Shown here: piece after piece, positions 1 through 64,000 of the stretch
Layout: every line of letters starts with the position of its first letter
Numbering within the stretch: position 1 is the stretch's first letter
Assembly (NCBI RefSeq): GCF_000833025.1
Contig: NZ_CP010817.1
Coordinates: 3,968,001-4,032,000, forward strand
From: Myroides profundi
Lineage (GTDB): Bacteria > Bacteroidota > Bacteroidia > Flavobacteriales > Flavobacteriaceae
Length of the DNA stretch: 64,000 bases
Reading direction: 5' to 3'
Translations under genes and position numbers: made by a program
The notes under the pieces: model-generated
Database searches by the model: none
What the model was told of the DNA's origin: nothing
Seen by the model: only the letters and a program-made list of their open reading frames with translations

Positions 1-118
1 CCATATTCTCGATAGAGATCTTTTCATCAGAAGTTGGTTTACTACTCTCTTGCTTACAACTCGTAAACAAAACTGTAGTTAATAGTAAACTCATTAAAAT
101 CTTAGAGGTCTTTTTCAT
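1..118 (-). CDS. Lipoprotein N-terminus, truncated by window edge
   Basis: The frame starts at ATG (118) and runs off the left end, giving 39 residues. The N-terminus is a lipoprotein signal: two Lys, a hydrophobic stretch with LLLTTVLF, then the lipobox FTSC, followed by a Ser/Lys/Glu-rich linker. The mature protein should be lipid-anchored. A TATCTTTG -7 element lies 27 nt upstream. The function cannot be told from this fragment. Confidence 0.75.
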   Translation of the reverse strand, partial: MKKTSKILMSLLLTTVLFTSCKQESSKPTSDEKISIENM

Positions 119-145
119 TTCCTTTTTATTTAAAACAATTCCAAA

Positions 146-153
146 CAAAGATA
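146..153 (-). promoter_or_regulatory. -7 promoter element of the truncated lipoprotein gene
   Basis: TATCTTTG on the minus strand matches the Bacteroidota consensus TAnnTTTG, 27 nt upstream of the ATG at 118. No clear TTTG -33 element is seen at the expected distance. Confidence 0.5.
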
Positions 154-250
154 AAAACTCCTATTTAAACATCTGCGTATGAAGTATAAACAAATTGAAA
201 GAAAAACAACCTTTTAGGACAAAAGACCTTCTATTTTATTTAGTATTTAA

Positions 251-258
251 TAATTTTG
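251..258 (+). promoter_or_regulatory. -7 promoter element of the OYE-family gene
   Basis: TAATTTTG matches TAnnTTTG exactly, 23 nt before the ATG at 282. It lies inside the longer TTG-initiated frame, which argues that the ATG at 282 is the true start. Confidence 0.55.
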
Positions 259-281
259 CACAACCAAACAACACACAAATT

Positions 282-1352
282 ATGAAAACTCTATTTTCTC
301 CTTTAAAACTAAAGGACAATACTCTACACAATAAAATTATTGTTTCTCCAATGTGTCAGTATTCTGCACATAATGGTTTTGCGAGTGACTGGCACCTCGT
401 ACACTATGGCCAATTCGCTATAGGAAAAGTGGGAGCTATTATACAAGAAGCGACAGCCATAAGTCCGGAAGGAAGAATAACTTATGCTGATCTAGGAATA
501 TGGTCTGATAAACATATCAGTAAACTAAAGCAGATAACAGAGTTTATAAAAAGTCAAGGTTCTGTACCTTGTATACAACTAGCTCATGCAGGAAGAAAGG
601 CAAGCTGTGACAAGCCATGGATAAATAGAGCACAGATAGCTCCCAATAATGAGAACGGGTGGCAAACTATAGCTCCTTCTGCTATTTCCTTCAACGAAGG
701 AGAAAACCTTCCTATAGCAATGGATAGAGAAGAGATTAAGAGAATAGTAGAAGCTTTTAAACAAGGGGCTGAGCGTGCTGTAAAAGCAGGTTATGAAATC
801 ATAGAGCTACACGGTGCACATGGTTACTTACTACATCAGTTCTTATCTCCACTAACCAATCTACGTACAGATGAGTATGGAGGTACTTTTGAGAATAGGA
901 TTAGATTTGTGCTAGAAGTAATAGAAGCGGTTAAATCAGTCTTGTCTACTCAAAGCCTTTGGTTAAGAATATCAGCTACTGACTGGGCTGATGGAGGATG
1001 GACACTAGAAGATAGTATCGAACTCTCTAAAATAGTAAAAGAAAAAGGAGTAGAACTAATAGATGTAAGTACAGGAGGACTAGTAAGACATCAGCAAATA
1101 AAGGTTGAGGTTAATTATCAAGTTCCTTTTGCTGAAGCAATCAAACAACAGTCTAATATACTAGTAGGTACGGTAGGTCTAATCAAAACAGGACAACAAG
1201 CAGAAGATATACTAATGGCTAATCAAGCTGACTGTATCCTACTCGGTAGAGAATTTCTAAGAGATCCTCACTTCGTCATGAGAGCGGCTAATGAACTAGG
1301 TGTGAGTTTAGCATGGGCGAATCAATACGAAAGAGGAAAAGAAACACAATAA
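282..1352 (+). CDS. NADH:flavin oxidoreductase, Old Yellow Enzyme family (YqjM-like)
   Basis: A 356-residue TIM-barrel flavoprotein expected to bind FMN and reduce activated C=C bonds (enones, quinones, nitro compounds) with NAD(P)H. Family marks are the N-terminal LKLKDNTLHNKIIVSPMCQYS, the substrate-binding pair in ELHGAHGYLLHQFLSPLTNLRTDEYGG, and the C-terminal phosphate-binding region around VGLIKT and ADCILLGREFLRDP. Cys in SPMCQYS is typical of the YqjM subgroup. The frame is open back to a TTG at 195, but the ATG at 282 begins the conserved fold and has a -7 element upstream. The next gene is an exporter 32 nt downstream on the same strand, so the two may form a xenobiotic-response unit (inference). 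Confidence 0.88.
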   Translation: MKTLFSPLKLKDNTLHNKIIVSPMCQYSAHNGFASDWHLVHYGQFAIGKVGAIIQEATAISPEGRITYADLGIWSDKHISKLKQITEFIKSQGSVPCIQLAHAGRKASCDKPWINRAQIAPNNENGWQTIAPSAISFNEGENLPIAMDREEIKRIVEAFKQGAERAVKAGYEIIELHGAHGYLLHQFLSPLTNLRTDEYGGTFENRIRFVLEVIEAVKSVLSTQSLWLRISATDWADGGWTLEDSIELSKIVKEKGVELIDVSTGGLVRHQQIKVEVNYQVPFAEAIKQQSNILVGTVGLIKTGQQAEDILMANQADCILLGREFLRDPHFVMRAANELGVSLAWANQYERGKETQ

Positions 1353-1384
1353 TATTACATAAAATCAAACTCAGTAAAACAACA

Positions 1385-2539
1385 ATGAACAAAAGTTTAA
1401 TAGCATTAGCTGTAGGTGGATTAGCCATCGGAATGACAGAATTCTCAATGATGGGACTACTACCTGACATCGCTAAAGACTTACAAATAAGCATACCTAA
1501 AGCGGGTAACTTCATTTCTACTTATGCATTAGGAGTAGTAGTAGGAGCTCCATTACTAGTAATGTCTTCTAATAAATACGCTCCTCATAAAGTATTGATG
1601 GCGCTAATGGTGATGTTCTCATTCTTTCACTTACTATTCGTATTGTCTCCAAGTTATACAACGCTAATTATCTCGCGTTTTATGTCAGGACTTCCTCACG
1701 GAGCATTCTTTGGGGTAGGATCTGTGGTAGCAACACGATTAGCTCAAAAAGGAAAAGAGGCACAAGCAGTAGCCATTATGTTCGCAGGGCTTACTACGGC
1801 TAATCTAGTAGGAGTGCCGTTGAGTACATACATCGGACAAGAATATTCATGGAGAACAGCCTATATGTTAATCGCTTCTTTAGGAATCGTATCTGCTATC
1901 ACTATCGCATTTTGGATACCTAAACTAGAAGCAGACAAAGAAACAAATCTAAAGAAACAAACCGCTTTCTTTAAAACACCTATAGCCTGGGTATTGGTAG
2001 CGTTAATCTCTATTGGTACAGGAGGACTTTTTGCTTGGATCAGTTATATCGCACCGATGATGACTAATATCGCTCTAATATCAGAAGCAAAGATACCTTT
2101 AGTCATGACCTTAGTAGGGTTAGGTATGTTCTTAGGAAACTTCGTAGGAGGAAAATTAGCAGATACCTTTCCGCCTGCTAAAGCAGTTATTTTCTCTTTC
2201 TGTGCCATGGCAACTTGTTTAATTATCGTATATTACACTGTACATATTCAATGGATGGCTTATGCAATGTCACTTATCACAGGATTAGTAGCGTTCACGA
2301 TCGGTTCGCCTTTACAAATGTTGTTAATCAATAATGCGAAAGGTTCTGAAATGTTGGCCGCTTCTGCTGGACAAGCATCCTTCAATATCGGTAATGCATT
2401 AGGAGCTTCATTAGGAGGACTTCCTATCACCATGGGATTAGGTTATAATTCTCCTGAATGGGTAGGTGCAGGATTAGCACTATGTGGAGCGATATTGGCT
2501 TATGTATTTATCAAAATGAAAAAAAGGGAAACAGCTTAA
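1385..2539 (+). CDS. araJ: MFS transporter, AraJ-type drug:H+ antiporter
   Basis: A 384-residue inner-membrane protein with about 12 hydrophobic segments. It closely follows E. coli AraJ as I remember it: AVGGLAIGMTEFSMMGLLPDIA at the start, STYALGVVVGAP in TM2 and RFMSGLPHGAFFGVG in TM4. Members of this DHA1 group are efflux carriers with poorly defined substrates. The ATG at 1385 was chosen because the upstream extension to 1313 overlaps the previous gene and is charged. It probably shares a transcript with the upstream OYE-family gene. The symbol rests on remembered similarity and does not imply arabinose transport. Confidence 0.8.
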   Translation: MNKSLIALAVGGLAIGMTEFSMMGLLPDIAKDLQISIPKAGNFISTYALGVVVGAPLLVMSSNKYAPHKVLMALMVMFSFFHLLFVLSPSYTTLIISRFMSGLPHGAFFGVGSVVATRLAQKGKEAQAVAIMFAGLTTANLVGVPLSTYIGQEYSWRTAYMLIASLGIVSAITIAFWIPKLEADKETNLKKQTAFFKTPIAWVLVALISIGTGGLFAWISYIAPMMTNIALISEAKIPLVMTLVGLGMFLGNFVGGKLADTFPPAKAVIFSFCAMATCLIIVYYTVHIQWMAYAMSLITGLVAFTIGSPLQMLLINNAKGSEMLAASAGQASFNIGNALGASLGGLPITMGLGYNSPEWVGAGLALCGAILAYVFIKMKKRETA

Positions 2540-2606
2540 AAATAGATATTTATAAAATCTAAGGCATATTGTTTTGGCTTTTATTCTATCATTCATAATA
2601 AGTTTA

Positions 2607-2614
2607 TAAATTTG
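2607..2614 (+). promoter_or_regulatory. -7 promoter element of aspS
   Basis: TAAATTTG, an exact TAnnTTTG match, lies 19 nt before the aspS ATG. Confidence 0.55.
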
Positions 2615-2633
2615 TAGGAAATAATTTTTAGCA

Positions 2634-4391
2634 ATGTACAGAACGCATAATTGCGGAGCCTTAAGAGCTTCGGATATAAATACAGAAGTTACCCTATCAG
2701 GATGGGTAAGCAAGCATCGCGATAAAGGTTTTATGATTTGGGTTGATTTACGTGACCGTTACGGGATTACACAATTAATCTTTGATGCAGAGAGAACTGA
2801 TAAAGCAGTATTCGAAGCAGCTAAAAACCTAGGACGAGAGTTTGTAATTCAAGTAAAAGGACAAGTAATCGAACGCGCTTCTAAAAACCCAAATATCCCT
2901 ACTGGAGATATTGAGATTTTAGTAGACACGCTAACAGTATTAAACGAATCTGCTGTTCCTCCATTTACTATCGAAGATGATACTGATGGTGGAGAAGATA
3001 TCCGTATGAAATACCGTTACTTAGATATCCGTAGAAATCCAGTGAAGAACAATTTATTGTTTAGACACAAGGTAGCTCAAGAGGTAAGAAATTATCTTTC
3101 TGCTCAAGATTTCTGTGAGGTAGAAACTCCTTACTTAATTAGTTCTACTCCTGAAGGAGCTCGTGACTTCGTAGTGCCTTCTCGTATGAATGCTGGAGAA
3201 TTCTACGCTTTACCACAATCACCACAAACATTCAAACAGTTGTTAATGGTAGGTGGTATGGATAGATACTTCCAAATAGTAAAATGTTTCCGTGACGAGG
3301 ATTTACGTGCTGATAGACAGCCTGAGTTTACTCAGATAGACTGTGAGATGGCATTCGTAAACCAAGAAGATGTTATGGATACATTCGAAGGAATGACTAG
3401 GCATTTATTAAAATCAGTTCATGGAATTGAAGTTGATAAGTTCCCTCGTATGACTTTTGAAGAAGCAATGCGCAAATACGGTAATGACAAACCAGATATC
3501 CGTTTTGGGATGGAGTTCGGTGAGTTAAATGCTGTAGCTCAACATAAAGAATTCGGTGTATTTAATAGTGCGGAGTTAGTAGTAGGTATAGCTGTACCAG
3601 GTGCTGCTTCGTACACTCGTAAAGAGATAGATGCTCTTATTGACTGGGTAAAACGCCCACAAGTAGGTGCTTCTGGTATGGTGTACTGTAAATGTGAAGC
3701 AGATGGATCATTTAAGTCTTCTGTAGATAAATTCTATGATCAAGAAGATCTTAAGCAATGGGCTGAGGTGACTGGTGCTAAAGCTGGTGACTTAATCTTA
3801 GTGCTTTCTGGTCCTGCAAATAAAACAAGAGCTCAATTAAGTGCTCTACGTATGGAATTAGGTAATCGTATGGGATTAAGAAAGTCTGATGAGTTCGCAC
3901 CATTGTGGGTTATCGACTTCCCTCTATTCGAGTATGACGAAGAAGCTGGGCGTTACTTCGCTATGCACCATCCATTTACTTCACCTAAAGTAGAAGATAT
4001 TCCATTATTAGATACAGACCCAGGTAAGGTACGTGCTAATGCTTATGATATGGTATTAAACGGTAACGAAATCGGAGGAGGTTCTATTCGTATTCACGAT
4101 AAAGCTACTCAAGAGTTAATGTTTAAACACCTTGGATTTAGCAAAGAAGAAGCTGAAAAACAATTTGGTTTCTTAATGAATGCGTTCCAATATGGAGCAC
4201 CACCTCATGGAGGTCTAGCTTTTGGTTTAGATAGATTAGTAGCTATCTTAGGAGGGCAAGAGACGATTAGAGATTTCATCGCATTCCCTAAAAACAACTC
4301 TGGTAGAGATGTAATGATTGACGCTCCGTCAACTATCACTCCAGAACAATTAGAAGAATTACATATCAATGTGGTAAAACCACAGGTTTAA
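2634..4391 (+). CDS. aspS: Aspartate--tRNA ligase
   Basis: A 585-residue class II aminoacyl-tRNA synthetase that charges tRNA-Asp with aspartate in the cytoplasm. The N-terminal OB-fold anticodon-binding domain ([24 protein letters not shown]) is followed by the catalytic core, with [13 protein letters not shown], the motif 2 region [19 protein letters not shown], a bacterial GAD insertion near residues 300-420, and motif 3 [13 protein letters not shown]. The length is normal for bacterial AspRS. It is monocistronic: own -7 element and a strong hairpin terminator after the stop codon. Confidence 0.97.
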
Positions 4392-4395
4392 TGAT

Positions 4396-4431
4396 AAAAA
4401 AAGGAGTTACTCAATGAGTAACTCCTTTTTT
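4396..4431. terminator. Bidirectional intrinsic terminator between aspS and pth
   Basis: Perfect stem AAGGAGTTACTC/GAGTAACTCCTT with a 3-nt loop. It is flanked by an A-run on one side and a T-run on the other, so it can end both convergent genes. Confidence 0.9.
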
Positions 4432-4452
4432 ACTTTATAAGTTTTACTTAAT

Positions 4453-5019
4453 CTACTTTCCGTTATAAGTATTCATAGCATTATTTAACCCTCCTAGAGC
4501 AAACTCTTGTACTGCTTTGGAAGCCATTTTAAGACGTTCTGGCAACTGTTCTTTCTCTTTCTCATCCCATACCCCTAAAACATAGTCAACTTGCTGTCCT
4601 TTCTTAAATTCATCGCTGATACCAAATCTAAAACGAGGATATGCAGCAGAGTTTAAAGTACCTTGAATACTTTTTAATCCATTGTGTCCGCCATCAGATC
4701 CTTTTGGTTTTATTCTAATGGTTCCGAAAGCTAGATTTAAATCATCTGTAATCACTAAAATATTCTCTACTGGTATCTTTTCTTTCTCCATCCAATACTG
4801 AACCGCTTTACCACTTAGATTCATATATGTATTAGGTTTTAATAATAAAAGTGTTCTACCTTTTATCTTTACTTCTGCTAAGCTTCCTAGTTTTACAGTT
4901 TGCCAATCCCCTCCAAGCTCATTAGCTATTTCGTCTACTACTTTAAAACCGATATTATGACGAGTGTTGATATACTCAGCACCGATATTTCCTAATCCTA
5001 TAATTAAAAACTTCTTCAT
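4453..5019 (-). CDS. pth: Peptidyl-tRNA hydrolase
   Basis: A 188-residue enzyme that releases peptides from prematurely dropped peptidyl-tRNA. MKKFLIIGLGNIG opens the fold; N-x-x-H in NTRHNIGF places catalytic His at residue 21. KPNTYMNLSG (61-70), TDDLNLAFG (91-99) and GSDGGHNGLKSI are family signatures. The frame is open to 5061, but the ATG at 5019 begins the conserved sequence and has a TACTTTTG -7 element 32 nt upstream, so the short start is preferred. It follows rplY and prs on the same strand but has its own promoter and is separated from rplY by a terminator. Confidence 0.95.
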   Translation of the reverse strand: MKKFLIIGLGNIGAEYINTRHNIGFKVVDEIANELGGDWQTVKLGSLAEVKIKGRTLLLLKPNTYMNLSGKAVQYWMEKEKIPVENILVITDDLNLAFGTIRIKPKGSDGGHNGLKSIQGTLNSAAYPRFRFGISDEFKKGQQVDYVLGVWDEKEKEQLPERLKMASKAVQEFALGGLNNAMNTYNGK

Positions 5020-5050
5020 CCTTCTATTAATGACATAATTAATTGTGTTA

Positions 5051-5058
5051 CAAAAGTA
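5051..5058 (-). promoter_or_regulatory. -7 promoter element of pth
   Basis: TACTTTTG on the minus strand, an exact consensus match, 32 nt upstream of the chosen pth ATG. Confidence 0.5.
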
Positions 5059-5093
5059 CATTAAAGGAAAGAAGTAACCTTATTTTAAGACAT

Positions 5094-5122
5094 AAAAAAA
5101 GCACCTGTGTAAACACAGATGC
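5094..5122 (-). terminator. Intrinsic terminator of prs-rplY
   Basis: On the minus strand, GCATCTGTGT pairs with ACACAGGTGC (one wobble) and is followed by seven T. It lies 26 nt after the rplY stop. Confidence 0.85.
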
Positions 5123-5148
5123 TCTTAATAAATATCTTCTCAAAAGAA

Positions 5149-5757
5149 TTATTTTTTCTTTGGAGTAGCTTTTGCTGCTTTTGCTGCTTCTTGAGCTGCT
5201 TTCATAGCTGCACGAGAAATTCTTACTTGACAGATTACAGTGTTATCAGTGTGTAACAATTTGTAATTGTTAACAGGTACATCAGTAACATATAATTTGT
5301 TCCCCATTTCTAAGTTAGAAATGTTTACTTCTACGAAGTCAGGTAAGTTAGCTGGTAAAGCCTTAACTTTCAATTTACGTAAGTTTAGGTTTAATACCCC
5401 TCCAGCCATTACTCCTTTAGAGTTTCCAACGATTTTCACTGGAACATCTAATGTAATTTCTTTATCGTCATGTAATTGATAGAAATCGATGTGTAAGATT
5501 TTATCGCTTACTGGGTGGAATTGGATATCTTGTAAGATAGCGTTGAATTTTTTTCCACCTTCCAACTCAATTACCACTGTGTGTACGTTTGGAGTGTAAA
5601 CTAAATTTTTGAATGCTTTTTCTTCAGCAGAAAAATGCACAGCTGCTTCAGTTCCTCCGTATAACACGCAAGGTACCATTCCAGCATTACGTAAGGCTTT
5701 AGTTGATACTTTACCTACGCTTTCTCTTTCAGATCCTTTAATCGTAATTGATTTCAT
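5149..5757 (-). CDS. rplY: 50S ribosomal protein L25/general stress protein Ctc
   Basis: A 202-residue long-form L25 (TL5/CTC type) that binds 5S rRNA in the large subunit. The N-terminal L25 domain (about 1-90) begins [35 protein letters not shown]. The C-terminal CTC domain (about 95-185) contains [28 protein letters not shown] lysine/alanine-rich tail ([15 protein letters not shown]) closes it. It lies 28 nt after prs without an intervening terminator, the usual prs-rplY-pth arrangement, and ends in its own terminator. Confidence 0.95.
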
Positions 5758-5785
5758 TTAAATATATTTAAAAAATTAATAAATT

Positions 5786-6727
5786 CTAAACTACAAAAGT
5801 CTTACTAATAGACTCATTAGCATGTACATTGTGCATTACTTCTGCAAATAATGGAGCACAACTTAATACTCTTATTTTATCACAAGGCTTCTTCAAAGGA
5901 ATTGAATCTGTAACGATTAATTCTTGAATAGCTGATTGTTCTATTTTCTCATAAGCACTACCTGATAAAATAGCATGTGTACATATAGCTCTAACGCTTA
6001 ATGCTCCACGCTCCATCATCATATCAGCTGCTTTAGCTAAAGTACCTCCTGTATCAATCATATCGTCAACTAAGATTACGTTACGTCCTGTAACATCTCC
6101 TATTAACTCCATTTTATCAATAACATTAGCTTGCTTACGTTGTTTATAACAAATTACAACATCTGACTCTAAAAACTTAGAGTAAGCATAAGCTCTCTTA
6201 GATCCTCCCATATCAGGAGATGCAATTGTTAAATTATCAAGTTTTAAGCTTTTTACATAAGGTAAAAAGATTGTAGATGCATATAAATGATCTACTGGTT
6301 TTTCAAAGAATCCTTGGATTTGATCTGCATGTAAATCCATAGTCATGATACGAGTTGCCCCTGCTGATTCAAGCAATTTAGCAACTAATTTCGCTCCAAT
6401 TGGAACCCTTGGTTTGTCCTTTCTATCCTGTCTAGCCCATCCAAAATAAGGAATTACAGCCGTAATATGTCTTGCTGATGCACGTTTAGCAGCATCACAC
6501 ATTAGTAACAATTCCATCAGGTTATCTGATGACGGAAATGTAGAACATACTAAGAAAACTCTTCGTCCTCTAATTGATTCTTCAAAAGAAGGTTGAAACT
6601 CTCCATCACTGTAATGTGATAGAGTTACTTTTCCTAATTCTACTCCGTATGCTTTTGCAATTTTCTCAGCAAGCTCAACGCTCTGAGCACATGCAAAAAT
6701 CTTAGCGTCTGGTTCGAAATATGACAT
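5786..6727 (-). CDS. prs: Ribose-phosphate pyrophosphokinase
   Basis: A 313-residue PRPP synthetase: ribose 5-phosphate plus ATP gives PRPP plus AMP, feeding nucleotide, His and Trp synthesis. Visible signatures are the ATP-binding flexible loop YFGWARQDRKDKPRVPIGAKL, MDLHADQIQGFF, and the PRPP-binding loop ILVDDMIDTGGTLAKAA. The length is typical of class I enzymes. A TAAATTTG -7 element lies 56 nt upstream, divergent from the tRNA-Leu promoter. It heads a two-gene unit with rplY. Confidence 0.96.
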   Translation of the reverse strand: MSYFEPDAKIFACAQSVELAEKIAKAYGVELGKVTLSHYSDGEFQPSFEESIRGRRVFLVCSTFPSSDNLMELLLMCDAAKRASARHITAVIPYFGWARQDRKDKPRVPIGAKLVAKLLESAGATRIMTMDLHADQIQGFFEKPVDHLYASTIFLPYVKSLKLDNLTIASPDMGGSKRAYAYSKFLESDVVICYKQRKQANVIDKMELIGDVTGRNVILVDDMIDTGGTLAKAADMMMERGALSVRAICTHAILSGSAYEKIEQSAIQELIVTDSIPLKKPCDKIRVLSCAPLFAEVMHNVHANESISKTFVV

Positions 6728-6783
6728 TATATAATTAGTTGTTATGTTGCGAGTTAGAGCTTAACTATATTTATTAAGCGGTG

Positions 6784-6791
6784 CAAATTTA
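6784..6791 (-). promoter_or_regulatory. -7 promoter element of prs
   Basis: TAAATTTG on the minus strand, an exact TAnnTTTG match, giving a leader of about 50 nt to the prs start. Confidence 0.5.
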
Positions 6792-6832
6792 TAAAATATA
6801 AATTGAGAAAACGATTTTTTTTATATTTTTTC

Positions 6833-6862
6833 TTTGTACCTAATTTTTTTTATCTACATTTG
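6833..6862 (+). promoter_or_regulatory. Full promoter of tRNA-Leu (TTTG-N18-TACATTTG)
   Basis: The -33 element TTTG (6833-6836) is separated by 18 nt from the -7 element TACATTTG (6855-6862). The tRNA starts 24 nt downstream. Both halves of the Bacteroidota consensus are present. Confidence 0.7.
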
Positions 6863-6885
6863 CACTCACAAACAATAAGTCATCA

Positions 6886-6965
6886 GCCCGGATGGCGGAA
6901 TTGGTAGACGCGCACGACTCAAACTCGTGTTCTTCGGAGTGTGGGTTCGATTCCCACTCCGGGCA
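6886..6965 (+). tRNA. tRNA-Leu(CAA)
   Basis: Acceptor GCCCGGA pairs with TCCGGGC. The anticodon stem CACGA/TCGTG encloses loop CTCAAAC, giving anticodon CAA (6920-6922), which reads UUG. It has a long class II variable arm and T-loop GGTTCGATTCC. Discriminator is A; the 3' CCA is not encoded. A full promoter precedes it and a terminator follows directly. Confidence 0.95.
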
Positions 6966-6967
6966 CA

Positions 6968-7000
6968 AAAAAAGCCTAACTCATAGAGTTAGGCTTTTTT
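6968..7000. terminator. Terminator after tRNA-Leu, also placed to end the DinB-like gene
   Basis: Stem GCCTAACTC/GAGTTAGGC, flanked by an A-run on the left and six T on the right. It works in both directions and lies 13 nt from the stop of the convergent gene. Confidence 0.88.
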
Positions 7001-7013
7001 AATTTATATATTT

Positions 7014-7508
7014 TTATTTAACATCATCGGCTGAAGGCCCATACATACCAGGGATAGGTATATCTAACAAACGTAAATAAACTGATAATTGTCCTCTATG
7101 GTGATAAATATGGTTATTTACAATAAATCGATTAGCTCCAACCTTTGGCATAGCAACGATTATATGATCTCCTGATTTTAACTTCCACTCAGACATCCAT
7201 TTTTCTTCATCAAACATATTTAAAGCTGATATAACAGCCTTTTCATACTTGTCTAGAAGAACCAATAGCTCTTCAGTAGTTTTGGCTTCTAAAGGCTTGT
7301 AATCTACTTGAAAATCCAAACCATCCTTTGTTAAGATATTCTCAGTCCAAATTATTAATTCTACAATATGCTTTGCTAAATCGCCTAAGCTCATAGATTT
7401 TTCATGAGGCTTCCAGCCCCATTTATCAGTAGGTACGCAAGCTACTATCTTTTTTGTACTATTTACCTCATGTCCTAACTCTAATAAATAACTCTTAGTT
7501 ATACTCAT
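7014..7508 (-). CDS. DinB family protein
   Basis: A 164-residue four-helix-bundle protein of the DinB/YfiT superfamily. The three candidate metal-binding His are visible: His47 in LAKHIVEL, and His133 and His137 in NNHIYHHRGQLSVYLR. Members include thiol transferases and many proteins of unknown role; this sequence does not let me choose. The frame is open to 7613, but the ATG at 7508 begins the recognisable helix and the upstream extension has no family features. It lies alone between tRNA-Leu and a divergent gene. Confidence 0.82.
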   Translation of the reverse strand: MSITKSYLLELGHEVNSTKKIVACVPTDKWGWKPHEKSMSLGDLAKHIVELIIWTENILTKDGLDFQVDYKPLEAKTTEELLVLLDKYEKAVISALNMFDEEKWMSEWKLKSGDHIIVAMPKVGANRFIVNNHIYHHRGQLSVYLRLLDIPIPGMYGPSADDVK

Positions 7509-7661
7509 AATTTTTATTTTAAATATACAACTATTACAAATAAATCTAACATATTCTACTTTAAATAACCTAGAACTTATTCTTACAGAAGAACTAATAA
7601 CTTCTATAGCCATTAAACTTAATAAACGAATAACTTATATTAAAAACTAGTAATGATTTAT

Positions 7662-7669
7662 TAAATTTG
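7662..7669 (+). promoter_or_regulatory. -7 promoter element of the cupin-like gene
   Basis: TAAATTTG, an exact match, 55 nt before the ATG at 7725. Confidence 0.45.
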
Positions 7670-7724
7670 AAGTTACATATATTTAATGTAAAAGCACTTA
7701 AAAGAAGTATTAATGTAAAATAGT

Positions 7725-8597
7725 ATGAAAGAATTACAACTTCAAGAAATAGAAAGAGTAAAATCTATCTCTGAAAAAGACTTTATTGAAAAATATTTTA
7801 AAAAACAGATTCCTGTTGTAATAGAAAACTTAACTGAAGATTGGCCTGCTTACGAAAAATGGCGCTTAAATTATATAAAGGAAATAGCAGGTGAGAAAAT
7901 AGTACCCCTATATGATGATAGACCTGTTTCACATAAAGATGGGTTTAATGAAGCACATGCAACAATGAAGATGGCTGATTACATAGATCTACTTGAAAAA
8001 GGCCCAACAAATTATAGAATCTTTCTTTATAATATAATGAAAGAAGTTCCAAGTCTTAAGAGTGATTTTAAATGGCCAAAATTAGGACTTCGGCTAGTAA
8101 AACAACTTCCAATGTTATTCTTTGGAGGAACAAACTCAAAAGTATTCATGCACTTTGATATTGATTATTCTAATATACTACATTTTAATTTCAATGGAGA
8201 AAAGCAATGTATGCTATTTTCACCAGACCAAACAAAATACATGTATAAAATACCTCATTCATTAATATCCAGAGAAGACATTGATTTTAACAATCCTGAT
8301 TTTAATAAATGGCCTGCTTTAAAATATGTAAAAGGATATATCTGTAATCTAAAACATGGAGAAATGCTTTATATGCCTGAAGGTTATTGGCACTATATGA
8401 AATACCTTACGCCAAGTATATCTATGAGCTTAAGAGCATTCCCTTCTAAATATAGTAACCTTGGAAAAGCAATCTATAATATTACTGTAATGAGATATTT
8501 TGATAATTTCATGAGAAGATTAAAAGGACAAGATTGGATTGATTACAAAAACAAAAAAGCTATAATCAATACTCATAAAAGACTAGGAATAAAATAA
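7725..8597 (+). CDS. Cupin-like (JmjC/FIH-type) Fe(II)/2-oxoglutarate oxygenase
   Basis: A 290-residue protein of the cupin_8/JmjC group. The N-terminal FFKKQIPVVIENLTEDWPAYEKW is the usual entry motif of FIH-like hydroxylases. The metal triad can be placed at His143 and Asp145 (HFD in FMHFDIDYS) and His223 (MPEGYWHYM). These proteins hydroxylate protein side chains or small molecules; the substrate here is unknown. recX follows within 20 nt on the same strand, so the two genes are probably co-transcribed. Confidence 0.8.
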   Translation: MKELQLQEIERVKSISEKDFIEKYFKKQIPVVIENLTEDWPAYEKWRLNYIKEIAGEKIVPLYDDRPVSHKDGFNEAHATMKMADYIDLLEKGPTNYRIFLYNIMKEVPSLKSDFKWPKLGLRLVKQLPMLFFGGTNSKVFMHFDIDYSNILHFNFNGEKQCMLFSPDQTKYMYKIPHSLISREDIDFNNPDFNKWPALKYVKGYICNLKHGEMLYMPEGYWHYMKYLTPSISMSLRAFPSKYSNLGKAIYNITVMRYFDNFMRRLKGQDWIDYKNKKAIINTHKRLGIK

Positions 8598-8616
8598 ATT
8601 GATAAAGAATAAGAAC

Positions 8617-9081
8617 ATGTCCTTAACACTAGAACAAGCAAAAAATAAATTAGAACATTTTTGTGCTTATCAAGACAGATGTCATACTGAAGTTATATCT
8701 AAATTATTTAATTTAAAAGTTTCCTCTGATCTACACGATGAAATACTAGTTTATTTAATTAATAATAAATTTCTAAACGAAGAACGCTTTGCTCGTAGTT
8801 TTGCAAGAGGCAAACATAGAATTAGTGGATGGGGAAAAAATAGAATACTTGGAGAACTTAAAATCAGAAAAATATCAGCTAACCTAATAAAAATAGCGAT
8901 GACTGAAATAGACGATACTATGTACTTCGAAACGCTAAATAAACTAGCAGAACAACGTTGGCAATCTTTAACAGATAAAGACATAAATAAAAAAAAACAA
9001 AAACTAATTGGGTTCCTACACAGAAAAGGATATGAAATGGAATATATACTCGATAAAGTAAATGATCTTCAAAAAGAATAA
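8617..9081 (+). CDS. recX: Regulatory protein RecX
   Basis: A 154-residue helical protein modulating RecA filaments. Three RecX three-helix repeats can be followed: CAYQDRCHTEVISKL (about 18-32), LINNKFLNEERFARSFARGKHRISGWGKNRI (about 47-78, the most diagnostic segment), and KKKQKLIGFLHRKGYEMEYI near the end. The start chosen is the ATG at 8617; a TTG at 8599 would add six residues just after the previous stop. The stop codon is part of the terminator stem. Confidence 0.88.
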   Translation: MSLTLEQAKNKLEHFCAYQDRCHTEVISKLFNLKVSSDLHDEILVYLINNKFLNEERFARSFARGKHRISGWGKNRILGELKIRKISANLIKIAMTEIDDTMYFETLNKLAEQRWQSLTDKDINKKKQKLIGFLHRKGYEMEYILDKVNDLQKE

Positions 9082-9103
9082 GAGCCTATAGGGCTCTTTT
9101 TTA
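9081..9103 (+). terminator. Terminator of the cupin-like/recX unit
   Basis: AGAGCC/GGCTCT stem with a TATAG loop, then six T. The stem begins at the last base of the recX stop codon. Confidence 0.75.
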
Positions 9104-9196
9104 TAGCATTAGAACATATTTCAAAAGTTATTATAAACAACGATACTTCTTCCTGTAAAACGTTTATAAGTACAAAATACACCTACCCTATATAAA

Positions 9197-9232
9197 CAAA
9201 AAAATCCCCAACCTCACACGAGATTGGGGATT
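9197..9232 (-). terminator. Terminator of the rRNA operon
   Basis: On the minus strand, ATCCCCAATCTC pairs with GAGGTTGGGGAT (one wobble), followed by seven T. It lies directly downstream of the 5S 3' end. Confidence 0.88.
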
Positions 9233-9239
9233 TCTAAAG

Positions 9240-9348
9240 AAAGGCGGCGACATACTCTCCCACTGGTTAGCAGTACCATCTGCGCTAGCGGGCTTAACTT
9301 CTCTGTTCGAAATGGGAAGAGGTGAGCCCCGCTGCAATAACCACCTTA
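9240..9348 (-). rRNA. rrf: 5S ribosomal RNA
   Basis: On the minus strand the RNA begins near AAGGTGGTTATTGC and ends GTCGCCGCCTTTC. The conserved loops CCCATTTCGAACAGAGAAGTTAAGC and GATGGTACTGC are visible. About 109 nt; ends are estimated to within a few bases by pairing of the terminal helix AAGGTGG. Confidence 0.93.
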
Positions 9349-9427
9349 AATCGGTTGTTACTTTAACGTAACTAATATTTTTAACTATATTGATATTTTA
9401 AACTTAACTATATTTTAGAAAGTTGCC

Positions 9428-9452
9428 CTCCCCTTGTTAAAAACAAGGGGAG
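9428..9452 (-). other. 11-bp hairpin in the 23S-5S spacer (likely processing stem)
   Basis: CTCCCCTTGTT and AACAAGGGGAG form a perfect 11-bp stem with a 3-nt loop, placed right after the 23S terminal helix in the direction of transcription. There is no T-run, so it is not a terminator. RNase III-type processing is inferred. Confidence 0.6.
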
Positions 9453-9453
9453 A

Positions 9454-12351
<2,898 letters not shown>

Positions 12352-12465
12352 ACAATTCTTTCGAATCGTACTTTCTATATATTTCTATATCTTTTTATTC
12401 TTTCTAACTGTTTTGTTAGTTAAGTTTTATCAATATGTCAATGAACTTATGGACTTTTGTCCTTG

Positions 12466-12539
12466 TGGAGAATATCGGAGTCGAACCGATGACCTCCTGC
12501 GTGCAAGGCAGGCGCTCTAGCCAGCTGAGCTAATCCCCC
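12466..12539 (-). tRNA. tRNA-Ala(TGC)
   Basis: 74 nt in the 16S-23S spacer. Acceptor GGGGGAT pairs with ATTCTCC and contains the G3-U70 wobble that identifies alanine tRNAs. The anticodon loop TTGCACG gives TGC. T-loop GGTTCGACTCC; discriminator A; CCA not encoded. Confidence 0.96.
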
Positions 12540-12624
12540 ATAAGTTAGATAGTGTGTTATCTGTGCCTTGTGGGTTGTGGATAACGCAACCTCTAAAATA
12601 TTCCTTTTTGAACTAGTAAACTAG

Positions 12625-12698
12625 TAGTCCCGGGCAGACTCGAACTGCCGACCCCTACATTATCAGTGTAGTACTCTAACCAGCTGAGCTACTAGACT
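12625..12698 (-). tRNA. tRNA-Ile(GAT)
   Basis: 74 nt in the 16S-23S spacer. Anticodon stem CTACA/TGTAG with loop CTGATAA gives GAT. T-arm GGCAG-TTCGAGT-CTGCC. Acceptor AGTCTAG against CGGGACT leaves a T5-G68 wobble and an A6-G67 mismatch, unusual for a housekeeping tRNA. Discriminator A. Confidence 0.93.
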
Positions 12699-12775
12699 CT
12701 GTATTACTTAATTCTTTTATTCTTTTTTTTGGTATTAACAGCGAGAGTAAAGTATCATACTTATTAATTATTCTC

Positions 12776-14296
<1,521 letters not shown>

Positions 14297-14439
14297 ATAT
14301 TTTTAATTTCGTAAATTAAAAAAGTATAATCCCAAATCTTGCGATTTGCCTTACTCTCTTATTTGTATGCTGTCAATCCAATATGTTTATGAACGTTGTC
14401 TTCTTATTTCTAAGTCTCACTTGTTTTTCAAAGCGAGTG

Positions 14440-14470
14440 CAAAAGTAAAAACTTATTTTGAATTAGCAAA
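14440..14470 (-). promoter_or_regulatory. rRNA promoter nearest 16S (TTTG-N19-TACTTTTG)
   Basis: Minus strand: -33 TTTG (14467-14470), 19-nt spacer, -7 TACTTTTG (14440-14447). Perfect Bacteroidota consensus, 144 nt upstream of 16S. Confidence 0.75.
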
Positions 14471-14534
14471 ACTTATTTTGAAAATATTTTTCTTTATTTT
14501 TTCGCTCAACTCCCATTTTTACTGAAGCGGACTG

Positions 14535-14567
14535 CAAAGATACTACCTTATTTTTTACTTATCCAAA
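14535..14567 (-). promoter_or_regulatory. Middle rRNA promoter (TTTG-N21-TATCTTTG)
   Basis: Minus strand: TTTG (14564-14567), 21-nt spacer, TATCTTTG (14535-14542). The context downstream of the -7 element (GCAGTCCGC) resembles the other two copies. Confidence 0.6.
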
Positions 14568-14673
14568 TTTATTTTTATAAATTTTTTAAAGCTTATTTTT
14601 TAGTCGTTCTTGCTTCACTTTTTGTTTATGATCGTCTGCCTCTAGAGTCGTTATCACTTCTCTAATGCGGATG

Positions 14674-14704
14674 CAAAAGTAGTATCTTTTCCATTACTTC
14701 CAAA
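14674..14704 (-). promoter_or_regulatory. Distal rRNA promoter (TTTG-N19-TACTTTTG)
   Basis: Minus strand: TTTG (14701-14704), 19-nt spacer, TACTTTTG (14674-14681), again followed by GCATCCGC. Same architecture as the proximal copy. Confidence 0.7.
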
Positions 14705-15054
14705 CTTATCTTTGCCTTTTTTTAAAGGTTTTTGAAAAGTATTTCATAACTCTCTATTATATCACCTTTTACGAGTGAAAGTTTTTTTGTCTTTTTTAGA
14801 GATTATAGCCTTATGGCATTTCTATACTATATATACGTAAAGAGCAGTACTTAATATTGTACTCTATTATATATGTGTAATAATTGAGAATACGCCTTCA
14901 TATAGCCTTTCTGTCTATGTATAGATGTTACTTTATCCTATATAAAGGTGTTTTATCTTCCTTTTTATAGTTGATCTACTTATATAGGTATGCTTTTTTT
15001 GAAGAAAGAAAAAAAGATGACACAAACCTAAGGTTGTAAACATTTCTCTAAGAC

Positions 15055-15087
15055 CAAAAAAAAGCTCTTGCCTACCGACAAGAGCTT
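15055..15087 (-). terminator. Orphan minus-strand terminator
   Basis: Stem AAAGCTCTTG/CAAGAGCTTT with a 7-nt loop, followed on the minus strand by a run of eight T. No gene lies upstream of it except tRNA-Asn, which already has its own terminator. Confidence 0.65.
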
Positions 15088-15187
15088 TACTCTATAATTA
15101 TTTCTTTTCTTTAAAGAATTCAAGCATTAAACAATCATTCTCTTATATACCTTAATATATAATATATCACAGATATTCTAGAAAAGC

Positions 15188-15218
15188 GAAAAGCGATACC
15201 TATTCGATATCGCTTTTC
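15188..15218. repeat. 11-bp inverted repeat
   Basis: GAAAAGCGATA and TATCGCTTTTC form a perfect 11-bp stem with a 9-nt loop. No T-run follows on either strand. Function unknown; possibly part of a small RNA ending at the 15055-15087 terminator. Confidence 0.55.
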
Positions 15219-15290
15219 AAATCCCCTTAAAAAGTAAATTTCTTTACTTGTATTCTTGTTTTTAAAATTCCATAACCTAAAAGGTTATAA

Positions 15291-15316
15291 GAAAAAAGCC
15301 AGTCAATGACTGGCTT
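15291..15316 (-). terminator. Terminator of tRNA-Asn
   Basis: GCCAGTCA/TGACTGGC perfect stem with a 1-nt spacer, followed on the minus strand by six T, 6 nt after the tRNA. Confidence 0.85.
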
Positions 15317-15321
15317 CTCTG

Positions 15322-15395
15322 CTCCCCCTCTTGGGCTCGAACCAAGGACCCTCTGATTAACAGTCAGATGCTCTAACCAACTGAGCTAAGGAGGA
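15322..15395 (-). tRNA. tRNA-Asn(GTT)
   Basis: Acceptor TCCTCCT pairs with AGGGGGA (one T-G wobble), discriminator G as expected for Asn. Anticodon loop CTGTTAA gives GTT. T-arm CTTGG-TTCGAGC-CCAAG. CCA not encoded. Confidence 0.96.
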
Positions 15396-15422
15396 AGGTG
15401 ATGTCTTACCTTTATTGCGATG

Positions 15423-15453
15423 CAAATATAATACGATTTTTCATTTCTGCAAA
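15423..15453 (-). promoter_or_regulatory. Promoter of tRNA-Asn (TTTG-N19-TATATTTG)
   Basis: Minus strand: TTTG (15450-15453), 19-nt spacer, TATATTTG (15423-15430). The tRNA starts 28 nt downstream. Confidence 0.7.
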
Positions 15454-15485
15454 CACAACAAGCATTTTTTTTATATTTTTTTCAT

Positions 15486-16829
15486 CTAATTAAAAATTGC
15501 CTTATAAATATCATTCCCATTAGCGAATAACAATAATGCAATAAGTATGAAGAATCCTACCATCTGAGCGTTACCCAAGAATTTATCACTTGGTTTTCTT
15601 CCAGAGATCATTTCGTACAATAAAAAGATTACATGTCCACCATCTAAAGCAGGGATCGGTAATAAATTCATAACCCCTAACATGATAGATAACATCGCTG
15701 TAATACTCCAGAATACTTGCCAGCTCCAAAACTGAGGGAAGATATCATAAATAGCTTTAAACCCTCCTACTCCTTTATATGCACCTGTCTCAGGTTGTAC
15801 AATTTTCTTTAACTGTCCGAAATAACTCATGATTCTATCTTTCCCCATGTGCAACCCCGCAGGAATAGCCTCAGCTAAGGAATACTGCTCTCTACTTATC
15901 TCATATAGTCCAAGTTTTTGTAAATTATCAAATGGCAAAGCAGGAGCATAGTATGTCTCTATCTTACCTTCTTGATTTACCTTTACATCAACAGTCGTAT
16001 CTTTTCCATCGCGATTCACTACAACAGCAACAGTCTTTCCTTTGTTCTCTTCTAAAACATTGCTTACCATATCAAAGAAAGGTGTCTCTACCCCATTAAT
16101 AGACTTCACAATATCTTTAACCATTAATGTACCTTCATTAATAGAGTTCTCTCCAAATCCTGCTACAATAAAAGGAATACGCAATCCTATGAAACCATTT
16201 CCTTTATTTTCAGTAATTTGTCCAAGAAAATCAACTGGCAACTGTACATGTTCAACTACACCAGCACGTTCTACCTCGATATCTTTCCCCATAAGGATTG
16301 CCTCTGGTAGACTATTAAACTTCACAATCTCCTTCCCATCAACAGTCAATACCTTATCACCTGTTTTAAGACCAGCGTCTTCTAAGATAGGATTCTGAAC
16401 CCAGATTCCGCTCTTCACATCTTTATTAGCAATATATGACTCACCATACGCATAAGCCATCCCAATATAGATAACAAAAGCTAAAATAAAGTTTACAGTA
16501 ACTCCACCTAACATAATGATCAAACGTTGCCAAGCTGGTTTAGATCTAAACTCCCATGGTTGTGGCTCACCTGCTAATTGGTCTGTATCCATACTTTCAT
16601 CCACCATACCAGATATTTTTACATATCCACCCAATGGCAACCACCCAATACCATAAACAGTATCTCCTATCTTCTTTTTAAACAAAGAAAACTTAACATC
16701 AAAAAATAAGTAAAACTTCTCGACACGTGTTTTAAAAAGTTTAGCTGGGATAAAATGCCCTAACTCGTGTAAGATAATTAACAACGACAAACTCAATAAG
16801 AATTGAGATAATTTAATAAGTATATCCAT
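15486..16829 (-). CDS. rseP: RIP metalloprotease RseP (site-2 protease)
   Basis: A 447-residue inner-membrane zinc protease that cleaves membrane-bound substrates such as anti-sigma factors. The HELGH zinc motif is at residues 21-25 inside the first membrane segment; the third ligand lies in NLLPIPALDGGH near residue 400. Two PDZ-like regions lie between (KTGDKVLTVDGKEIV and MVKDIVKSINGVETP). The start at 16829 puts HELGH at the usual position. A TACTTTTG -7 element lies upstream. It is divergent from serS. Confidence 0.93.
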   Translation of the reverse strand: MDILIKLSQFLLSLSLLIILHELGHFIPAKLFKTRVEKFYLFFDVKFSLFKKKIGDTVYGIGWLPLGGYVKISGMVDESMDTDQLAGEPQPWEFRSKPAWQRLIIMLGGVTVNFILAFVIYIGMAYAYGESYIANKDVKSGIWVQNPILEDAGLKTGDKVLTVDGKEIVKFNSLPEAILMGKDIEVERAGVVEHVQLPVDFLGQITENKGNGFIGLRIPFIVAGFGENSINEGTLMVKDIVKSINGVETPFFDMVSNVLEENKGKTVAVVVNRDGKDTTVDVKVNQEGKIETYYAPALPFDNLQKLGLYEISREQYSLAEAIPAGLHMGKDRIMSYFGQLKKIVQPETGAYKGVGGFKAIYDIFPQFWSWQVFWSITAMLSIMLGVMNLLPIPALDGGHVIFLLYEMISGRKPSDKFLGNAQMVGFFILIALLLFANGNDIYKAIFN

Positions 16830-16862
16830 TTTTATTTTTTACAGACTCTAATATTATTCAGA

Positions 16863-16870
16863 CAAAAGTA
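16863..16870 (-). promoter_or_regulatory. -7 promoter element of rseP
   Basis: TACTTTTG on the minus strand, 33 nt before the rseP ATG. No clear -33 element. Confidence 0.5.
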
Positions 16871-17114
16871 AAATATTACTTTAACTAATCTCACTTTTTT
16901 TTAAATCAAGGCTTAAATTATCAATTCTTTCACATAAATAACAAGATAAACAAAGTGTAATAAAGCTAAAAAGCACTTTACATATTATTTCAAAGCTACT
17001 CTATTAATTAAATTATTATTTAGAAAAGCTAATAAACTACCAAATAAAGTGCATAATGTTCTACAAAACTTATAAAGAGGTACGTAAAATAGCTGTTAAT
17101 AGAAAAGTATTTTC

Positions 17115-17122
17115 TAACTTTG
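17115..17122 (+). promoter_or_regulatory. -7 promoter element of serS
   Basis: TAACTTTG, an exact match, 22 nt before the serS ATG. Confidence 0.55.
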
Positions 17123-17144
17123 CTTTACAATTAATATTTATAAT

Positions 17145-18416
17145 ATGTTACAGATAGCTTTTATTAGAGAAAATCAAGAGCAAGTGGTTAAAGGATTAGC
17201 CAAAAGAAATCTTGATGTTGCCGATTTGCTAAAAGAAGTGCTTGAATTAGATGAGAAAAGAAGAAGCACACAGGTGGAATTAGACAATGTATTAGCAGAA
17301 TCGAACAAACTATCCAAAAGCATCGGGGAGTTGATGAAAAGTGGTGAAAAAGCAAAAGCTGAAATCATCAAAGAAAAAACATCAAACTTACGTGACCAAA
17401 GCAAACAATTAACGGAAGAACTTAATAATGTATCTGCATTATTAACAGAGAAGTTATATACTATACCAAACGTACCAACAGATATCGTACCTGCTGGTAA
17501 AGACGCTGATGATAACTTAAATGTATTCGAAGCAGGAGAAGTACCTACACTACATGAAGGAGCTTTACCACACTGGGAATTAGCAAAGAAATATGACATC
17601 ATTGACTTTGAACTAGGGAATAAAATTACTGGAGCAGGTTTTCCTGTATATAAAGGTAAAGGAGCTCGTCTACAACGTGCATTAATCTCTTACTTCTTAG
17701 ACAAGAATACAGAAGCAGGATATAGAGAATATCAAGTTCCTCACTTAATCAATGAGGCTTCAGGATATGGTACAGGACAATTGCCAGATAAAGAAGGGCA
17801 AATGTATCACAGTACAGTTGACGATCTATACTTAATCCCAACAGCAGAGGTACCTGTGACTAATATCTTTAGAGATGTTATCTTACAAGAGACAGAATTA
17901 CCAATTATGTGTACAGCTTATACACCATGTTTCCGTAGAGAAGCAGGATCATATGGAGCACACGTAAGAGGTCTTAACCGTCTTCACCAATTTGACAAAG
18001 TAGAAATCGTACGTATCGAACACCCTGATAATTCTTATCAAGCATTAGACGGAATGGTAGAACATATTAAAGGACTATTGAACGACCTTAAACTTCCATA
18101 TAGAATCTTAAGATTATGTGGTGGAGATATGGGATTCACATCAGCTCTTACTTATGACTTCGAAGTGTTCTCTACAGCACAAGACAGATGGTTAGAAATT
18201 AGTTCTGTATCTAACTTCGAGACATTCCAAGCGAATAGATTGAAATTAAGATTCAGAGATAAAGATGGTAAAAACCAATTAGCACACACTTTAAATGGTA
18301 GTTCACTAGCATTACCTCGTGTACTAGCAGGTATCTTAGAAAACTATCAAACACCAGAAGGAATCGTAATTCCAGAAGTTTTACGCCCTTACACAGGATT
18401 TGATATTATCGACTAA
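17145..18416 (+). CDS. serS: Serine--tRNA ligase
   Basis: A 423-residue class II synthetase charging tRNA-Ser (and tRNA-Sec where present). The N-terminal antiparallel coiled-coil arm that contacts the tRNA long variable arm spans about residues 30-105. The catalytic core shows TAEVPVTN, motif 2 CFRREAGSYGAHVRGLNRLHQFDKVE, and motif 3 NGSSLALPRVLAGILENYQ. Monocistronic, with its own promoter and terminator. Confidence 0.97.
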   Translation: MLQIAFIRENQEQVVKGLAKRNLDVADLLKEVLELDEKRRSTQVELDNVLAESNKLSKSIGELMKSGEKAKAEIIKEKTSNLRDQSKQLTEELNNVSALLTEKLYTIPNVPTDIVPAGKDADDNLNVFEAGEVPTLHEGALPHWELAKKYDIIDFELGNKITGAGFPVYKGKGARLQRALISYFLDKNTEAGYREYQVPHLINEASGYGTGQLPDKEGQMYHSTVDDLYLIPTAEVPVTNIFRDVILQETELPIMCTAYTPCFRREAGSYGAHVRGLNRLHQFDKVEIVRIEHPDNSYQALDGMVEHIKGLLNDLKLPYRILRLCGGDMGFTSALTYDFEVFSTAQDRWLEISSVSNFETFQANRLKLRFRDKDGKNQLAHTLNGSSLALPRVLAGILENYQTPEGIVIPEVLRPYTGFDIID

Positions 18417-18440
18417 TTAAAACCAATAACCTTATAAATA

Positions 18441-18483
18441 AAAAGCACCAAATATTCGAAATAAGACATTTGGTGCTTTTTTT
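18441..18483 (+). terminator. Terminator of serS
   Basis: AGCACCAAAT/ATTTGGTGCT perfect 10-bp stem and a T-run. The next gene's -7 element begins inside the T-run. Confidence 0.85.
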
Positions 18484-18490
18484 ATCTTTG
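18483..18490 (+). promoter_or_regulatory. -7 promoter element of the DUF4286 gene
   Basis: TATCTTTG, 31 nt before the ATG at 18522, directly abutting the serS terminator. Confidence 0.55.
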
Positions 18491-18521
18491 CAAAATAAAT
18501 TCATTCACTGTATTTAAAATT

Positions 18522-18836
18522 ATGATCATATATAATATCACAGTCAACATTCATGAAAGCGCACATGACGTATGGATGCAATGGACAAAAAATGCTTATA
18601 TACCAGGAATATTAGCAACAGGAAAGTTCGACAAAGCTAAGATCGTCAAAGTACTCATCGAAGAAGAAATGGGAGGAAAAACTTATTCTATCCAATTCGA
18701 AACACAGAGTAAAGAGTTACTAGATCAGTTCTATAAAGAAGACTTTGATCGTTTTGAGATCGAAGCTAAACGCCTTTTTGGTGAGCTTATGCTAACATTT
18801 AAGACAGAACTAGAATTAATCAGCGAACATCAATAA
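18522..18836 (+). CDS. DUF4286 family protein
   Basis: A 104-residue soluble protein of unknown function found in Bacteroidota. Its shape ([35 protein letters not shown], then a beta-rich half ending in alternating charged residues) fits a small ferredoxin-like alpha/beta domain. There is no signal peptide or Cys pair. rsmA starts 7 nt after its stop, so it is co-transcribed with rsmA-mgtE, but this does not establish a role. Confidence 0.78.
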
Positions 18837-18843
18837 GATAACC

Positions 18844-19623
18844 ATGGATAAAGTAAGAGCAAAAAAACACTTAGGTCAGCATTTCTTAACTGACGAAAGT
18901 GTCGCAAAGAGAATCGCTGATACCTTGACATTAGAAGGATACAAGAAGGTATTAGAGATAGGTCCAGGTATGGGAGTTCTAACAAAATATATATTAGACA
19001 AACCGATAGAAACATTCGTAGTAGAGATAGATACTGAATCAGTAGACTATTTACATGCTCATTATAACAAACTACACGACCATATATTCGCACAAGACTT
19101 TCTAAAGTTCGATATAGTACGTGCTTTTAATCAAGAACCATTTGCTGTAATCGGTAACTTCCCTTATAATATCTCTACACAAATCGTGTTTAGAGCATTA
19201 GAACTAAGAGACTATATCCCTGAGTTCTCAGGTATGTTCCAAAAGGAAGTAGCAGAACGTATCTGTGAGAAAAAAGGAACTAAAGCTTATGGTATACTTT
19301 CAGTATTAGCACAAGCTTTCTATGAAACAGAATATTTATTCACTGTAGACGAACACGTATTTAACCCACCTCCAAAAGTAAAATCAGGGGTAATGCGTAT
19401 GATCCGTAAAGAGGATTACAGTCTACCATGTAGTGAAAAATTATTCTTTACAGTAGTAAAAACTGCCTTTAATCAGAGAAGAAAGACATTACGCAACAGC
19501 TTAAAAAGCTTTAACTTGCCAGAGGAAATAAGATCTGAAGAAGTATTTAATTTAAGACCAGAACAATTAGACTATAAAGAATTTATAGAACTAACAAAGA
19601 AAATAGAAGCCTATGGAGTTTAA
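18844..19623 (+). CDS. rsmA: 16S rRNA (adenine1518/1519-N6)-dimethyltransferase
   Basis: A 259-residue SAM-dependent enzyme (KsgA) that dimethylates two adjacent adenines in the 16S 3' hairpin. [18 protein letters not shown] is the N-terminal signature, [12 protein letters not shown] the SAM-binding motif I, and IGNFPYNIS the catalytic motif IV (NFPY variant of NLPY). The C-terminal domain carries [12 protein letters not shown]. Its 3' end overlaps mgtE by 11 nt, implying translational coupling. Confidence 0.95.
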
Positions 19624-20965
19624 AATCAGTAGAGAATCTTTACAACAATTCGAAGATTTAATCGCTGAAAAAAATGAAAAGGAATTATTAGAGATCCTTA
19701 AAGATTTACACTATGCCGATATAGCAGAGATAATGAATGAGCTTTCTGGAGAAGAAGCGATATACATATTCGATATATTAGATAGTGAAGTAACAGCAGA
19801 AATCCTTTTAGAATTAAATGAAGATGTCCGTGAAAAGATCTTAAAAACGCTATCTCCAAAAGAAATTGCAGAGGAGTTAGATGAATTAGACACGGATGAC
19901 GCTGCTGATATTATCTCTGAATTACCAGAATCTAAGAAAGAAGAGGTTCTTTCTGAGCTGGAAGATTTAGAGCATGCAAAGGACATCGTTGAACTATTGC
20001 GTTATGACGAGGACACTGCAGGGGGACTAATGGCCAAAGAGTATGTCTCTGTTAATGAGAATTGGTCAGTACTTACTTGTGTCAAAGAAATGCGCAAACA
20101 GGCTGAGCACGTATCTAGAGTACATTCTATCTATGTAATAGATAATGAAGGTAGACTAAAAGGTAGACTGTCGCTAAAAGACCTTCTTACCTCTTCTACT
20201 ACTACCCATATTAGTGATGTCTATATTAGAAATGTAGACTCAGTAAAAGTAGACACAAAAGATATAGAAGTAGCTCGTATTATGCAGAAGTACGACTTAG
20301 AAGCTATTCCTGTTATAGATGAAATGGGAAGGTTAGTAGGTCGTATTACCATTGATGACATCGTAGACGTTATTAAAGAAGAAGCAGATAAAGATTACCA
20401 ACTAGCAGCAGGTATTTCTCAAGACGTAGAGGCTAATGACAGTATCCTTATGCTGACACGAGCTAGATTACCTTGGTTAATATTAGCGATGATAGGTGGG
20501 TTCGTAGCTGTTAATGTATCTAGAAGTTTTGAAGGAGCTATGGAGAAGTTTGGTGTACTATTCTTCTTCACCCCTCTTATTGCGGCTATGGCAGGTAATG
20601 TCGGGGTTCAATCTTCTGCTATTATCGTACAAGGACTAGCTAATAACTCCATCACTGGATCTATATGGAAACGATTAGGAAAAGAAGTAACGCTTAGTCT
20701 ACTAAATGGTTTCTTACTTGCTATTCTGATGATGCTAGGAAGTCACTTCTTATTAGGAGTTGATTATATCATAGGTATCACTGTATCTATAGCACTGATT
20801 AGTGTAATAATCATCGCTAGTCTTATCGGTACCTTTGTTCCGATCTTACTGAATAAATATGGTATAGACCCTGCTTTAGCTACAGGTCCTTTTATCACTA
20901 CAAGTAATGATATCTTCGGAATCTTAATTTACTTTTCAATTGCAAAGGTTATTTTAGGTTTCTAG
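19613..20965 (+). CDS. mgtE: Magnesium transporter MgtE
   Basis: A 450-residue Mg2+ channel. The acidic N-domain of helical repeats spans about 1-130, and two CBS domains about 135-255 ([35 protein letters not shown]). Five membrane segments occupy about 280-450. The pore region [18 protein letters not shown] keeps the selectivity Asp (433 here). In the family the cytoplasmic N and CBS domains close the pore when Mg2+ is high. It starts inside the rsmA 3' end. Confidence 0.95.
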
Positions 20966-20989
20966 ATTATTTAAAGCTAAATCACAACA

Positions 20990-21931
20990 ATGAACACTAA
21001 GAAAGTATTACATATAGATAGTAATCATCCTTTAATGATTACACAACTAGCAGAACTAGGATACGAAAATGTAGAAAACTACACTTCTAGTAAAGAAGAA
21101 ATAGCAGAAAGCATAAACGAATATGAAGGTATCATTATCCGAAGTCGCTTTTCTATTGATCAATCTTTTTTAGAGAAAGCAACTAATTTAAAGTTCATTG
21201 GACGTGTCGGTGCTGGACTAGAGAATATAGACTGTGCATATGCAGAGACTAAAGGTATAGCACTTATCGCTGCTCCTGAAGGCAATAGAACTGCAGTAGG
21301 AGAACATGCCTTAGGGATGCTACTAAGCCTAATGAATAAACTCAACTTAGTCGATCAAGAAGTAAGACAAGGAATCTGGATTAGAGAAGGAAACAGAGGA
21401 CATGAGATAGAAGGTAAAACAGTAGGTATTATAGGCTATGGAAATATGGGAAATGCTTTTGCCAAACGCCTACAAGGGTTTGACTGTGAAGTAATCTTCC
21501 ACGATATCAGAGAAGGACTAGAGAATGCCTATGCAAAACAAGTAAGCTTAGCAGAGTTACAAGAAAGAGCTGATATCCTAAGTCTACATACTCCGCAGAC
21601 ACCGGAGACCATGTATCTCATCAACAAGGAACTAATCCAAGGGTTCAAAAAGCCTTTCTGGTTTATAAATACTGCTAGAGGGAAGTCTGTCAATACTACA
21701 GATCTAGTCGAAGCTTTAAAGTCTGGTAAAGTAAGAGGTGCTGCATTAGACGTATTAGAGTACGAGAAGTCTTCTTTCGAGAATATGTTTTCTGATAACA
21801 CTCTTCCTGAACCTATGCAATACTTAATACAAGCTAAGAATGTATTACTATCCCCTCATATCGGAGGATGGACTATAGAGAGCAAAGAAAAACTAGCTCA
21901 AACAATTATAGACAAAATCAAATTACTATAA
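20990..21931 (+). CDS. D-2-hydroxyacid dehydrogenase (SerA-like)
   Basis: A 313-residue NAD-dependent dehydrogenase. It has the substrate-domain motif IIRSRFSIDQSFL, the Rossmann signature VGIIGYGNMGNAFAKRL (about 144-160), the active-site Arg in NTARGKSVNT and the His in SPHIGGWT. It lacks a C-terminal ACT domain, so it resembles short 3-phosphoglycerate dehydrogenases, but glyoxylate/hydroxypyruvate or D-lactate specificity cannot be excluded. It follows mgtE by 24 nt and ends at a strong terminator. Confidence 0.85.
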   Translation: MNTKKVLHIDSNHPLMITQLAELGYENVENYTSSKEEIAESINEYEGIIIRSRFSIDQSFLEKATNLKFIGRVGAGLENIDCAYAETKGIALIAAPEGNRTAVGEHALGMLLSLMNKLNLVDQEVRQGIWIREGNRGHEIEGKTVGIIGYGNMGNAFAKRLQGFDCEVIFHDIREGLENAYAKQVSLAELQERADILSLHTPQTPETMYLINKELIQGFKKPFWFINTARGKSVNTTDLVEALKSGKVRGAALDVLEYEKSSFENMFSDNTLPEPMQYLIQAKNVLLSPHIGGWTIESKEKLAQTIIDKIKLL

Positions 21932-21936
21932 CAAAC

Positions 21937-21968
21937 CAAAAAGGAGTTTCAATAGAAACTCCTTTTTT
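21937..21968. terminator. Bidirectional terminator
   Basis: AAGGAGTTTC/GAAACTCCTT perfect stem with an AATA loop and seven T. The T-run touches the stop codon of the convergent acyltransferase gene. Confidence 0.88.
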
Positions 21969-23803
21969 TATGACTGTTGCTTTTCGCTTTTGTTATTTTC
22001 TTCTTGAATCTTTCTTTCAAGTTCTGCTTCGAATTCTTCCATTACAGGTTTCACTGTGCTTTCTGGTAGATCAGCAATCTTGATATACATCAGACCATCT
22101 ATAGCATTATTAAACAATGGATCGACATTAAAAGCAATCACCTTTGCATTCTGCTTAATGTATTTTTTAATCAATACAGGCAATCTTAACTTTCCTGGTT
22201 CTACATCCTCGATGATCTTATCGAATTTATTTAAATCAGAATCTGTCTCACTAAAGATTAAATCTTTCTCACTATCCTTAAGATTTACTTTATATTCCAT
22301 CTTAGGAGTAACATACTGGGCAATATAAGGATCAAAATAATGTGATCTCATAAACTCAATCATTAATGATTTAGAGAAATCAGAGAACTGATTACTAATA
22401 CTCACTCCACCGATTAAGTACTTGTGCTCAGGATATCTCAATGTAGTATGTACAATACCTTTCCACAATAAGAATAGAGGCATTGGTTTTTGTTGATACT
22501 CTTTAATAATAAAAGCTCTACCCATCTCTATAGACTGAGACATCATCGGATAAAGCTCAGATTCGAAGCGGAACAACTCATTTAGATAGAACCCATTGAT
22601 TCCATATTTCTTATAAATCTCTGTCCCTAATCCCATACGATATGCTCCACAAATCTGTTGAGTATCATTATCCCATAAGAACATATGGTGATAATACTTA
22701 TCGTATTGGTCTAAGTCTAGTTCATTATTCGTTCCCTCCCCTACTTGTCTAAACGTAATTTCTCTTAAACGTCCTAATTCTATTAGGATTGTTGGTATTA
22801 GATCTGATTTACACAAGAATATCTCGTAATTCTTACTCTGTAATAATCTATAATCACCTTCTCTCAGCGTATTAATCTCTTCTAAAATCTTCTCTACTGG
22901 CTGTGCCTCAATAATATCTTTCACGCTTTTTGGTAATTTGAAATTAAATGATGGTACTTTAATCCATTTACGTATATCTTCATCCTTATATGCATTAGAC
23001 AATAAGTATGTTTTAAAACGCAGGAAGTTACCATAATCATTTATATCATAGTGTTCACTTTGTTCTTCTACTGATATTGGTCTACCTATCCTTACTTTGA
23101 TCACTCTATTTTTTTGAGTCAATAGTTCAGAAGGCAGTTTAGCTGTACGTAACGTAGGATTTATCTGAGACAAGAAATAGAATAACTTACTATTTGTTGC
23201 ATGAAAATAAATAGGCACTACAGGTACATTTGCTTTCTTTATCAATTTAATAGCTCCTTCTTCCCAAGGTTTATCTACGATAAGTTTATCATCTTTATAC
23301 GTAGACACTTCCCCTGCTGGGAATATCCCTAGAGGCTTTCCATCACTTAAATGTCTTAAAGTATCTTTTAATCCTATAACGCTTGATTTAACATCCTTAT
23401 TGTTCTCAAAAGGATTCACAGGCATAATATAAGGCTTTAATGGCTCTATGCGATGTAATAAGAAGTTAGCGATAATTTTAAAATCAGGATCATGCTCTAA
23501 CATCAGTTTAAGCAATAGAATACCGTCTATCCCTCCTAGTGGATGGTTAGAAATAGTTATATAAGGCCCTTTCTTAGGCAGTCTTTTAAGTTCTTCTGGA
23601 TCTATTTCAAATTCAATTTGAAATTCTTCTAAGATAGCATTTAAAAAATCTAGATTAGACAAATGCTTATTGCGGTCGTAAATTTTATTTAACGTAGTGA
23701 TTTTAAGCGTCTTCATCAACATCCACCCTGTAAAGGTTCCTAAAAAACCATACTTATCTACGTTAATTGCCTTTGCTACTTCTTTCGCCGTTACTAACCC
23801 CAT
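21968..23803 (-). CDS. Bifunctional acyltransferase, LPLAT plus GNAT-like domains (OlsF-like)
   Basis: A 611-residue two-domain protein. The N-terminal half (about 70-260) is a lysophospholipid acyltransferase: YITISNHPLGGIDG holds the catalytic His87 and Asp93, and FPAGEVSTYKDDKL is the acceptor block. The spacing is H-X5-D rather than the usual H-X4-D. The C-terminal half (about 300-600) resembles OlsB-like N-acyltransferases: LGRLREITFRQVGEGT, DQYDKYYHHMFLWDN and GAYRMGLG. The order matches OlsF, which in Flavobacterium johnsoniae makes ornithine/glycine aminolipids, so a membrane aminolipid role is inferred. No N-terminal membrane segment is obvious. Confidence 0.75.
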   Translation of the reverse strand: MGLVTAKEVAKAINVDKYGFLGTFTGWMLMKTLKITTLNKIYDRNKHLSNLDFLNAILEEFQIEFEIDPEELKRLPKKGPYITISNHPLGGIDGILLLKLMLEHDPDFKIIANFLLHRIEPLKPYIMPVNPFENNKDVKSSVIGLKDTLRHLSDGKPLGIFPAGEVSTYKDDKLIVDKPWEEGAIKLIKKANVPVVPIYFHATNSKLFYFLSQINPTLRTAKLPSELLTQKNRVIKVRIGRPISVEEQSEHYDINDYGNFLRFKTYLLSNAYKDEDIRKWIKVPSFNFKLPKSVKDIIEAQPVEKILEEINTLREGDYRLLQSKNYEIFLCKSDLIPTILIELGRLREITFRQVGEGTNNELDLDQYDKYYHHMFLWDNDTQQICGAYRMGLGTEIYKKYGINGFYLNELFRFESELYPMMSQSIEMGRAFIIKEYQQKPMPLFLLWKGIVHTTLRYPEHKYLIGGVSISNQFSDFSKSLMIEFMRSHYFDPYIAQYVTPKMEYKVNLKDSEKDLIFSETDSDLNKFDKIIEDVEPGKLRLPVLIKKYIKQNAKVIAFNVDPLFNNAIDGLMYIKIADLPESTVKPVMEEFEAELERKIQEENNKSEKQQS

Positions 23804-23825
23804 TAAAATTCAAAATTAAGTAATA

Positions 23826-23833
23826 CAAATATA
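23826..23833 (-). promoter_or_regulatory. -7 promoter element of the acyltransferase gene
   Basis: TATATTTG on the minus strand, 22 nt before the ATG at 23803. Confidence 0.5.
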
Positions 23834-23962
23834 CTAAAATCTTCAGCTATTCCATTTTATTTTGTCAGACTAGTACTATTATTCATAAAAAAGAAATTAC
23901 AAAATATATAAATAACTGATTAAAACAAAGATAAGATATTAAATCAAAAAATATATTTTTTA

Positions 23963-23970
23963 TATTTTTG
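23963..23970 (+). promoter_or_regulatory. -7 promoter element of xth
   Basis: TATTTTTG, an exact TAnnTTTG match, 27 nt before the xth ATG, divergent from the acyltransferase promoter. Confidence 0.5.
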
Positions 23971-23997
23971 ATTTTTTAAACTACATACTCATTTTAT

Positions 23998-24762
23998 ATG
24001 AAGATAATCTCGTATAACGTAAATGGAATACGTGCTGCTATAAACAAAGGATTTATAGAATGGATTCAAGAAGAGAATCCTGACATTATATGTCTACAAG
24101 AAATTAAAGCAAAAGAAGATCAAATACCTGTAGCAGATATTCTAGCTGCTGGGTATCCATACCAATACTATTATTCTGCTCAGAAAGCAGGGTATAGCGG
24201 AGTAGCTGTCTTGTGTAAGCAAGAGCCTAAAAACGTAGTATTCGGAACAGGTATAGACTATATGGACTTCGAAGGTAGAAACTTAAGAGTAGATTATGAC
24301 GATATCTCTGTGATGTCTCTATACCTACCGTCTGCCTCTAATATAGAGAGACTAGACTTTAAATATCAGTATATGGATGACTTCTTCAGCTATATCGATA
24401 ACCTAAAGAAAGAGATTCCAAACCTAGTGATCTGTGGAGACTATAATATTTGTCACCAAGCTATCGACATCCATGACCCTGTGCGCAATGCTAAAGTATC
24501 AGGTTTCTTGCCAGAAGAACGTGCATGGTTAGACAAGTTCATCAACAATGGTTTTATAGACAGCTTCCGTATGTTCAACCAAGAGCCACATAACTACAGC
24601 TGGTGGACATACAGAGCGAATGCTCGTAATAATAATAAAGGGTGGAGAATAGACTATCACTTAGTGACAGAGAATATGAGAAGCAAGATAAAACATGCGA
24701 CTATACTACCTGATGTAAAGCACTCTGATCACTGCCCAATACTTGTAGAGATAGACGCATAA
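23998..24762 (+). CDS. xth: Exodeoxyribonuclease III (AP endonuclease)
   Basis: A 254-residue Mg2+-dependent AP endonuclease/3' exonuclease of base-excision repair. Family residues are in order: Asn7 in SYNVNGIRAA, Glu35 in CLQEIK, the Asp/Asn pair in GDYNICH, the Trp/Arg block WWTYRANARNNNKGWRIDYHL, and the C-terminal Asp-His in HSDHCPI. It precedes an OmpA-like lipoprotein gene by 31 nt; the two may share a promoter but have no evident functional link. Confidence 0.94.
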   Translation: MKIISYNVNGIRAAINKGFIEWIQEENPDIICLQEIKAKEDQIPVADILAAGYPYQYYYSAQKAGYSGVAVLCKQEPKNVVFGTGIDYMDFEGRNLRVDYDDISVMSLYLPSASNIERLDFKYQYMDDFFSYIDNLKKEIPNLVICGDYNICHQAIDIHDPVRNAKVSGFLPEERAWLDKFINNGFIDSFRMFNQEPHNYSWWTYRANARNNNKGWRIDYHLVTENMRSKIKHATILPDVKHSDHCPILVEIDA

Positions 24763-24793
24763 CCCCTATTTCCCCTTAATAAAACAACAAACT

Positions 24794-25699
24794 ATGTCAA
24801 TTAAAAAGATTAGCCTAGGCTTATTAGCGCTTACCATGTTATCATCATGTGTGACACGCAAGTTATACAATGAACTAGATCAACAGTACAAAGATGCATT
24901 AGCCGAAAACGAACAGCTAAGTAGTGAATTAGACCTTATGAACAGTTCTAATACAGATTTAGAAAATATCAAAAGACAACTAGCTGCTCAGTTAAAAGAA
25001 CTTCAACAAGAGAGAAGTAATCTTAACGCTGAAATCGCTGCTGCACAGAACAAACTAAGAGACCTAGAAAGTTCTTATAACAATCTAGAGAAGCACAGTG
25101 AAGAAACACTAAAAGCAGAAGCTGCTAGACTAGCTAAAGCCAAAACGGAACTAGAAGAGAAATCAAGACGTGTAGCTGAGCTAGAAAGTATCTTAGCGGC
25201 TAATGATAAACAGATGCGTACTCTAAAAGACAATCTATCTAATGCCCTAAACGCATTCGAAGGTAGAGGACTGACTATCGAACAAAAAAATGGACGTGTC
25301 TATGTCTCTATGGAAAACAAATTGTTATTTAAATCTGGTAGCTGGACGATCAGTGATGAAGGAAAAGAGGCAGTAGTAGAGCTAGGCAAGGTATTAGCGG
25401 ACAACCCCGATATCACAGTACTGATAGAAGGACATACAGATAATGATAAGATATTAGGTAATCTAGGAGATGGCGTGAAGACCAATTGGGACTTATCTAC
25501 TAAACGATCTTTAACTATCGTATCTATTCTAGAGCAAACACCCAATATAGATAAGAGAAATCTTACAGCTGCTGGTAGAAGTGAATATGCTCCGCTAGCA
25601 AGTAACAACACTGCTGAGGGCAAAGCGAAGAACAGACGTATAGAAGTTATCTTAACTCCTAATCTGGATAAAATCAACTCTATGCTGAATCAGTTATAG
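24794..25699 (+). CDS. OmpA-family lipoprotein with coiled coil
   Basis: A 301-residue envelope protein. The signal ends in lipobox LSSC (Cys19). Residues about 25-155 are a long coiled coil rich in Glu, Leu and Lys. The C-terminal OmpA peptidoglycan-binding domain (about 170-290) contains LLFKSGSWTISDEGKEAV, IEGHTDNDK and the closing KAKNRRIEVIL. It presumably tethers the outer membrane to peptidoglycan. A strong terminator follows. Confidence 0.9.
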   Translation: MSIKKISLGLLALTMLSSCVTRKLYNELDQQYKDALAENEQLSSELDLMNSSNTDLENIKRQLAAQLKELQQERSNLNAEIAAAQNKLRDLESSYNNLEKHSEETLKAEAARLAKAKTELEEKSRRVAELESILAANDKQMRTLKDNLSNALNAFEGRGLTIEQKNGRVYVSMENKLLFKSGSWTISDEGKEAVVELGKVLADNPDITVLIEGHTDNDKILGNLGDGVKTNWDLSTKRSLTIVSILEQTPNIDKRNLTAAGRSEYAPLASNNTAEGKAKNRRIEVILTPNLDKINSMLNQL

Positions 25700-25727
25700 T
25701 AATAACAGAAGATATAAAGTACCCTCT

Positions 25728-25760
25728 AAAAGGTGAGATGTAGAACATCTCACCTTTTTT
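25728..25760 (+). terminator. Terminator of the OmpA-like gene
   Basis: AGGTGAGATGT/ACATCTCACCT perfect 11-bp stem, 3-nt loop, six T. Confidence 0.9.
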
Positions 25761-25936
25761 CATACCCTCACACTACCCTCTCTTTTTACTTCACTAAATT
25801 TTCAACAGTTTATAGTTTTCTTAGGTAATTTCTCTAAAAAAATAGTTACTTTTCACACACATTAGCAGTCCTTATTTGTATTTGTCTGCTATAATGTTTA
25901 TATTAAAACAGCTATAAATATAAAAGCCATAATTAC

Positions 25937-27280
25937 ATGATGATTAATAACTATCTAGTTACTAATATTGATACGATTATCGACCCTCAAAATTTTAATA
26001 AACTATACCAATGGTTCTATAATCTACTGGACTTCTTAAGTCTATCAGAATATGCTACCCATGTAGTGACAGCAATTCTGTTACTAACGTCTTTTACGAT
26101 CTGTATGTTCATTTTAGATTATATTCTAAAGAACTTTTTTATAGTTTTAGTAAAGACTTTTAGTTCTAAGACTAAAACGACGTTTGATGACTTATTAGTA
26201 GAGAATAAATTCTTTCACAATGTTACACACTTAATTCCGATTGCCTTAGCGAAGATCTTATTTCCGATATTCTTTTTAGGCTTTCCGAACCTAACGAAGT
26301 TTGTGATGTCAGTGACAGATATCTTAGTCACAGTAGCCTTGACCTTAGTGATTCGATCTACTATACGCAGTATACGCGACTACCTAAAGAGCAAGCCACG
26401 CCTAGCAGACAAACCTCTAGATAGCTATGCACAGGTATCTAGCATACTAGTCTATTTCTTCTCTGGAATTATTATATTCTCTATCATCACAGGTACAGAC
26501 CCTATCAAATTCTTAATCTCATTAGGAGCTGCCTCTGCTATCCTTATATTAGTCTTTAAAGATACCATTATGGGATTCGTAGCGAGTATTCAAGTTTCTT
26601 CTAATGATATGGTGCGTGTAGGAGACTGGATAGAGATGGCTAAGTATGGCGCAGATGGTACAGTACTAGAGATGAACCTAAGTACGGTGAAGGTGCAGAA
26701 CTTTGACAAGACAATCACCACCATACCGACTCACCTTCTGATCAGTGACTCATTTAAAAACTATAGAGGAATGCAGACTTCTGGAGGTAGAAGGATTAAG
26801 AGAAGTATCAATATTAAAATCTCTTCTATCCGCTATCTAGAGAAGGATGAAATAGAACTACTTAAAAAGATACAACTATTAGCTCCGTATATAGAAGAAC
26901 GCCAAAAAGAAATAGAAGAATACAACGAGAAAACACAAGCTGATCAATCTATGCCTATCAATGGACGTAGAATAACGAATATAGGAATGTTTAGAGCGTA
27001 TGTAACAAGATACATACAGCAGAACCCTAATATTCACAAAGAATATCCTCTGATGGTAAGGCATCTACAGCCTACAGAGCACGGGCTACCGATAGAGATA
27101 TACACCTTCACGAATACCACTGTATGGGCAGTATATGAGAATATCATGGCAGATATATTCGACCACGTATTAGCCGCTGTAGATTATTTCCACCTAGATG
27201 TATTCGAATTGCCTTCTTCTGATGACGTAAGACATTTCATACAGAACAGTACTACTAATCATGATTCGTTTGGTAACTAA
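25937..27280 (+). CDS. Mechanosensitive ion channel, MscS superfamily, YbdG/MscM type
   Basis: A 447-residue inner-membrane protein. Several hydrophobic segments lie in the first 200 residues; the pore helix and beta domain follow. It is strikingly close to E. coli YbdG as I recall it: SLGAASAILILVFKDTIMGFVAS, then SSNDMVRVGDWIEMAKYGADGTVLEM, then VKVQNFDKTITTIPTHLLISDSFKNYRGM. YbdG mediates the small MscM conductance in hypo-osmotic shock. No exact -7 element was found. A weak hairpin (about 27304-27322) follows before the xseB-side terminator. Confidence 0.92.
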   Translation: MMINNYLVTNIDTIIDPQNFNKLYQWFYNLLDFLSLSEYATHVVTAILLLTSFTICMFILDYILKNFFIVLVKTFSSKTKTTFDDLLVENKFFHNVTHLIPIALAKILFPIFFLGFPNLTKFVMSVTDILVTVALTLVIRSTIRSIRDYLKSKPRLADKPLDSYAQVSSILVYFFSGIIIFSIITGTDPIKFLISLGAASAILILVFKDTIMGFVASIQVSSNDMVRVGDWIEMAKYGADGTVLEMNLSTVKVQNFDKTITTIPTHLLISDSFKNYRGMQTSGGRRIKRSINIKISSIRYLEKDEIELLKKIQLLAPYIEERQKEIEEYNEKTQADQSMPINGRRITNIGMFRAYVTRYIQQNPNIHKEYPLMVRHLQPTEHGLPIEIYTFTNTTVWAVYENIMADIFDHVLAAVDYFHLDVFELPSSDDVRHFIQNSTTNHDSFGN

Positions 27281-27372
27281 GAATACTTATTACCATGATT
27301 ATAACAGGTCGCTATAGCCTGTCTTCTCTTAGACATGAAAGAAAGACTTAAGTATAGCACACTACATACGAT

Positions 27373-27411
27373 GAACACGGTCATGGAGTATCTTTATGGC
27401 CGTGTTCTTAT
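27373..27411. terminator. Hairpin terminator between the mechanosensitive channel gene and xseB
   Basis: GAACACGGTCAT pairs with ATGGCCGTGTTC (one wobble) around an 11-nt loop, followed on the plus strand by CTTATTTTAT. It lies just beyond the xseB stop, so it may end both genes. Confidence 0.65.
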
Positions 27412-27412
27412 T

Positions 27413-27607
27413 TTATAATCCTAGTTTTTCTATAATGCCTTCTACTTGTTGTTCTGTAGTTGTCAATTTCTCTTTACAGAACACTATTAGTTTAGATGCG
27501 CGTTCTACTTTGCTCGCTAGTTCATCTACAGTCACTTCATCATTCTTTAAATCATTCAGAATTGCTTCTAATTCTAAAGCGGCTTTTTCATAAGTAAGTT
27601 GTTCCAT
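27413..27607 (-). CDS. xseB: Exodeoxyribonuclease VII small subunit
   Basis: A 64-residue helical protein, typical for XseB: LTYEKAALELEAILNDLKNDEVTVDELASKVERASKLIVFCKEKL. It wraps around the XseA stalk. It overlaps the xseA 3' end by 34 nt in another frame, the usual coupled arrangement. Confidence 0.93.
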   Translation of the reverse strand: MEQLTYEKAALELEAILNDLKNDEVTVDELASKVERASKLIVFCKEKLTTTEQQVEGIIEKLGL

Positions 27608-29055
27608 TGCTTCACTTCTTTTATTTCTGCTAATATAATTCTATACTTCTTATTATAGATTGCTATCTCTAGCTCATCTCCTATATTTAATTCTTTGTGT
27701 TCATTCAACAGTTGTCCATTGTGCATCACGATCGCAAACCCTTTCCTTAGAATAGAACTCAGGTCATACGCTGTTGTAATCTCTTCGAAAGTAACTAATC
27801 GCACACGTTCTTTCTTCAACTGTCCTTTTGCTTGATAGACCAGTTTCTCTAGCGAAGTATTCAGTTGTTGTTGATGCACATCGATACACTGTTGTGCTAA
27901 ATAAGCCACTAGCTTCGTTTTTTCTTTTAGCGTCTGATTTTCTTTACCTGTTATGCGTTGAGCCCGATAGGAGATAGACTGCGTTGCACTCTCTATAAAC
28001 GACTCTTCTGTATGAAGGCGTTTTCTCACCTCTGTTATCAGTCTGTTGGATAACGTACCTAGTTCTTGCTTTTTTTGTTTGGCTTGTGCCACACCATATA
28101 ACCTTATCTCCTTCTCCGCTACTTCTAGCTTATGCTGTTCTATAGTGATATTCTGTTTATAAGACTGTATAATACCTTCATACATCCTACTGATATCCGT
28201 ATAGAACAGAGCAGTTCGCTCCACGATATAAGCCGCTACGGCACTCGGCGTTTTAAAATAGTGATTAGCCACAAAGTCAGCTAACGAACTATCAGTCTCA
28301 TGTCCTATCCCAGTAAATACTGGTGTATGGCTCATGGCTAGCGTCACTGCTAACTCGTAGTGATTAAACACATCTAAGTCTAGCGCAGATCCTCCCCCTC
28401 TAATCAGCACGATCACATCATACGCATCTGACTCTATCTGACTCAGCGCCTCTTGTATAGACGCTACAGCCCCATCACCCTGCACTTGACAGTCATAGTG
28501 ATCTATATGATAGACGAAATTATACTCGTTCTCCTCTAGTTGTTTTATAAAATCGGCATGCCCCGCTGTCCCCTTAGAACTTACTAAGGCTATGCGCTGA
28601 AGCACAGCAGGTAGATACAGTTCTTTATTCTTCTGATGATACCCCTTCTCTACTAACTTTCTGAGGTTCTCCTGCTTTATGCGTTCTACCTCCCCTAATG
28701 AGTAAGACAAGTCTATCCGATGTATATTAATAGACATCCCGTATAGATTACTAAACGTGACTTCGCAGTAACACATGATCTCAGCCCCATTCTTCAGTAT
28801 CTCATTCGCATTCTCTCCTAAGGTTTTTTTGATCACATAGGCATTAGATTGCCAGATATTCGCACGACACTTGGCTAACACTACTCCATCTTTATTCTCT
28901 ACGAGTTCTAGATAGAGATGTCCCTTACGGTCTTCCTTTAGCTGACCTATCTCTGCCCTTAGCCAAAAGTAGTTATTCGATATAGCCTTATCTACTATAT
29001 CCTTCACTCTATAGAGGATAGTGCTCAGTCGATAATACTTATTGTCTATATACAT
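27574..29055 (-). CDS. xseA: Exodeoxyribonuclease VII large subunit
   Basis: A 493-residue nuclease subunit degrading single-stranded DNA from both ends. The N-terminal OB fold (about 20-110) includes NNYFWLRAEIGQLKEDRKGHLYLELVE. The catalytic region shows ALVSSKGTAGHADFIKQL, VIVLIRGGGSALDLDVFNHYELAVTLA and PVFTGIGHETDSSLADFVANHYFKTPSAVAAYIV. A long coiled stalk follows (about 285-440). A TTG at 29094 would extend it, but the -7 element TATTTTTG overlaps that TTG, so the ATG at 29055 is preferred. Confidence 0.94.
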   Translation of the reverse strand: MYIDNKYYRLSTILYRVKDIVDKAISNNYFWLRAEIGQLKEDRKGHLYLELVENKDGVVLAKCRANIWQSNAYVIKKTLGENANEILKNGAEIMCYCEVTFSNLYGMSINIHRIDLSYSLGEVERIKQENLRKLVEKGYHQKNKELYLPAVLQRIALVSSKGTAGHADFIKQLEENEYNFVYHIDHYDCQVQGDGAVASIQEALSQIESDAYDVIVLIRGGGSALDLDVFNHYELAVTLAMSHTPVFTGIGHETDSSLADFVANHYFKTPSAVAAYIVERTALFYTDISRMYEGIIQSYKQNITIEQHKLEVAEKEIRLYGVAQAKQKKQELGTLSNRLITEVRKRLHTEESFIESATQSISYRAQRITGKENQTLKEKTKLVAYLAQQCIDVHQQQLNTSLEKLVYQAKGQLKKERVRLVTFEEITTAYDLSSILRKGFAIVMHNGQLLNEHKELNIGDELEIAIYNKKYRIILAEIKEVKQWNNLLMKKPL

Positions 29056-29083
29056 CTGTTTAAAATCTAGAAACTCTTTAGAC

Positions 29084-29091
29084 CAAAAATA
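29084..29091 (-). promoter_or_regulatory. -7 promoter element of xseA
   Basis: TATTTTTG on the minus strand, 28 nt before the ATG at 29055. Confidence 0.55.
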
Positions 29092-29302
29092 CAATCTTTA
29101 TTAAGATATCTAAACGAAATTCACGGTCATCGTTTCTCATTATTACATTTATGAATAGCACAAAAATAGCTCCGAAATAAGTCTAAAGTGCCCTATTGGG
29201 CAGAATTGCTATAATTTATAACAACTCCTTGCTTACATCTCCCCTTTTCAACAGAATTACAACTTCATTCTTTGAGTCTAGTCCTTGTGATTATTATTTG
29301 CT

Positions 29303-29400
29303 AGGCTATTGATCGGTAGGTGGTCGGCTTATTTATAGTACTTTTTAGCCGACCACATACCTATCACATGCCGACCACAAGCCGACCACCCCTATAAAAA
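29303..29400. repeat. Dispersed intergenic repeat, copy A
   Basis: Three GCCGACCAC motifs begin at 29348, 29370 and 29381 (offsets 0, 22, 33). GTGGTCGGCT (29320-29329) is the perfect inverse of AGCCGACCAC (29347-29356), giving a 10-bp hairpin. A TAGGCTAT begins near 29303 and an ATAAAAA tract ends the element. A second copy with the same offsets lies at about 53289-53377. Confidence 0.75.
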
Positions 29401-29466
29401 CATAAAAAACACAATATCATACTCATACTTAATCGCATAATATTCTTTTAATCAGTATAACTTTTT

Positions 29467-29474
29467 TATCTTTG
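29467..29474 (+). promoter_or_regulatory. -7 promoter element of dut
   Basis: TATCTTTG, an exact match, 20 nt before the dut ATG. Confidence 0.6.
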
Positions 29475-29494
29475 TTATCCATTAAAAAATAGAT

Positions 29495-29932
29495 ATGACT
29501 ACCGTAAAAATCATCAATAAATCTAAACATTCATTGCCGAATTATGAGACGAATCAGTCTGCAGGTATGGATCTTAGAGCGAACTTAGAAGAACCTATCA
29601 CGCTAAACTCTCTAGAGAGAGCCATCGTACCTACAGGTCTATTTATAGAACTACCTGAGGGATACGAAGCACAGATCAGACCTAGAAGTGGATTAGCTGC
29701 AAAAAGAGGAATCACTTTACTAAATAGCCCTGGTACTATTGATGCTGATTATAGAGGTGAAATAGGTATTATCTTAGTCAATCTGTCAAAAGAACCTTTC
29801 GTGATAGAGAACGGGGAGCGCATTGCTCAAATGGTAATCGCTAAATACGAACAAATCCAATGGCAACCTGTAGAAGTACTTACTGATACAGAGAGAGGTG
29901 CTGGAGGTTTTGGGAGCACTGGAGTAAAATAG
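29495..29932 (+). CDS. dut: dUTP diphosphatase
   Basis: A 145-residue trimeric dUTPase, hydrolysing dUTP to dUMP and PPi. All five family motifs can be read: [51 protein letters not shown], and the C-terminal [10 protein letters not shown]. Start and length are typical. The nucleotidyltransferase gene follows 26 nt downstream and probably shares the transcript. Confidence 0.97.
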
Positions 29933-29958
29933 ATATTGTAATATAAAGATATTAGAAA

Positions 29959-30969
29959 ATGAAAATTATTGTACCAATGGCTGGTCGTGGGTCTAGACTT
30001 CGTCCTCACACATTAACTGTACCTAAACCATTAATCCCTATCGCTGGGAAACCAATTGTACACCGATTAGTAGAAGACATCGCTAAAGTTCTTAACGATA
30101 CGATAGATGAGATTGCATTTATCATCCACGAGAGCTTTGGAAAAAAAGTAGAAGAAGACTTAATCGCTATCGCTGCTAAACTAGGAGCGAAAGGGACAAT
30201 CTGCTATCAAAACGAAGCTCTAGGAACTGCTCATGCTATCCTATGTGCTAAAGAAGCTATGCAAGGGCCTATCGTGGTAGCGTATGCAGATACGTTATTC
30301 CGCGCTGACTTTAACCTAGAGAAAGACGCTGACAGCGTTATCTGGGTAAAACAAGTAGAAGATCCTAGCGCATTCGGTGTAGTACAACTAAATGATAAAA
30401 ACGACATCGTAGATTTCGTAGAGAAGCCTAAAGAGTTTGTATCTGATCTAGCGATCATCGGTATCTACTACTTTAAAAGTGGTGAAACGTTGCGCAAAGA
30501 ATTAGAGTACTTACTAGATAATAATATTATCAAAGGAGGCGAATACCAACTAACAGACGCTCTAGAGAATATGAAGCAAAAAGGAATGCGCTTCGTACCT
30601 GGTCAGGTAGATGAGTGGATGGACTGTGGTAATAAAAATGTAACTGTAGATACGAATAACAGAATGTTAGGCTTCTTAGAACAAGAGAACGCTAACTATG
30701 TATCTGATAATGTAGTGCTAGAGAACAGTACGATCATCCGTCCATGTTATATCGGAGAGAATGTAGTATTAGTGAATACGACTGTAGGACCTAATGTATC
30801 TCTAGGAGACAACTGTAAAGTAGAAAATGCTACTATCAAAAACAGTCTTATCCAAACAAACTCTACAATCAGAAATGCAAATCTAGATAATGCTATGGTG
30901 GGTAACCATGCTACTTATGACGGTAAGCATACGAGTATCAGTATCGGAGACTACTCTGTACTAGACTAA
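29959..30969 (+). CDS. Sugar-phosphate nucleotidyltransferase
   Basis: A 336-residue NDP-sugar pyrophosphorylase. The N-terminal Rossmann-like domain carries GRGSRLRPHTLTVPKPLIPIAGKP (about 9-32), the metal-binding Asp in VVAYADTLF, and VEKPKEF. The C-terminal part (about 240-336) is a left-handed beta-helix of hexapeptide-like repeats (VLENSTIIRPCYIGENVVL and following). Glucose-1-phosphate thymidylyl- and mannose-1-phosphate guanylyl-type activities are both compatible. In Bacteroidota it commonly sits next to dut. It ends at a strong terminator. Confidence 0.85.
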   Translation: MKIIVPMAGRGSRLRPHTLTVPKPLIPIAGKPIVHRLVEDIAKVLNDTIDEIAFIIHESFGKKVEEDLIAIAAKLGAKGTICYQNEALGTAHAILCAKEAMQGPIVVAYADTLFRADFNLEKDADSVIWVKQVEDPSAFGVVQLNDKNDIVDFVEKPKEFVSDLAIIGIYYFKSGETLRKELEYLLDNNIIKGGEYQLTDALENMKQKGMRFVPGQVDEWMDCGNKNVTVDTNNRMLGFLEQENANYVSDNVVLENSTIIRPCYIGENVVLVNTTVGPNVSLGDNCKVENATIKNSLIQTNSTIRNANLDNAMVGNHATYDGKHTSISIGDYSVLD

Positions 30970-31063
30970 ATCATGATATAGACGTCTCCTGTATATACTG
31001 TTGATATATCTATTTGACTATATCTTCATCCTTATTTAATACAGGAACAGACGCTAAAATATT

Positions 31064-31102
31064 AAATCCGTTTTAAACTTTATTTAAAACGGATTTTTTT
31101 TA
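31064..31102 (+). terminator. Terminator of the dut-nucleotidyltransferase unit
   Basis: AAATCCGTTTTAAA/TTTAAAACGGATTT, a perfect 14-bp stem with a 5-nt loop, then a T-run. Confidence 0.9.
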
Positions 31103-31137
31103 TCTATCTTGCTACTATAAAATAGTTTTAGACGATT

Positions 31138-31923
31138 ATGAGAAAGATATCCCTACTTATTATCTGTACTTTATTTCTAGTTGTAGGATGTAAGAAGAAG
31201 AACATGGATGGTATACTAGACGAGAGTGAGGCTAGTAATGCTAAAACTGTGCTTACGATTCTAAACAACCACAATAAACAAATAGTAGACTTCACTACCA
31301 CTGCTATTCGCTCTTCTGCGTCTTATGAGGCGGATAACGATTCTAAGAAGTTCTCTATGGATATCTTTATCGAAAAGGATAAACAGATCTTGCTGAACAT
31401 TCGCTTTATAGGTATTCCGATAGCTAAGGTATATGTAACTCCAGAAGGAGTGCAGTACTATGAGAAGTGGAATAAGGTATTCTTCAAAGGAGACTTCAGT
31501 ATGCTAAGTCAATGGCTAGGTACAGACCTTAACTATACTAAGTTTCAGAATCTGCTATTAGGTCAGGCTCTAGATGCTCAGTCGGGAACTAATAAGTATG
31601 AAGCATCTATAGAAGAAGGATTGCACAAAATCAAAGCTAAGGTAGAAGAAGATATCCAATCTGCTTATTTCTTCGAAGACCAAAATGGATTATTGAAAAA
31701 AGAAGAGATATCTCAGGCATCTAGCAATAGAATTGTCACTATTTCTTATCCAGAATATAAAAAAGTGGGAAAATATACGACTCCTACTGAAATAAATATA
31801 GATGCAAGACAAGAAAAAAGCATACATTTGAACATTCGTTATGACAATGTGACTTTTAATGATAACTTGAACTTTAATTACAAGGTTCCAGCAGGTTATA
31901 AACAAGTCGGAATAAAACAATAA
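31138..31923 (+). CDS. DUF4292 lipoprotein
   Basis: A 261-residue lipoprotein: MRKISLLIICTLFLVVGC gives lipobox Cys18. The body is a LolA/LolB-like antiparallel sheet (ASYEADNDSKKFSMDIFIEKDKQILLNIRFIGIPIAKVYVTPEGVQYYEKWNKVFFKGDF). A lipid- or lipoprotein-carrier role is suggested by the fold but not shown. In Flavobacteriia this gene regularly precedes envC, as here (23 nt gap), so a link to envelope maturation is inferred. Confidence 0.82.
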   Translation: MRKISLLIICTLFLVVGCKKKNMDGILDESEASNAKTVLTILNNHNKQIVDFTTTAIRSSASYEADNDSKKFSMDIFIEKDKQILLNIRFIGIPIAKVYVTPEGVQYYEKWNKVFFKGDFSMLSQWLGTDLNYTKFQNLLLGQALDAQSGTNKYEASIEEGLHKIKAKVEEDIQSAYFFEDQNGLLKKEEISQASSNRIVTISYPEYKKVGKYTTPTEINIDARQEKSIHLNIRYDNVTFNDNLNFNYKVPAGYKQVGIKQ

Positions 31924-31946
31924 GATCAACAAGAAGTAATCTACAA

Positions 31947-33203
31947 ATGAGACGAGCGTATTTATCCTTATTATTAATATGTACTGTTTTTGCTTACGGG
32001 CAAAAGAAAGAAACGCAAGAACAACTGGAGCGTAGAAAGCAGCAAATCTTAGTGGAGATAAATATTGTCAAAGATTTACTTAAAAAAGAAAAGACGAAAG
32101 AGAGAAATATTCTATTAGAAATAGATGAGAACAACCGTAAGATTAACTTAAATAAACAGTTAATAAACAATGTTCAAAAACAAATATCTGTAACAAACAG
32201 CAATATCTCTAAAACAGAAAAAGAGGTTAATACCCTAGAGGCAGAGTTGGCTAAACTTAGAAAAGACTATGCTGATCTAGTATTAAAATCATATAAAACG
32301 AAGTCTAGCCAAAGTAGACTGATGTTCGTATTATCATCAGACAACTTCCTTCAAGCTTATAAGCGAGTACAGTATATGAAGCAATATGCTGACTATAGAA
32401 AATCTCAAGCAGATGAGGTTAAGGCTAAGGCTGAATCTCTAAAAGAGGCACTAGCTAGACTAAGTACACAAAAAGCAAAACAGCAAAAGCTACTTACTGA
32501 ACAACAACAGAACGAAAAGAACTTACAGGAGGATCTAGGAGAACAAAAGAACCTAATGTCTATCGTACAAAAAGATCAGCAAAAGTACAACCAACATATC
32601 AAGCAAAAGCAAGAGGAGACAAAGGCAATCGATAGAAAAATCAAGCAATTGATCAAAGAAGCGATTGAAGAAGCGAACCGTATCGCTAGAGAAAAAGCAG
32701 CTAAAGAAGGTAAGAAGACGACGAAGTCTACTGCTTCTACGAAGTCCGCTACTGCCTTTGAGCTTACTCCTGAAGGGAAAATCGTAGCAGATAACTTTAG
32801 AGCAAATCAAGGTAAGCTTCCTTGGCCAGTAGCTAAAGGATATATCTCTCTACCTTATGGAGATCAGCCTCACCCTGTACAGACTCAGCTGACGATACAC
32901 AATAGTGGTGTAGAGATCACTACTGAGGCAGGCTCTAGAGCTAGAGCGGTATTCGGAGGGGATGTGCTTCAGGTACAGGTATTACCTGGTGGTAATAAAG
33001 CTGTATTAATACAACATGGAGATTATATAACTGTTTATCAAAACTTAGGTGAGGTATCTGTGAAAAAAGGAGATAAAGTAAGTCTAAAACAAGACATCGG
33101 GTCTATCAGTACTAATAGTAATGGTCAGACGGTGTTGAAGTTCTTACTGTCTCGAAATACTGATATCTATAACCCACAAAGTTGGTTGAGCAGAAGTAAT
33201 TAA
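31947..33203 (+). CDS. envC: Murein hydrolase activator, EnvC family
   Basis: A 418-residue periplasmic protein. A signal peptide ends near residue 19 (VFAYG), a long coiled coil spans about 20-245, and a LytM/M23 domain covers about 290-415. The M23 domain is degenerate: the first-ligand segment reads IHNSGVEI, the HxH position reads YQNL and the last-ligand strand reads LKFLLSRN. It is therefore an activator of amidases, not itself an endopeptidase. It acts at the septum in the family. Confidence 0.88.
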   Translation: MRRAYLSLLLICTVFAYGQKKETQEQLERRKQQILVEINIVKDLLKKEKTKERNILLEIDENNRKINLNKQLINNVQKQISVTNSNISKTEKEVNTLEAELAKLRKDYADLVLKSYKTKSSQSRLMFVLSSDNFLQAYKRVQYMKQYADYRKSQADEVKAKAESLKEALARLSTQKAKQQKLLTEQQQNEKNLQEDLGEQKNLMSIVQKDQQKYNQHIKQKQEETKAIDRKIKQLIKEAIEEANRIAREKAAKEGKKTTKSTASTKSATAFELTPEGKIVADNFRANQGKLPWPVAKGYISLPYGDQPHPVQTQLTIHNSGVEITTEAGSRARAVFGGDVLQVQVLPGGNKAVLIQHGDYITVYQNLGEVSVKKGDKVSLKQDIGSISTNSNGQTVLKFLLSRNTDIYNPQSWLSRSN

Positions 33204-33218
33204 TTCATATATCATACT

Positions 33219-33752
33219 ATGAGTACACAGTCATCATTCAATATATTTAAATGGGTAAAAGAGAATAAAGATTTATTAAAACCACCTGTTGGCAATAAAA
33301 ACATTTACCCTGAAGCGTCTGATTATATCATTATGGTCGTAGGTGGCCCTAATGCTAGAAAGGATTTTCACTATAATGAAGCTGAAGAATTCTTCTTTCA
33401 ACTAGAGGGAACTATCTATATCGATATACAAGAGAATAACGAACGCAAGCGCATTACCTTAAACGAAGGTGACATCTATCTACTACCTGCTAAGGTACCT
33501 CACTCACCTATCCGTACAGAGAACTCTGTAGGTCTAGTGGTAGAGAAAAAGAGAAAAGACCCTGGTGCAAAAGATGGATTAATGTGGTTCTGCGAAAATT
33601 GTAATCATAAACTATATGAAGTCTATTTTGAATTGACAGATATAGAGAAAGATTTCTTACCTCATTTTAAACATTTCTACTCATCTGAAGAACTGAGAAC
33701 CTGTAAGTGTTGTCAGACTGTGATGCCTACTAATACAAAATTCGTAGAGTAG
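33219..33752 (+). CDS. nbaC: 3-hydroxyanthranilate 3,4-dioxygenase
   Basis: A 177-residue cupin that opens the ring of 3-hydroxyanthranilate in tryptophan/kynurenine breakdown. Iron ligands and substrate residues line up with bacterial enzymes: Arg47, His51, Glu57 (ARKDFHYNEAEEFFF), His95 and Arg99 (VPHSPIRT) and Glu109. The C-terminal rubredoxin-like site keeps Cys125/Cys128 and Cys162/Cys165 (CENC, CKCC). It starts 15 nt after envC, yet no other kynurenine gene is in the window except possibly the following ALDH. Confidence 0.92.
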   Translation: MSTQSSFNIFKWVKENKDLLKPPVGNKNIYPEASDYIIMVVGGPNARKDFHYNEAEEFFFQLEGTIYIDIQENNERKRITLNEGDIYLLPAKVPHSPIRTENSVGLVVEKKRKDPGAKDGLMWFCENCNHKLYEVYFELTDIEKDFLPHFKHFYSSEELRTCKCCQTVMPTNTKFVE

Positions 33753-33838
33753 TAGATTACTGTACATTACATTCCCTGTCATATTTTTTTTTATATTAGC
33801 AAGTAACAATCAATTACAAACTATAAATAAAAAAACAA

Positions 33839-35386
33839 ATGACGACATCTAATAACCAATTTGGTATTTCGGAAGTATTAGAAAAATTAGGTCTTGTGGC
33901 AGAGAACAATGGTTCTTCTACAGGTCTTAACTCTTTTTCTAATGGTAGGATTATAGAATCTTATTCTCCTGTAGACGGTCAACTTATCGGAAAAGTAAAA
34001 GCTTCTACAAAAGAAGATTACCAAAAAGTAATGGCTACTGCAGAGGAGGCTTTTAAAAGCTGGAGACTAGTGCCTGCTCCTAAACGAGGCGAAATCGTAA
34101 GACAAATAGGTGAAGAACTTCGAAATAAAAAAGAATACTTAGGTAAGCTAGTATCATACGAGATGGGAAAAAGCCTTCAAGAAGGTCAAGGTGAGGTACA
34201 GGAGATGATCGACATCTGTGACTTCGCAGTAGGTCTATCTCGTCAGTTATACGGATTGACGATGCACTCTGAGCGTCCTATGCACCGTATGTTTGAACAG
34301 TGGCACCCTATCGGAGTGGTAGGTGTTATCTCTGCATTTAACTTCCCGGTAGCAGTATGGAGTTGGAATACCATGATCGCATGGGTATGTGGTGATGTGT
34401 GTATCTGGAAACCTAGTTCTAAAACACCATTATGTGGTGTAGCTTGTCAAAATATCGTAGCAGGCGTATTCAAGAAAAACAATATCCCTGAAGGTGTATG
34501 TAACCTAGTTATCGGTAATGAATGTGGTGATCTAATCAACACGGATCCTAGAATCCCGCTAGTGTCATTCACAGGGTCTACTCGTATTGGAAGACATGTA
34601 TCTAAAACTGTAGCAGAACGCTTTGGTAATACTATCCTAGAACTTGGAGGTAATAATGCTATCATCGTATCTGAGCATGCTGATATCAACATGGTATTAG
34701 TAGGGGCTGTATTCGGAGCTGTAGGTACTGCAGGACAGCGCTGTACTAGTACGAGAAGGCTGATCGTACACGAGAGCGTATATGATAAAACAGTAGATGT
34801 ACTACAAAAAGCATATGCTCAATTAAAAATAGGGAACCCATTAGACGCTACTAATCACGTAGGACCACTTATCGATAAAGCAGCTGTAAAAGATTACTTA
34901 GACGCTATCGAAAAGGCAAAAGCTGAAGGTGGTAAGGTCATCGTAGAAGGCGGTGTACTAGAAGGTGCTGGGTATGAGAGTGGATGTTATGTAAAACCAT
35001 GTATCATAGAAGGTAAGAATACTTACGAAATTATACAGGCTGAGACATTCGCACCTATCTTATACATCATGAAGTACAAAGATATCGAAGAAGCTATCGC
35101 TATGCAAAACGGAGTGCCTCAAGGGCTATCTTCATCTATCTTCACGAATAGTATGAGAGAAATGGAGTTATTCTTATCTCATGCAGGCTCTGACTGTGGT
35201 ATCGCTAATGTGAATATAGGTACATCTGGTGCTGAGATTGGTGGAGCATTCGGTGGTGAGAAAGAGACTGGTGGAGGAAGAGAGTCTGGATCAGACGCAT
35301 GGAAAGCTTATATGAGAAGACAGACGAATACAATCAACTATGGTACAGAGCTACCATTAGCACAAGGTATTAAATTTGACTTCTAG
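33839..35386 (+). CDS. amaB: Aldehyde dehydrogenase, ALDH7-type (aminoadipate-semialdehyde dehydrogenase-like)
   Basis: A 515-residue NAD(P)-dependent aldehyde dehydrogenase. Catalytic Cys302 lies in [12 protein letters not shown] and general base Glu268 in [10 protein letters not shown]; the cofactor motif is [12 protein letters not shown]. The C-terminus [25 protein letters not shown] is typical of ALDH7 (antiquitin, AmaB), which oxidises aminoadipate semialdehyde in lysine breakdown. The preceding gene suggests a possible role on a kynurenine-derived semialdehyde, but those enzymes are usually ALDH8. I prefer the lysine assignment with moderate certainty. Ends at a strong bidirectional terminator. 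Confidence 0.82.
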
Positions 35387-35397
35387 TCTATACTTAT

Positions 35398-35441
35398 AAA
35401 AATAGAGGGTGCTTACTAACTGTAAGCACCCTCTATTTTAT
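35398..35441. terminator. Bidirectional terminator
   Basis: AATAGAGGGTGCTTAC/GTAAGCACCCTCTATT, a perfect 16-bp stem with a 5-nt loop and T-rich flanks on both strands, between convergent genes. Confidence 0.9.
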
Positions 35442-35457
35442 TCTATAATCTAGGTGT

Positions 35458-36015
35458 TTAGAATCTATATCCTAAGTTAATCCCTGCATTAAACTCAATA
35501 GCAGAGAATCTGTCATTCACTTCACTACTAAAGTTTCTCGCGATATCTGCAAAAGGATGAATCGTGAATGAATCTCCTAAAGCCCACTTATACCCGAAGC
35601 CTACTCCAAAGATGAAGCTATTCATATCTACTTTAGTTCTGATAGATGTATCAGCTGCTTCTGACCATAGGTTTTCTTTAAAATCTCCAAAGCGGTATTT
35701 CAAGAAAGGAGATACTACATAACCACTGCCATGTGCATCATTCCCTGACCCAAAATAGTAGTTATAGTTAACAACTAAACTGTTGGTATTAAACTTTTGG
35801 TTCTTTCCTCCTTTTTCTTTGTGGTAAGAAAAACGGTCGTTGATATTAAAATTAGCTCCTATCGACTGGTTGTGCCCAATAAAGTGCTCATACCCAATCT
35901 CTACTGATGCTAGTGCAAGTGTATTAAACACATTCACTTTTACTTCATTAACAGCCTGTGCTCTAGCTCCTACTGTACCTACTAAGAGTAATAGTACTAA
36001 ATATATTTTCTTCAT
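35458..36015 (-). CDS. Outer-membrane beta-barrel protein, function unknown
   Basis: A 185-residue protein. The signal peptide MKKIYLVLLLLVGTVGARA is cut near residue 19. The rest alternates aromatic and polar residues in short strands (VEIGYEHFIG, VVNYNYYFGSG, YVVSPFLKYRFG, FGVGFGYKWALG) and ends NAGINLGYRF, with the terminal Phe usual for barrel insertion. About eight strands are expected. The ATG at 36015 has a TATATTTG element 19 nt upstream; the longer frame to 36081 would run through it and into the neighbouring gene. Confidence 0.8.
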   Translation of the reverse strand: MKKIYLVLLLLVGTVGARAQAVNEVKVNVFNTLALASVEIGYEHFIGHNQSIGANFNINDRFSYHKEKGGKNQKFNTNSLVVNYNYYFGSGNDAHGSGYVVSPFLKYRFGDFKENLWSEAADTSIRTKVDMNSFIFGVGFGYKWALGDSFTIHPFADIARNFSSEVNDRFSAIEFNAGINLGYRF

Positions 36016-36034
36016 ATAACAAGATTGTGTGTGA

Positions 36035-36042
36035 CAAATATA
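36035..36042 (-). promoter_or_regulatory. -7 promoter element of the beta-barrel gene
   Basis: TATATTTG on the minus strand, 19 nt before the ATG at 36015 and just downstream of the phosphatase stop. Confidence 0.55.
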
Positions 36043-36055
36043 ATAAAAGTGTTTT

Positions 36056-36796
36056 TTATTTATGGTTCCTTCCCTCCTCATCTGGGTATAGCTCAGCGAC
36101 TACATCACTCTGCCAATACTCCTTCGTCTCTATATCTAGAATAGAAATACGCCCTAAAAATGCTGCTCCTGTATCTATGTTCCAGACATTAGCAAAGTTC
36201 ATAGGATACTTAAAACCATAATTAGTAACAGGTGTATGTCCTATAAAGATTTCATGATAATGTAATAATCTCTTCGGATATCTAATGTCTTCCTTACTAA
36301 TCGTTGTATCCATAGATAATACCATCTCCCATAACGTTCTATCCCAATAAAAGCCTTCTTCAATATACTCGTCCTTCACTCCTCTTAAATTGGTAAAGCC
36401 TGCATGAACGAAAAGTCTATTGCTCTCATCGATATAATAGTTCTGTAAGTTTCTAAAGAAATGGAGATGTTTCTCTCTCATTTCTTTTGTGATATTGTCT
36501 AAAGAATAAGACTTAACAGAGGCGTCTCCTCCATTGCCTTCCCATAGTTTATTCTCCTTACCTGTTTCTAACCAATTCACTAAAAGCGTCTCATGGTTAC
36601 CTCTTAAGAAAGTACAATTATGTGTCTCCTTCAAAGCTAATAAATACTCTACTACCTTCTCAGATTCACTCCACCCATCTACATAATCTCCTAAAAAAAT
36701 TAATTTATCTGAAGGGGTTACTTTTGCGCGTTCCATTACTTGTAATAGCGCCTTATAACCACCGTGTATATCTCCTATAACTAGTGTTCTACTCAT
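36056..36796 (-). CDS. PPP-family metallophosphatase (ApaH/PrpE-like)
   Basis: A 246-residue cytoplasmic phosphatase with the full two-metal signature: GDIHG (8-12), GDYVDGW (36-42), GNHE (66-69), then downstream His residues in FVHAGFTN and FIGHTPVTNYG. The substrate could be phosphoprotein or Ap4A-type nucleotide; sequence does not decide. Its ATG overlaps the end of the upstream AlbA_2 gene by 8 nt, so translation is coupled and the two products probably work together. Confidence 0.87.
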   Translation of the reverse strand: MSRTLVIGDIHGGYKALLQVMERAKVTPSDKLIFLGDYVDGWSESEKVVEYLLALKETHNCTFLRGNHETLLVNWLETGKENKLWEGNGGDASVKSYSLDNITKEMREKHLHFFRNLQNYYIDESNRLFVHAGFTNLRGVKDEYIEEGFYWDRTLWEMVLSMDTTISKEDIRYPKRLLHYHEIFIGHTPVTNYGFKYPMNFANVWNIDTGAAFLGRISILDIETKEYWQSDVVAELYPDEEGRNHK

Positions 36797-37937
36797 CTAT
36801 TTCTGTTTCGTATTTCAGTTTACGCAAGATACGCATTACTTCTTTAAAGGCTATAAAGAGCTGAGGGTCATTCGAATATTTTAGATAATCTTTAACGGAG
36901 ATTAGTTCATCTTTAGCATCTTCAAAACCGTTTAGGTAGCACAACATCATATTAAAACATAGTTTACCTAATACACGTTCTTCCTTAGAAGTCAGTTTAA
37001 GGTTGTTCTGAAGTTTATAAATAACATTAAGACTAGATCCGTAGATATGTCCAAGGATATTCCTATTATAGGATGGTGCTTTAAATAAGACTGTGTTGGT
37101 CATAGAATAAGTCCCGTTCTCTGAGAAAGAGATCATCACTTCTTCGAATGGGTAATAACTCGTCTTATCATTCAACCCTAGATTTAAATACTCAGTTATC
37201 ACAAACTTATGCCCATTATACGCAATCGTGACAGAATCTAGATCTGAATAAAACAACTTAATCTGCTCATTGACGAACTCTATATCTACTCTAGAATAAA
37301 AAGGCATTCCCCTAACCATCTTTTTATTACCTGCCCAACAGATGATAAATTGTTCTCTAAAGACATTATACCTCGGCTTCATATCTCGATGTGTATCTGT
37401 CATAAAGGTGATAACACTATCTAAGATACTCGCTAGATCATTCTGAGAGTTCTTCTCTATGCTTTTTACTATTTCCCTATTTGTGCTACGAGGTACTACT
37501 GCATCAGGAACAGAGGTACTGCCTATTCTTACAAAATAACTTCCTTCTGCTATCTCACTGATAGATCGCTTAAACGTCGTTAGTCCGATACCTGATCGAA
37601 TGGACACAAGTCCTACTACCCTATCTTTAGGTAAGTCATTAAAAGCCACATTATCATAGGTAATAAGCGGAGGATTATCTAAATAAGCGTTGACTAAGTT
37701 CTGAATCTTACTGTCATCATAGAAGTCTACACCTACTATTTCGTTATCTTCATCTTCTATCCCTACTAATAAATAGGAGCTATTGTCTGGATTTGAATTC
37801 GCTAAAGCACAGATATGTTTTAAAAACTTAGCTTTGCCCGATTTACTGTGCAGATTGAGTTGCCTCTTCTTATCATAAAAGCTATTCTCATCATAATGCG
37901 CTAGTAAATTTTTAATAAGTAATCGCTTATTAATCAC
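36789..37937 (-). CDS. AlbA_2 (Schlafen-type) domain protein, putative nucleic-acid binding
   Basis: A 382-residue protein. The segment from about 32 to 73 (SGKAKFLKHICALANS, then LLVGIEDEDNEIVGVDF) fits the AlbA_2 domain of proteins often labelled ATP-binding or divergent AAA-4. The fit continues through YFVRIGSTS near residue 135. The remaining 240 residues match no family I recognise. The start is GTG: no ATG exists between the upstream in-frame stop and the domain. It is coupled to the phosphatase. No consensus promoter was found upstream. Confidence 0.7.
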   Translation of the reverse strand: MINKRLLIKNLLAHYDENSFYDKKRQLNLHSKSGKAKFLKHICALANSNPDNSSYLLVGIEDEDNEIVGVDFYDDSKIQNLVNAYLDNPPLITYDNVAFNDLPKDRVVGLVSIRSGIGLTTFKRSISEIAEGSYFVRIGSTSVPDAVVPRSTNREIVKSIEKNSQNDLASILDSVITFMTDTHRDMKPRYNVFREQFIICWAGNKKMVRGMPFYSRVDIEFVNEQIKLFYSDLDSVTIAYNGHKFVITEYLNLGLNDKTSYYPFEEVMISFSENGTYSMTNTVLFKAPSYNRNILGHIYGSSLNVIYKLQNNLKLTSKEERVLGKLCFNMMLCYLNGFEDAKDELISVKDYLKYSNDPQLFIAFKEVMRILRKLKYETEIDE

Positions 37938-38106
37938 AACATTCTTGTTTTGTTCTTAAAATTATAAAAAGAAACTCACAATTCAGACCTAAATCAGAAA
38001 CTCCATTGTTATATTTAACCATACATTAACAACTTAATAGAGAATATTTTTTGAATTTGCGGTAAGAATCAGAAAAGTATATTACTTTAGAAAAAAAACT
38101 ATAGAT

Positions 38107-39111
38107 ATGGACACAACAGGATCTAATTATGATATCCGTGAACTAAACGAATTAATAGAAAGAGAGAGTGCATTTATCGATATCCTAACCATGGAGATGA
38201 ATAAAGTTATTGTTGGTCAGAAACATATGATCGATAGACTTTTAATTGGTTTGTTAGGACAGGGGCATATTCTTCTAGAAGGAGTACCTGGATTAGCAAA
38301 GACTTTAGCCATTAATACTTTATCTAAAGCAGTACATGGATCATTTAACCGTATCCAGTTTACGCCTGACTTATTACCAGCAGACGTTATCGGTACAATG
38401 ATCTATAACGTAAAAGAAAATGACTTTTCAATCAGAAAAGGACCTATATTCGCTAACTTCATTCTAGCGGATGAGATTAACCGTGCTCCTGCTAAGGTAC
38501 AATCTGCATTACTAGAAGCGATGCAAGAGAAACAAGTTACTATCAGTGACGACACATTCAAACTAGACAAGCCATTCTTAGTTATGGCTACTCAAAACCC
38601 AGTGGAGCAAGAAGGTACTTACCCTCTACCAGAGGCACAGATGGACCGTTTTATGCTTAAGACAGTTATTGATTATCCTAAATTAGAGGATGAAAGACTT
38701 GTTATCCGTCAAAACTTAGCTGGTGAGAAACCTCAAGTTAATGCTGTAGTAACTCTAGAACAAATACAACGAGCTCAAGAAGCTGTTAAGAAAGTATATA
38801 TGGATGAAAAAATAGAGAAGTATATCTTAGATATTATCTTCGCTACTCGTTATCCAGAACAATTTAAATTAGAGAAGTTAAAACCTATGATTAGCTTCGG
38901 TGCCTCTCCTCGTGGAAGTATCAACTTAGCTCTAGCAGCTAAATGTTATGCGTTTATCAAAAAGAGAGGGTATGTAATTCCAGAAGATGTAAGAGCAGTA
39001 GTAATAGATGTATTACGCCATAGAATCGGGGTTACTTATGAAGCAGAGGCTGAGAATATTACTTCTGTAGATATTATTAACCAAATCGTAAATGAAATAG
39101 AAGTTCCTTAG
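38107..39111 (+). CDS. MoxR-type AAA+ ATPase
   Basis: A 334-residue AAA+ protein. Walker A is GVPGLAKT (59-66), Walker B FILADEINRAP (118-128), sensor 1 lies in FLVMATQNPVEQEGTYPLPEAQMDRF and sensor 2 in SPRGSINLALAAK. MoxR ATPases act as chaperones for VWA-domain partners, here the BatA/BatB and DUF58 products downstream. Two near-consensus -7 elements lie upstream (TGAATTTG 38052-38059 and TACTTTAG 38083-38090); neither is exact. Confidence 0.94.
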   Translation: MDTTGSNYDIRELNELIERESAFIDILTMEMNKVIVGQKHMIDRLLIGLLGQGHILLEGVPGLAKTLAINTLSKAVHGSFNRIQFTPDLLPADVIGTMIYNVKENDFSIRKGPIFANFILADEINRAPAKVQSALLEAMQEKQVTISDDTFKLDKPFLVMATQNPVEQEGTYPLPEAQMDRFMLKTVIDYPKLEDERLVIRQNLAGEKPQVNAVVTLEQIQRAQEAVKKVYMDEKIEKYILDIIFATRYPEQFKLEKLKPMISFGASPRGSINLALAAKCYAFIKKRGYVIPEDVRAVVIDVLRHRIGVTYEAEAENITSVDIINQIVNEIEVP

Positions 39112-39136
39112 TAGAATAAGGATAACTTTTAATATA

Positions 39137-39172
39137 CAAAACCTATTTATAGTTAAGTGTAGATAGGTTTTG
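39137..39172 (+). other. 10-bp hairpin between moxR and the DUF58 gene
   Basis: CAAAACCTAT/ATAGGTTTTG is a perfect 10-bp stem with a 16-nt loop. No T-run follows. A near-consensus -7 element TTAATTTG (39182-39189) lies just downstream, 15 nt before the next ATG, so the site may separate moxR from the rest of the operon. Confidence 0.55.
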
Positions 39173-39203
39173 ATGATTTCGTTAATTTGAAAGCTGTATA
39201 GTC

Positions 39204-40067
39204 ATGGAAACCAAAGATATCTTAAAGAAGGTCAAGAAGATCGAAATAAAAACAAAGCGATTAAGTGACCATATTTTTTCGGGAGAGTATCACACTTCTT
39301 TTAAAGGGAAAGGTATGACCTTCTCAGAGGTGCGTCAATATCAGTTTGGCGATGATGTAAGGGCTATAGACTGGAATGTCACTGCGCGCTATAATGAGCC
39401 TTATATCAAGGTATTCGAAGAAGAGCGTGAGCTAACAATGATGCTCTTAGTGGATGTAAGTGGTTCGGAAGCCTTCGGGTCTACTGATCAGTTTAAAGAG
39501 GATATTGTACTCGAAATAGCTGCGACACTTGCCTTCTCTGCTACTCAGAACAATGATAAAATAGGTCTAATACTGTTCTCTGATCAGATAGAGTTATTCA
39601 TTCCTCCTAAAAAGGGAAAAACACATGTACTGAGAATCATTAGAGAACTTATTGACTTCAAACCTAAAAGTCTAAAGACAGATGTAGGCTTTGCTCTTGA
39701 GTATCTTTCGAAGGTAGTCAAGAAGAAAGCTATTGTCTTTGTGCTTTCAGACTTCATTACACACTCTTTTGAACAGACTTTAAAGATATCGGCAAAAAAA
39801 CACGATATTACAGGCATAAGAATCTATGACAAAAGAGAAAAAGAGCTACCTAATGTAGGTCTTATCAATGTATTCGATGCAGAGACTCATACAGAACAGT
39901 TAATCAATACTTCTGATGCTAGTGTAAGAAAAGCCTATGCTTCTCACTTCCACAAGCAAGAAGAAAACTTTACCAAAGTATTTCAAAAATGTGGAGCAGG
40001 AACTATCAATATTGAAGTAAATGATAGTTATGTCAAAAAATTACTAGGATACTTTAAATCGAGATAA
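39204..40067 (+). CDS. DUF58 domain protein (VWA-like)
   Basis: A 287-residue cytoplasmic protein. The DUF58 core GDDVRAIDWNVTAR spans 49-62, followed by a VWA-like domain with an intact MIDAS start DVSGS (84-88). It is the usual partner of MoxR. The next gene begins 5 nt after its stop. Confidence 0.9.
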   Translation: METKDILKKVKKIEIKTKRLSDHIFSGEYHTSFKGKGMTFSEVRQYQFGDDVRAIDWNVTARYNEPYIKVFEEERELTMMLLVDVSGSEAFGSTDQFKEDIVLEIAATLAFSATQNNDKIGLILFSDQIELFIPPKKGKTHVLRIIRELIDFKPKSLKTDVGFALEYLSKVVKKKAIVFVLSDFITHSFEQTLKISAKKHDITGIRIYDKREKELPNVGLINVFDAETHTEQLINTSDASVRKAYASHFHKQEENFTKVFQKCGAGTINIEVNDSYVKKLLGYFKSR

Positions 40068-40072
40068 GGACA

Positions 40073-41695
40073 ATGAAATCTAATTTTCTACATATCGCTA
40101 TTATTTTTTTAGTTGCTACTTTCTCTACTCTAGCTCAAAATAGAATAGAAACACAAGTAGATACTACTGCTATAAAAATAGGAGACACCTTTCTATACAC
40201 CATAAAGGCCCATTCTAACACAGGAAGTTTAATTACATTCCCTGCAACAGAACAAATAGGGAACTTTGATGTAGTAGAGTCATTCCCTATTGATACGATT
40301 AAGAATGATAATACACAGGAGCTTATTAAGAAATATCACTTGACTCAGTTTGATGCAGGTGATTTTAGTATTCCTGCTGTACCTGTTATTGTAGATGCTA
40401 AGCTATTTCATACAGATTCTATACAGATACATGTACAAGATGTAGCAGTAGATACATTAAAACAACCTCTTTATGAGATAAAGTCAATCTCTAAAGAAGG
40501 AGCTTCTTTCTCTACAGATTGGTATTATCTATTGTTTATCTTCATCGCTGTACTAGCAGGGATAGGTATATATATCTATATCAGAAGACAACAAGAAAAG
40601 AACCTTACAGAGGATGATAAGTACAAAACTCCTTATGAGAAAGCAGTTAAAAAACTTAAGAAACTAGAAGAAAAGAAAAACTGGAATAGAGGTGATGCTA
40701 AACCATACTATTCTGACATGAGTATTATCACTAGAGGGTTTATAGAAGATACTTTTGGAATCTCAGCAAAAGAATTGACGACTTTCGAAATTATCACTAT
40801 TCTTAAGGCTACTTTAAATGATAAGAAGGTAAAGCTAGATCCTGTGGTGATTAAAGAATTAAAACGAGTTCTAGAATCTGCAGACTTAGTTAAGTTCGCT
40901 AAGTCTCAACCTACTGAAGGTGAAATAACAGCAGATACTTCTAAGATACAGAATGTTATAGACAGTATCAATACAGCTTATCCTATCTCTGCTGCAACAC
41001 AAACAGAGTTAATCAGAAGAAGAGAGGAAAATAAAAAGAAAAAGAAAAGAATACGTATATGGATTCCTACAGCCATCACAGCATTCTTAGTTGTTGTGAC
41101 TGGGATAGTGTATATTATCAATACTTCTGCTAAAGAAGATTATCATTGGTTTACATTCAACAATACAAAGAAACTGATGAATAAAGAATGGATTACTAGT
41201 ACATATGGTACTGCTCCAGGACTGACTATCTCTACTCCTGAAGTTCTAATCCGTAAGAATGAACCTTTATTGCAAGAAGGAAAACCTGATGGTATATCAT
41301 CACTTAATCAATTTAAATATGGTGTACTAGAAGACCCTATTCACATTGTATTAAATAATGTAGTTACCACTAAGGAATATAAATATACTGATAAGGAATT
41401 GATTACTTATTCTATTTCATTGCTGACACAAAACAATAAAATAGAAAACTTAGAGTATAAAGATGAACGCTTTGAGAATGCAAATGGTATTCTTGGGACA
41501 CTTGTTTATGGCGAGTTTGCATTCAAGAATCCAACTAATCAAGTAGAAGAGAAAGTAATGTTCGAAGGAGTATTAACAGACAATGGTGCTAACAAAGATC
41601 AAGTATGGATATTCTATCTAGCAGAAGATGAGATAGCTCCTAAGCTAGTAGAACGTATGTTTGATTCAATACAGTATAAAAAAGAGGAGAAATAA
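40073..41695 (+). CDS. Bat-operon membrane protein with BatD-like N-terminus
   Basis: A 540-residue protein between DUF58 and BatA. The signal peptide ends near residue 21 (TLAQN). An Ig-like extracytoplasmic domain follows (about 22-150), then a membrane helix (about 152-171), a basic cytoplasmic region resembling DUF4381 (about 180-325), a second helix (about 329-350), and an extra extracytoplasmic domain (350-540) I do not recognise. Position and topology suggest an envelope partner of the BatA/BatB complex. The next gene starts 2 nt after its stop. Confidence 0.75.
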   Translation: MKSNFLHIAIIFLVATFSTLAQNRIETQVDTTAIKIGDTFLYTIKAHSNTGSLITFPATEQIGNFDVVESFPIDTIKNDNTQELIKKYHLTQFDAGDFSIPAVPVIVDAKLFHTDSIQIHVQDVAVDTLKQPLYEIKSISKEGASFSTDWYYLLFIFIAVLAGIGIYIYIRRQQEKNLTEDDKYKTPYEKAVKKLKKLEEKKNWNRGDAKPYYSDMSIITRGFIEDTFGISAKELTTFEIITILKATLNDKKVKLDPVVIKELKRVLESADLVKFAKSQPTEGEITADTSKIQNVIDSINTAYPISAATQTELIRRREENKKKKKRIRIWIPTAITAFLVVVTGIVYIINTSAKEDYHWFTFNNTKKLMNKEWITSTYGTAPGLTISTPEVLIRKNEPLLQEGKPDGISSLNQFKYGVLEDPIHIVLNNVVTTKEYKYTDKELITYSISLLTQNNKIENLEYKDERFENANGILGTLVYGEFAFKNPTNQVEEKVMFEGVLTDNGANKDQVWIFYLAEDEIAPKLVERMFDSIQYKKEEK

Positions 41696-41697
41696 CA

Positions 41698-42702
41698 ATG
41701 ATACAGAATATAACTTTTGCCAATCCTGAGTTCTTCTGGCTATTTATACTATTACCAATAGTCTTATTTGTATGGTATAAAAACAGAAAGAAACAGCGTG
41801 CTACTGTCAAGCTAAGCACTATACAAGGTGTACAAGAGCATACTTCACTATTAGTAAAGTTATTGCCTATTTCTATTATCTTACGAGTACTAGCTCTTAG
41901 TGCTATTATAGTAGGTATGGCTAGACCTCAAATCGTGAATGTAGATTCACAGATACATTCTACTCATGGTATTGATATCGTGATGGCTATGGACGTATCA
42001 GGAAGTATGTTAGCACGAGATCTAAAACCAAACCGTTTAGAAGCGTTAAAAACTGTAGCAGCAGACTTCGTATCACAGCGTGTGACAGATCGTATAGGAT
42101 TAGTTATTTATGCAGCTGAAGCATATACTAAGACGCCAGTGACTAGTGATAAATTACTGATACTAAATGACCTTAAGAGTATAAAATATGACAATGTCCT
42201 AAGAGATGGTACTGCTATAGGTGTAGGTTTAGCTACATCAGTAAACAGATTAAAAGACAGCCCTGCCAAAAGTAAGATTATCATACTTCTTACAGATGGT
42301 GTCAATAATACAGGTACAGTAGACCCTACATTAGCTGCTGAGATCTCTAAAGAGTACAATATTAAAGTATATACTATCGGTATTGGTACTAATGGGTTAG
42401 CAGAATCTCCAGTAGGAATAAGAGAGAACGGTGAAATAGTATATGAGAAAGTACCTGTAGAACTAGATGAAGAGCTTATGAAGTCTATCGCTAAAACAAC
42501 AGGAGGTAAATACTTTAGAGCAACAGATACTAGTAAGCTTAAAGCAATTTATGAAGAAATCAATCAATTAGAGAAAACGAAGATTGACGAACAAAAGTTC
42601 GTTAAATCTGATGACAAGTTTCAATTCTTAGTGTTACTTGCTTTTATTCTATTGTGTATTGATTTCACATTACAAAAAACATTATTCAGAGGATTCATAT
42701 AA
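41698..42702 (+). CDS. batA: VWA domain protein BatA
   Basis: A 334-residue inner-membrane protein: membrane segments at about 12-27, 57-75 and 308-325 flank a VWA domain with MIDAS DVSGS (99-103) and the Thr/Asp sites (DGTAIG, LLTDGVNNTG). The AARP2-type N-terminus FANPEFFWLFILLP is characteristic. Bat proteins support aerotolerance and envelope stress resistance in Bacteroides. Closely packed with its neighbours. Confidence 0.93.
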   Translation: MIQNITFANPEFFWLFILLPIVLFVWYKNRKKQRATVKLSTIQGVQEHTSLLVKLLPISIILRVLALSAIIVGMARPQIVNVDSQIHSTHGIDIVMAMDVSGSMLARDLKPNRLEALKTVAADFVSQRVTDRIGLVIYAAEAYTKTPVTSDKLLILNDLKSIKYDNVLRDGTAIGVGLATSVNRLKDSPAKSKIIILLTDGVNNTGTVDPTLAAEISKEYNIKVYTIGIGTNGLAESPVGIRENGEIVYEKVPVELDEELMKSIAKTTGGKYFRATDTSKLKAIYEEINQLEKTKIDEQKFVKSDDKFQFLVLLAFILLCIDFTLQKTLFRGFI

Positions 42703-42708
42703 TAGATT

Positions 42709-43740
42709 ATGTGGGAGTTAGACAATAAACAATATCTTTTTCTATTTTCAATCATAGCAATATTGATCTTAATCTTTATTGGGGACATCTTGTGGAAGAA
42801 AAAGAAGCAACAATCATTTGCTACAGCTAAAGCAATTAAAACTTTGGCACCTAATCAATCTAAGAATAAACCAATCATTAAAGCTTCTATTTATCTAGTA
42901 GCTCTAATATCTATTGTAATCGCTTTAATCAATCCTAAGATAGGAACAAAGGTAGTTACTGTCAAAAGACAAGGTGTTGATATCGTATTCACATTAGACG
43001 TATCTAAGAGTATGTTAGCTCAAGATATGGCTCCTGATAGATTGGCAAAGATGAAACAACTAGTCTCTCAGATTATCAATAATCTAGGACCAGATAGAAT
43101 AGGTATAGTAGGATATGCAGGTACGGCATTCCCGATGTTACCTATCACTACAGATCATTATGTTGCTAAGATGTATCTTCAGACGATGAACACGGATATG
43201 GTCTCTTCACAAGGTACAGCATTTGAGGACGCTATCTATGTAGCTTCTAATTTCTATGACAATCCCAATACAAGCAAAGTCATGATCCTTATCTCTGATG
43301 GAGAAGACCACGGAGAAGAAATGGAGAATGCTATCAAAATAGCAAAAGAAAAGAAAGTAAAGATTATCACCATTGGTGTAGGAACAGAGGCAGGAGGACC
43401 TATCCCTATTAAGACACCTAAAGGCGTGGAATATAAAAGAGATTGGAACAATGAGATCGTTACTACAAAGCTCAATCCATCTACGCTTAAATATATAGCT
43501 GATGCTACTGGAGGAAAGTATTATTACGGCTCGAATACACAAGAGATTGTAGACCTTATTAAAAACGACCTTAGCAAAATAGAAAAAACAGATTTTGAAG
43601 ATCAACAAATCGCAGAGTACCAATCTCAATATCAATGGTTCTTAGGATTTGCTTTCTTACTGATCTTTATCGATTTATTCATCCTAGAAAGAAAAACTAT
43701 CTGGATGAAGAAACTTAATTTGTTCAATGAAAAAGAATAG
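42709..43740 (+). CDS. batB: VWA domain protein BatB
   Basis: A 343-residue paralogue of BatA with the same topology. The MIDAS reads DVSKS (97-101), followed by GTAFEDAIY and LISDGEDHGEE, so metal binding should be retained. The C-terminal helix is QWFLGFAFLLIFIDLFIL. It begins 6 nt after batA and is followed at once by the TPR gene. Confidence 0.93.
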   Translation: MWELDNKQYLFLFSIIAILILIFIGDILWKKKKQQSFATAKAIKTLAPNQSKNKPIIKASIYLVALISIVIALINPKIGTKVVTVKRQGVDIVFTLDVSKSMLAQDMAPDRLAKMKQLVSQIINNLGPDRIGIVGYAGTAFPMLPITTDHYVAKMYLQTMNTDMVSSQGTAFEDAIYVASNFYDNPNTSKVMILISDGEDHGEEMENAIKIAKEKKVKIITIGVGTEAGGPIPIKTPKGVEYKRDWNNEIVTTKLNPSTLKYIADATGGKYYYGSNTQEIVDLIKNDLSKIEKTDFEDQQIAEYQSQYQWFLGFAFLLIFIDLFILERKTIWMKKLNLFNEKE

Positions 43741-43753
43741 CATGCGATTAATT

Positions 43754-44599
43754 ATGAAAAACTCATTCTACATCACGATATTTTTATTGTTTACTGCTTA
43801 CTCATTTGCACAGTCTGCTGGGAGAGCGCTGAGCACAGGTAATGAAGTATTCGAGAACAAACATTATACTCATGCAGAATCTTCTTATAGAATAGCTAAT
43901 TCTAAAGACAGTAAGTCTGTAGCTGATTATAACTTAGGAAACTCTTTATACAAACAACAATTAACCAAAGAAGCAGAAGCTGCCTACCTTAGAGCCATAC
44001 AAAAAGCAACAACCAAAGAAGCTAAGCACCAAGCCTACCATAACTTGGGGAATGCTTATATGAAATCTAAGAATTATCAAGCAGCAGAACAGGCTTACAA
44101 AAAGGCTTTATTAAACAATCCTAAAGATGATGAGACTCGTTATAACTACGCTGTAGCGAAGAAAATGAACAAAGAGAATCCTCAAGACAATCAAGACAAC
44201 AAGGATAATCAAGATCAAAACAAAGACCAAAATAAGGATAATCAGGATCAGAATAAAGACCAAAACAAGGACAACAAAGATCAAGACCAAAATAAAGATA
44301 AAGGAGACCAAGACAAGAAAGATCAAGATCAAAATGATAAAGGAGATCAGGATGACAAGAACAAAGATGGTCAGAATGATAAAGATAAAGACGATAAAGG
44401 AGACCAAGACAAGAAAGATCAACCTAAACAGAATAACCCTAAAACGCCTAATCAAGATCAGATGGATCGAATATTAGATGCGATGAATAAAAATGAAAAA
44501 GATGTACAGCAGAGACTAATTAATAGAGGTCCTAAAGGTGGTAAACCAGAGAAAGGACAACCTGCTGGACAAAATGAACAAAGAAAAAAAGACTGGTAG
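43754..44599 (+). CDS. batC: TPR protein BatC with charged low-complexity tail
   Basis: A 281-residue exported protein. The signal peptide is NSFYITIFLLFTAYSFAQ; two to three TPRs lie at about 20-135 (LGNSLYKQQLTKEAEAAYLRA, NLGNAYMKSKNYQAAEQAYKKAL). From about 140 to 230 the sequence is almost only Asp, Gln, Asn, Lys and Gly in repeated DQNKD units. In-frame ATGs at 43727, 43742 and 43754 are possible; I chose the last because it puts the signal peptide at the start, with low certainty. The hydrophobic frame on the opposite strand is a by-product of the repeats. Confidence 0.85.
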   Translation: MKNSFYITIFLLFTAYSFAQSAGRALSTGNEVFENKHYTHAESSYRIANSKDSKSVADYNLGNSLYKQQLTKEAEAAYLRAIQKATTKEAKHQAYHNLGNAYMKSKNYQAAEQAYKKALLNNPKDDETRYNYAVAKKMNKENPQDNQDNKDNQDQNKDQNKDNQDQNKDQNKDNKDQDQNKDKGDQDKKDQDQNDKGDQDDKNKDGQNDKDKDDKGDQDKKDQPKQNNPKTPNQDQMDRILDAMNKNEKDVQQRLINRGPKGGKPEKGQPAGQNEQRKKDW

Positions 44600-44605
44600 A
44601 ATACA

Positions 44606-46366
44606 ATGAAAACACTGCGTTACTACATATTATTATTCGCTCTGATTTGCACTCAAGCAATCTTAGCTCAAATCAGCTTTGAAGCAACAGTAAGTAGAGA
44701 TAACATACCGCTTAATGACAATGTTCGCGTTGACTTTGCTATGAACCAAGATGGAGATAACTTCTCTCCACCTCGTTTTGACAATTTCACTGTAGTTGGA
44801 GGGCCTAACCAATCTGTTAGCTACGCTTGGACAAATGGTAAAAAGTCTTTTAATAAAACCTATTCGTACTTCTTACAACCGAAGAAGAAAGGAACTTTAT
44901 CTATAGGTTCCGCATCTATAGAAATAGAAGGACAGGTCTATAAAACCAAGCCGATTACTATTACGGTATCTGATGCTGTAGCAAAGCAAGACCCTAGACA
45001 GCAATATAATCAGGTACAGCAGAAAGCTCTAGATGAAATACATCTAGTCGCTGAAGTAACGAATCAGAATCCTTATATCAACGAACCTGTAACGATAACG
45101 TATAAACTGTACTTTAATACCAATATCGCAGGATATACAGGAAGAAAAATACCTACTTATGAGAAGTTCTGGGTACACAATGTAGATATCCCTAGACGAC
45201 CTGAAGTGAAGCTAGGTAAGTATAAAGGGACAGATTATAACTATATTGTATTAAAGCAAGATGTATTAATGGCCCAAGAAGCAGGCAATCTTAGTATAGA
45301 TCCTCTTGAGTTAATGATACAGGCAGAAGTTCCTACAGGTAGACGTGACTTCTTTGGATATCCTGAGTTTGGGTATATGGAGAAAGAATACAGTACTGGT
45401 AGAGTAACTATTAAGGCGAAAGACCTTCCTGAAGCAGGTAAACCTGACAACTTCTCTGGAGGTGTTGGGACATTTACATTTAAAGTAACTCCTACTAAGA
45501 CAAGCCTTAAATCAGGTGAACAACTAAACCTAAAAGTTGAAGTTGCAGGTAAGGGTAACTTGAATTTATTGACTATACCTACCCCTACTGCACACTCAGC
45601 TCTAGAGATGTATGACCCTACTAGTTCAGATAAGATTACTTCTGGAGTACACGGTATGCAAGGTAGCAGAGTGAACGATTACATCATTATCCCTCAGTAT
45701 AAAGGGGATTATATGATTGATCCTATGGAGTTCTCGTATTTTGACTTAAGCACTAAGAAGTATAAGACTATTCATATTGACAGTTTAGCGATTAATGTAC
45801 TAGAGGGACCTACCCTGCCAACTAATACAGAAGCAAAAGACACAGACGTAGTAGATAAGAGCGAATTGTTCCAACCGAATAAAGCTACACCTACAGTAGT
45901 AGAAGCTTCTACTAGCACATATTGGGACACTACGTTATTCTACGTCCTTACAGTACTGCCATTCGCAGCTATACCGCTATTCTTACTTGTCGTGATACAG
46001 CGTCGTAAATATGCATCAGACACAGATGGTATCCGATTGAGAAACAACAATAGACTAGCTAGAAAATACTTAGGAGAAGCAAAGAAAAATATCAATAACA
46101 AAGAATTGTTCTATGAAGCACTAGAGCGCTGTCTACACAACTTCCTTAAAGCGAAGCTAGACATGGTGACTAGTGAGATGAGCAATGAAAACATTACAGA
46201 GATTCTAACAGATAGAAATATTACTGAAGACGCTATTAAGAACTTTATGGATATTAAGAACGCTTGTGAATGGGCTCGTTACGCTCCGACTGATCAGGTT
46301 AATATCAATAAGGATTATGACAATGCGATTACAGTAATCTCTGAACTAGAAAAACAATTCAAATAG
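44606..46366 (+). CDS. batD: BatD family protein
   Basis: A 586-residue protein with signal peptide (ending near ILAQI), several Ig-like beta domains (about 22-420; SFEATVSRDNIPLNDNVRVDF, TKTSLKSGEQLNLKVEVAGKGNL), one membrane helix (about 445-466) and a cytoplasmic helical tail (to 586). This is the usual BatD architecture, thought to hold BatA/BatB in the membrane complex. It starts 6 nt after batC. Confidence 0.92.
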   Translation: MKTLRYYILLFALICTQAILAQISFEATVSRDNIPLNDNVRVDFAMNQDGDNFSPPRFDNFTVVGGPNQSVSYAWTNGKKSFNKTYSYFLQPKKKGTLSIGSASIEIEGQVYKTKPITITVSDAVAKQDPRQQYNQVQQKALDEIHLVAEVTNQNPYINEPVTITYKLYFNTNIAGYTGRKIPTYEKFWVHNVDIPRRPEVKLGKYKGTDYNYIVLKQDVLMAQEAGNLSIDPLELMIQAEVPTGRRDFFGYPEFGYMEKEYSTGRVTIKAKDLPEAGKPDNFSGGVGTFTFKVTPTKTSLKSGEQLNLKVEVAGKGNLNLLTIPTPTAHSALEMYDPTSSDKITSGVHGMQGSRVNDYIIIPQYKGDYMIDPMEFSYFDLSTKKYKTIHIDSLAINVLEGPTLPTNTEAKDTDVVDKSELFQPNKATPTVVEASTSTYWDTTLFYVLTVLPFAAIPLFLLVVIQRRKYASDTDGIRLRNNNRLARKYLGEAKKNINNKELFYEALERCLHNFLKAKLDMVTSEMSNENITEILTDRNITEDAIKNFMDIKNACEWARYAPTDQVNINKDYDNAITVISELEKQFK

Positions 46367-46372
46367 ACCAAC

Positions 46373-47131
46373 ATGAAACACATCATCACTCTTTTTATAT
46401 TTGTTTTGAGCTTTCATACATGGGCACAAACGGATTCTTGGAAACAACAATTTGACAAGGGGAATGCCTTGTATCAAAAAGAAAAATATAGTGAAGCAAT
46501 CACGGCCTTTAAAGCCATAGAGAAACAAGAAGCTTCTTCACCAGAAGTATTCTTTAATCTAGCGAATGCTTATTATAAAACACGTGATTATGTCAATGCT
46601 GTTTATTACTATGAGAAGGCCTTAAAGCTTAATCCTAGTGACACCGCTATAGAGACGAATCTAAACTATGCACGCAAAGAGCTTATAGACGATATTACGA
46701 TAGTGAAGCAATATGATAACGAAGACATACTACATCAGACATTAGGGAAGCTATCCGTTGACCAATGGGCTACATTAGCCACAGTAATGGCCTTTGTAGT
46801 ACTATTATGTTTTGTGGTATACTATCTGAATCACAGCAGTACTATTAAGCGTATTAGCTTTGTATTGATGCTTGTTTCTATCCTAGTGATAGGAGGTAGC
46901 GTATACGCTGCTACTTTTGAGCAGAAGTATGCTTCTAAGACTACAGCTGCTATCCTATTTACAGAAAAAGTAAACCTTAAAGAAGAAGCGAAGAACACCT
47001 CTCGTACACTAAAAGAACTACACGAGGGTACTAAAGTGTATATCTTAGAGAAAAAAGCATTGTGGATCAGAGTGAAACTAGATGATCAACAAGAAGGATG
47101 GATAGAAGAGAATACGATTAAGTATATCTAG
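46373..47131 (+). CDS. batE: TPR and SH3 domain protein BatE
   Basis: A 252-residue exported or membrane protein closing the Bat operon. After the signal peptide (to about 18), TPRs cover about 20-100 (FNLANAYYKTRDYVNAVYYYEKALKLNPSD), two membrane segments lie at about 130-150 and 157-177, and a C-terminal bacterial SH3 domain (about 190-252) ends GWIEENTIKYI. It converges on cvpA with a 4-nt overlap and no terminator between. Confidence 0.9.
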   Translation: MKHIITLFIFVLSFHTWAQTDSWKQQFDKGNALYQKEKYSEAITAFKAIEKQEASSPEVFFNLANAYYKTRDYVNAVYYYEKALKLNPSDTAIETNLNYARKELIDDITIVKQYDNEDILHQTLGKLSVDQWATLATVMAFVVLLCFVVYYLNHSSTIKRISFVLMLVSILVIGGSVYAATFEQKYASKTTAAILFTEKVNLKEEAKNTSRTLKELHEGTKVYILEKKALWIRVKLDDQQEGWIEENTIKYI

Positions 47132-47670
47132 ATCGTTTCCGGTTCTTTTATATCTTGTATCATATCAATACTCTTAGAGAACAGAGATTTAACTAAGTCA
47201 TATAAGCTAGGCAATAATGACTCAGACAGAGATACATATATTTTATAACTAGTTGAGTTCATTAATGTCTCATGACTGACGAACTTAAATATTGTGTTCA
47301 CCTCATCGAATATAGAGAGAAAGATACTTCCTACTAGTATCACGATCAAGATCTGAAATACAGCCCCAAAAAGTCTGTTGAACAGTCCTAAGAATACTGC
47401 TTGTACAAACTTAGTTGCTAACTGAGCGATGAAGCGTGCAGCTAATACTGCCAACACAAAAGCCAATATAAAAGCAAGTAAAGGAATAGAAGGTGACTCC
47501 CATCCTAGAGAATTCATCAGAAATTCTTTGATAATATTTGAGAATTTCAATGCTCCTATTATTCCGATAAATAGAGATAGAAAAGAAACTACTGAAATAA
47601 AAAAACCATCTCTAGCTCCTTTTATAATAGCAAAAATAACGGCGATAAGGCATATAATATCTAAAAACAT
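47128..47670 (-). CDS. CvpA family membrane protein
   Basis: A 180-residue protein with four hydrophobic segments. The N-terminus FLDIICLIAVIFAIIKGARDGFFISVVSFLSLFIGIIGALKFS is diagnostic of the CvpA/colicin V production family. The role is undefined, with links to envelope homeostasis in other bacteria. Its -7 element (47678-47685) lies only 7 nt before the ATG, so the mRNA may have almost no leader. Confidence 0.88.
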   Translation of the reverse strand: MFLDIICLIAVIFAIIKGARDGFFISVVSFLSLFIGIIGALKFSNIIKEFLMNSLGWESPSIPLLAFILAFVLAVLAARFIAQLATKFVQAVFLGLFNRLFGAVFQILIVILVGSIFLSIFDEVNTIFKFVSHETLMNSTSYKIYVSLSESLLPSLYDLVKSLFSKSIDMIQDIKEPETI

Positions 47671-47677
47671 AAATACT

Positions 47678-47685
47678 CAAATATA
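47678..47685 (-). promoter_or_regulatory. -7 promoter element of cvpA, almost leaderless
   Basis: TATATTTG on the minus strand, ending 7 nt before the ATG; a TTG sits 18 nt upstream of it. Divergent from the element at 47738-47745. Confidence 0.5.
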
Positions 47686-47737
47686 TTCTGTGCGAAGATA
47701 TTACAATTCTATTAATTACAATAGAGCAGAACTGTAG

Positions 47738-47745
47738 TATATTTG
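47738..47745 (+). promoter_or_regulatory. -7 promoter element of the 118-residue gene
   Basis: TATATTTG, an exact match, 20 nt before the ATG at 47766. Confidence 0.55.
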
Positions 47746-47765
47746 TCACCATTACAACTAACAAT

Positions 47766-48122
47766 ATGGCAAGAGATGAACAATTAAAAGCTAGATGGGA
47801 CGCTGTCGTTCAGAAAGTATCTGACCGATTCGGAGACGGAGAGACACTAGACTTAGAAGCTATCATATATTTAATCGGAGTACAAGAACTAGGTAAAATC
47901 AAAAAGAGATATAAAAAAGATGACAAAGTGAACTTAATGCATATCGCTATCTGTCGTCTATTAGAACCTTATGGTTATTACGAGTTTGATCACTTTGACC
48001 AAGACGGATGGCCACACTATAATGTAAAAGAAAACCTACCTAGCCTTAAAGCAGGTGAACAATCGGTTTTAATGAAAGAAGCGATAGTCAATTACTTCTT
48101 AGAAAGTAAGTTTATTGACTAA
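47766..48122 (+). CDS. Conserved small protein, function unknown
   Basis: A 118-residue soluble protein with no signal or membrane segment. It reads as a helical N-terminus (ARDEQLKARWDAVVQKVSDRFGDGETLDLEAIIYLIGVQELG) followed by HIAICRLLEPYGYYEFDHFDQDGWPHY. I recall similar small proteins in Flavobacteriia but no named domain. Codon use and a promoter at the right distance support a real gene. Confidence 0.75.
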   Translation: MARDEQLKARWDAVVQKVSDRFGDGETLDLEAIIYLIGVQELGKIKKRYKKDDKVNLMHIAICRLLEPYGYYEFDHFDQDGWPHYNVKENLPSLKAGEQSVLMKEAIVNYFLESKFID

Positions 48123-48182
48123 CATAAGAAACAATTATAAAAATTATAGCTGTTTATAATTTTATGTCTAATTGAAAAGCAG

Positions 48183-48190
48183 TAAATTTG
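48183..48190 (+). promoter_or_regulatory. -7 promoter element of pheS
   Basis: TAAATTTG, an exact match. Its last three bases are the TTG that would otherwise extend the pheS frame, so the ATG at 48209 is the start. Confidence 0.6.
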
Positions 48191-48208
48191 CTTTTTACTT
48201 TACTTAAG

Positions 48209-49225
48209 ATGATAGATAAAATAAAAGAATACATCGGTGAAGCGGAACACTTTAACACCGATAACAAAGAGACGCTTGAAACATTTAGAATTAAATTCTT
48301 ATCTAAAAAAGGAATTTTAAACGACTTATTTGCACACTTTAAAACGGTGCCTAATGAGCAGAAAAAAGAGTTTGGTCAAGCTATCAATCTATTAAAAAGC
48401 ACTGTCGAGAATAAAGTAAAATCTATTCAAGATGAACTAGAATCTAAAGATGTGCAAGGTCTTTATGGAGACTTAACACGTCCAGGTTACCCTCTAGAGA
48501 TCGGGTCTAGACACCCTATTTCATTAGTGAAGAACCAAATCGTTGATATCTTTAATAACATTGGTTTTAATATCTCTGAAGGTCCTGAGATTGAAGATGA
48601 TTGGCATAACTTCTCTGCGTTGAACTTCCCAGAGTATCACCCAGCTCGTGATATGCAAGATACATTCTTCGTTCAGACAAATCCAGAACAACTATTACGT
48701 ACACATACTTCATCTGTACAGACTCGTTATATGGAGAAGAATACACCACCACTGAGAACTATATCTCCAGGGCGTGTATTTAGAAACGAAGCTATATCAT
48801 CTCGTTCACACTGTATATTCCACCAAGTTGAAGGTCTTTACATTGATAAAGATGTTTCTTTTGCTGACTTAAAACAGACTTTGTTATACTTCACTAAAGA
48901 GATGTTTGGTAAATCTAAGATTAGATTACGTCCATCATACTTCCCATTTACTGAGCCTAGTGCTGAGGTAGATATCTATTGGGGATTAAAGACTGAGACA
49001 GACTACCGTATTACTAAAGGTACAGGGTGGTTAGAGATCATGGGATGTGGTATGGTTGACCCTAACGTTCTTAAGAACTGTAATATCGACCCTACTGAGT
49101 ACAGTGGTTTCGCCTTTGGTATGGGGATAGAGCGTATTGCTATGCTATTATACCAAATCGGAGATATCCGTATGTTCTTTGAGAACGATGTACGTTTCTT
49201 AGAACAATTTAAATCGAACTTCTAA
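48209..49225 (+). CDS. pheS: Phenylalanine--tRNA ligase alpha subunit
   Basis: A 338-residue class II synthetase subunit; with PheT it charges tRNA-Phe. The N-terminal coiled arm (1-85) precedes the core: [65 protein letters not shown] (motif 2) and [16 protein letters not shown] (motif 3). pheT is not adjacent, common in this phylum. A strong terminator follows. Confidence 0.96.
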
Positions 49226-49245
49226 TAAGAAAACGATATATATTA

Positions 49246-49281
49246 AAAACACCTCATCTGATCTAGATGAGGTGTTTTTTT
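49246..49281. terminator. Terminator of pheS, shared with the DUF5686 gene
   Basis: ACCTCATCT/AGATGAGGT stem extended by A/T pairs, with a T-run on the plus strand and five T on the minus strand. Confidence 0.85.
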
Positions 49282-49297
49282 ATATCCCTTTACATAT

Positions 49298-49333
49298 AGC
49301 CCCTTATAATCACTACATGGATTATAAGGGCTA
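49298..49333. repeat. Inverted repeat downstream of the DUF5686 gene
   Basis: CCCTTATAAT/ATTATAAGGG with flanking TAGC/GCTA (one bulged C). No T-run. It lies 28 nt from the DUF5686 stop and may be a 3'-end stabilising hairpin. Confidence 0.5.
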
Positions 49334-49361
49334 TTTATATCTAACAATACTGAATGATTAA

Positions 49362-51848
49362 CTAGAAGCTCTTCTTCACTCCTATCATAATACCGTCTTT
49401 AGCAAACGTCCCTCCTTGATAAGAGCGTACATAGTCTATACGGAAGAAATTAATCTTACCAAATCCGAAATTAGACAGACCTGCTGTAAACTCGTGATAT
49501 GGCTTTATATCGCTTACCATCGCATTGTGGTAGCCCAATACTACATTCCATCCAGTCTCTCTTAATAATGGAACCTTATTAATCAAGAATCCCTTAAAAT
49601 CATACTCAAAATGACTCTCTACATAAGACTTATTCGTACTCAGAGCATAATATGGCAATAAGTTAAACGAGGTCAATCTATCATTCGTTATATTCAGATG
49701 AGTCTCGTTACCTGTGAAGTGTTTTCTATCCACATAAGAGATACCATCAGCTCCAAAATATTTACCCATCAATACATTATACTCGAATCTCCCTTTATTG
49801 CTCACCGTTAGTCCTTGACTAAACCTAGCTTCTAGTTTATCATACTCTAATCCTTTCTCACTACCACTGAATCCCTTTTCATAGTTCATCTCTATCAGAG
49901 GATAACTAGGATTGCGCATATAGATACGCTTGTCAGGATAGCTTACATAGTTCATGCCTAAGGATAGCGTAGTACCTACTCTAAACTTGTATAGATGATG
50001 ATTCGTGATCGGGCTACTGTTCATATCTAGAGGAGCTAACGGATCATTAGAGGTATAAGCTCTACTACCCTTATAAAATGAGCCATTCGCATTATTATAC
50101 AGCGGACTTCTATCCTCATACCCTATGGCACTGTGTACTTTTAGAGCTTCATTGAAGAACTGACCGTAATACCCCACATACACATCATTGTGATTATAGT
50201 ACTTCGCATAGTTCTTTCTCATTAATAGGGAGAATGCAGTATTCAGTAGCTCAGGTATATTCTCCTTATTATACTGTTCTATCTTACTTCCTCCTTCTAT
50301 ATATACCGCTGACTTAGATGCTCCCTTAAACTGACGCAATAGCTTTCCATACACTCTCAACCTATCAGAGGCAAACCCGTAGTCAAAACTAGCTTTACCA
50401 TACGTATACCCTATCTTATCCTTATCGTAAATAGAACCATACATATCCGTCTTCATATTGAACCCCTGCACAGTATTAAATCCAGGTTTATCCATCCCTA
50501 TTAATCCTGTGTAGCCGATACTATACTTATTATCTTCTCCTCTATAGTTATATCCCCCAAACACATCACCTACTTTAAATCTATTGTGCTTTTTGCGGAT
50601 ACTATCTTTATACACAGGAGACTCTTTCACTAATCTTATACTATCCTTCACGCGATAATCATTCAACTCCTCTTCTGACAAAGCAAATAATCTATTCTCT
50701 TTCCAGAAATCATCCCCTTTCTTATTCACATCCTTCGCAAAGGATAAAATCTCTTTATCAAAGCTCGCTCTAGTGAAATTAGGTGTGAAGTTATAGTTGT
50801 TAAACACACTTAAGAAAACCGCTTGTATCCTTACTCCTAATGCTCCAAAGACTAAGTCAAGGTTCTGCGAGCGCTTCACCCAGCTCTTATTCTCCTCATT
50901 ATAACTAAAGTTCTGACTCACATTGATCTCTTCTATTAGTGGCTGCTGTACACTTACTCCTGTTACTTTTAAGTCTATACCATAGATAGCCCCTATCCCA
51001 TCTACTAAGTAGAGATCACCTGAGAACACAGGCTGAACTGATGACTTAGGCGTTACCTTGATTTTATTAATCAATACCCCTTGATCTCTGAAGGTAGCCG
51101 CTAGCGTGTACTTATAGTATGAGAACGCTACATCTGCTATCGGAGAAATTAGTTTAGTATCCATATCTCCGATCACGATATGATTATCATAGAAGTCATA
51201 GAAGGACTCATCCGCAGTATTAAAGCTATATCCACTATTACTCCCACTCACCTTAGACGCGATGATATGCTCCTTTAGTTTATGTGGTTTTTGGTACTTT
51301 AGGCTAGACACTGTTTCTGACAGATACACTATCCCTCTACCTAGTGAATCCACACCAGATAATCCACTGCCATTCACCTGTACCTTCTTTTGAAAAAACT
51401 TAGACATCTTCAGCGTCTTCAGCATCCCTTTAGAGTAAAAATCTGCAGTGAAAGCAGACATTCCCTCTGTATTCTTCTGCTTGTTCTTTATCGCTAGACG
51501 GATCAGATCATCTGCAGGATTCTTACCTGCTGTGATCACGATATCTTCTAGTATGAAGTCTTCAGACTCTAGCACTACATTTACCTCTTGGGCAGCACCA
51601 GTATAGGTAATATTCTTTCGCAGCGTCTTATAGCCTAAGAATTGATATACGATTGTATACTCCCCCTTCTGAGGTAAGCTCAACTCATATAGTCCTTGTT
51701 CATTACTTATTGTATTCTGTTGGCTTTTTTCTAGATACACCGTAGTATAACTAATGGGCTTACCCTCTGTGTCTTTTATACTCCCTTTTAGTTGGCCAAA
51801 TACAGTCAAGCCAACTAGAAGCATAAAAAGTGTAACAAATTGTTTCAT
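49362..51848 (-). CDS. DUF5686 outer-membrane protein with carboxypeptidase-like regulatory domain
   Basis: An 828-residue envelope protein. Signal peptide 1-18 (TVFGQ), then a CarboxypepD_reg-like beta domain (about 19-95; GSIKDTEGKPISYTTVYLEKSQQNTISNEQGLYEL). The remaining sequence is DUF5686: a periplasmic part and a long beta-rich region consistent with a large barrel, ending GIMIGVKKSF. It resembles TonB-dependent receptors at the N-terminus only; there is no plug domain. Function unknown. It is monocistronic; no exact promoter was found. Confidence 0.85.
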   Translation of the reverse strand: MKQFVTLFMLLVGLTVFGQLKGSIKDTEGKPISYTTVYLEKSQQNTISNEQGLYELSLPQKGEYTIVYQFLGYKTLRKNITYTGAAQEVNVVLESEDFILEDIVITAGKNPADDLIRLAIKNKQKNTEGMSAFTADFYSKGMLKTLKMSKFFQKKVQVNGSGLSGVDSLGRGIVYLSETVSSLKYQKPHKLKEHIIASKVSGSNSGYSFNTADESFYDFYDNHIVIGDMDTKLISPIADVAFSYYKYTLAATFRDQGVLINKIKVTPKSSVQPVFSGDLYLVDGIGAIYGIDLKVTGVSVQQPLIEEINVSQNFSYNEENKSWVKRSQNLDLVFGALGVRIQAVFLSVFNNYNFTPNFTRASFDKEILSFAKDVNKKGDDFWKENRLFALSEEELNDYRVKDSIRLVKESPVYKDSIRKKHNRFKVGDVFGGYNYRGEDNKYSIGYTGLIGMDKPGFNTVQGFNMKTDMYGSIYDKDKIGYTYGKASFDYGFASDRLRVYGKLLRQFKGASKSAVYIEGGSKIEQYNKENIPELLNTAFSLLMRKNYAKYYNHNDVYVGYYGQFFNEALKVHSAIGYEDRSPLYNNANGSFYKGSRAYTSNDPLAPLDMNSSPITNHHLYKFRVGTTLSLGMNYVSYPDKRIYMRNPSYPLIEMNYEKGFSGSEKGLEYDKLEARFSQGLTVSNKGRFEYNVLMGKYFGADGISYVDRKHFTGNETHLNITNDRLTSFNLLPYYALSTNKSYVESHFEYDFKGFLINKVPLLRETGWNVVLGYHNAMVSDIKPYHEFTAGLSNFGFGKINFFRIDYVRSYQGGTFAKDGIMIGVKKSF

Positions 51849-52116
51849 TGGTTAGGTTTTGTTTAATAGTAACTATTAGACATTGTATTTATTACATTGT
51901 TACACCTTGACCATGATATTATACTAAATAACAGAACACCTCATACAGTCTTCATACCTCATCACATCGCTAACCTTCATATTCATTGACTTCATACCAC
52001 TATATCCTCTCACAGAATAAGACAATACCTAAGTAGAGAAAGTTCTAAAGCGTTAATTAACTGTAAAAGAATTAGTCATTATAACATTAAATACACCTTT
52101 AACTCATTCTCTTTTG

Positions 52117-52124
52117 TATTTTTG
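52117..52124 (+). promoter_or_regulatory. -7 promoter element of the PaaE-like gene
   Basis: TATTTTTG overlaps the TTG at 52122 that could extend the frame, supporting the ATG at 52146. Confidence 0.55.
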
Positions 52125-52145
52125 TCAGTTCAAACTAAACTACCT

Positions 52146-53198
52146 ATGTCAAGATTCAACCTATTAACTGTAAAAGAAGTTCGCAGAGAAACTCCTAATG
52201 CAGTATCAATAGCATTTGATATTCCTGCCAACCTAAAAGAGGAATTTGCATTCACAGCAGGTCAATATCTTAATATTAAACACCAACACGAAGGGAAAGA
52301 GATCCGTAGAGCTTACTCTATCTGCTCTACTCCTACTAGTGGAGAAGTACGTGTAGCAGTAAAAAAAGTAGAACACGGTGTGTTCTCTACTTTTGCAAAC
52401 GAAACACTGAAAGCAGGTGACCAACTAGAAGTAGAGAATCCAGAAGGAAGATTCACTTTTGAGCCTAGCGCTTCAGTAGCTAATAACTATGCAGCCTTTG
52501 CAGCTGGTAGTGGTATCACTCCTGTGATGTCTATACTAAAAACAGTATTAGAGCAAGAGCCTAACAGCAAGTTCGTACTAGTATACGGTAATAAAAATGC
52601 GGAAGAGACTATCTTCCACGACGAATTATACAAACTACAAGAACAATACGCAGAGCGTCTATTCATCCACTTCGTTTACTCTCGTATTAGAGAGAACGAT
52701 TCTATCTTCGGACGTATAGATAAAGCAGCGATCAACTTCGTAGTAAACAACAAACACAAAGAAAAAGAGTTCGCTCGTTTCTTCTTATGTGGTCCAGAAG
52801 ACATGATCGATACTGTAAGTGCTACTCTACAAGATAGAGGTGTTGCAAAAGACAAAATCGCTTTTGAGATCTTCACTCCTAACACAGATGGTGTAAACCC
52901 TGTACAGGCAGAAGGAGGTACTACTAAGGTGACTGCGCTAGTAGATGATGAAGAAGCTAGCTTCGAGATGCCGAAGAGTGAAGTATTACTAAACGGTGTA
53001 CTTAAAGCAGGTATAGATGCTCCATACTCATGTCAGGGAGGTATCTGTAGCTCATGTATGTGTAAGATCGTTAAAGGATCTGCTGTGATGAAGAAGAACA
53101 GCATCCTTACAGATGATGAGATAGCAGACGGACTTATCCTATCATGTCAAGCTATCGTTACATCAGACGAAATCTATGTAGACTACGACGATATATAA
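52146..53198 (+). CDS. Ferredoxin-NAD(P)H reductase, PaaE-like
   Basis: A 350-residue flavin/iron-sulfur electron-transfer protein. An FAD domain (about 1-100; RRAYSICSTPTSGEVRVAVKKVEHGVFS) is followed by an NAD(P) domain (about 105-235; GSGITPVMSIL, FLCGPEDMIDTV) and a C-terminal plant-type 2Fe-2S domain (about 260-350) with CQGGICSSC and the fourth Cys in LSCQ. This order is that of PaaE of the phenylacetyl-CoA epoxidase, but no paa genes are nearby, so it may serve another oxygenase or desaturase. Confidence 0.85.
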   Translation: MSRFNLLTVKEVRRETPNAVSIAFDIPANLKEEFAFTAGQYLNIKHQHEGKEIRRAYSICSTPTSGEVRVAVKKVEHGVFSTFANETLKAGDQLEVENPEGRFTFEPSASVANNYAAFAAGSGITPVMSILKTVLEQEPNSKFVLVYGNKNAEETIFHDELYKLQEQYAERLFIHFVYSRIRENDSIFGRIDKAAINFVVNNKHKEKEFARFFLCGPEDMIDTVSATLQDRGVAKDKIAFEIFTPNTDGVNPVQAEGGTTKVTALVDDEEASFEMPKSEVLLNGVLKAGIDAPYSCQGGICSSCMCKIVKGSAVMKKNSILTDDEIADGLILSCQAIVTSDEIYVDYDDI

Positions 53199-53217
53199 TA
53201 GATATACGATATAATCT

Positions 53218-53248
53218 AAGCTCTCCCACAGTGGAGAGCTTTTTTTTG
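53218..53248 (+). terminator. Terminator of the PaaE-like gene
   Basis: AGCTCTCC/GGAGAGCT stem with a 6-nt loop and a T-run. Confidence 0.88.
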
Positions 53249-53265
53249 CGATAATACTCCGAGGT

Positions 53266-53377
53266 GATAGCCTATTGCTCCCTATATGATAGGCTAGTGA
53301 TAGGCTATTTTTGGTACTTTTAAGCCGACCAAATGCCCATCACTAGCCGACCACATGCCGACCATCCCATAAAAAAA
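53266..53377. repeat. Dispersed intergenic repeat, copy B
   Basis: GCCGACCA begins at 53324, 53346 and 53357, offsets 0, 22 and 33 as in copy A. The shared block runs from GGTACTTTTAAGCCGACC to CCCATAAAAA. Upstream, GATAGCCTAT (53266-53275) is inverse to two ATAGGCTA-type motifs (about 53288 and 53301), giving an alternative hairpin. Confidence 0.72.
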
Positions 53378-53464
53378 GGTAATAAAAGCACATTTAATAT
53401 TTTAGAAATAACACGCAGATTGCAAATCCGTACCGAGATATAAAACACATTACAATAACACAAT

Positions 53465-53503
53465 AAAAAAGAGCTGTACGAAGCATTATACTTCATACAG
53501 CCC
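53465..53503 (-). terminator. Terminator of the arginine operon
   Basis: On the minus strand, GGCTGTATGAAG pairs with CTTCGTACAGCT (two wobbles) and is followed by six T. A second hairpin (53544-53576, AAGAGGCT/AGCCTCTT) lies between it and the argH stop. Confidence 0.78.
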
Positions 53504-53543
53504 TAAATCAATTATAGTTAACAGTGATAAATTAATAAATAGC

Positions 53544-53576
53544 AAGAGGCTCTCCCACCGCGTGGAAAAGCCTCTT
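53544..53576 (-). other. Hairpin directly after argH
   Basis: AAGAGGCT/AGCCTCTT with an internal CCAC/GTGG pair; 9 nt after the argH stop. No T-run on the minus strand. Probably protects the mRNA end or assists the terminator further on. Confidence 0.55.
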
Positions 53577-53584
53577 TCAATCTA

Positions 53585-54916
53585 TCACAACACTAAACTT
53601 ACTAGTTTCTCATTTACTTGGTCAAAGTTGAATGACGTGTATACACGGTCAAACTCTCCTTCGATTGCTTCATTCATCAGGTTACCTACACTACCTTCGT
53701 GTGTATGGTTTACCTCTTTTGACGGTTGATAAGTACCTGCCTCTATCGACAGCCCTATCTCTTTATATGCTTCTCTAAAAGGTATCCCCTTTAGTACATA
53801 GTCATTCACTACCTCAACGCTAAACAAATAGTCGTATTTCGGATCGCTTAATATCTCTTTATTCACCTCTATATTGTCCAACATCAATTTCAGAATATCT
53901 AAACATTCTTTCAATGAAGTGAAAGCTGGGAACAAGTTCTCTTTTAACAACTGAAGATCTCTGTGGTACCCAGAAGGCAAATTAGTAGTCATTAAGGCTA
54001 TTTCGTTAGGCAAGGCTTGTATCTTATTACATCTTGAACGAATAAGCTCTAGAACGTCTGGATTCTTCTTATGTGGCATAATGCTCGAACCTGTAGTCAA
54101 ATGATCTGGGAATTTGATAAAGCCCATGTTCTGACTCATATACAAGCATCCATCCATCGCGAACTTAGCTAAAGTAGCTGCAATAGCACTTAACCCTTGT
54201 GCTAAGATACGCTCTGTCTTCCCCCTGCCCATCTGTGCATAGACTACATTATAATTCATAGACTGAAAGCCTAATAAGTCTGTAGTCATCTGTCTGTTTA
54301 GTGGAAATGATGAACCATAACCTGCAGCTGAACCCAATGGGTTCTTATTCGTAACCTTCCACGCAGCTAGCATCATCTCTAAATCGTCTACAAGGCTCTC
54401 TGCATACGCCCCAAACCACAAGCCAAATGACGAAGGCATTGCGATTTGTAAATGCGTATAGCCAGGCAGTAAAACATCTTTATACTGATTACTCAATTGC
54501 TGTAGTGTATCAAATACTTCCTTCGTCTTAGTGACTATCTCCTCTATCTCATGGCGAAAATAAAGTTTAAGATCTACTAATACTTGGTCGTTTCTAGAAC
54601 GTCCTGAATGTATCTTCTTACCAGCCTCACCTATTCTCCTAGTCAATAATAACTCTACTTGAGAGTGTATGTCTTCTACATCATCTTCTATCTCGAATTG
54701 ACCAGCTAATATCTCTTGGTATATCTGTTTTAATTCTTTTTGAATAAGGACTAAGTCTTCTGACTCTAATAATCCTATACTTTCTAACATCTGTGTATGT
54801 GCTAGTGACCCCATAACGTCAAATGCCGCTAGGTTCATATCTAACACTCTATCTTGTCCTACTGTGAAGGTATCTACATTACTATCTACAGTAGTGTTTT
54901 TTTGCCATAATTTCAT
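53585..54916 (-). CDS. argH: Argininosuccinate lyase
   Basis: A 443-residue lyase of the fumarase/aspartase superfamily: argininosuccinate gives arginine plus fumarate, the last step of arginine synthesis. The signature GSSIMPHKKNPD and the other conserved blocks (SGRSRNDQV, GYTHLQIAMP, NKNPLGSAAGYGSSFPL) are intact. It is the last gene of the arginine operon; argE ends 4 nt upstream. Confidence 0.96.
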   Translation of the reverse strand: MKLWQKNTTVDSNVDTFTVGQDRVLDMNLAAFDVMGSLAHTQMLESIGLLESEDLVLIQKELKQIYQEILAGQFEIEDDVEDIHSQVELLLTRRIGEAGKKIHSGRSRNDQVLVDLKLYFRHEIEEIVTKTKEVFDTLQQLSNQYKDVLLPGYTHLQIAMPSSFGLWFGAYAESLVDDLEMMLAAWKVTNKNPLGSAAGYGSSFPLNRQMTTDLLGFQSMNYNVVYAQMGRGKTERILAQGLSAIAATLAKFAMDGCLYMSQNMGFIKFPDHLTTGSSIMPHKKNPDVLELIRSRCNKIQALPNEIALMTTNLPSGYHRDLQLLKENLFPAFTSLKECLDILKLMLDNIEVNKEILSDPKYDYLFSVEVVNDYVLKGIPFREAYKEIGLSIEAGTYQPSKEVNHTHEGSVGNLMNEAIEGEFDRVYTSFNFDQVNEKLVSLVL

Positions 54917-54919
54917 TTG

Positions 54920-55978
54920 CTACACGATTTGCGTTAACATCTCTATATACAAGGCTATTCCCTCTTCTATCTCCTTTACATAGACGAATTCGTCTGCTGT
55001 ATGTGAGCGAGCAGAGTCGCCAGGTCCACACTTAAGCGATGGAATACTTAACAAGGCTTGGTCACTCGTAGTAGGTGAGCCATAGGTCTCTCTACCTAGT
55101 GCTATACCCGCCTGTACGATAGGGTGATCTTTAGCTATAGACGAAGGCTTTAATCGAGTAGAGCGCGCATTGACCTCACAATCTACATGCTGTCTCACCA
55201 TCTCTAATACTTCTTCGTTTGTATAAGCATCTGTCACACGTACATCTACTACAAAATCACAAGTAGAAGGCACCACATTATGCTGTGTACCAGCATTGAT
55301 CATCGTTACACTCATCTTGATCGGTCCAAACTCCTCAGATACCTTAGGGAACTGATAGGTATTAAACCACTCTATATCTTTTATTGCTTTAAATATCGCA
55401 TTGTCTCCTTCATTACGCGCTGCATGTCCTGAGCGCCCATGAGCTACACAATCGAGTACCATTAGTCCACGTTCTGCTACAGCTAAGTGCATTTGTGTAG
55501 GTTCTCCTACGATAGCGAATTCTAATTCACCTAATTTAGGTATTACAAATTCTAAGCCATCATTCCCTGATATCTCTTCTTCTGCCGTAGCAGCGATACA
55601 GAAGTTATACTTCATCCCCTCTTTCTCATAGAAGTGAAGAAATGTAGCGATTAAAGAGACCAAGCACCCTCCAGCATCATTACTCCCCAATCCGAACAAC
55701 TTGCCATCTATAATCTCAGGCTTAAACGGGTCACGAGTATAGTCTTTATTTGGTCTCACGGTATCGTGGTGAGAGTTCAATAAGATTGTAGGCTTACTCG
55801 GATCATAGTGCTTATTAAACGCCCATACATTAAAAAGCTCTCGGTGAATAGCTACTCCATGAGACTCTAAAAAGTTAGCGATTAGATCAGAAGTCAAGTG
55901 CTCTTCTTTACTAAAAGATGGAGATGCTATAAGGCTTTCTAATAAAGCTATTGCCTGTTGTGATAAGTTGTCTTTCAT
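54920..55978 (-). CDS. argE: M20 metallohydrolase, N-acylornithine/N-acylcitrulline deacylase
   Basis: A 352-residue zinc peptidase-family enzyme. Metal-site segments are NSHHDTVRP, GLGSNDAGGCLVS and ATAEEEISG, then a dimerisation domain and the closing Asp/His region (SARSHTADEFV). In this operon it should remove the acyl group; because carbamoylation by ArgF' precedes deacylation in Bacteroidota, the likely substrate is N-acylcitrulline, with succinyl or acetyl undecided. It sits between argB and argH. Confidence 0.9.
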   Translation of the reverse strand: MKDNLSQQAIALLESLIASPSFSKEEHLTSDLIANFLESHGVAIHRELFNVWAFNKHYDPSKPTILLNSHHDTVRPNKDYTRDPFKPEIIDGKLFGLGSNDAGGCLVSLIATFLHFYEKEGMKYNFCIAATAEEEISGNDGLEFVIPKLGELEFAIVGEPTQMHLAVAERGLMVLDCVAHGRSGHAARNEGDNAIFKAIKDIEWFNTYQFPKVSEEFGPIKMSVTMINAGTQHNVVPSTCDFVVDVRVTDAYTNEEVLEMVRQHVDCEVNARSTRLKPSSIAKDHPIVQAGIALGRETYGSPTTSDQALLSIPSLKCGPGDSARSHTADEFVYVKEIEEGIALYIEMLTQIV

Positions 55979-56021
55979 TGTGGTTTTATATAGTTATGGG
56001 TAGTTGTCTTGTTATATTATA

Positions 56022-56801
56022 TTAGAGTTGAATCGTAGTACCAGCTTTTATATCTAATAGATCTTCTGCTTTCTTGATACATACCTTATCTACTCCTTGG
56101 TTGACAGCCGCCAAAGCATTCTCTATCTTTGGCAACATACCATCAGCTATCACCCCTTGTTGTTTTAGTTGTGTAAAGTTCTCTTGATTAATGGTATTGA
56201 TCACAGAGTTCTCATCGTTAATGTCTTGCAGTACCCCTTTGCGCTCAAAGCAATATACTAAGGCTACTTTATACTTAGTAGCGAGAGCAACGGCTATATT
56301 AGAGGTAATAGTATCTGCATTGGTATTTAGTAGTTGGCCTTCCTTATCAGCCGTAATCGCAGAGAAAACAAGATTAATCCCTATCTCTAACAATTGTTGT
56401 AATCGAACCACATTCACATCGCTTGCTTCAAAGTCCCCTACATAACCATAGTCTATCGGCTCAGTAGGGCGTTTATGACTCTGTATCAGCTTAGCGTCTG
56501 CTCCTGAGATTCCCATCGCATCACAACCTCTTGCTTGAAGTTGAGCTGTGATTTGTTTGTTTATTAAACCCGCATACACCATTACAGCTATAGGCAACAT
56601 CGCTTCGTCAGTGATACGACGCCCATTGACCATCTGAGTTTCTATCCCTAACTGCGCAGCCATACGCGTAGCTAATTTACCTCCACCATGTACTAAGACC
56701 TTAGGGCCTTCTATACGAGCATAGATGTCTAAAAAAGCGTTTAACGCAGACTCGTCATCGACGATATTACCTCCTATCTTAATAACTGTAAGGCTTTGCA
56801 T
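56022..56801 (-). CDS. argB: N-acylglutamate kinase
   Basis: A 259-residue amino-acid kinase family enzyme phosphorylating N-acetyl- (or N-succinyl-) glutamate. ATP site IKIGGNIVDD and VLVHGGGKLATRMAAQLG; substrate site NGRRITDEAML; GISGADAKLI; C-terminal KIENALAAVNQGVDKVCI. It is of the short, usually arginine-insensitive class, lacking the N-terminal helix of the feedback-inhibited hexamers. Four nt separate it from argF'. Confidence 0.93.
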   Translation of the reverse strand: MQSLTVIKIGGNIVDDESALNAFLDIYARIEGPKVLVHGGGKLATRMAAQLGIETQMVNGRRITDEAMLPIAVMVYAGLINKQITAQLQARGCDAMGISGADAKLIQSHKRPTEPIDYGYVGDFEASDVNVVRLQQLLEIGINLVFSAITADKEGQLLNTNADTITSNIAVALATKYKVALVYCFERKGVLQDINDENSVINTINQENFTQLKQQGVIADGMLPKIENALAAVNQGVDKVCIKKAEDLLDIKAGTTIQL

Positions 56802-56804
56802 ATT

Positions 56805-57803
56805 TTATTGGTTTTTAAGCATTTCTTTTAATACAGCTTGTGCTGCCCATACTCTGTTTCCTGCTTCTTGGATCACGATAGCATGCTCGCTATCTAATAC
56901 TTCTGACGAGATCACTAAATCACGTCTAACAGGTAGGCAGTGCATTACTTTAGCTTGGTTGGTTGCTTCTAATTTATCAAGAGTTAACATCCAAGACTTA
57001 TCTGTACACGTTATCTGTCCGTAGTCTTCATAACTCGACCAGTTCTTTACATATACGAAGTCAGCATCTGCTAAAGCTTCATCCTGATTAGTAGTCACTG
57101 TAGCTCCTGCTGTAAACTCCTCTTTCAGCGTATAACCTTCTGGATGAGTCACTACAAAGTCTACAAGACCTTCTGCCTGAGCTCTACACATCCACTCTGC
57201 GAAAGAGTTCGGTACTGCCTGTGGAAGTGCCTTAACGTGCGGTGCCCATGTCAATACTACTTTAGGTTTTTTGCCTTGAGGTACTAATTTATCTTGTGCA
57301 GCATCATAATTATAATCGAAGTGCTCTACTATGGTGATTAAGTCTGTGAAGCTCTGTAGAGGATGTCTTGTCGCGCTCTCTAAGCTCACTACAGGTTTGC
57401 CACAGTACTTAGCGAACTTGCTAAACAATTCTTCGCTATAGTCTTCCTCAGCATCTTTTAGTCCAGGGAACGAACGAAGTCCTAATATATCACAGTACTC
57501 TCCCATCACAGCTGCAGCTTCTCTAATATGCTCTGCTGTATTTCCGTCCATCACTACGCCGTCTTTAGTCTCTAAAGCCCAACCGTCTGATGTCATATTC
57601 ATCACCATTACATTCATCCCTAAGTTAGCAGCAGCCTTCTGAGTACTCATCCTTGTACGCAAACTTGGATTTAAGAATACTAAACCTATTGTTTTGTGCT
57701 TGCCAAGAGTTTCTTCTGCAAAAGGGTTTGCCTTACACGCTAATGCGCTGTTTACTGCTTTAGATAGAGAAGGTATATCGTTAACGGAAAAAAATTGTTT
57801 CAT
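56805..57803 (-). CDS. argF': N-acylornithine carbamoyltransferase (ArgF' type)
   Basis: A 332-residue transcarbamylase. Carbamoyl-phosphate site SLRTR (47-51), HPLQSFTDL, HCLPVRRD. It is not an ordinary ornithine carbamoyltransferase: the loop WALETKDGVVMDGNTAEH (75-92) and VLTWAPH are those of N-acetyl/N-succinylornithine enzymes. At the position separating acetyl (Glu92 in Xanthomonas) from succinyl (Pro90 in Bacteroides fragilis) specificity, this protein has Ala90. The ATG at 57803 was chosen; the frame is open to 57866 but would overlap argD. Confidence 0.9.
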   Translation of the reverse strand: MKQFFSVNDIPSLSKAVNSALACKANPFAEETLGKHKTIGLVFLNPSLRTRMSTQKAAANLGMNVMVMNMTSDGWALETKDGVVMDGNTAEHIREAAAVMGEYCDILGLRSFPGLKDAEEDYSEELFSKFAKYCGKPVVSLESATRHPLQSFTDLITIVEHFDYNYDAAQDKLVPQGKKPKVVLTWAPHVKALPQAVPNSFAEWMCRAQAEGLVDFVVTHPEGYTLKEEFTAGATVTTNQDEALADADFVYVKNWSSYEDYGQITCTDKSWMLTLDKLEATNQAKVMHCLPVRRDLVISSEVLDSEHAIVIQEAGNRVWAAQAVLKEMLKNQ

Positions 57804-57816
57804 TGTAATTGTCTTT

Positions 57817-58956
57817 TTAGAATTGTTGTAATCTGTTGTTGAATTTATCCAAGAATAAATCTGCATCAGCTTGAGTCAGATTTAATGCTGGTAACAACCG
57901 AATTACATTAGGGCTTGCATTACCCGTGAAGATGTGGTCTTTCACTAATAGTTCTTTACGAACCTCTTTTAACTCAGGAGCAAGGTCTATTCCAATCATC
58001 AGTCCTTTTCCTCTTACTTCCTGTATCTTGTCTAATTTCTTTAATTCATTGATTAAGTAGTTCCCTACTTGTGCTGTATTTGCCATTAGATTGTCTTGCT
58101 TCATAACCTCTAATACAGATAGGGCTGCTGCACAAGCTAAGTGGTTTCCTCCAAAAGTAGTTCCTAACTGTCCATGCCAAGGCTTAAACTGCTCTCCTAT
58201 CGCTATCGCTCCGATAGGGAATCCATTCCCCATTCCTTTCGCCATCGTATAGATATCAGCACTCACTCCTCCGTCATTCACTGCGTAGAAAGAACCTGTA
58301 CGTCCATATCCACACTGTACTTCGTCTGCGATAAACACCGCATCGTACTGCGTAGTAAGACTTCTGATTTTCGCTAAGAAGCTATCTGTAGCTACTTGTA
58401 TTCCTCCTACACCTTGTATTCCTTCAATAATCACTGCTGTAACTTCATCACCGTAAGACGCGAAAGCTTGTTCAAGAGCTTGCTCATCGTTAAAAGGCAA
58501 GAACACAATGTTCTCTGTTTGATTGACTGGGGCAACTATCTTTGGGTTATCAGTAGCAGAAACGGCAAGAGAAGTTCTCCCGTGAAAAGCTTTATCAAAA
58601 GCGATAACTTTCTTTTTACCATTATAAAAAGAAGCTAATTTTAAAGCGTTTTCATTTGCTTCTGCTCCTGAATTACACAAAAACAATTGATAATTGTCCA
58701 ACCCAGCTACTTCCCCTAATAAGGCAGCTAATTGCTGCTGAAGAGGGATTTCTATAGAATTAGAATAAAATCCGATTTTGTTTAATTGGTCCGTTAATCT
58801 CGCTACATAGTGCGGATGAGTATGACCGATAGAGATCACAGCGTGCCCTCCATATAAGTCTAAATACTCTTGACCCTTGCTGTCATATACTCTACTCCCT
58901 AATCCTTTTACAATCTCGATAGGGTTAAGTGGGTATACATCATATAATTTCATCAT
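57817..58956 (-). CDS. argD: N-acylornithine aminotransferase
   Basis: A 379-residue class III PLP-dependent aminotransferase making N-acylornithine from the semialdehyde. LDLYGGHAVISIGHTHPHYV, the PLP-phosphate region CNSGAEANENALKLA, IIEGIQGVGGI, DEVQCGYGRTG and the Schiff-base Lys in YTMAKGMGNGFPIGA are present. Two in-frame ATGs are adjacent (58956, 58953). It lies 12 nt after argC. Confidence 0.93.
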   Translation of the reverse strand: MMKLYDVYPLNPIEIVKGLGSRVYDSKGQEYLDLYGGHAVISIGHTHPHYVARLTDQLNKIGFYSNSIEIPLQQQLAALLGEVAGLDNYQLFLCNSGAEANENALKLASFYNGKKKVIAFDKAFHGRTSLAVSATDNPKIVAPVNQTENIVFLPFNDEQALEQAFASYGDEVTAVIIEGIQGVGGIQVATDSFLAKIRSLTTQYDAVFIADEVQCGYGRTGSFYAVNDGGVSADIYTMAKGMGNGFPIGAIAIGEQFKPWHGQLGTTFGGNHLACAAALSVLEVMKQDNLMANTAQVGNYLINELKKLDKIQEVRGKGLMIGIDLAPELKEVRKELLVKDHIFTGNASPNVIRLLPALNLTQADADLFLDKFNNRLQQF

Positions 58957-58968
58957 AATAAATCGTTG

Positions 58969-59940
58969 TTAGAAAGCCGAAGCTTTTAGTTGTAAACCTG
59001 TTTTTTCGTCTAATCCGAATAGCAGGTTCATGTTTTGAACAGCTTGACCGCTTGCTCCTTTTAGTAGGTTATCTATCGCACTAGTCACTAATACATCATC
59101 TCCGTTCTTCACGATAGACACCAAGCATTTATTCGTATTTACCACTTGCTTTAGGTCAATCCCCTTTTTGCTTACGTGTGTAAATGGATGCGATGCATAA
59201 TATGTGCTGTACATCGTATAAAGCTCTTCTTCTGTCAAAGCCGATTCAAACATCACACTTGCAAAAATCCCTCTCGCAAAATCTCCTCTCTCTGGGATAA
59301 ACTTAATGTTCTGTACATAGTCAGGTTGTAGTTGTACAAGGCTTTCTCCTATCTCGCTAAGGTGTTGATGAGTGAAAGCTTTATATACGGATATATTATT
59401 CGCTCTCCAACTAAAGTGAGATGTAGTAGATAGACTCTGTCCAGCTCCTGTAGACCCTGTCAAAGCATTGATATAAATAGACTCAGGCATCTTAGCTGCA
59501 TGTGCTAAAGGCAACAAGGCTAACTGTAATGCTGTAGCAAAACAACCTGGATTAGCTATATAATTCGCTTTCTTTATCTTCTCTTTATTCAACTCTGGCA
59601 AGCCGTAAACGAACTCTCCTGCTGTATCTTTTAATCTAAAGTCTTGGCTGAGGTCTATAATCTTAATCTCCTTATCAATGTCATTCTCTGCTAAAAATAC
59701 TTTAGAATCTCCATGCCCCATACACAAAAACAATACATCAATATCCTCCATCAACACATTCGTAAAATGTAAGTCTGTATCTCCGAATAGGTCACTGTGA
59801 ATCTCATATACTGGCTTACCAGCGCTACTGTTAGAGTGTACAAAGGTGATCTCTACTGCGGGATGAGGTAAGAGAAGTCTCAACAACTCTCCTCCCGTAT
59901 AGCCAGCACCTCCAACTATTCCTGCTTTTATTGTCTGCAT
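58969..59940 (-). CDS. argC: N-acyl-gamma-glutamyl-phosphate reductase
   Basis: A 323-residue NADPH-dependent reductase. Rossmann motif GIVGGAGYTGGELLRLL at the N-terminus, catalytic Cys in ANPGCFATALQLALLPL (about residue 133), and GSTGAGQSLS. Slightly shorter than many type 1 ArgC but complete. Its start is 4 nt from the argG stop, so it is co-translated with argG. Confidence 0.94.
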   Translation of the reverse strand: MQTIKAGIVGGAGYTGGELLRLLLPHPAVEITFVHSNSSAGKPVYEIHSDLFGDTDLHFTNVLMEDIDVLFLCMGHGDSKVFLAENDIDKEIKIIDLSQDFRLKDTAGEFVYGLPELNKEKIKKANYIANPGCFATALQLALLPLAHAAKMPESIYINALTGSTGAGQSLSTTSHFSWRANNISVYKAFTHQHLSEIGESLVQLQPDYVQNIKFIPERGDFARGIFASVMFESALTEEELYTMYSTYYASHPFTHVSKKGIDLKQVVNTNKCLVSIVKNGDDVLVTSAIDNLLKGASGQAVQNMNLLFGLDEKTGLQLKASAF

Positions 59941-59944
59941 AGTT

Positions 59945-61141
59945 CTATTGGTCTTGGTTATTAACTTTGTGCCAAATCATGACTTGGTTACCAAAGATCT
60001 TAGAGAACCCTTTTACATCTTCGCCTGTCCATGCATTGTTCATCTCTCCATAGCTACCAAACTTATTAGACATTAGGTCATGCTCTGACTCTATACCTAT
60101 CACTACAAAACGATGTGGGTGTAACTCTACGATTACTTTACCACTTACGGTCTGCTGTGTACTACTCAAGAATGCTTCCATATCTCTCATTACTGGATCA
60201 TGGAACTGTCCTTCGTGTAGGTAGTTACCATAGAATGATGCTAACTGCTCTTTCCAGCTCAATTGCCACTTCGTCAACGTATGTTTCTCTAAAGTGTGGT
60301 GTGCTTTCACTAAAATAATAGGCCCTGCTGCTTCAAAACCAACTCTCCCTTTGATACCAATGATTGTGTCTCCTACGTGGATATCTCTACCGATACCGAA
60401 TGGTTGAGCTAAGTCTTGTAACTGTTGGATAACCTCAGTAGGTTTTAGTTGCTTACCATTTAAAGCTACTGGCTCACCCTTCTCAAAAGTAATCTCCACT
60501 GTCTCAGGAGTCGCTTTAGTCACTGGTGTAGGCCATGCCTCTTCTGGTAAATATAGATTAGAGGTTAGGGTTTCTTTTCCACCTACTGAAGTTCCCCATA
60601 AACCTTTATTAATTGAATATTTCGCTTTCTCTGCATTGATTTCGACACCGTGTTTTTGTAAGAACTCAATCTCTTCTTCTCTGCTTAATTTTAGATCTCT
60701 AATAGGTGTAATAATCTGTATACTAGGCACCAATATATTAAAGATCATATCAAAACGCACTTGGTCATTCCCTGCCCCTGTACTACCGTGAGCAACCGCT
60801 TCGGCACCAATCTTCTTAGCGTAATTAGCAATAGCTGTAGCCTGACATACACGTTCAGCACTTACTGATAATGGATAAGTAGCATTCTTCAATACGTTAC
60901 CAAAAATCAAGTACTTCACACTGTCATTATAGTAGTCCTCTGTCTCATCGATAGTCGTGTGAGAAGCAACTCCTAAAGCATACGCTTTCTCTTCGATAGC
61001 CTTCACTTCTGCTGCATCAAATCCACCTGTGTTTACCACTACAGAGTGTACTTCATACCCTAACTCTTCTTTTAAATAAATTACACAGAAGCTAGTGTCT
61101 AATCCTCCGCTAAATGCTAATACAACTTTCTTATTATTCAT
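59945..61141 (-). CDS. argG: Argininosuccinate synthase
   Basis: A 398-residue ATP-dependent ligase joining citrulline and aspartate. The PP-loop AFSGGLDTSFCVIYL (9-23) is intact, with AHGSTGAGNDQVRF and KYSINKGLWGTSVGGKE. It is slightly divergent from the proteobacterial form, as usual in this phylum. It follows the GNAT gene by 18 nt. Confidence 0.95.
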   Translation of the reverse strand: MNNKKVVLAFSGGLDTSFCVIYLKEELGYEVHSVVVNTGGFDAAEVKAIEEKAYALGVASHTTIDETEDYYNDSVKYLIFGNVLKNATYPLSVSAERVCQATAIANYAKKIGAEAVAHGSTGAGNDQVRFDMIFNILVPSIQIITPIRDLKLSREEEIEFLQKHGVEINAEKAKYSINKGLWGTSVGGKETLTSNLYLPEEAWPTPVTKATPETVEITFEKGEPVALNGKQLKPTEVIQQLQDLAQPFGIGRDIHVGDTIIGIKGRVGFEAAGPIILVKAHHTLEKHTLTKWQLSWKEQLASFYGNYLHEGQFHDPVMRDMEAFLSSTQQTVSGKVIVELHPHRFVVIGIESEHDLMSNKFGSYGEMNNAWTGEDVKGFSKIFGNQVMIWHKVNNQDQ

Positions 61142-61159
61142 GATTGATGTGTTTTAAAA

Positions 61160-61840
61160 TTAAAATAGATGTGTTTTTTTGACTGTTTTCTTCAATTGCA
61201 TTTGCAATCGTTTCAGCAATGAGTACTTTTTCTGCATATTTTTAAGTCTCTCTTTTGCTTTGGTCTTTTGGTCTATTTTATTCCGAAGCTCTTTTTCTTT
61301 ATCTTCTGGGTTCCAAAGCATGGCTGTACAAAGACAGTTCTTCTTCTCTTTGCTCTGTAAGATTTGGAAGTTTACACAACTCTCACACCCTTTCCAGAAC
61401 ATCTCATCCTGAGTAAGTTCTGAGTAAGGCACAGGCTCATAGCCTAAATCTGAGTTGATCTTCATAACAGCAAACCCTGTAGTTAGACCGAATATTTTAG
61501 CCTTTGGATATTTCTTTCTAGATAATTCAAAAACACATTTTTTAATAGCTTTTGCCAGTCCCTCTTTTCTAAAAACAGGATTAACAATCAGTCCAGAATT
61601 GGCTACATAATCACCGTGACTCCAAGTCTCTATGTAACAAAAACCAGCCCAAGTACCATCAATATGTAGGGCGATAACAGCCTTACCTTCAACCATTTTA
61701 TTGGCAACGTACTCTGGTTTTCTTCTAGCAATACCAGTCCCTCTAGCAAGAGCTGACTGAGCCATTTCTTCACAAATTTGTTCCGCATATCCTACGTGTG
61801 TTTCATTCGCAGGAATTACGATAAACTGATTTGAATTCAT
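61160..61840 (-). CDS. GNAT N-acyltransferase, candidate N-acylglutamate synthase
   Basis: A 226-residue protein opening the arginine operon. The GNAT fold spans about 5-145: AVIALHIDGTWAGFCYIETW, then SGLIVNPVFRKEGLAKAIKKCVFE, whose RKEGLA is the acyl-CoA pyrophosphate loop. After it comes a Cys cluster, C152-X2-C155-X13-C169-X-C171, and a very basic helical tail (about 180-226). The window has no other gene for the first committed step (ArgA or ArgJ). In Bacteroides an orthologous position is held by a proposed N-succinylglutamate synthase (BT3761, from memory), so the same role is inferred here. Confidence 0.75.
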   Translation of the reverse strand: MNSNQFIVIPANETHVGYAEQICEEMAQSALARGTGIARRKPEYVANKMVEGKAVIALHIDGTWAGFCYIETWSHGDYVANSGLIVNPVFRKEGLAKAIKKCVFELSRKKYPKAKIFGLTTGFAVMKINSDLGYEPVPYSELTQDEMFWKGCESCVNFQILQSKEKKNCLCTAMLWNPEDKEKELRNKIDQKTKAKERLKNMQKKYSLLKRLQMQLKKTVKKTHLF

Positions 61841-61904
61841 TTCAAAACAAGTGATTAAGAATCAAACGAGCCAAGATATTGATACCGAATAGGTACAATC
61901 ATCC

Positions 61905-61917
61905 TCAGACTGTCTGA
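61905..61917. promoter_or_regulatory. 13-bp palindrome in the arginine leader
   Basis: TCAGACTGTCTGA, perfectly palindromic around one base, about 65 nt before the GNAT start. It could be an operator or an RNA element; no known regulator is assigned. Confidence 0.4.
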
Positions 61918-61949
61918 AAAGCATTAAAAATCAATGATATATGTACAGA

Positions 61950-61973
61950 TATAATGCCAAAAAAGGCATTATA
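61950..61973 (-). promoter_or_regulatory. Second leader hairpin, possible antiterminator partner
   Basis: TATAATGCC/GGCATTATA form a perfect 9-bp stem with a loop of six. On the minus strand the 3' arm GCATTA can alternatively pair with TAATGC at 61921-61926, which is followed by TTTT. The two pairings exclude each other. Confidence 0.5.
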
Positions 61974-61975
61974 CT

Positions 61976-62002
61976 AAAAAAAGGCTAAAAAAGATTAAGC
62001 CC
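61976..62002 (-). terminator. Attenuator-like terminator overlapping the leader ORF stop
   Basis: On the minus strand GGGCT (61998-62002) pairs with AGCCT (61982-61986) across an 11-nt loop and is followed by seven T. The 5' arm is made of the last codons of the leader ORF. The stem is only 5 bp, so it is weak as a plain terminator. Confidence 0.5.
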
Positions 62003-62102
62003 GGGCGCGAGATGACCGCGATGTAGACAATGAGAAAACCGCAACAGTTGCTAAGGCAATGTTGTTAGAGATAAAAGTAATATTTAAATCGGTTCTCTTC
62101 AT
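61995..62102 (-). CDS. Arginine operon leader peptide (35 aa)
   Basis: ATG at 62102, TAA at 61995-61997. The peptide starts MKRTDLN, has a mildly hydrophobic middle and ends STSRSSRARA. The final Arg codons are CGG (29), CGC (32) and CGG (34), unlike the AGA and CGT that dominate neighbouring genes; the last 25 nt are locally very GC-rich in an AT-rich region. A near-consensus promoter lies 31 nt upstream and a short stem with a T-run starts at its stop. It lies about 155 nt before the first structural gene of the arginine operon. A Trp-type attenuation leader is inferred. Confidence 0.65.
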   Translation of the reverse strand: MKRTDLNITFISNNIALATVAVFSLSTSRSSRARA

Positions 62103-62132
62103 AAGTTTTATAACTGCTTAAATAAGCATGAA

Positions 62133-62164
62133 CAAAGTTTTCTAATTAAAATTGGATTATGCAA
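62133..62164 (-). promoter_or_regulatory. Likely promoter of the arginine operon
   Basis: Minus strand: TTG (62162-62164), about 21 nt spacer, then AAACTTTG (62133-62140), one base from TAnnTTTG. It would start transcription about 25 nt before the leader ATG. Confidence 0.5.
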
Positions 62165-62454
62165 GGTTTTTATTAAAAAAATAAAACATCGCTCAATACC
62201 TTATATACTAAGAGTTTGACAGTATTTGAATCAAAATATTTTTAGTTCATTTTACCTAATAGTTCATTTTGAACGTCATTTCTGCACTCTCCCTTTATTT
62301 AAAATAGGATATAAACCACCATTAAAAAGGGTGTTTTATTCTCTAAATAAACGCTATAAAAACATTGTTTTCACCTCTAATATTGAACTCAATTATCCTA
62401 TAATAACGGTGATAAAATGGATTAAAAAAGAGGAATTATTCTCTCCTTAGACAA

Positions 62455-62505
62455 TAAAAAAAGCCCTATTCAATGTCTCTTATAATAAGACACTGAATAG
62501 GGCTA
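62455..62505 (-). terminator. Terminator of apt
   Basis: On the minus strand AGCCCTATTCA pairs with TGAATAGGGCT, extended inward by GTGTCTTA/TAAGAGACAT-type pairs, then seven T. It lies about 20 nt after the apt stop. Confidence 0.88.
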
Positions 62506-62525
62506 TAAGTATGTTTTTTACTGTA

Positions 62526-63038
62526 TTAGTAGCTAATTAAGCTTTTCACGTCATAATTAGATAACTTATCTCTTCCGTGTAAGAATGATAGTTCCATTAA
62601 GAAGTTTACTTGTACTATCTCACCTCCTAAACGCTCTACAAGCTTACATACAGCCTCTGCTGTACCTCCTGTAGCTAATACGTCATCATGGATTAATACC
62701 TTCTCTCCTGGCTTAATCGAATCAGTATGTATCTCTAGGATATCTGTTCCGTACTCTAATCCATACGCTTCAGATATCGTGTCAAAAGGAAGTTTACCTG
62801 GTTTACGCACAGGAATAAATCCTGCTCCAAGCTTCTCTGCTAACAAAGTAGCAAAAAAGTAACCTCTACTCTCCATCCCTACTACTCTATCAATCTTCTT
62901 ATCACCTACTAATGCTAATAACTGATTAGTAGCTTCTACCATAGCTGCATGGTCATTTAATAATGGAGTGATATCTTTAAAACCAATACCTTCCTTCGGA
63001 AAATCTTGAATATCTCTAATATAATCTGCTATGTTCAT
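62526..63038 (-). CDS. apt: Adenine phosphoribosyltransferase
   Basis: A 170-residue purine-salvage enzyme: adenine plus PRPP gives AMP. YIRDIQDFPKEGIGFKDITPLL at the N-terminus, GMESRGYFFATLLAEKLGAGFIPVRKPGKLP, and the PRPP loop VLIHDDVLATGGTAEA are complete. The ATG at 63038 is used; the TTG at 63044 would add only two residues. It follows the glycosyltransferase gene by 29 nt on the same strand. Confidence 0.96.
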   Translation of the reverse strand: MNIADYIRDIQDFPKEGIGFKDITPLLNDHAAMVEATNQLLALVGDKKIDRVVGMESRGYFFATLLAEKLGAGFIPVRKPGKLPFDTISEAYGLEYGTDILEIHTDSIKPGEKVLIHDDVLATGGTAEAVCKLVERLGGEIVQVNFLMELSFLHGRDKLSNYDVKSLISY

Positions 63039-63067
63039 AGTCAATATTTTATACTGTAAAAATACAA

Positions 63068-64000
63068 TTATTTATCTGATTTTATTACTTCTATAACCTT
63101 GTCACACACTACTTGTGGATCTATTGTATGCATGGCGTTTTCATACCCTTCTACAATCTTATTTCCATACACAGACGTAGGTAATAATGGATACTGTGAC
63201 CTATCCGCAGTGATACAATAGTCTGCAGGTTGATTAAACGGCGCAAAGCCCGCATAAGGGTGTGTCGCTCCCCACAGAGTCACAACTTTCTTACCAAGCA
63301 TGGCTGCTATATGTGCATTTCCTGAATCCATTGATAGCATTACATCTAAATGCTGTATAAGATTAATCTCTATATCAAACTTCACCTTACCTGCCATCAC
63401 GATTACATTATAGTTATCGCGTTTTAGCTGATTCAATAAAGCTATTTCCTTTTCTCCTCCACCAAATAAGAATATAATAGACTTCTCACGTTCTGCTAAG
63501 GAGTCTACCACTTGTTGCATCAAGTTAAGAGGATACACTTTCGTATCATACTGTGCGAAAGGAGCAATCCCAATCCATATGGTATCTTTCTCCTTTACAT
63601 ATTGTAATAACTCAGGAGCTAACTCTGGTACAGCGGGGAATTGAGGATTAGTTAAATCCACTTTAAAACCAAGTTTAGCTAATGTATTCTGATGATTAGA
63701 AAACATCGTAGGCAACTGTTTAAAGACTTTGTTCTCTGCTCGAGTAAGTTCTTTCTTTCCTTCTCTTCCTTTGTCTAATGCGGCAACTTTAGTACCACTT
63801 AAACTAAATAAAGTTCTGATAATCTGCGCTCGTAGTACATTGTGAAAATCAGCAAAATAATCAACCTTAAGCTTCTTTAAGTCACTAAATAATCTTATCA
63901 AACCTAAGAATCCTTTGTGTCGTTTCTTTACGTCAATTGCAAAGAAATCAACCCTGTCTATATCTTTAAAAAAAGGTTTGAAAAAAGGACGAGATACTAC
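63068..64000 (-). CDS. Glycosyltransferase family 9 (heptosyltransferase-like), 5' end outside window
   Basis: 310 codons to the window edge with no stop or convincing start: the frame stays open through 64000 (VVSRPFFKPFFKDIDRVDFFAID), so the TTG at 63901 is an internal Leu codon. C-terminal features are IWIGIAPFAQYDTKVYPLNLMQQVV, IFLFGGGEKE and the nucleotide-sugar site LSMDSGNAHIAAMLGKKVVTLWGATHPYAGFAP. These ADP-heptose-type enzymes build lipopolysaccharide core; the true donor in this phylum is often unknown. It probably forms a unit with apt. Confidence 0.85.
   Translation of the reverse strand, partial: VVSRPFFKPFFKDIDRVDFFAIDVKKRHKGFLGLIRLFSDLKKLKVDYFADFHNVLRAQIIRTLFSLSGTKVAALDKGREGKKELTRAENKVFKQLPTMFSNHQNTLAKLGFKVDLTNPQFPAVPELAPELLQYVKEKDTIWIGIAPFAQYDTKVYPLNLMQQVVDSLAEREKSIIFLFGGGEKEIALLNQLKRDNYNVIVMAGKVKFDIEINLIQHLDVMLSMDSGNAHIAAMLGKKVVTLWGATHPYAGFAPFNQPADYCITADRSQYPLLPTSVYGNKIVEGYENAMHTIDPQVVCDKVIEVIKSDK

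Follow-up and report, generated by a model that had tools for sequence, protein, structure and literature searches.

The arginine operon of Myroides profundi is preceded by a short open reading frame (ORF) that ends in arginine codons. Very likely, this ORF encodes a leader peptide that acts in cis as an arginine sensor and controls the eight-gene operon. The leader recurs before the same genes across many related bacteria, which suggests that the cell probably senses arginine by the speed at which ribosomes read the leader ORF.

The leader ORF, its predicted promoter and the operon behind it

The window, by which we mean the whole stretch of DNA analysed, is 64,000 nt of M. profundi sequence (GCF_000833025.1, NZ_CP010817.1:3,968,001-4,032,000). 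A preliminary description had reported a 35-codon ORF with the C-terminus STSRSSRARA and with CGG, CGC and CGG as its last Arg codons, and this ORF was found as described on the minus strand. The three codons, CGG at 62018-62016, CGC at 62009-62007 and CGG at 62003-62001, are codons 29, 32 and 34 of the leader. The same description had called these codons rare, and CGG indeed accounted for just 5/597 Arg codons in the 49 window ORFs that reach 150 aa and were treated as genes. It had also placed the first operon gene about 155 nt downstream, and the distance from the leader stop codon measured 154 nt. The leader and the genes that follow it are listed below.

61995-62102, minus strand: leader peptide ORF, ATG start, 35 codons, from the ORF call and conservation in relatives
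61160-61840, minus strand: GNAT-like protein, first operon gene, candidate N-acetylglutamate synthase
59945-61141, minus strand: argG, argininosuccinate synthase (NCBIfam TIGR00032, above cut-off)
58969-59940, minus strand: argC, N-acetyl-gamma-glutamyl-phosphate reductase (NCBIfam TIGR01850, above cut-off)
57817-58956, minus strand: argD-like acetylornithine aminotransferase (best match TIGR00707, below cut-off)
56805-57866, minus strand: N-acetylornithine carbamoyltransferase-like gene (best match NF003384, below cut-off)
56022-56801, minus strand: argB-like acetylglutamate kinase (named by eye from its translation)
54920-55978, minus strand: argE-like deacetylase (named by eye)
53585-54916, minus strand: argH-like argininosuccinate lyase (named by eye)

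The operon behind the leader thus has eight genes and arginine as its product, with argG and argC identified above cut-off, two more by best match and three by eye. The GNAT-like protein had no match in Pfam or NCBIfam; it heads a complete arginine operon and may therefore be the N-acetylglutamate synthase. Its association with argG was regular, since argG lay at most 1.5 kb downstream of the GNAT gene in all but L108 among the 48 loci showing it and in 41/42 loci of another set. The leader peptide itself had no match in NCBIfam, and Rfam returned nothing above gathering score for window positions 61500-62800. The HIRRT core motif of the speF/orf34 leader (DUF2618; PMC6386406) was absent from the window leader peptide.

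Two features were predicted upstream of the leader start codon.

62133-62164, minus strand: predicted Bacteroidota-type promoter, TTG at 62164-62162, then 21 nt, then AAACTTTG at 62140-62133 (alignment of 19 loci by eye)
62115-62128, minus strand: 5'-end hairpin UGCUU..AAGCA, before the leader start codon (RNA fold)

A near-consensus promoter had been claimed just upstream of the leader. There is a promoter-like site there; its resemblance is to the Bacteroidota type, and a scan for sigma-70 promoters gave no site at that place. The looser box WAnnTTTG was found, by an uncontrolled count, 23-32 nt before the ATG in 19/19 loci of the window clade, the window included, and the strict box TAnnTTTG in only 1/19. 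The Bacteroidota promoter box lies at -12 to -5 (PMC9723704), and on this basis transcription was predicted to start near 62128, giving the window a 5' leader of ~26 nt that would open with the hairpin. By eye, the alignment rows of many relatives have differing yet self-complementary sequences at the place of this hairpin. Further upstream, apt is followed by a strong intrinsic terminator (62462-62504), which separates it from the leader promoter.

The genome's tRNA-Arg genes have the anticodons ACG (2), UCU (3) and UCG (1). No tRNA-Arg(CCG) gene was found among 101 tRNA matches, for which 150 of 366 candidates were scored and one weak match was left untyped. A tRNA with the anticodon UCG reads CGG by wobble. 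Together, these points suggest that CGG is left to the single tRNA-Arg(UCG) gene. In theory, the sensitivity of an attenuator depends on the supply of an isoacceptor relative to the use of its codon (PMC1183508), and in Salmonella speF both rare and frequent Arg codons are functional (PMC6386406).

A His-codon leader, MYPSQLHHHHHSTCTLTSW, was also seen upstream of hisG in the same genome (G000:C1, ~2880349-2880408, minus strand; locus L253), and indicates that this genome uses leader peptides. It is followed by an 11-pair stem, then five U, G and five U, a far stronger terminator than the stem of the window leader would be. Upstream of the two homoserine dehydrogenase genes no Thr-rich ATG leader was seen.

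Conservation near the window, RNA structure and the proposed output of the leader

The GNAT gene was found in 31/60 relatives, and 30 returned loci, the window's own among them, were examined. A wider draw found the gene in 241/398 genomes of the same genus label and added 27 new loci from the best 30. An ORF at the same place was found in 18 close relatives (L004, L005 and L113-L128), in most of them with Arg at fixed spacing. Their peptides end in SRVSRVRA, SRSSRSRA, SRTPRSRA, LRQSRIRA or LRTLRIRG; L127 and L128 have an identical leader peptide, and in L125 the last Arg is lost. In L126 the Arg residues are encoded by AGG, which indicates that the kept feature is arginine and not a stretch of DNA. 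The pN/pS of the leader in the window clade was 0.75 overall and 0.51 over the last nine codons, so that constraint on the leader peptide as a protein is weak. Related GNAT-argG loci share both features, a short ORF with Arg codons at its C-terminus and, as described below, a stem at its end. Twelve further loci with the window's genus label (L129-L139 and L006) have argG beside the GNAT gene, and no Arg leader was found in them; in three of these (L135, L137 and L138) there are strong hairpins of terminator-like form, 178-245 nt upstream.

Two hairpins were located at the end of the leader ORF and directly after it.

61982-62002, minus strand: hairpin I, GGGCU/AGCCU, round the stop codon, then U61981-61976
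61949-61974, minus strand: hairpin II, GUAUAAUGCC/GGCAUUAUAU, 10 pairs, six-U loop, with no U tract after it in the window

Hairpin I is the GGGCT/AGCCT stem of the preliminary description, with GGGCU at 62002-61998 and AGCCU at 61986-61982; the run of seven U reported to follow it exists, but includes the U at 61982, which is paired, besides six unpaired ones. Its 5' arm and loop hold the last Arg codon and the stop codon. Compared with shuffles of single bases in the downstream part, hairpin I had z = -2.78 in the window, and the mean z was -2.5 over 19 loci including the window. Paired changes (GGGCA/UGCCU and GGGGA/UCCCC) and shifted forms (GCUUAA/UUAAGC) were observed among the relatives, with a different register in L126-L128. 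The stop-codon stem is real and covarying. Hairpin II, stronger than hairpin I and equally conserved, follows it in the 19 loci, although the sequences of its stem are unrelated among them.

The stretches before and after the stop codon paired better within than between loci (t = -5.5, n = 142 distinct ORFs, which were picked by rule and surely include some chance ORFs). A pooled test for antiterminator pairing gave no signal (z = 0.10; single lineages may differ). RNAalifold on MAFFT alignments returned no structure for the window clade and little for core Flavobacterium or for the family-wide element described below, in our view because the stems vary in sequence and loop length.

We propose that the leader ORF is translated while it is being transcribed. 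When charged tRNA-Arg is scarce, ribosomes would stall at the Arg codons just upstream of the stop codon; an ample supply of arginine would let them run on to the stop codon and release. The position of the ribosome would set whether hairpin I folds, and with it whether the transcript continues into the operon, which gives the predicted direction of control by the leader. If a ribosome is assumed to span the 16 nt that precede the first base of its A-site codon and the 12 nt that follow this base, hairpin I stays free when the stall is at codon 29 and is covered when the ribosome is at codon 32, codon 34 or the stop codon. Hairpin I could therefore report ribosome position, and a ribosome at Arg codons 32 or 34, but not 29, would disrupt it as in the attenuators of amino-acid operons. 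We consider it fairly likely that the output is premature transcription termination, with three candidates for its cause: hairpin I and the U run behind it, hairpin II, or Rho.

Alternatively, the Arg leader may do without an intrinsic terminator and use Rho-dependent termination, mRNA decay or the translation of the first gene instead, which we regard as a tentative but serious possibility. The window leader has no strong intrinsic terminator, and the excess of intrinsic-terminator-like sites across loci was weak (40/72 loci versus 22.3 expected, some of them probably from upstream genes). Two known Arg-codon leaders work in this way (PMC6386406; PMC13009471). This alternative is at odds with the U-rich stretch found after hairpin II in L123, L125 and, less clearly, L126, and with the terminator-like hairpin and U tract close before the gene in L101, L111 and L255.

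The preliminary description had instead taken hairpin I and its U run to be an intrinsic terminator, with a ribosome stalled at the Arg codons masking the 5' arm and so allowing read-through. The Arg-codon leader before an arginine operon, on which that proposal was built, is supported, but the stem is not established as a terminator, and we find this mechanism doubtful. In its favour are the conservation and covariation of the stem, the U-rich run behind it in most close relatives and the masking expected from stalls at codons 32 and 34. However, the energy of the stem is just -5.7 kcal/mol, a stall at codon 29 leaves it unmasked, and it would be masked just as well by a ribosome that has reached the stop codon. 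The U run is moreover so near the stop codon that a ribosome trailing close behind RNA polymerase would also cover the hairpin, and the his leader of the same genome, with its 11-pair stem and two runs of five U, has what hairpin I lacks in strength.

Tandem leaders, core Flavobacterium leaders and tests against chance

A number of Flavobacteriaceae have one ORF near the promoter (ORF1) and another nearer the GNAT gene (ORF2). Two tandem Arg-ending leader ORFs were found in L072, L075, L078, L081, L082, L086, L092, L152, L153, L155, L157 and L328, the second often without an ATG. The Arg-rich end of ORF2 sits within a hairpin, CGCCC-NNNN-GGGUG, and a second hairpin, GGAAC..AGGUGNGUCC..GUUCC, carries a conserved AGGUGNGUCC; the Arg codons of this family-wide element are mostly CGY. 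Rfam gave no match to the element in five loci that carry it. Over 15 loci the sole Rfam match above gathering score was Flavo-1 in L064, at 5373-5291 on the other strand and outside the leader at 5704-5811.

The element was seen in 28 of the loci L061-L102 (alignment A2) and in L152-L181. A covariance model, R1, was built from 28 sequences. R1 gave one match each in 12/18 genomes and none in the other six; training sequences had come from 11 of these 12, the exception being G083. It matched 96/149 Flavobacteriaceae genomes, in single copy except in G531 (twice), the weakest match, in G514, being partial. In the window's genome R1 had no match. Among the best 30 of the 96 matches, the GNAT gene and argG lay downstream in 29, and L170 was not parsed. 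Pair counts on alignment A2 were unconvincing, as the covariation score was reached in 48/500 shuffles and also with slid versions.

The Arg frame reached a stop codon within six codons in 53/56 distinct elements, compared to 8 and 3 in the other frames, which favours translation of ORF2. The stop position within the element hairpin differed among elements. Lack of translation for want of an ATG was considered and rejected, since 18/18 ATG-less elements have an in-frame TTG or GTG. Fifteen of these 18 have the Arg-frame stop within six codons, and in nine the start lies 26-29 codons upstream of the CGN codon of the hairpin (an uncontrolled count, from the most upstream start listed).

Could the conserved thing be a structured RNA, such as a riboswitch or a protein site, with the Arg-rich frame a mere by-product? 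The RNA structure round the stop codon, the conserved AGGUGNGUCC and the preference for CGY would all fit such an RNA. Nevertheless, it is very improbable: Arg is kept through AGG or AGA codons in L126 and also in the leaders of L068, L080, L104, L105 and L107, the Arg-frame stop is kept in 53/56 elements at differing positions in the hairpin, and the Arg-rich end persists across the class despite unrelated hairpin sequences.

The leaders of 40 core Flavobacterium loci (some genomes counted twice) belong to the type MNKTSLHITSLSRTNRPSTSPEVRILSL. CGG stands at codons 13 and 24 in 29/29 distinct 28-codon ORFs of this type, and CGG makes up 10/299 Arg codons in the GNAT genes of core Flavobacterium and window-clade loci. 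Between the end of the box TAnnTTTG and the ATG there are exactly 5 nt in 32/40 core loci and 4-6 nt in 38/40, and the box was present in 19/320 control blocks of 60 nt. Given a box position of -12 to -5 (PMC9723704), the leader mRNA of core Flavobacterium would start ~1 nt before the start codon. Throughout the 40 core loci, which lie between L009 and L058, the leader start codon was predicted to be a few nt from the transcription start.

Some further structure was noted by eye in this genus. In core loci such as L040, the leader codons for TSPEV form a hairpin, UACUUC-UCCC-GAAGUA, directly before the second CGG, and L016, L019, L023 and L047 have UACCUC/GAGGUA, a paired change of this hairpin. 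The Flavobacterium loci L007, L012, L024, L026, L059 and L060 have a second frame that ends in RP*. A CCGUAAGG hairpin was seen in L012, L024, L026 and L060, and a later hairpin has the loop region UCCGC (L007, L024 and L026) or UCCGU (L012 and L060).

The pN/pS of the core Flavobacterium leader was 0.99. This value bears on whether the leader ORF encodes a small protein with a function of its own, as its conserved position and length within clades could suggest. Such a protein is hardly credible, because residues other than Arg vary freely between clades, pN/pS ranges from 0.75 to 0.99 and NCBIfam has no match.

Enrichment of Arg was assessed by taking the best 10-50-codon ATG ORF within 420 nt upstream of each GNAT gene and counting Arg in its last 12 codons. 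The 136 loci include duplicate genomes (they come from two collections, and L020 and L034 look identical), and 73 non-redundant loci were used for the enrichment tests; L071 was left out of one locus set as no start was found. Across the 73 loci the mean number of Arg was 2.82 at the ends of upstream ORFs, compared to 0.84 in dinucleotide shuffles (t = 9.7). The next-enriched residues were Pro (1.25 versus 0.69, t = 5.6) and Val (t = 2.3). At least three Arg were found in 42/73 loci; for other genes taken from these loci the count was 7/112 (Fisher p = 8e-15).

A class-wide draw found the GNAT gene in 88/247 genomes including the window's, and 85 of the 87 others were taken. With ORFs of up to 60 codons allowed, nine of these 85 loci were dropped as no ATG was found and 76 were readable, of which 44 had at least three Arg versus 5.9 expected; this count scored L262 and L263 as leaderless from a wrong start, and an earlier listing shows a leader in both. 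Elsewhere in Bacteroidota the leaders end in RRRP, RRPLGV, RRPILPRA, RRRVFIPRV and similar sequences.

Under a two-Arg rule, 88/136 loci passed. By hand count, the 48 that failed comprise 27 of the core Flavobacterium type, three with Arg-ending frames outside the rule (L061, L069 and L076) and 18 with none. These 18 loci in which no leader was found are L006, L008, L013, L036, L096, L097, L108 and L129-L139, and 12 of them bear the window's genus label. Although short ORFs are common and 7/112 other genes also reach three Arg, a chance ORF with chance Arg codons is refuted by the conservation of the ORF, the Arg enrichment and the retention of the Arg-frame stop; judged on these sequence comparisons, the window leader ORF is not a product of chance.

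Known leaders, ArgR and the meaning of the Arg-codon leader

The textbook amino-acid attenuators are those of trp, his, leu, ilv, thr and phe, and arginine synthesis is a textbook case of control by a repressor. Like the trp, his, leu and thr attenuators, the window leader is a short ORF in which codons for the operon's product abound, with a hairpin at its stop codon and a further hairpin before a biosynthetic operon. Unlike them, its amino acid is arginine, no antiterminator was found and the window has no strong terminator. Two more differences are the core Flavobacterium start codon, predicted at the 5' end of the mRNA, and the tandem leaders in a number of genera. The Lyubetsky group reportedly made earlier predictions of classical attenuation in Bacteroidetes.

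Two known leaders resemble the window leader in their use of Arg codons. The Salmonella speF leader orf34 is likewise a short Arg-codon ORF whose translation rate controls the downstream gene, but that gene is ornithine decarboxylase, control runs through Rho, translation and RNase G, and both phylum and peptide differ (PMC6386406). In S. aureus, the rare Arg codons of the leader ORF rbfL similarly sense arginine limitation; unlike the window leader, rbfL acts on a biofilm regulator, whose ribosome-binding site it covers (PMC13009471). Closer to the window, leader-peptide attenuation was proposed for amino-acid operons of Flavobacterium psychrophilum, a member of the same family, and arginine is not named in the available text, its supplementary tables aside (PMC9723704). 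Leader-like small ORFs are mentioned for B. thetaiotaomicron (PMC7366714), and the available parts of PMC4833913 and PMC8632094 name no such Arg leader. Searches of the open-access literature, as far as its texts were available, brought up no recognisable description of Arg-codon leaders that control arginine synthesis in Bacteroidota.

ArgR repression does the same job, arginine-dependent control, but by a protein repressor, and a search of the window's genome for ArgR (PF01316) did not find it. Among 60 relatives none had a PF01316 match above cut-off and one (G008) had a match below it; search controls with a match include Bacteroides ihuae. ArgR was present in 1/36 searched genomes of named loci, namely that of L097, a locus itself without a leader. 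L096 and L108 have neither leader nor ArgR, which suggests that the two are no simple substitutes for each other.

A broader proposal is that, in the class Bacteroidia, Arg-codon leaders are the main means of controlling arginine synthesis and take the place of ArgR. Many Flavobacteriaceae would combine a tandem pair of leaders with a new structured RNA present in single copy, the core Flavobacterium leader would start at the 5' end of the mRNA, and arginine would be sensed twice per transcript without a classical antiterminator. We consider this broader proposal quite possible, if not yet probable. A class-wide Arg-codon leader, if true, would explain how the arginine pathway is controlled in bacteria without ArgR. 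Bacteroidota ribosomes are not known to rely on Shine-Dalgarno pairing, and the finding would show leader-peptide control in such a phylum. The family-wide element would be a single-copy RNA testable in many genera.
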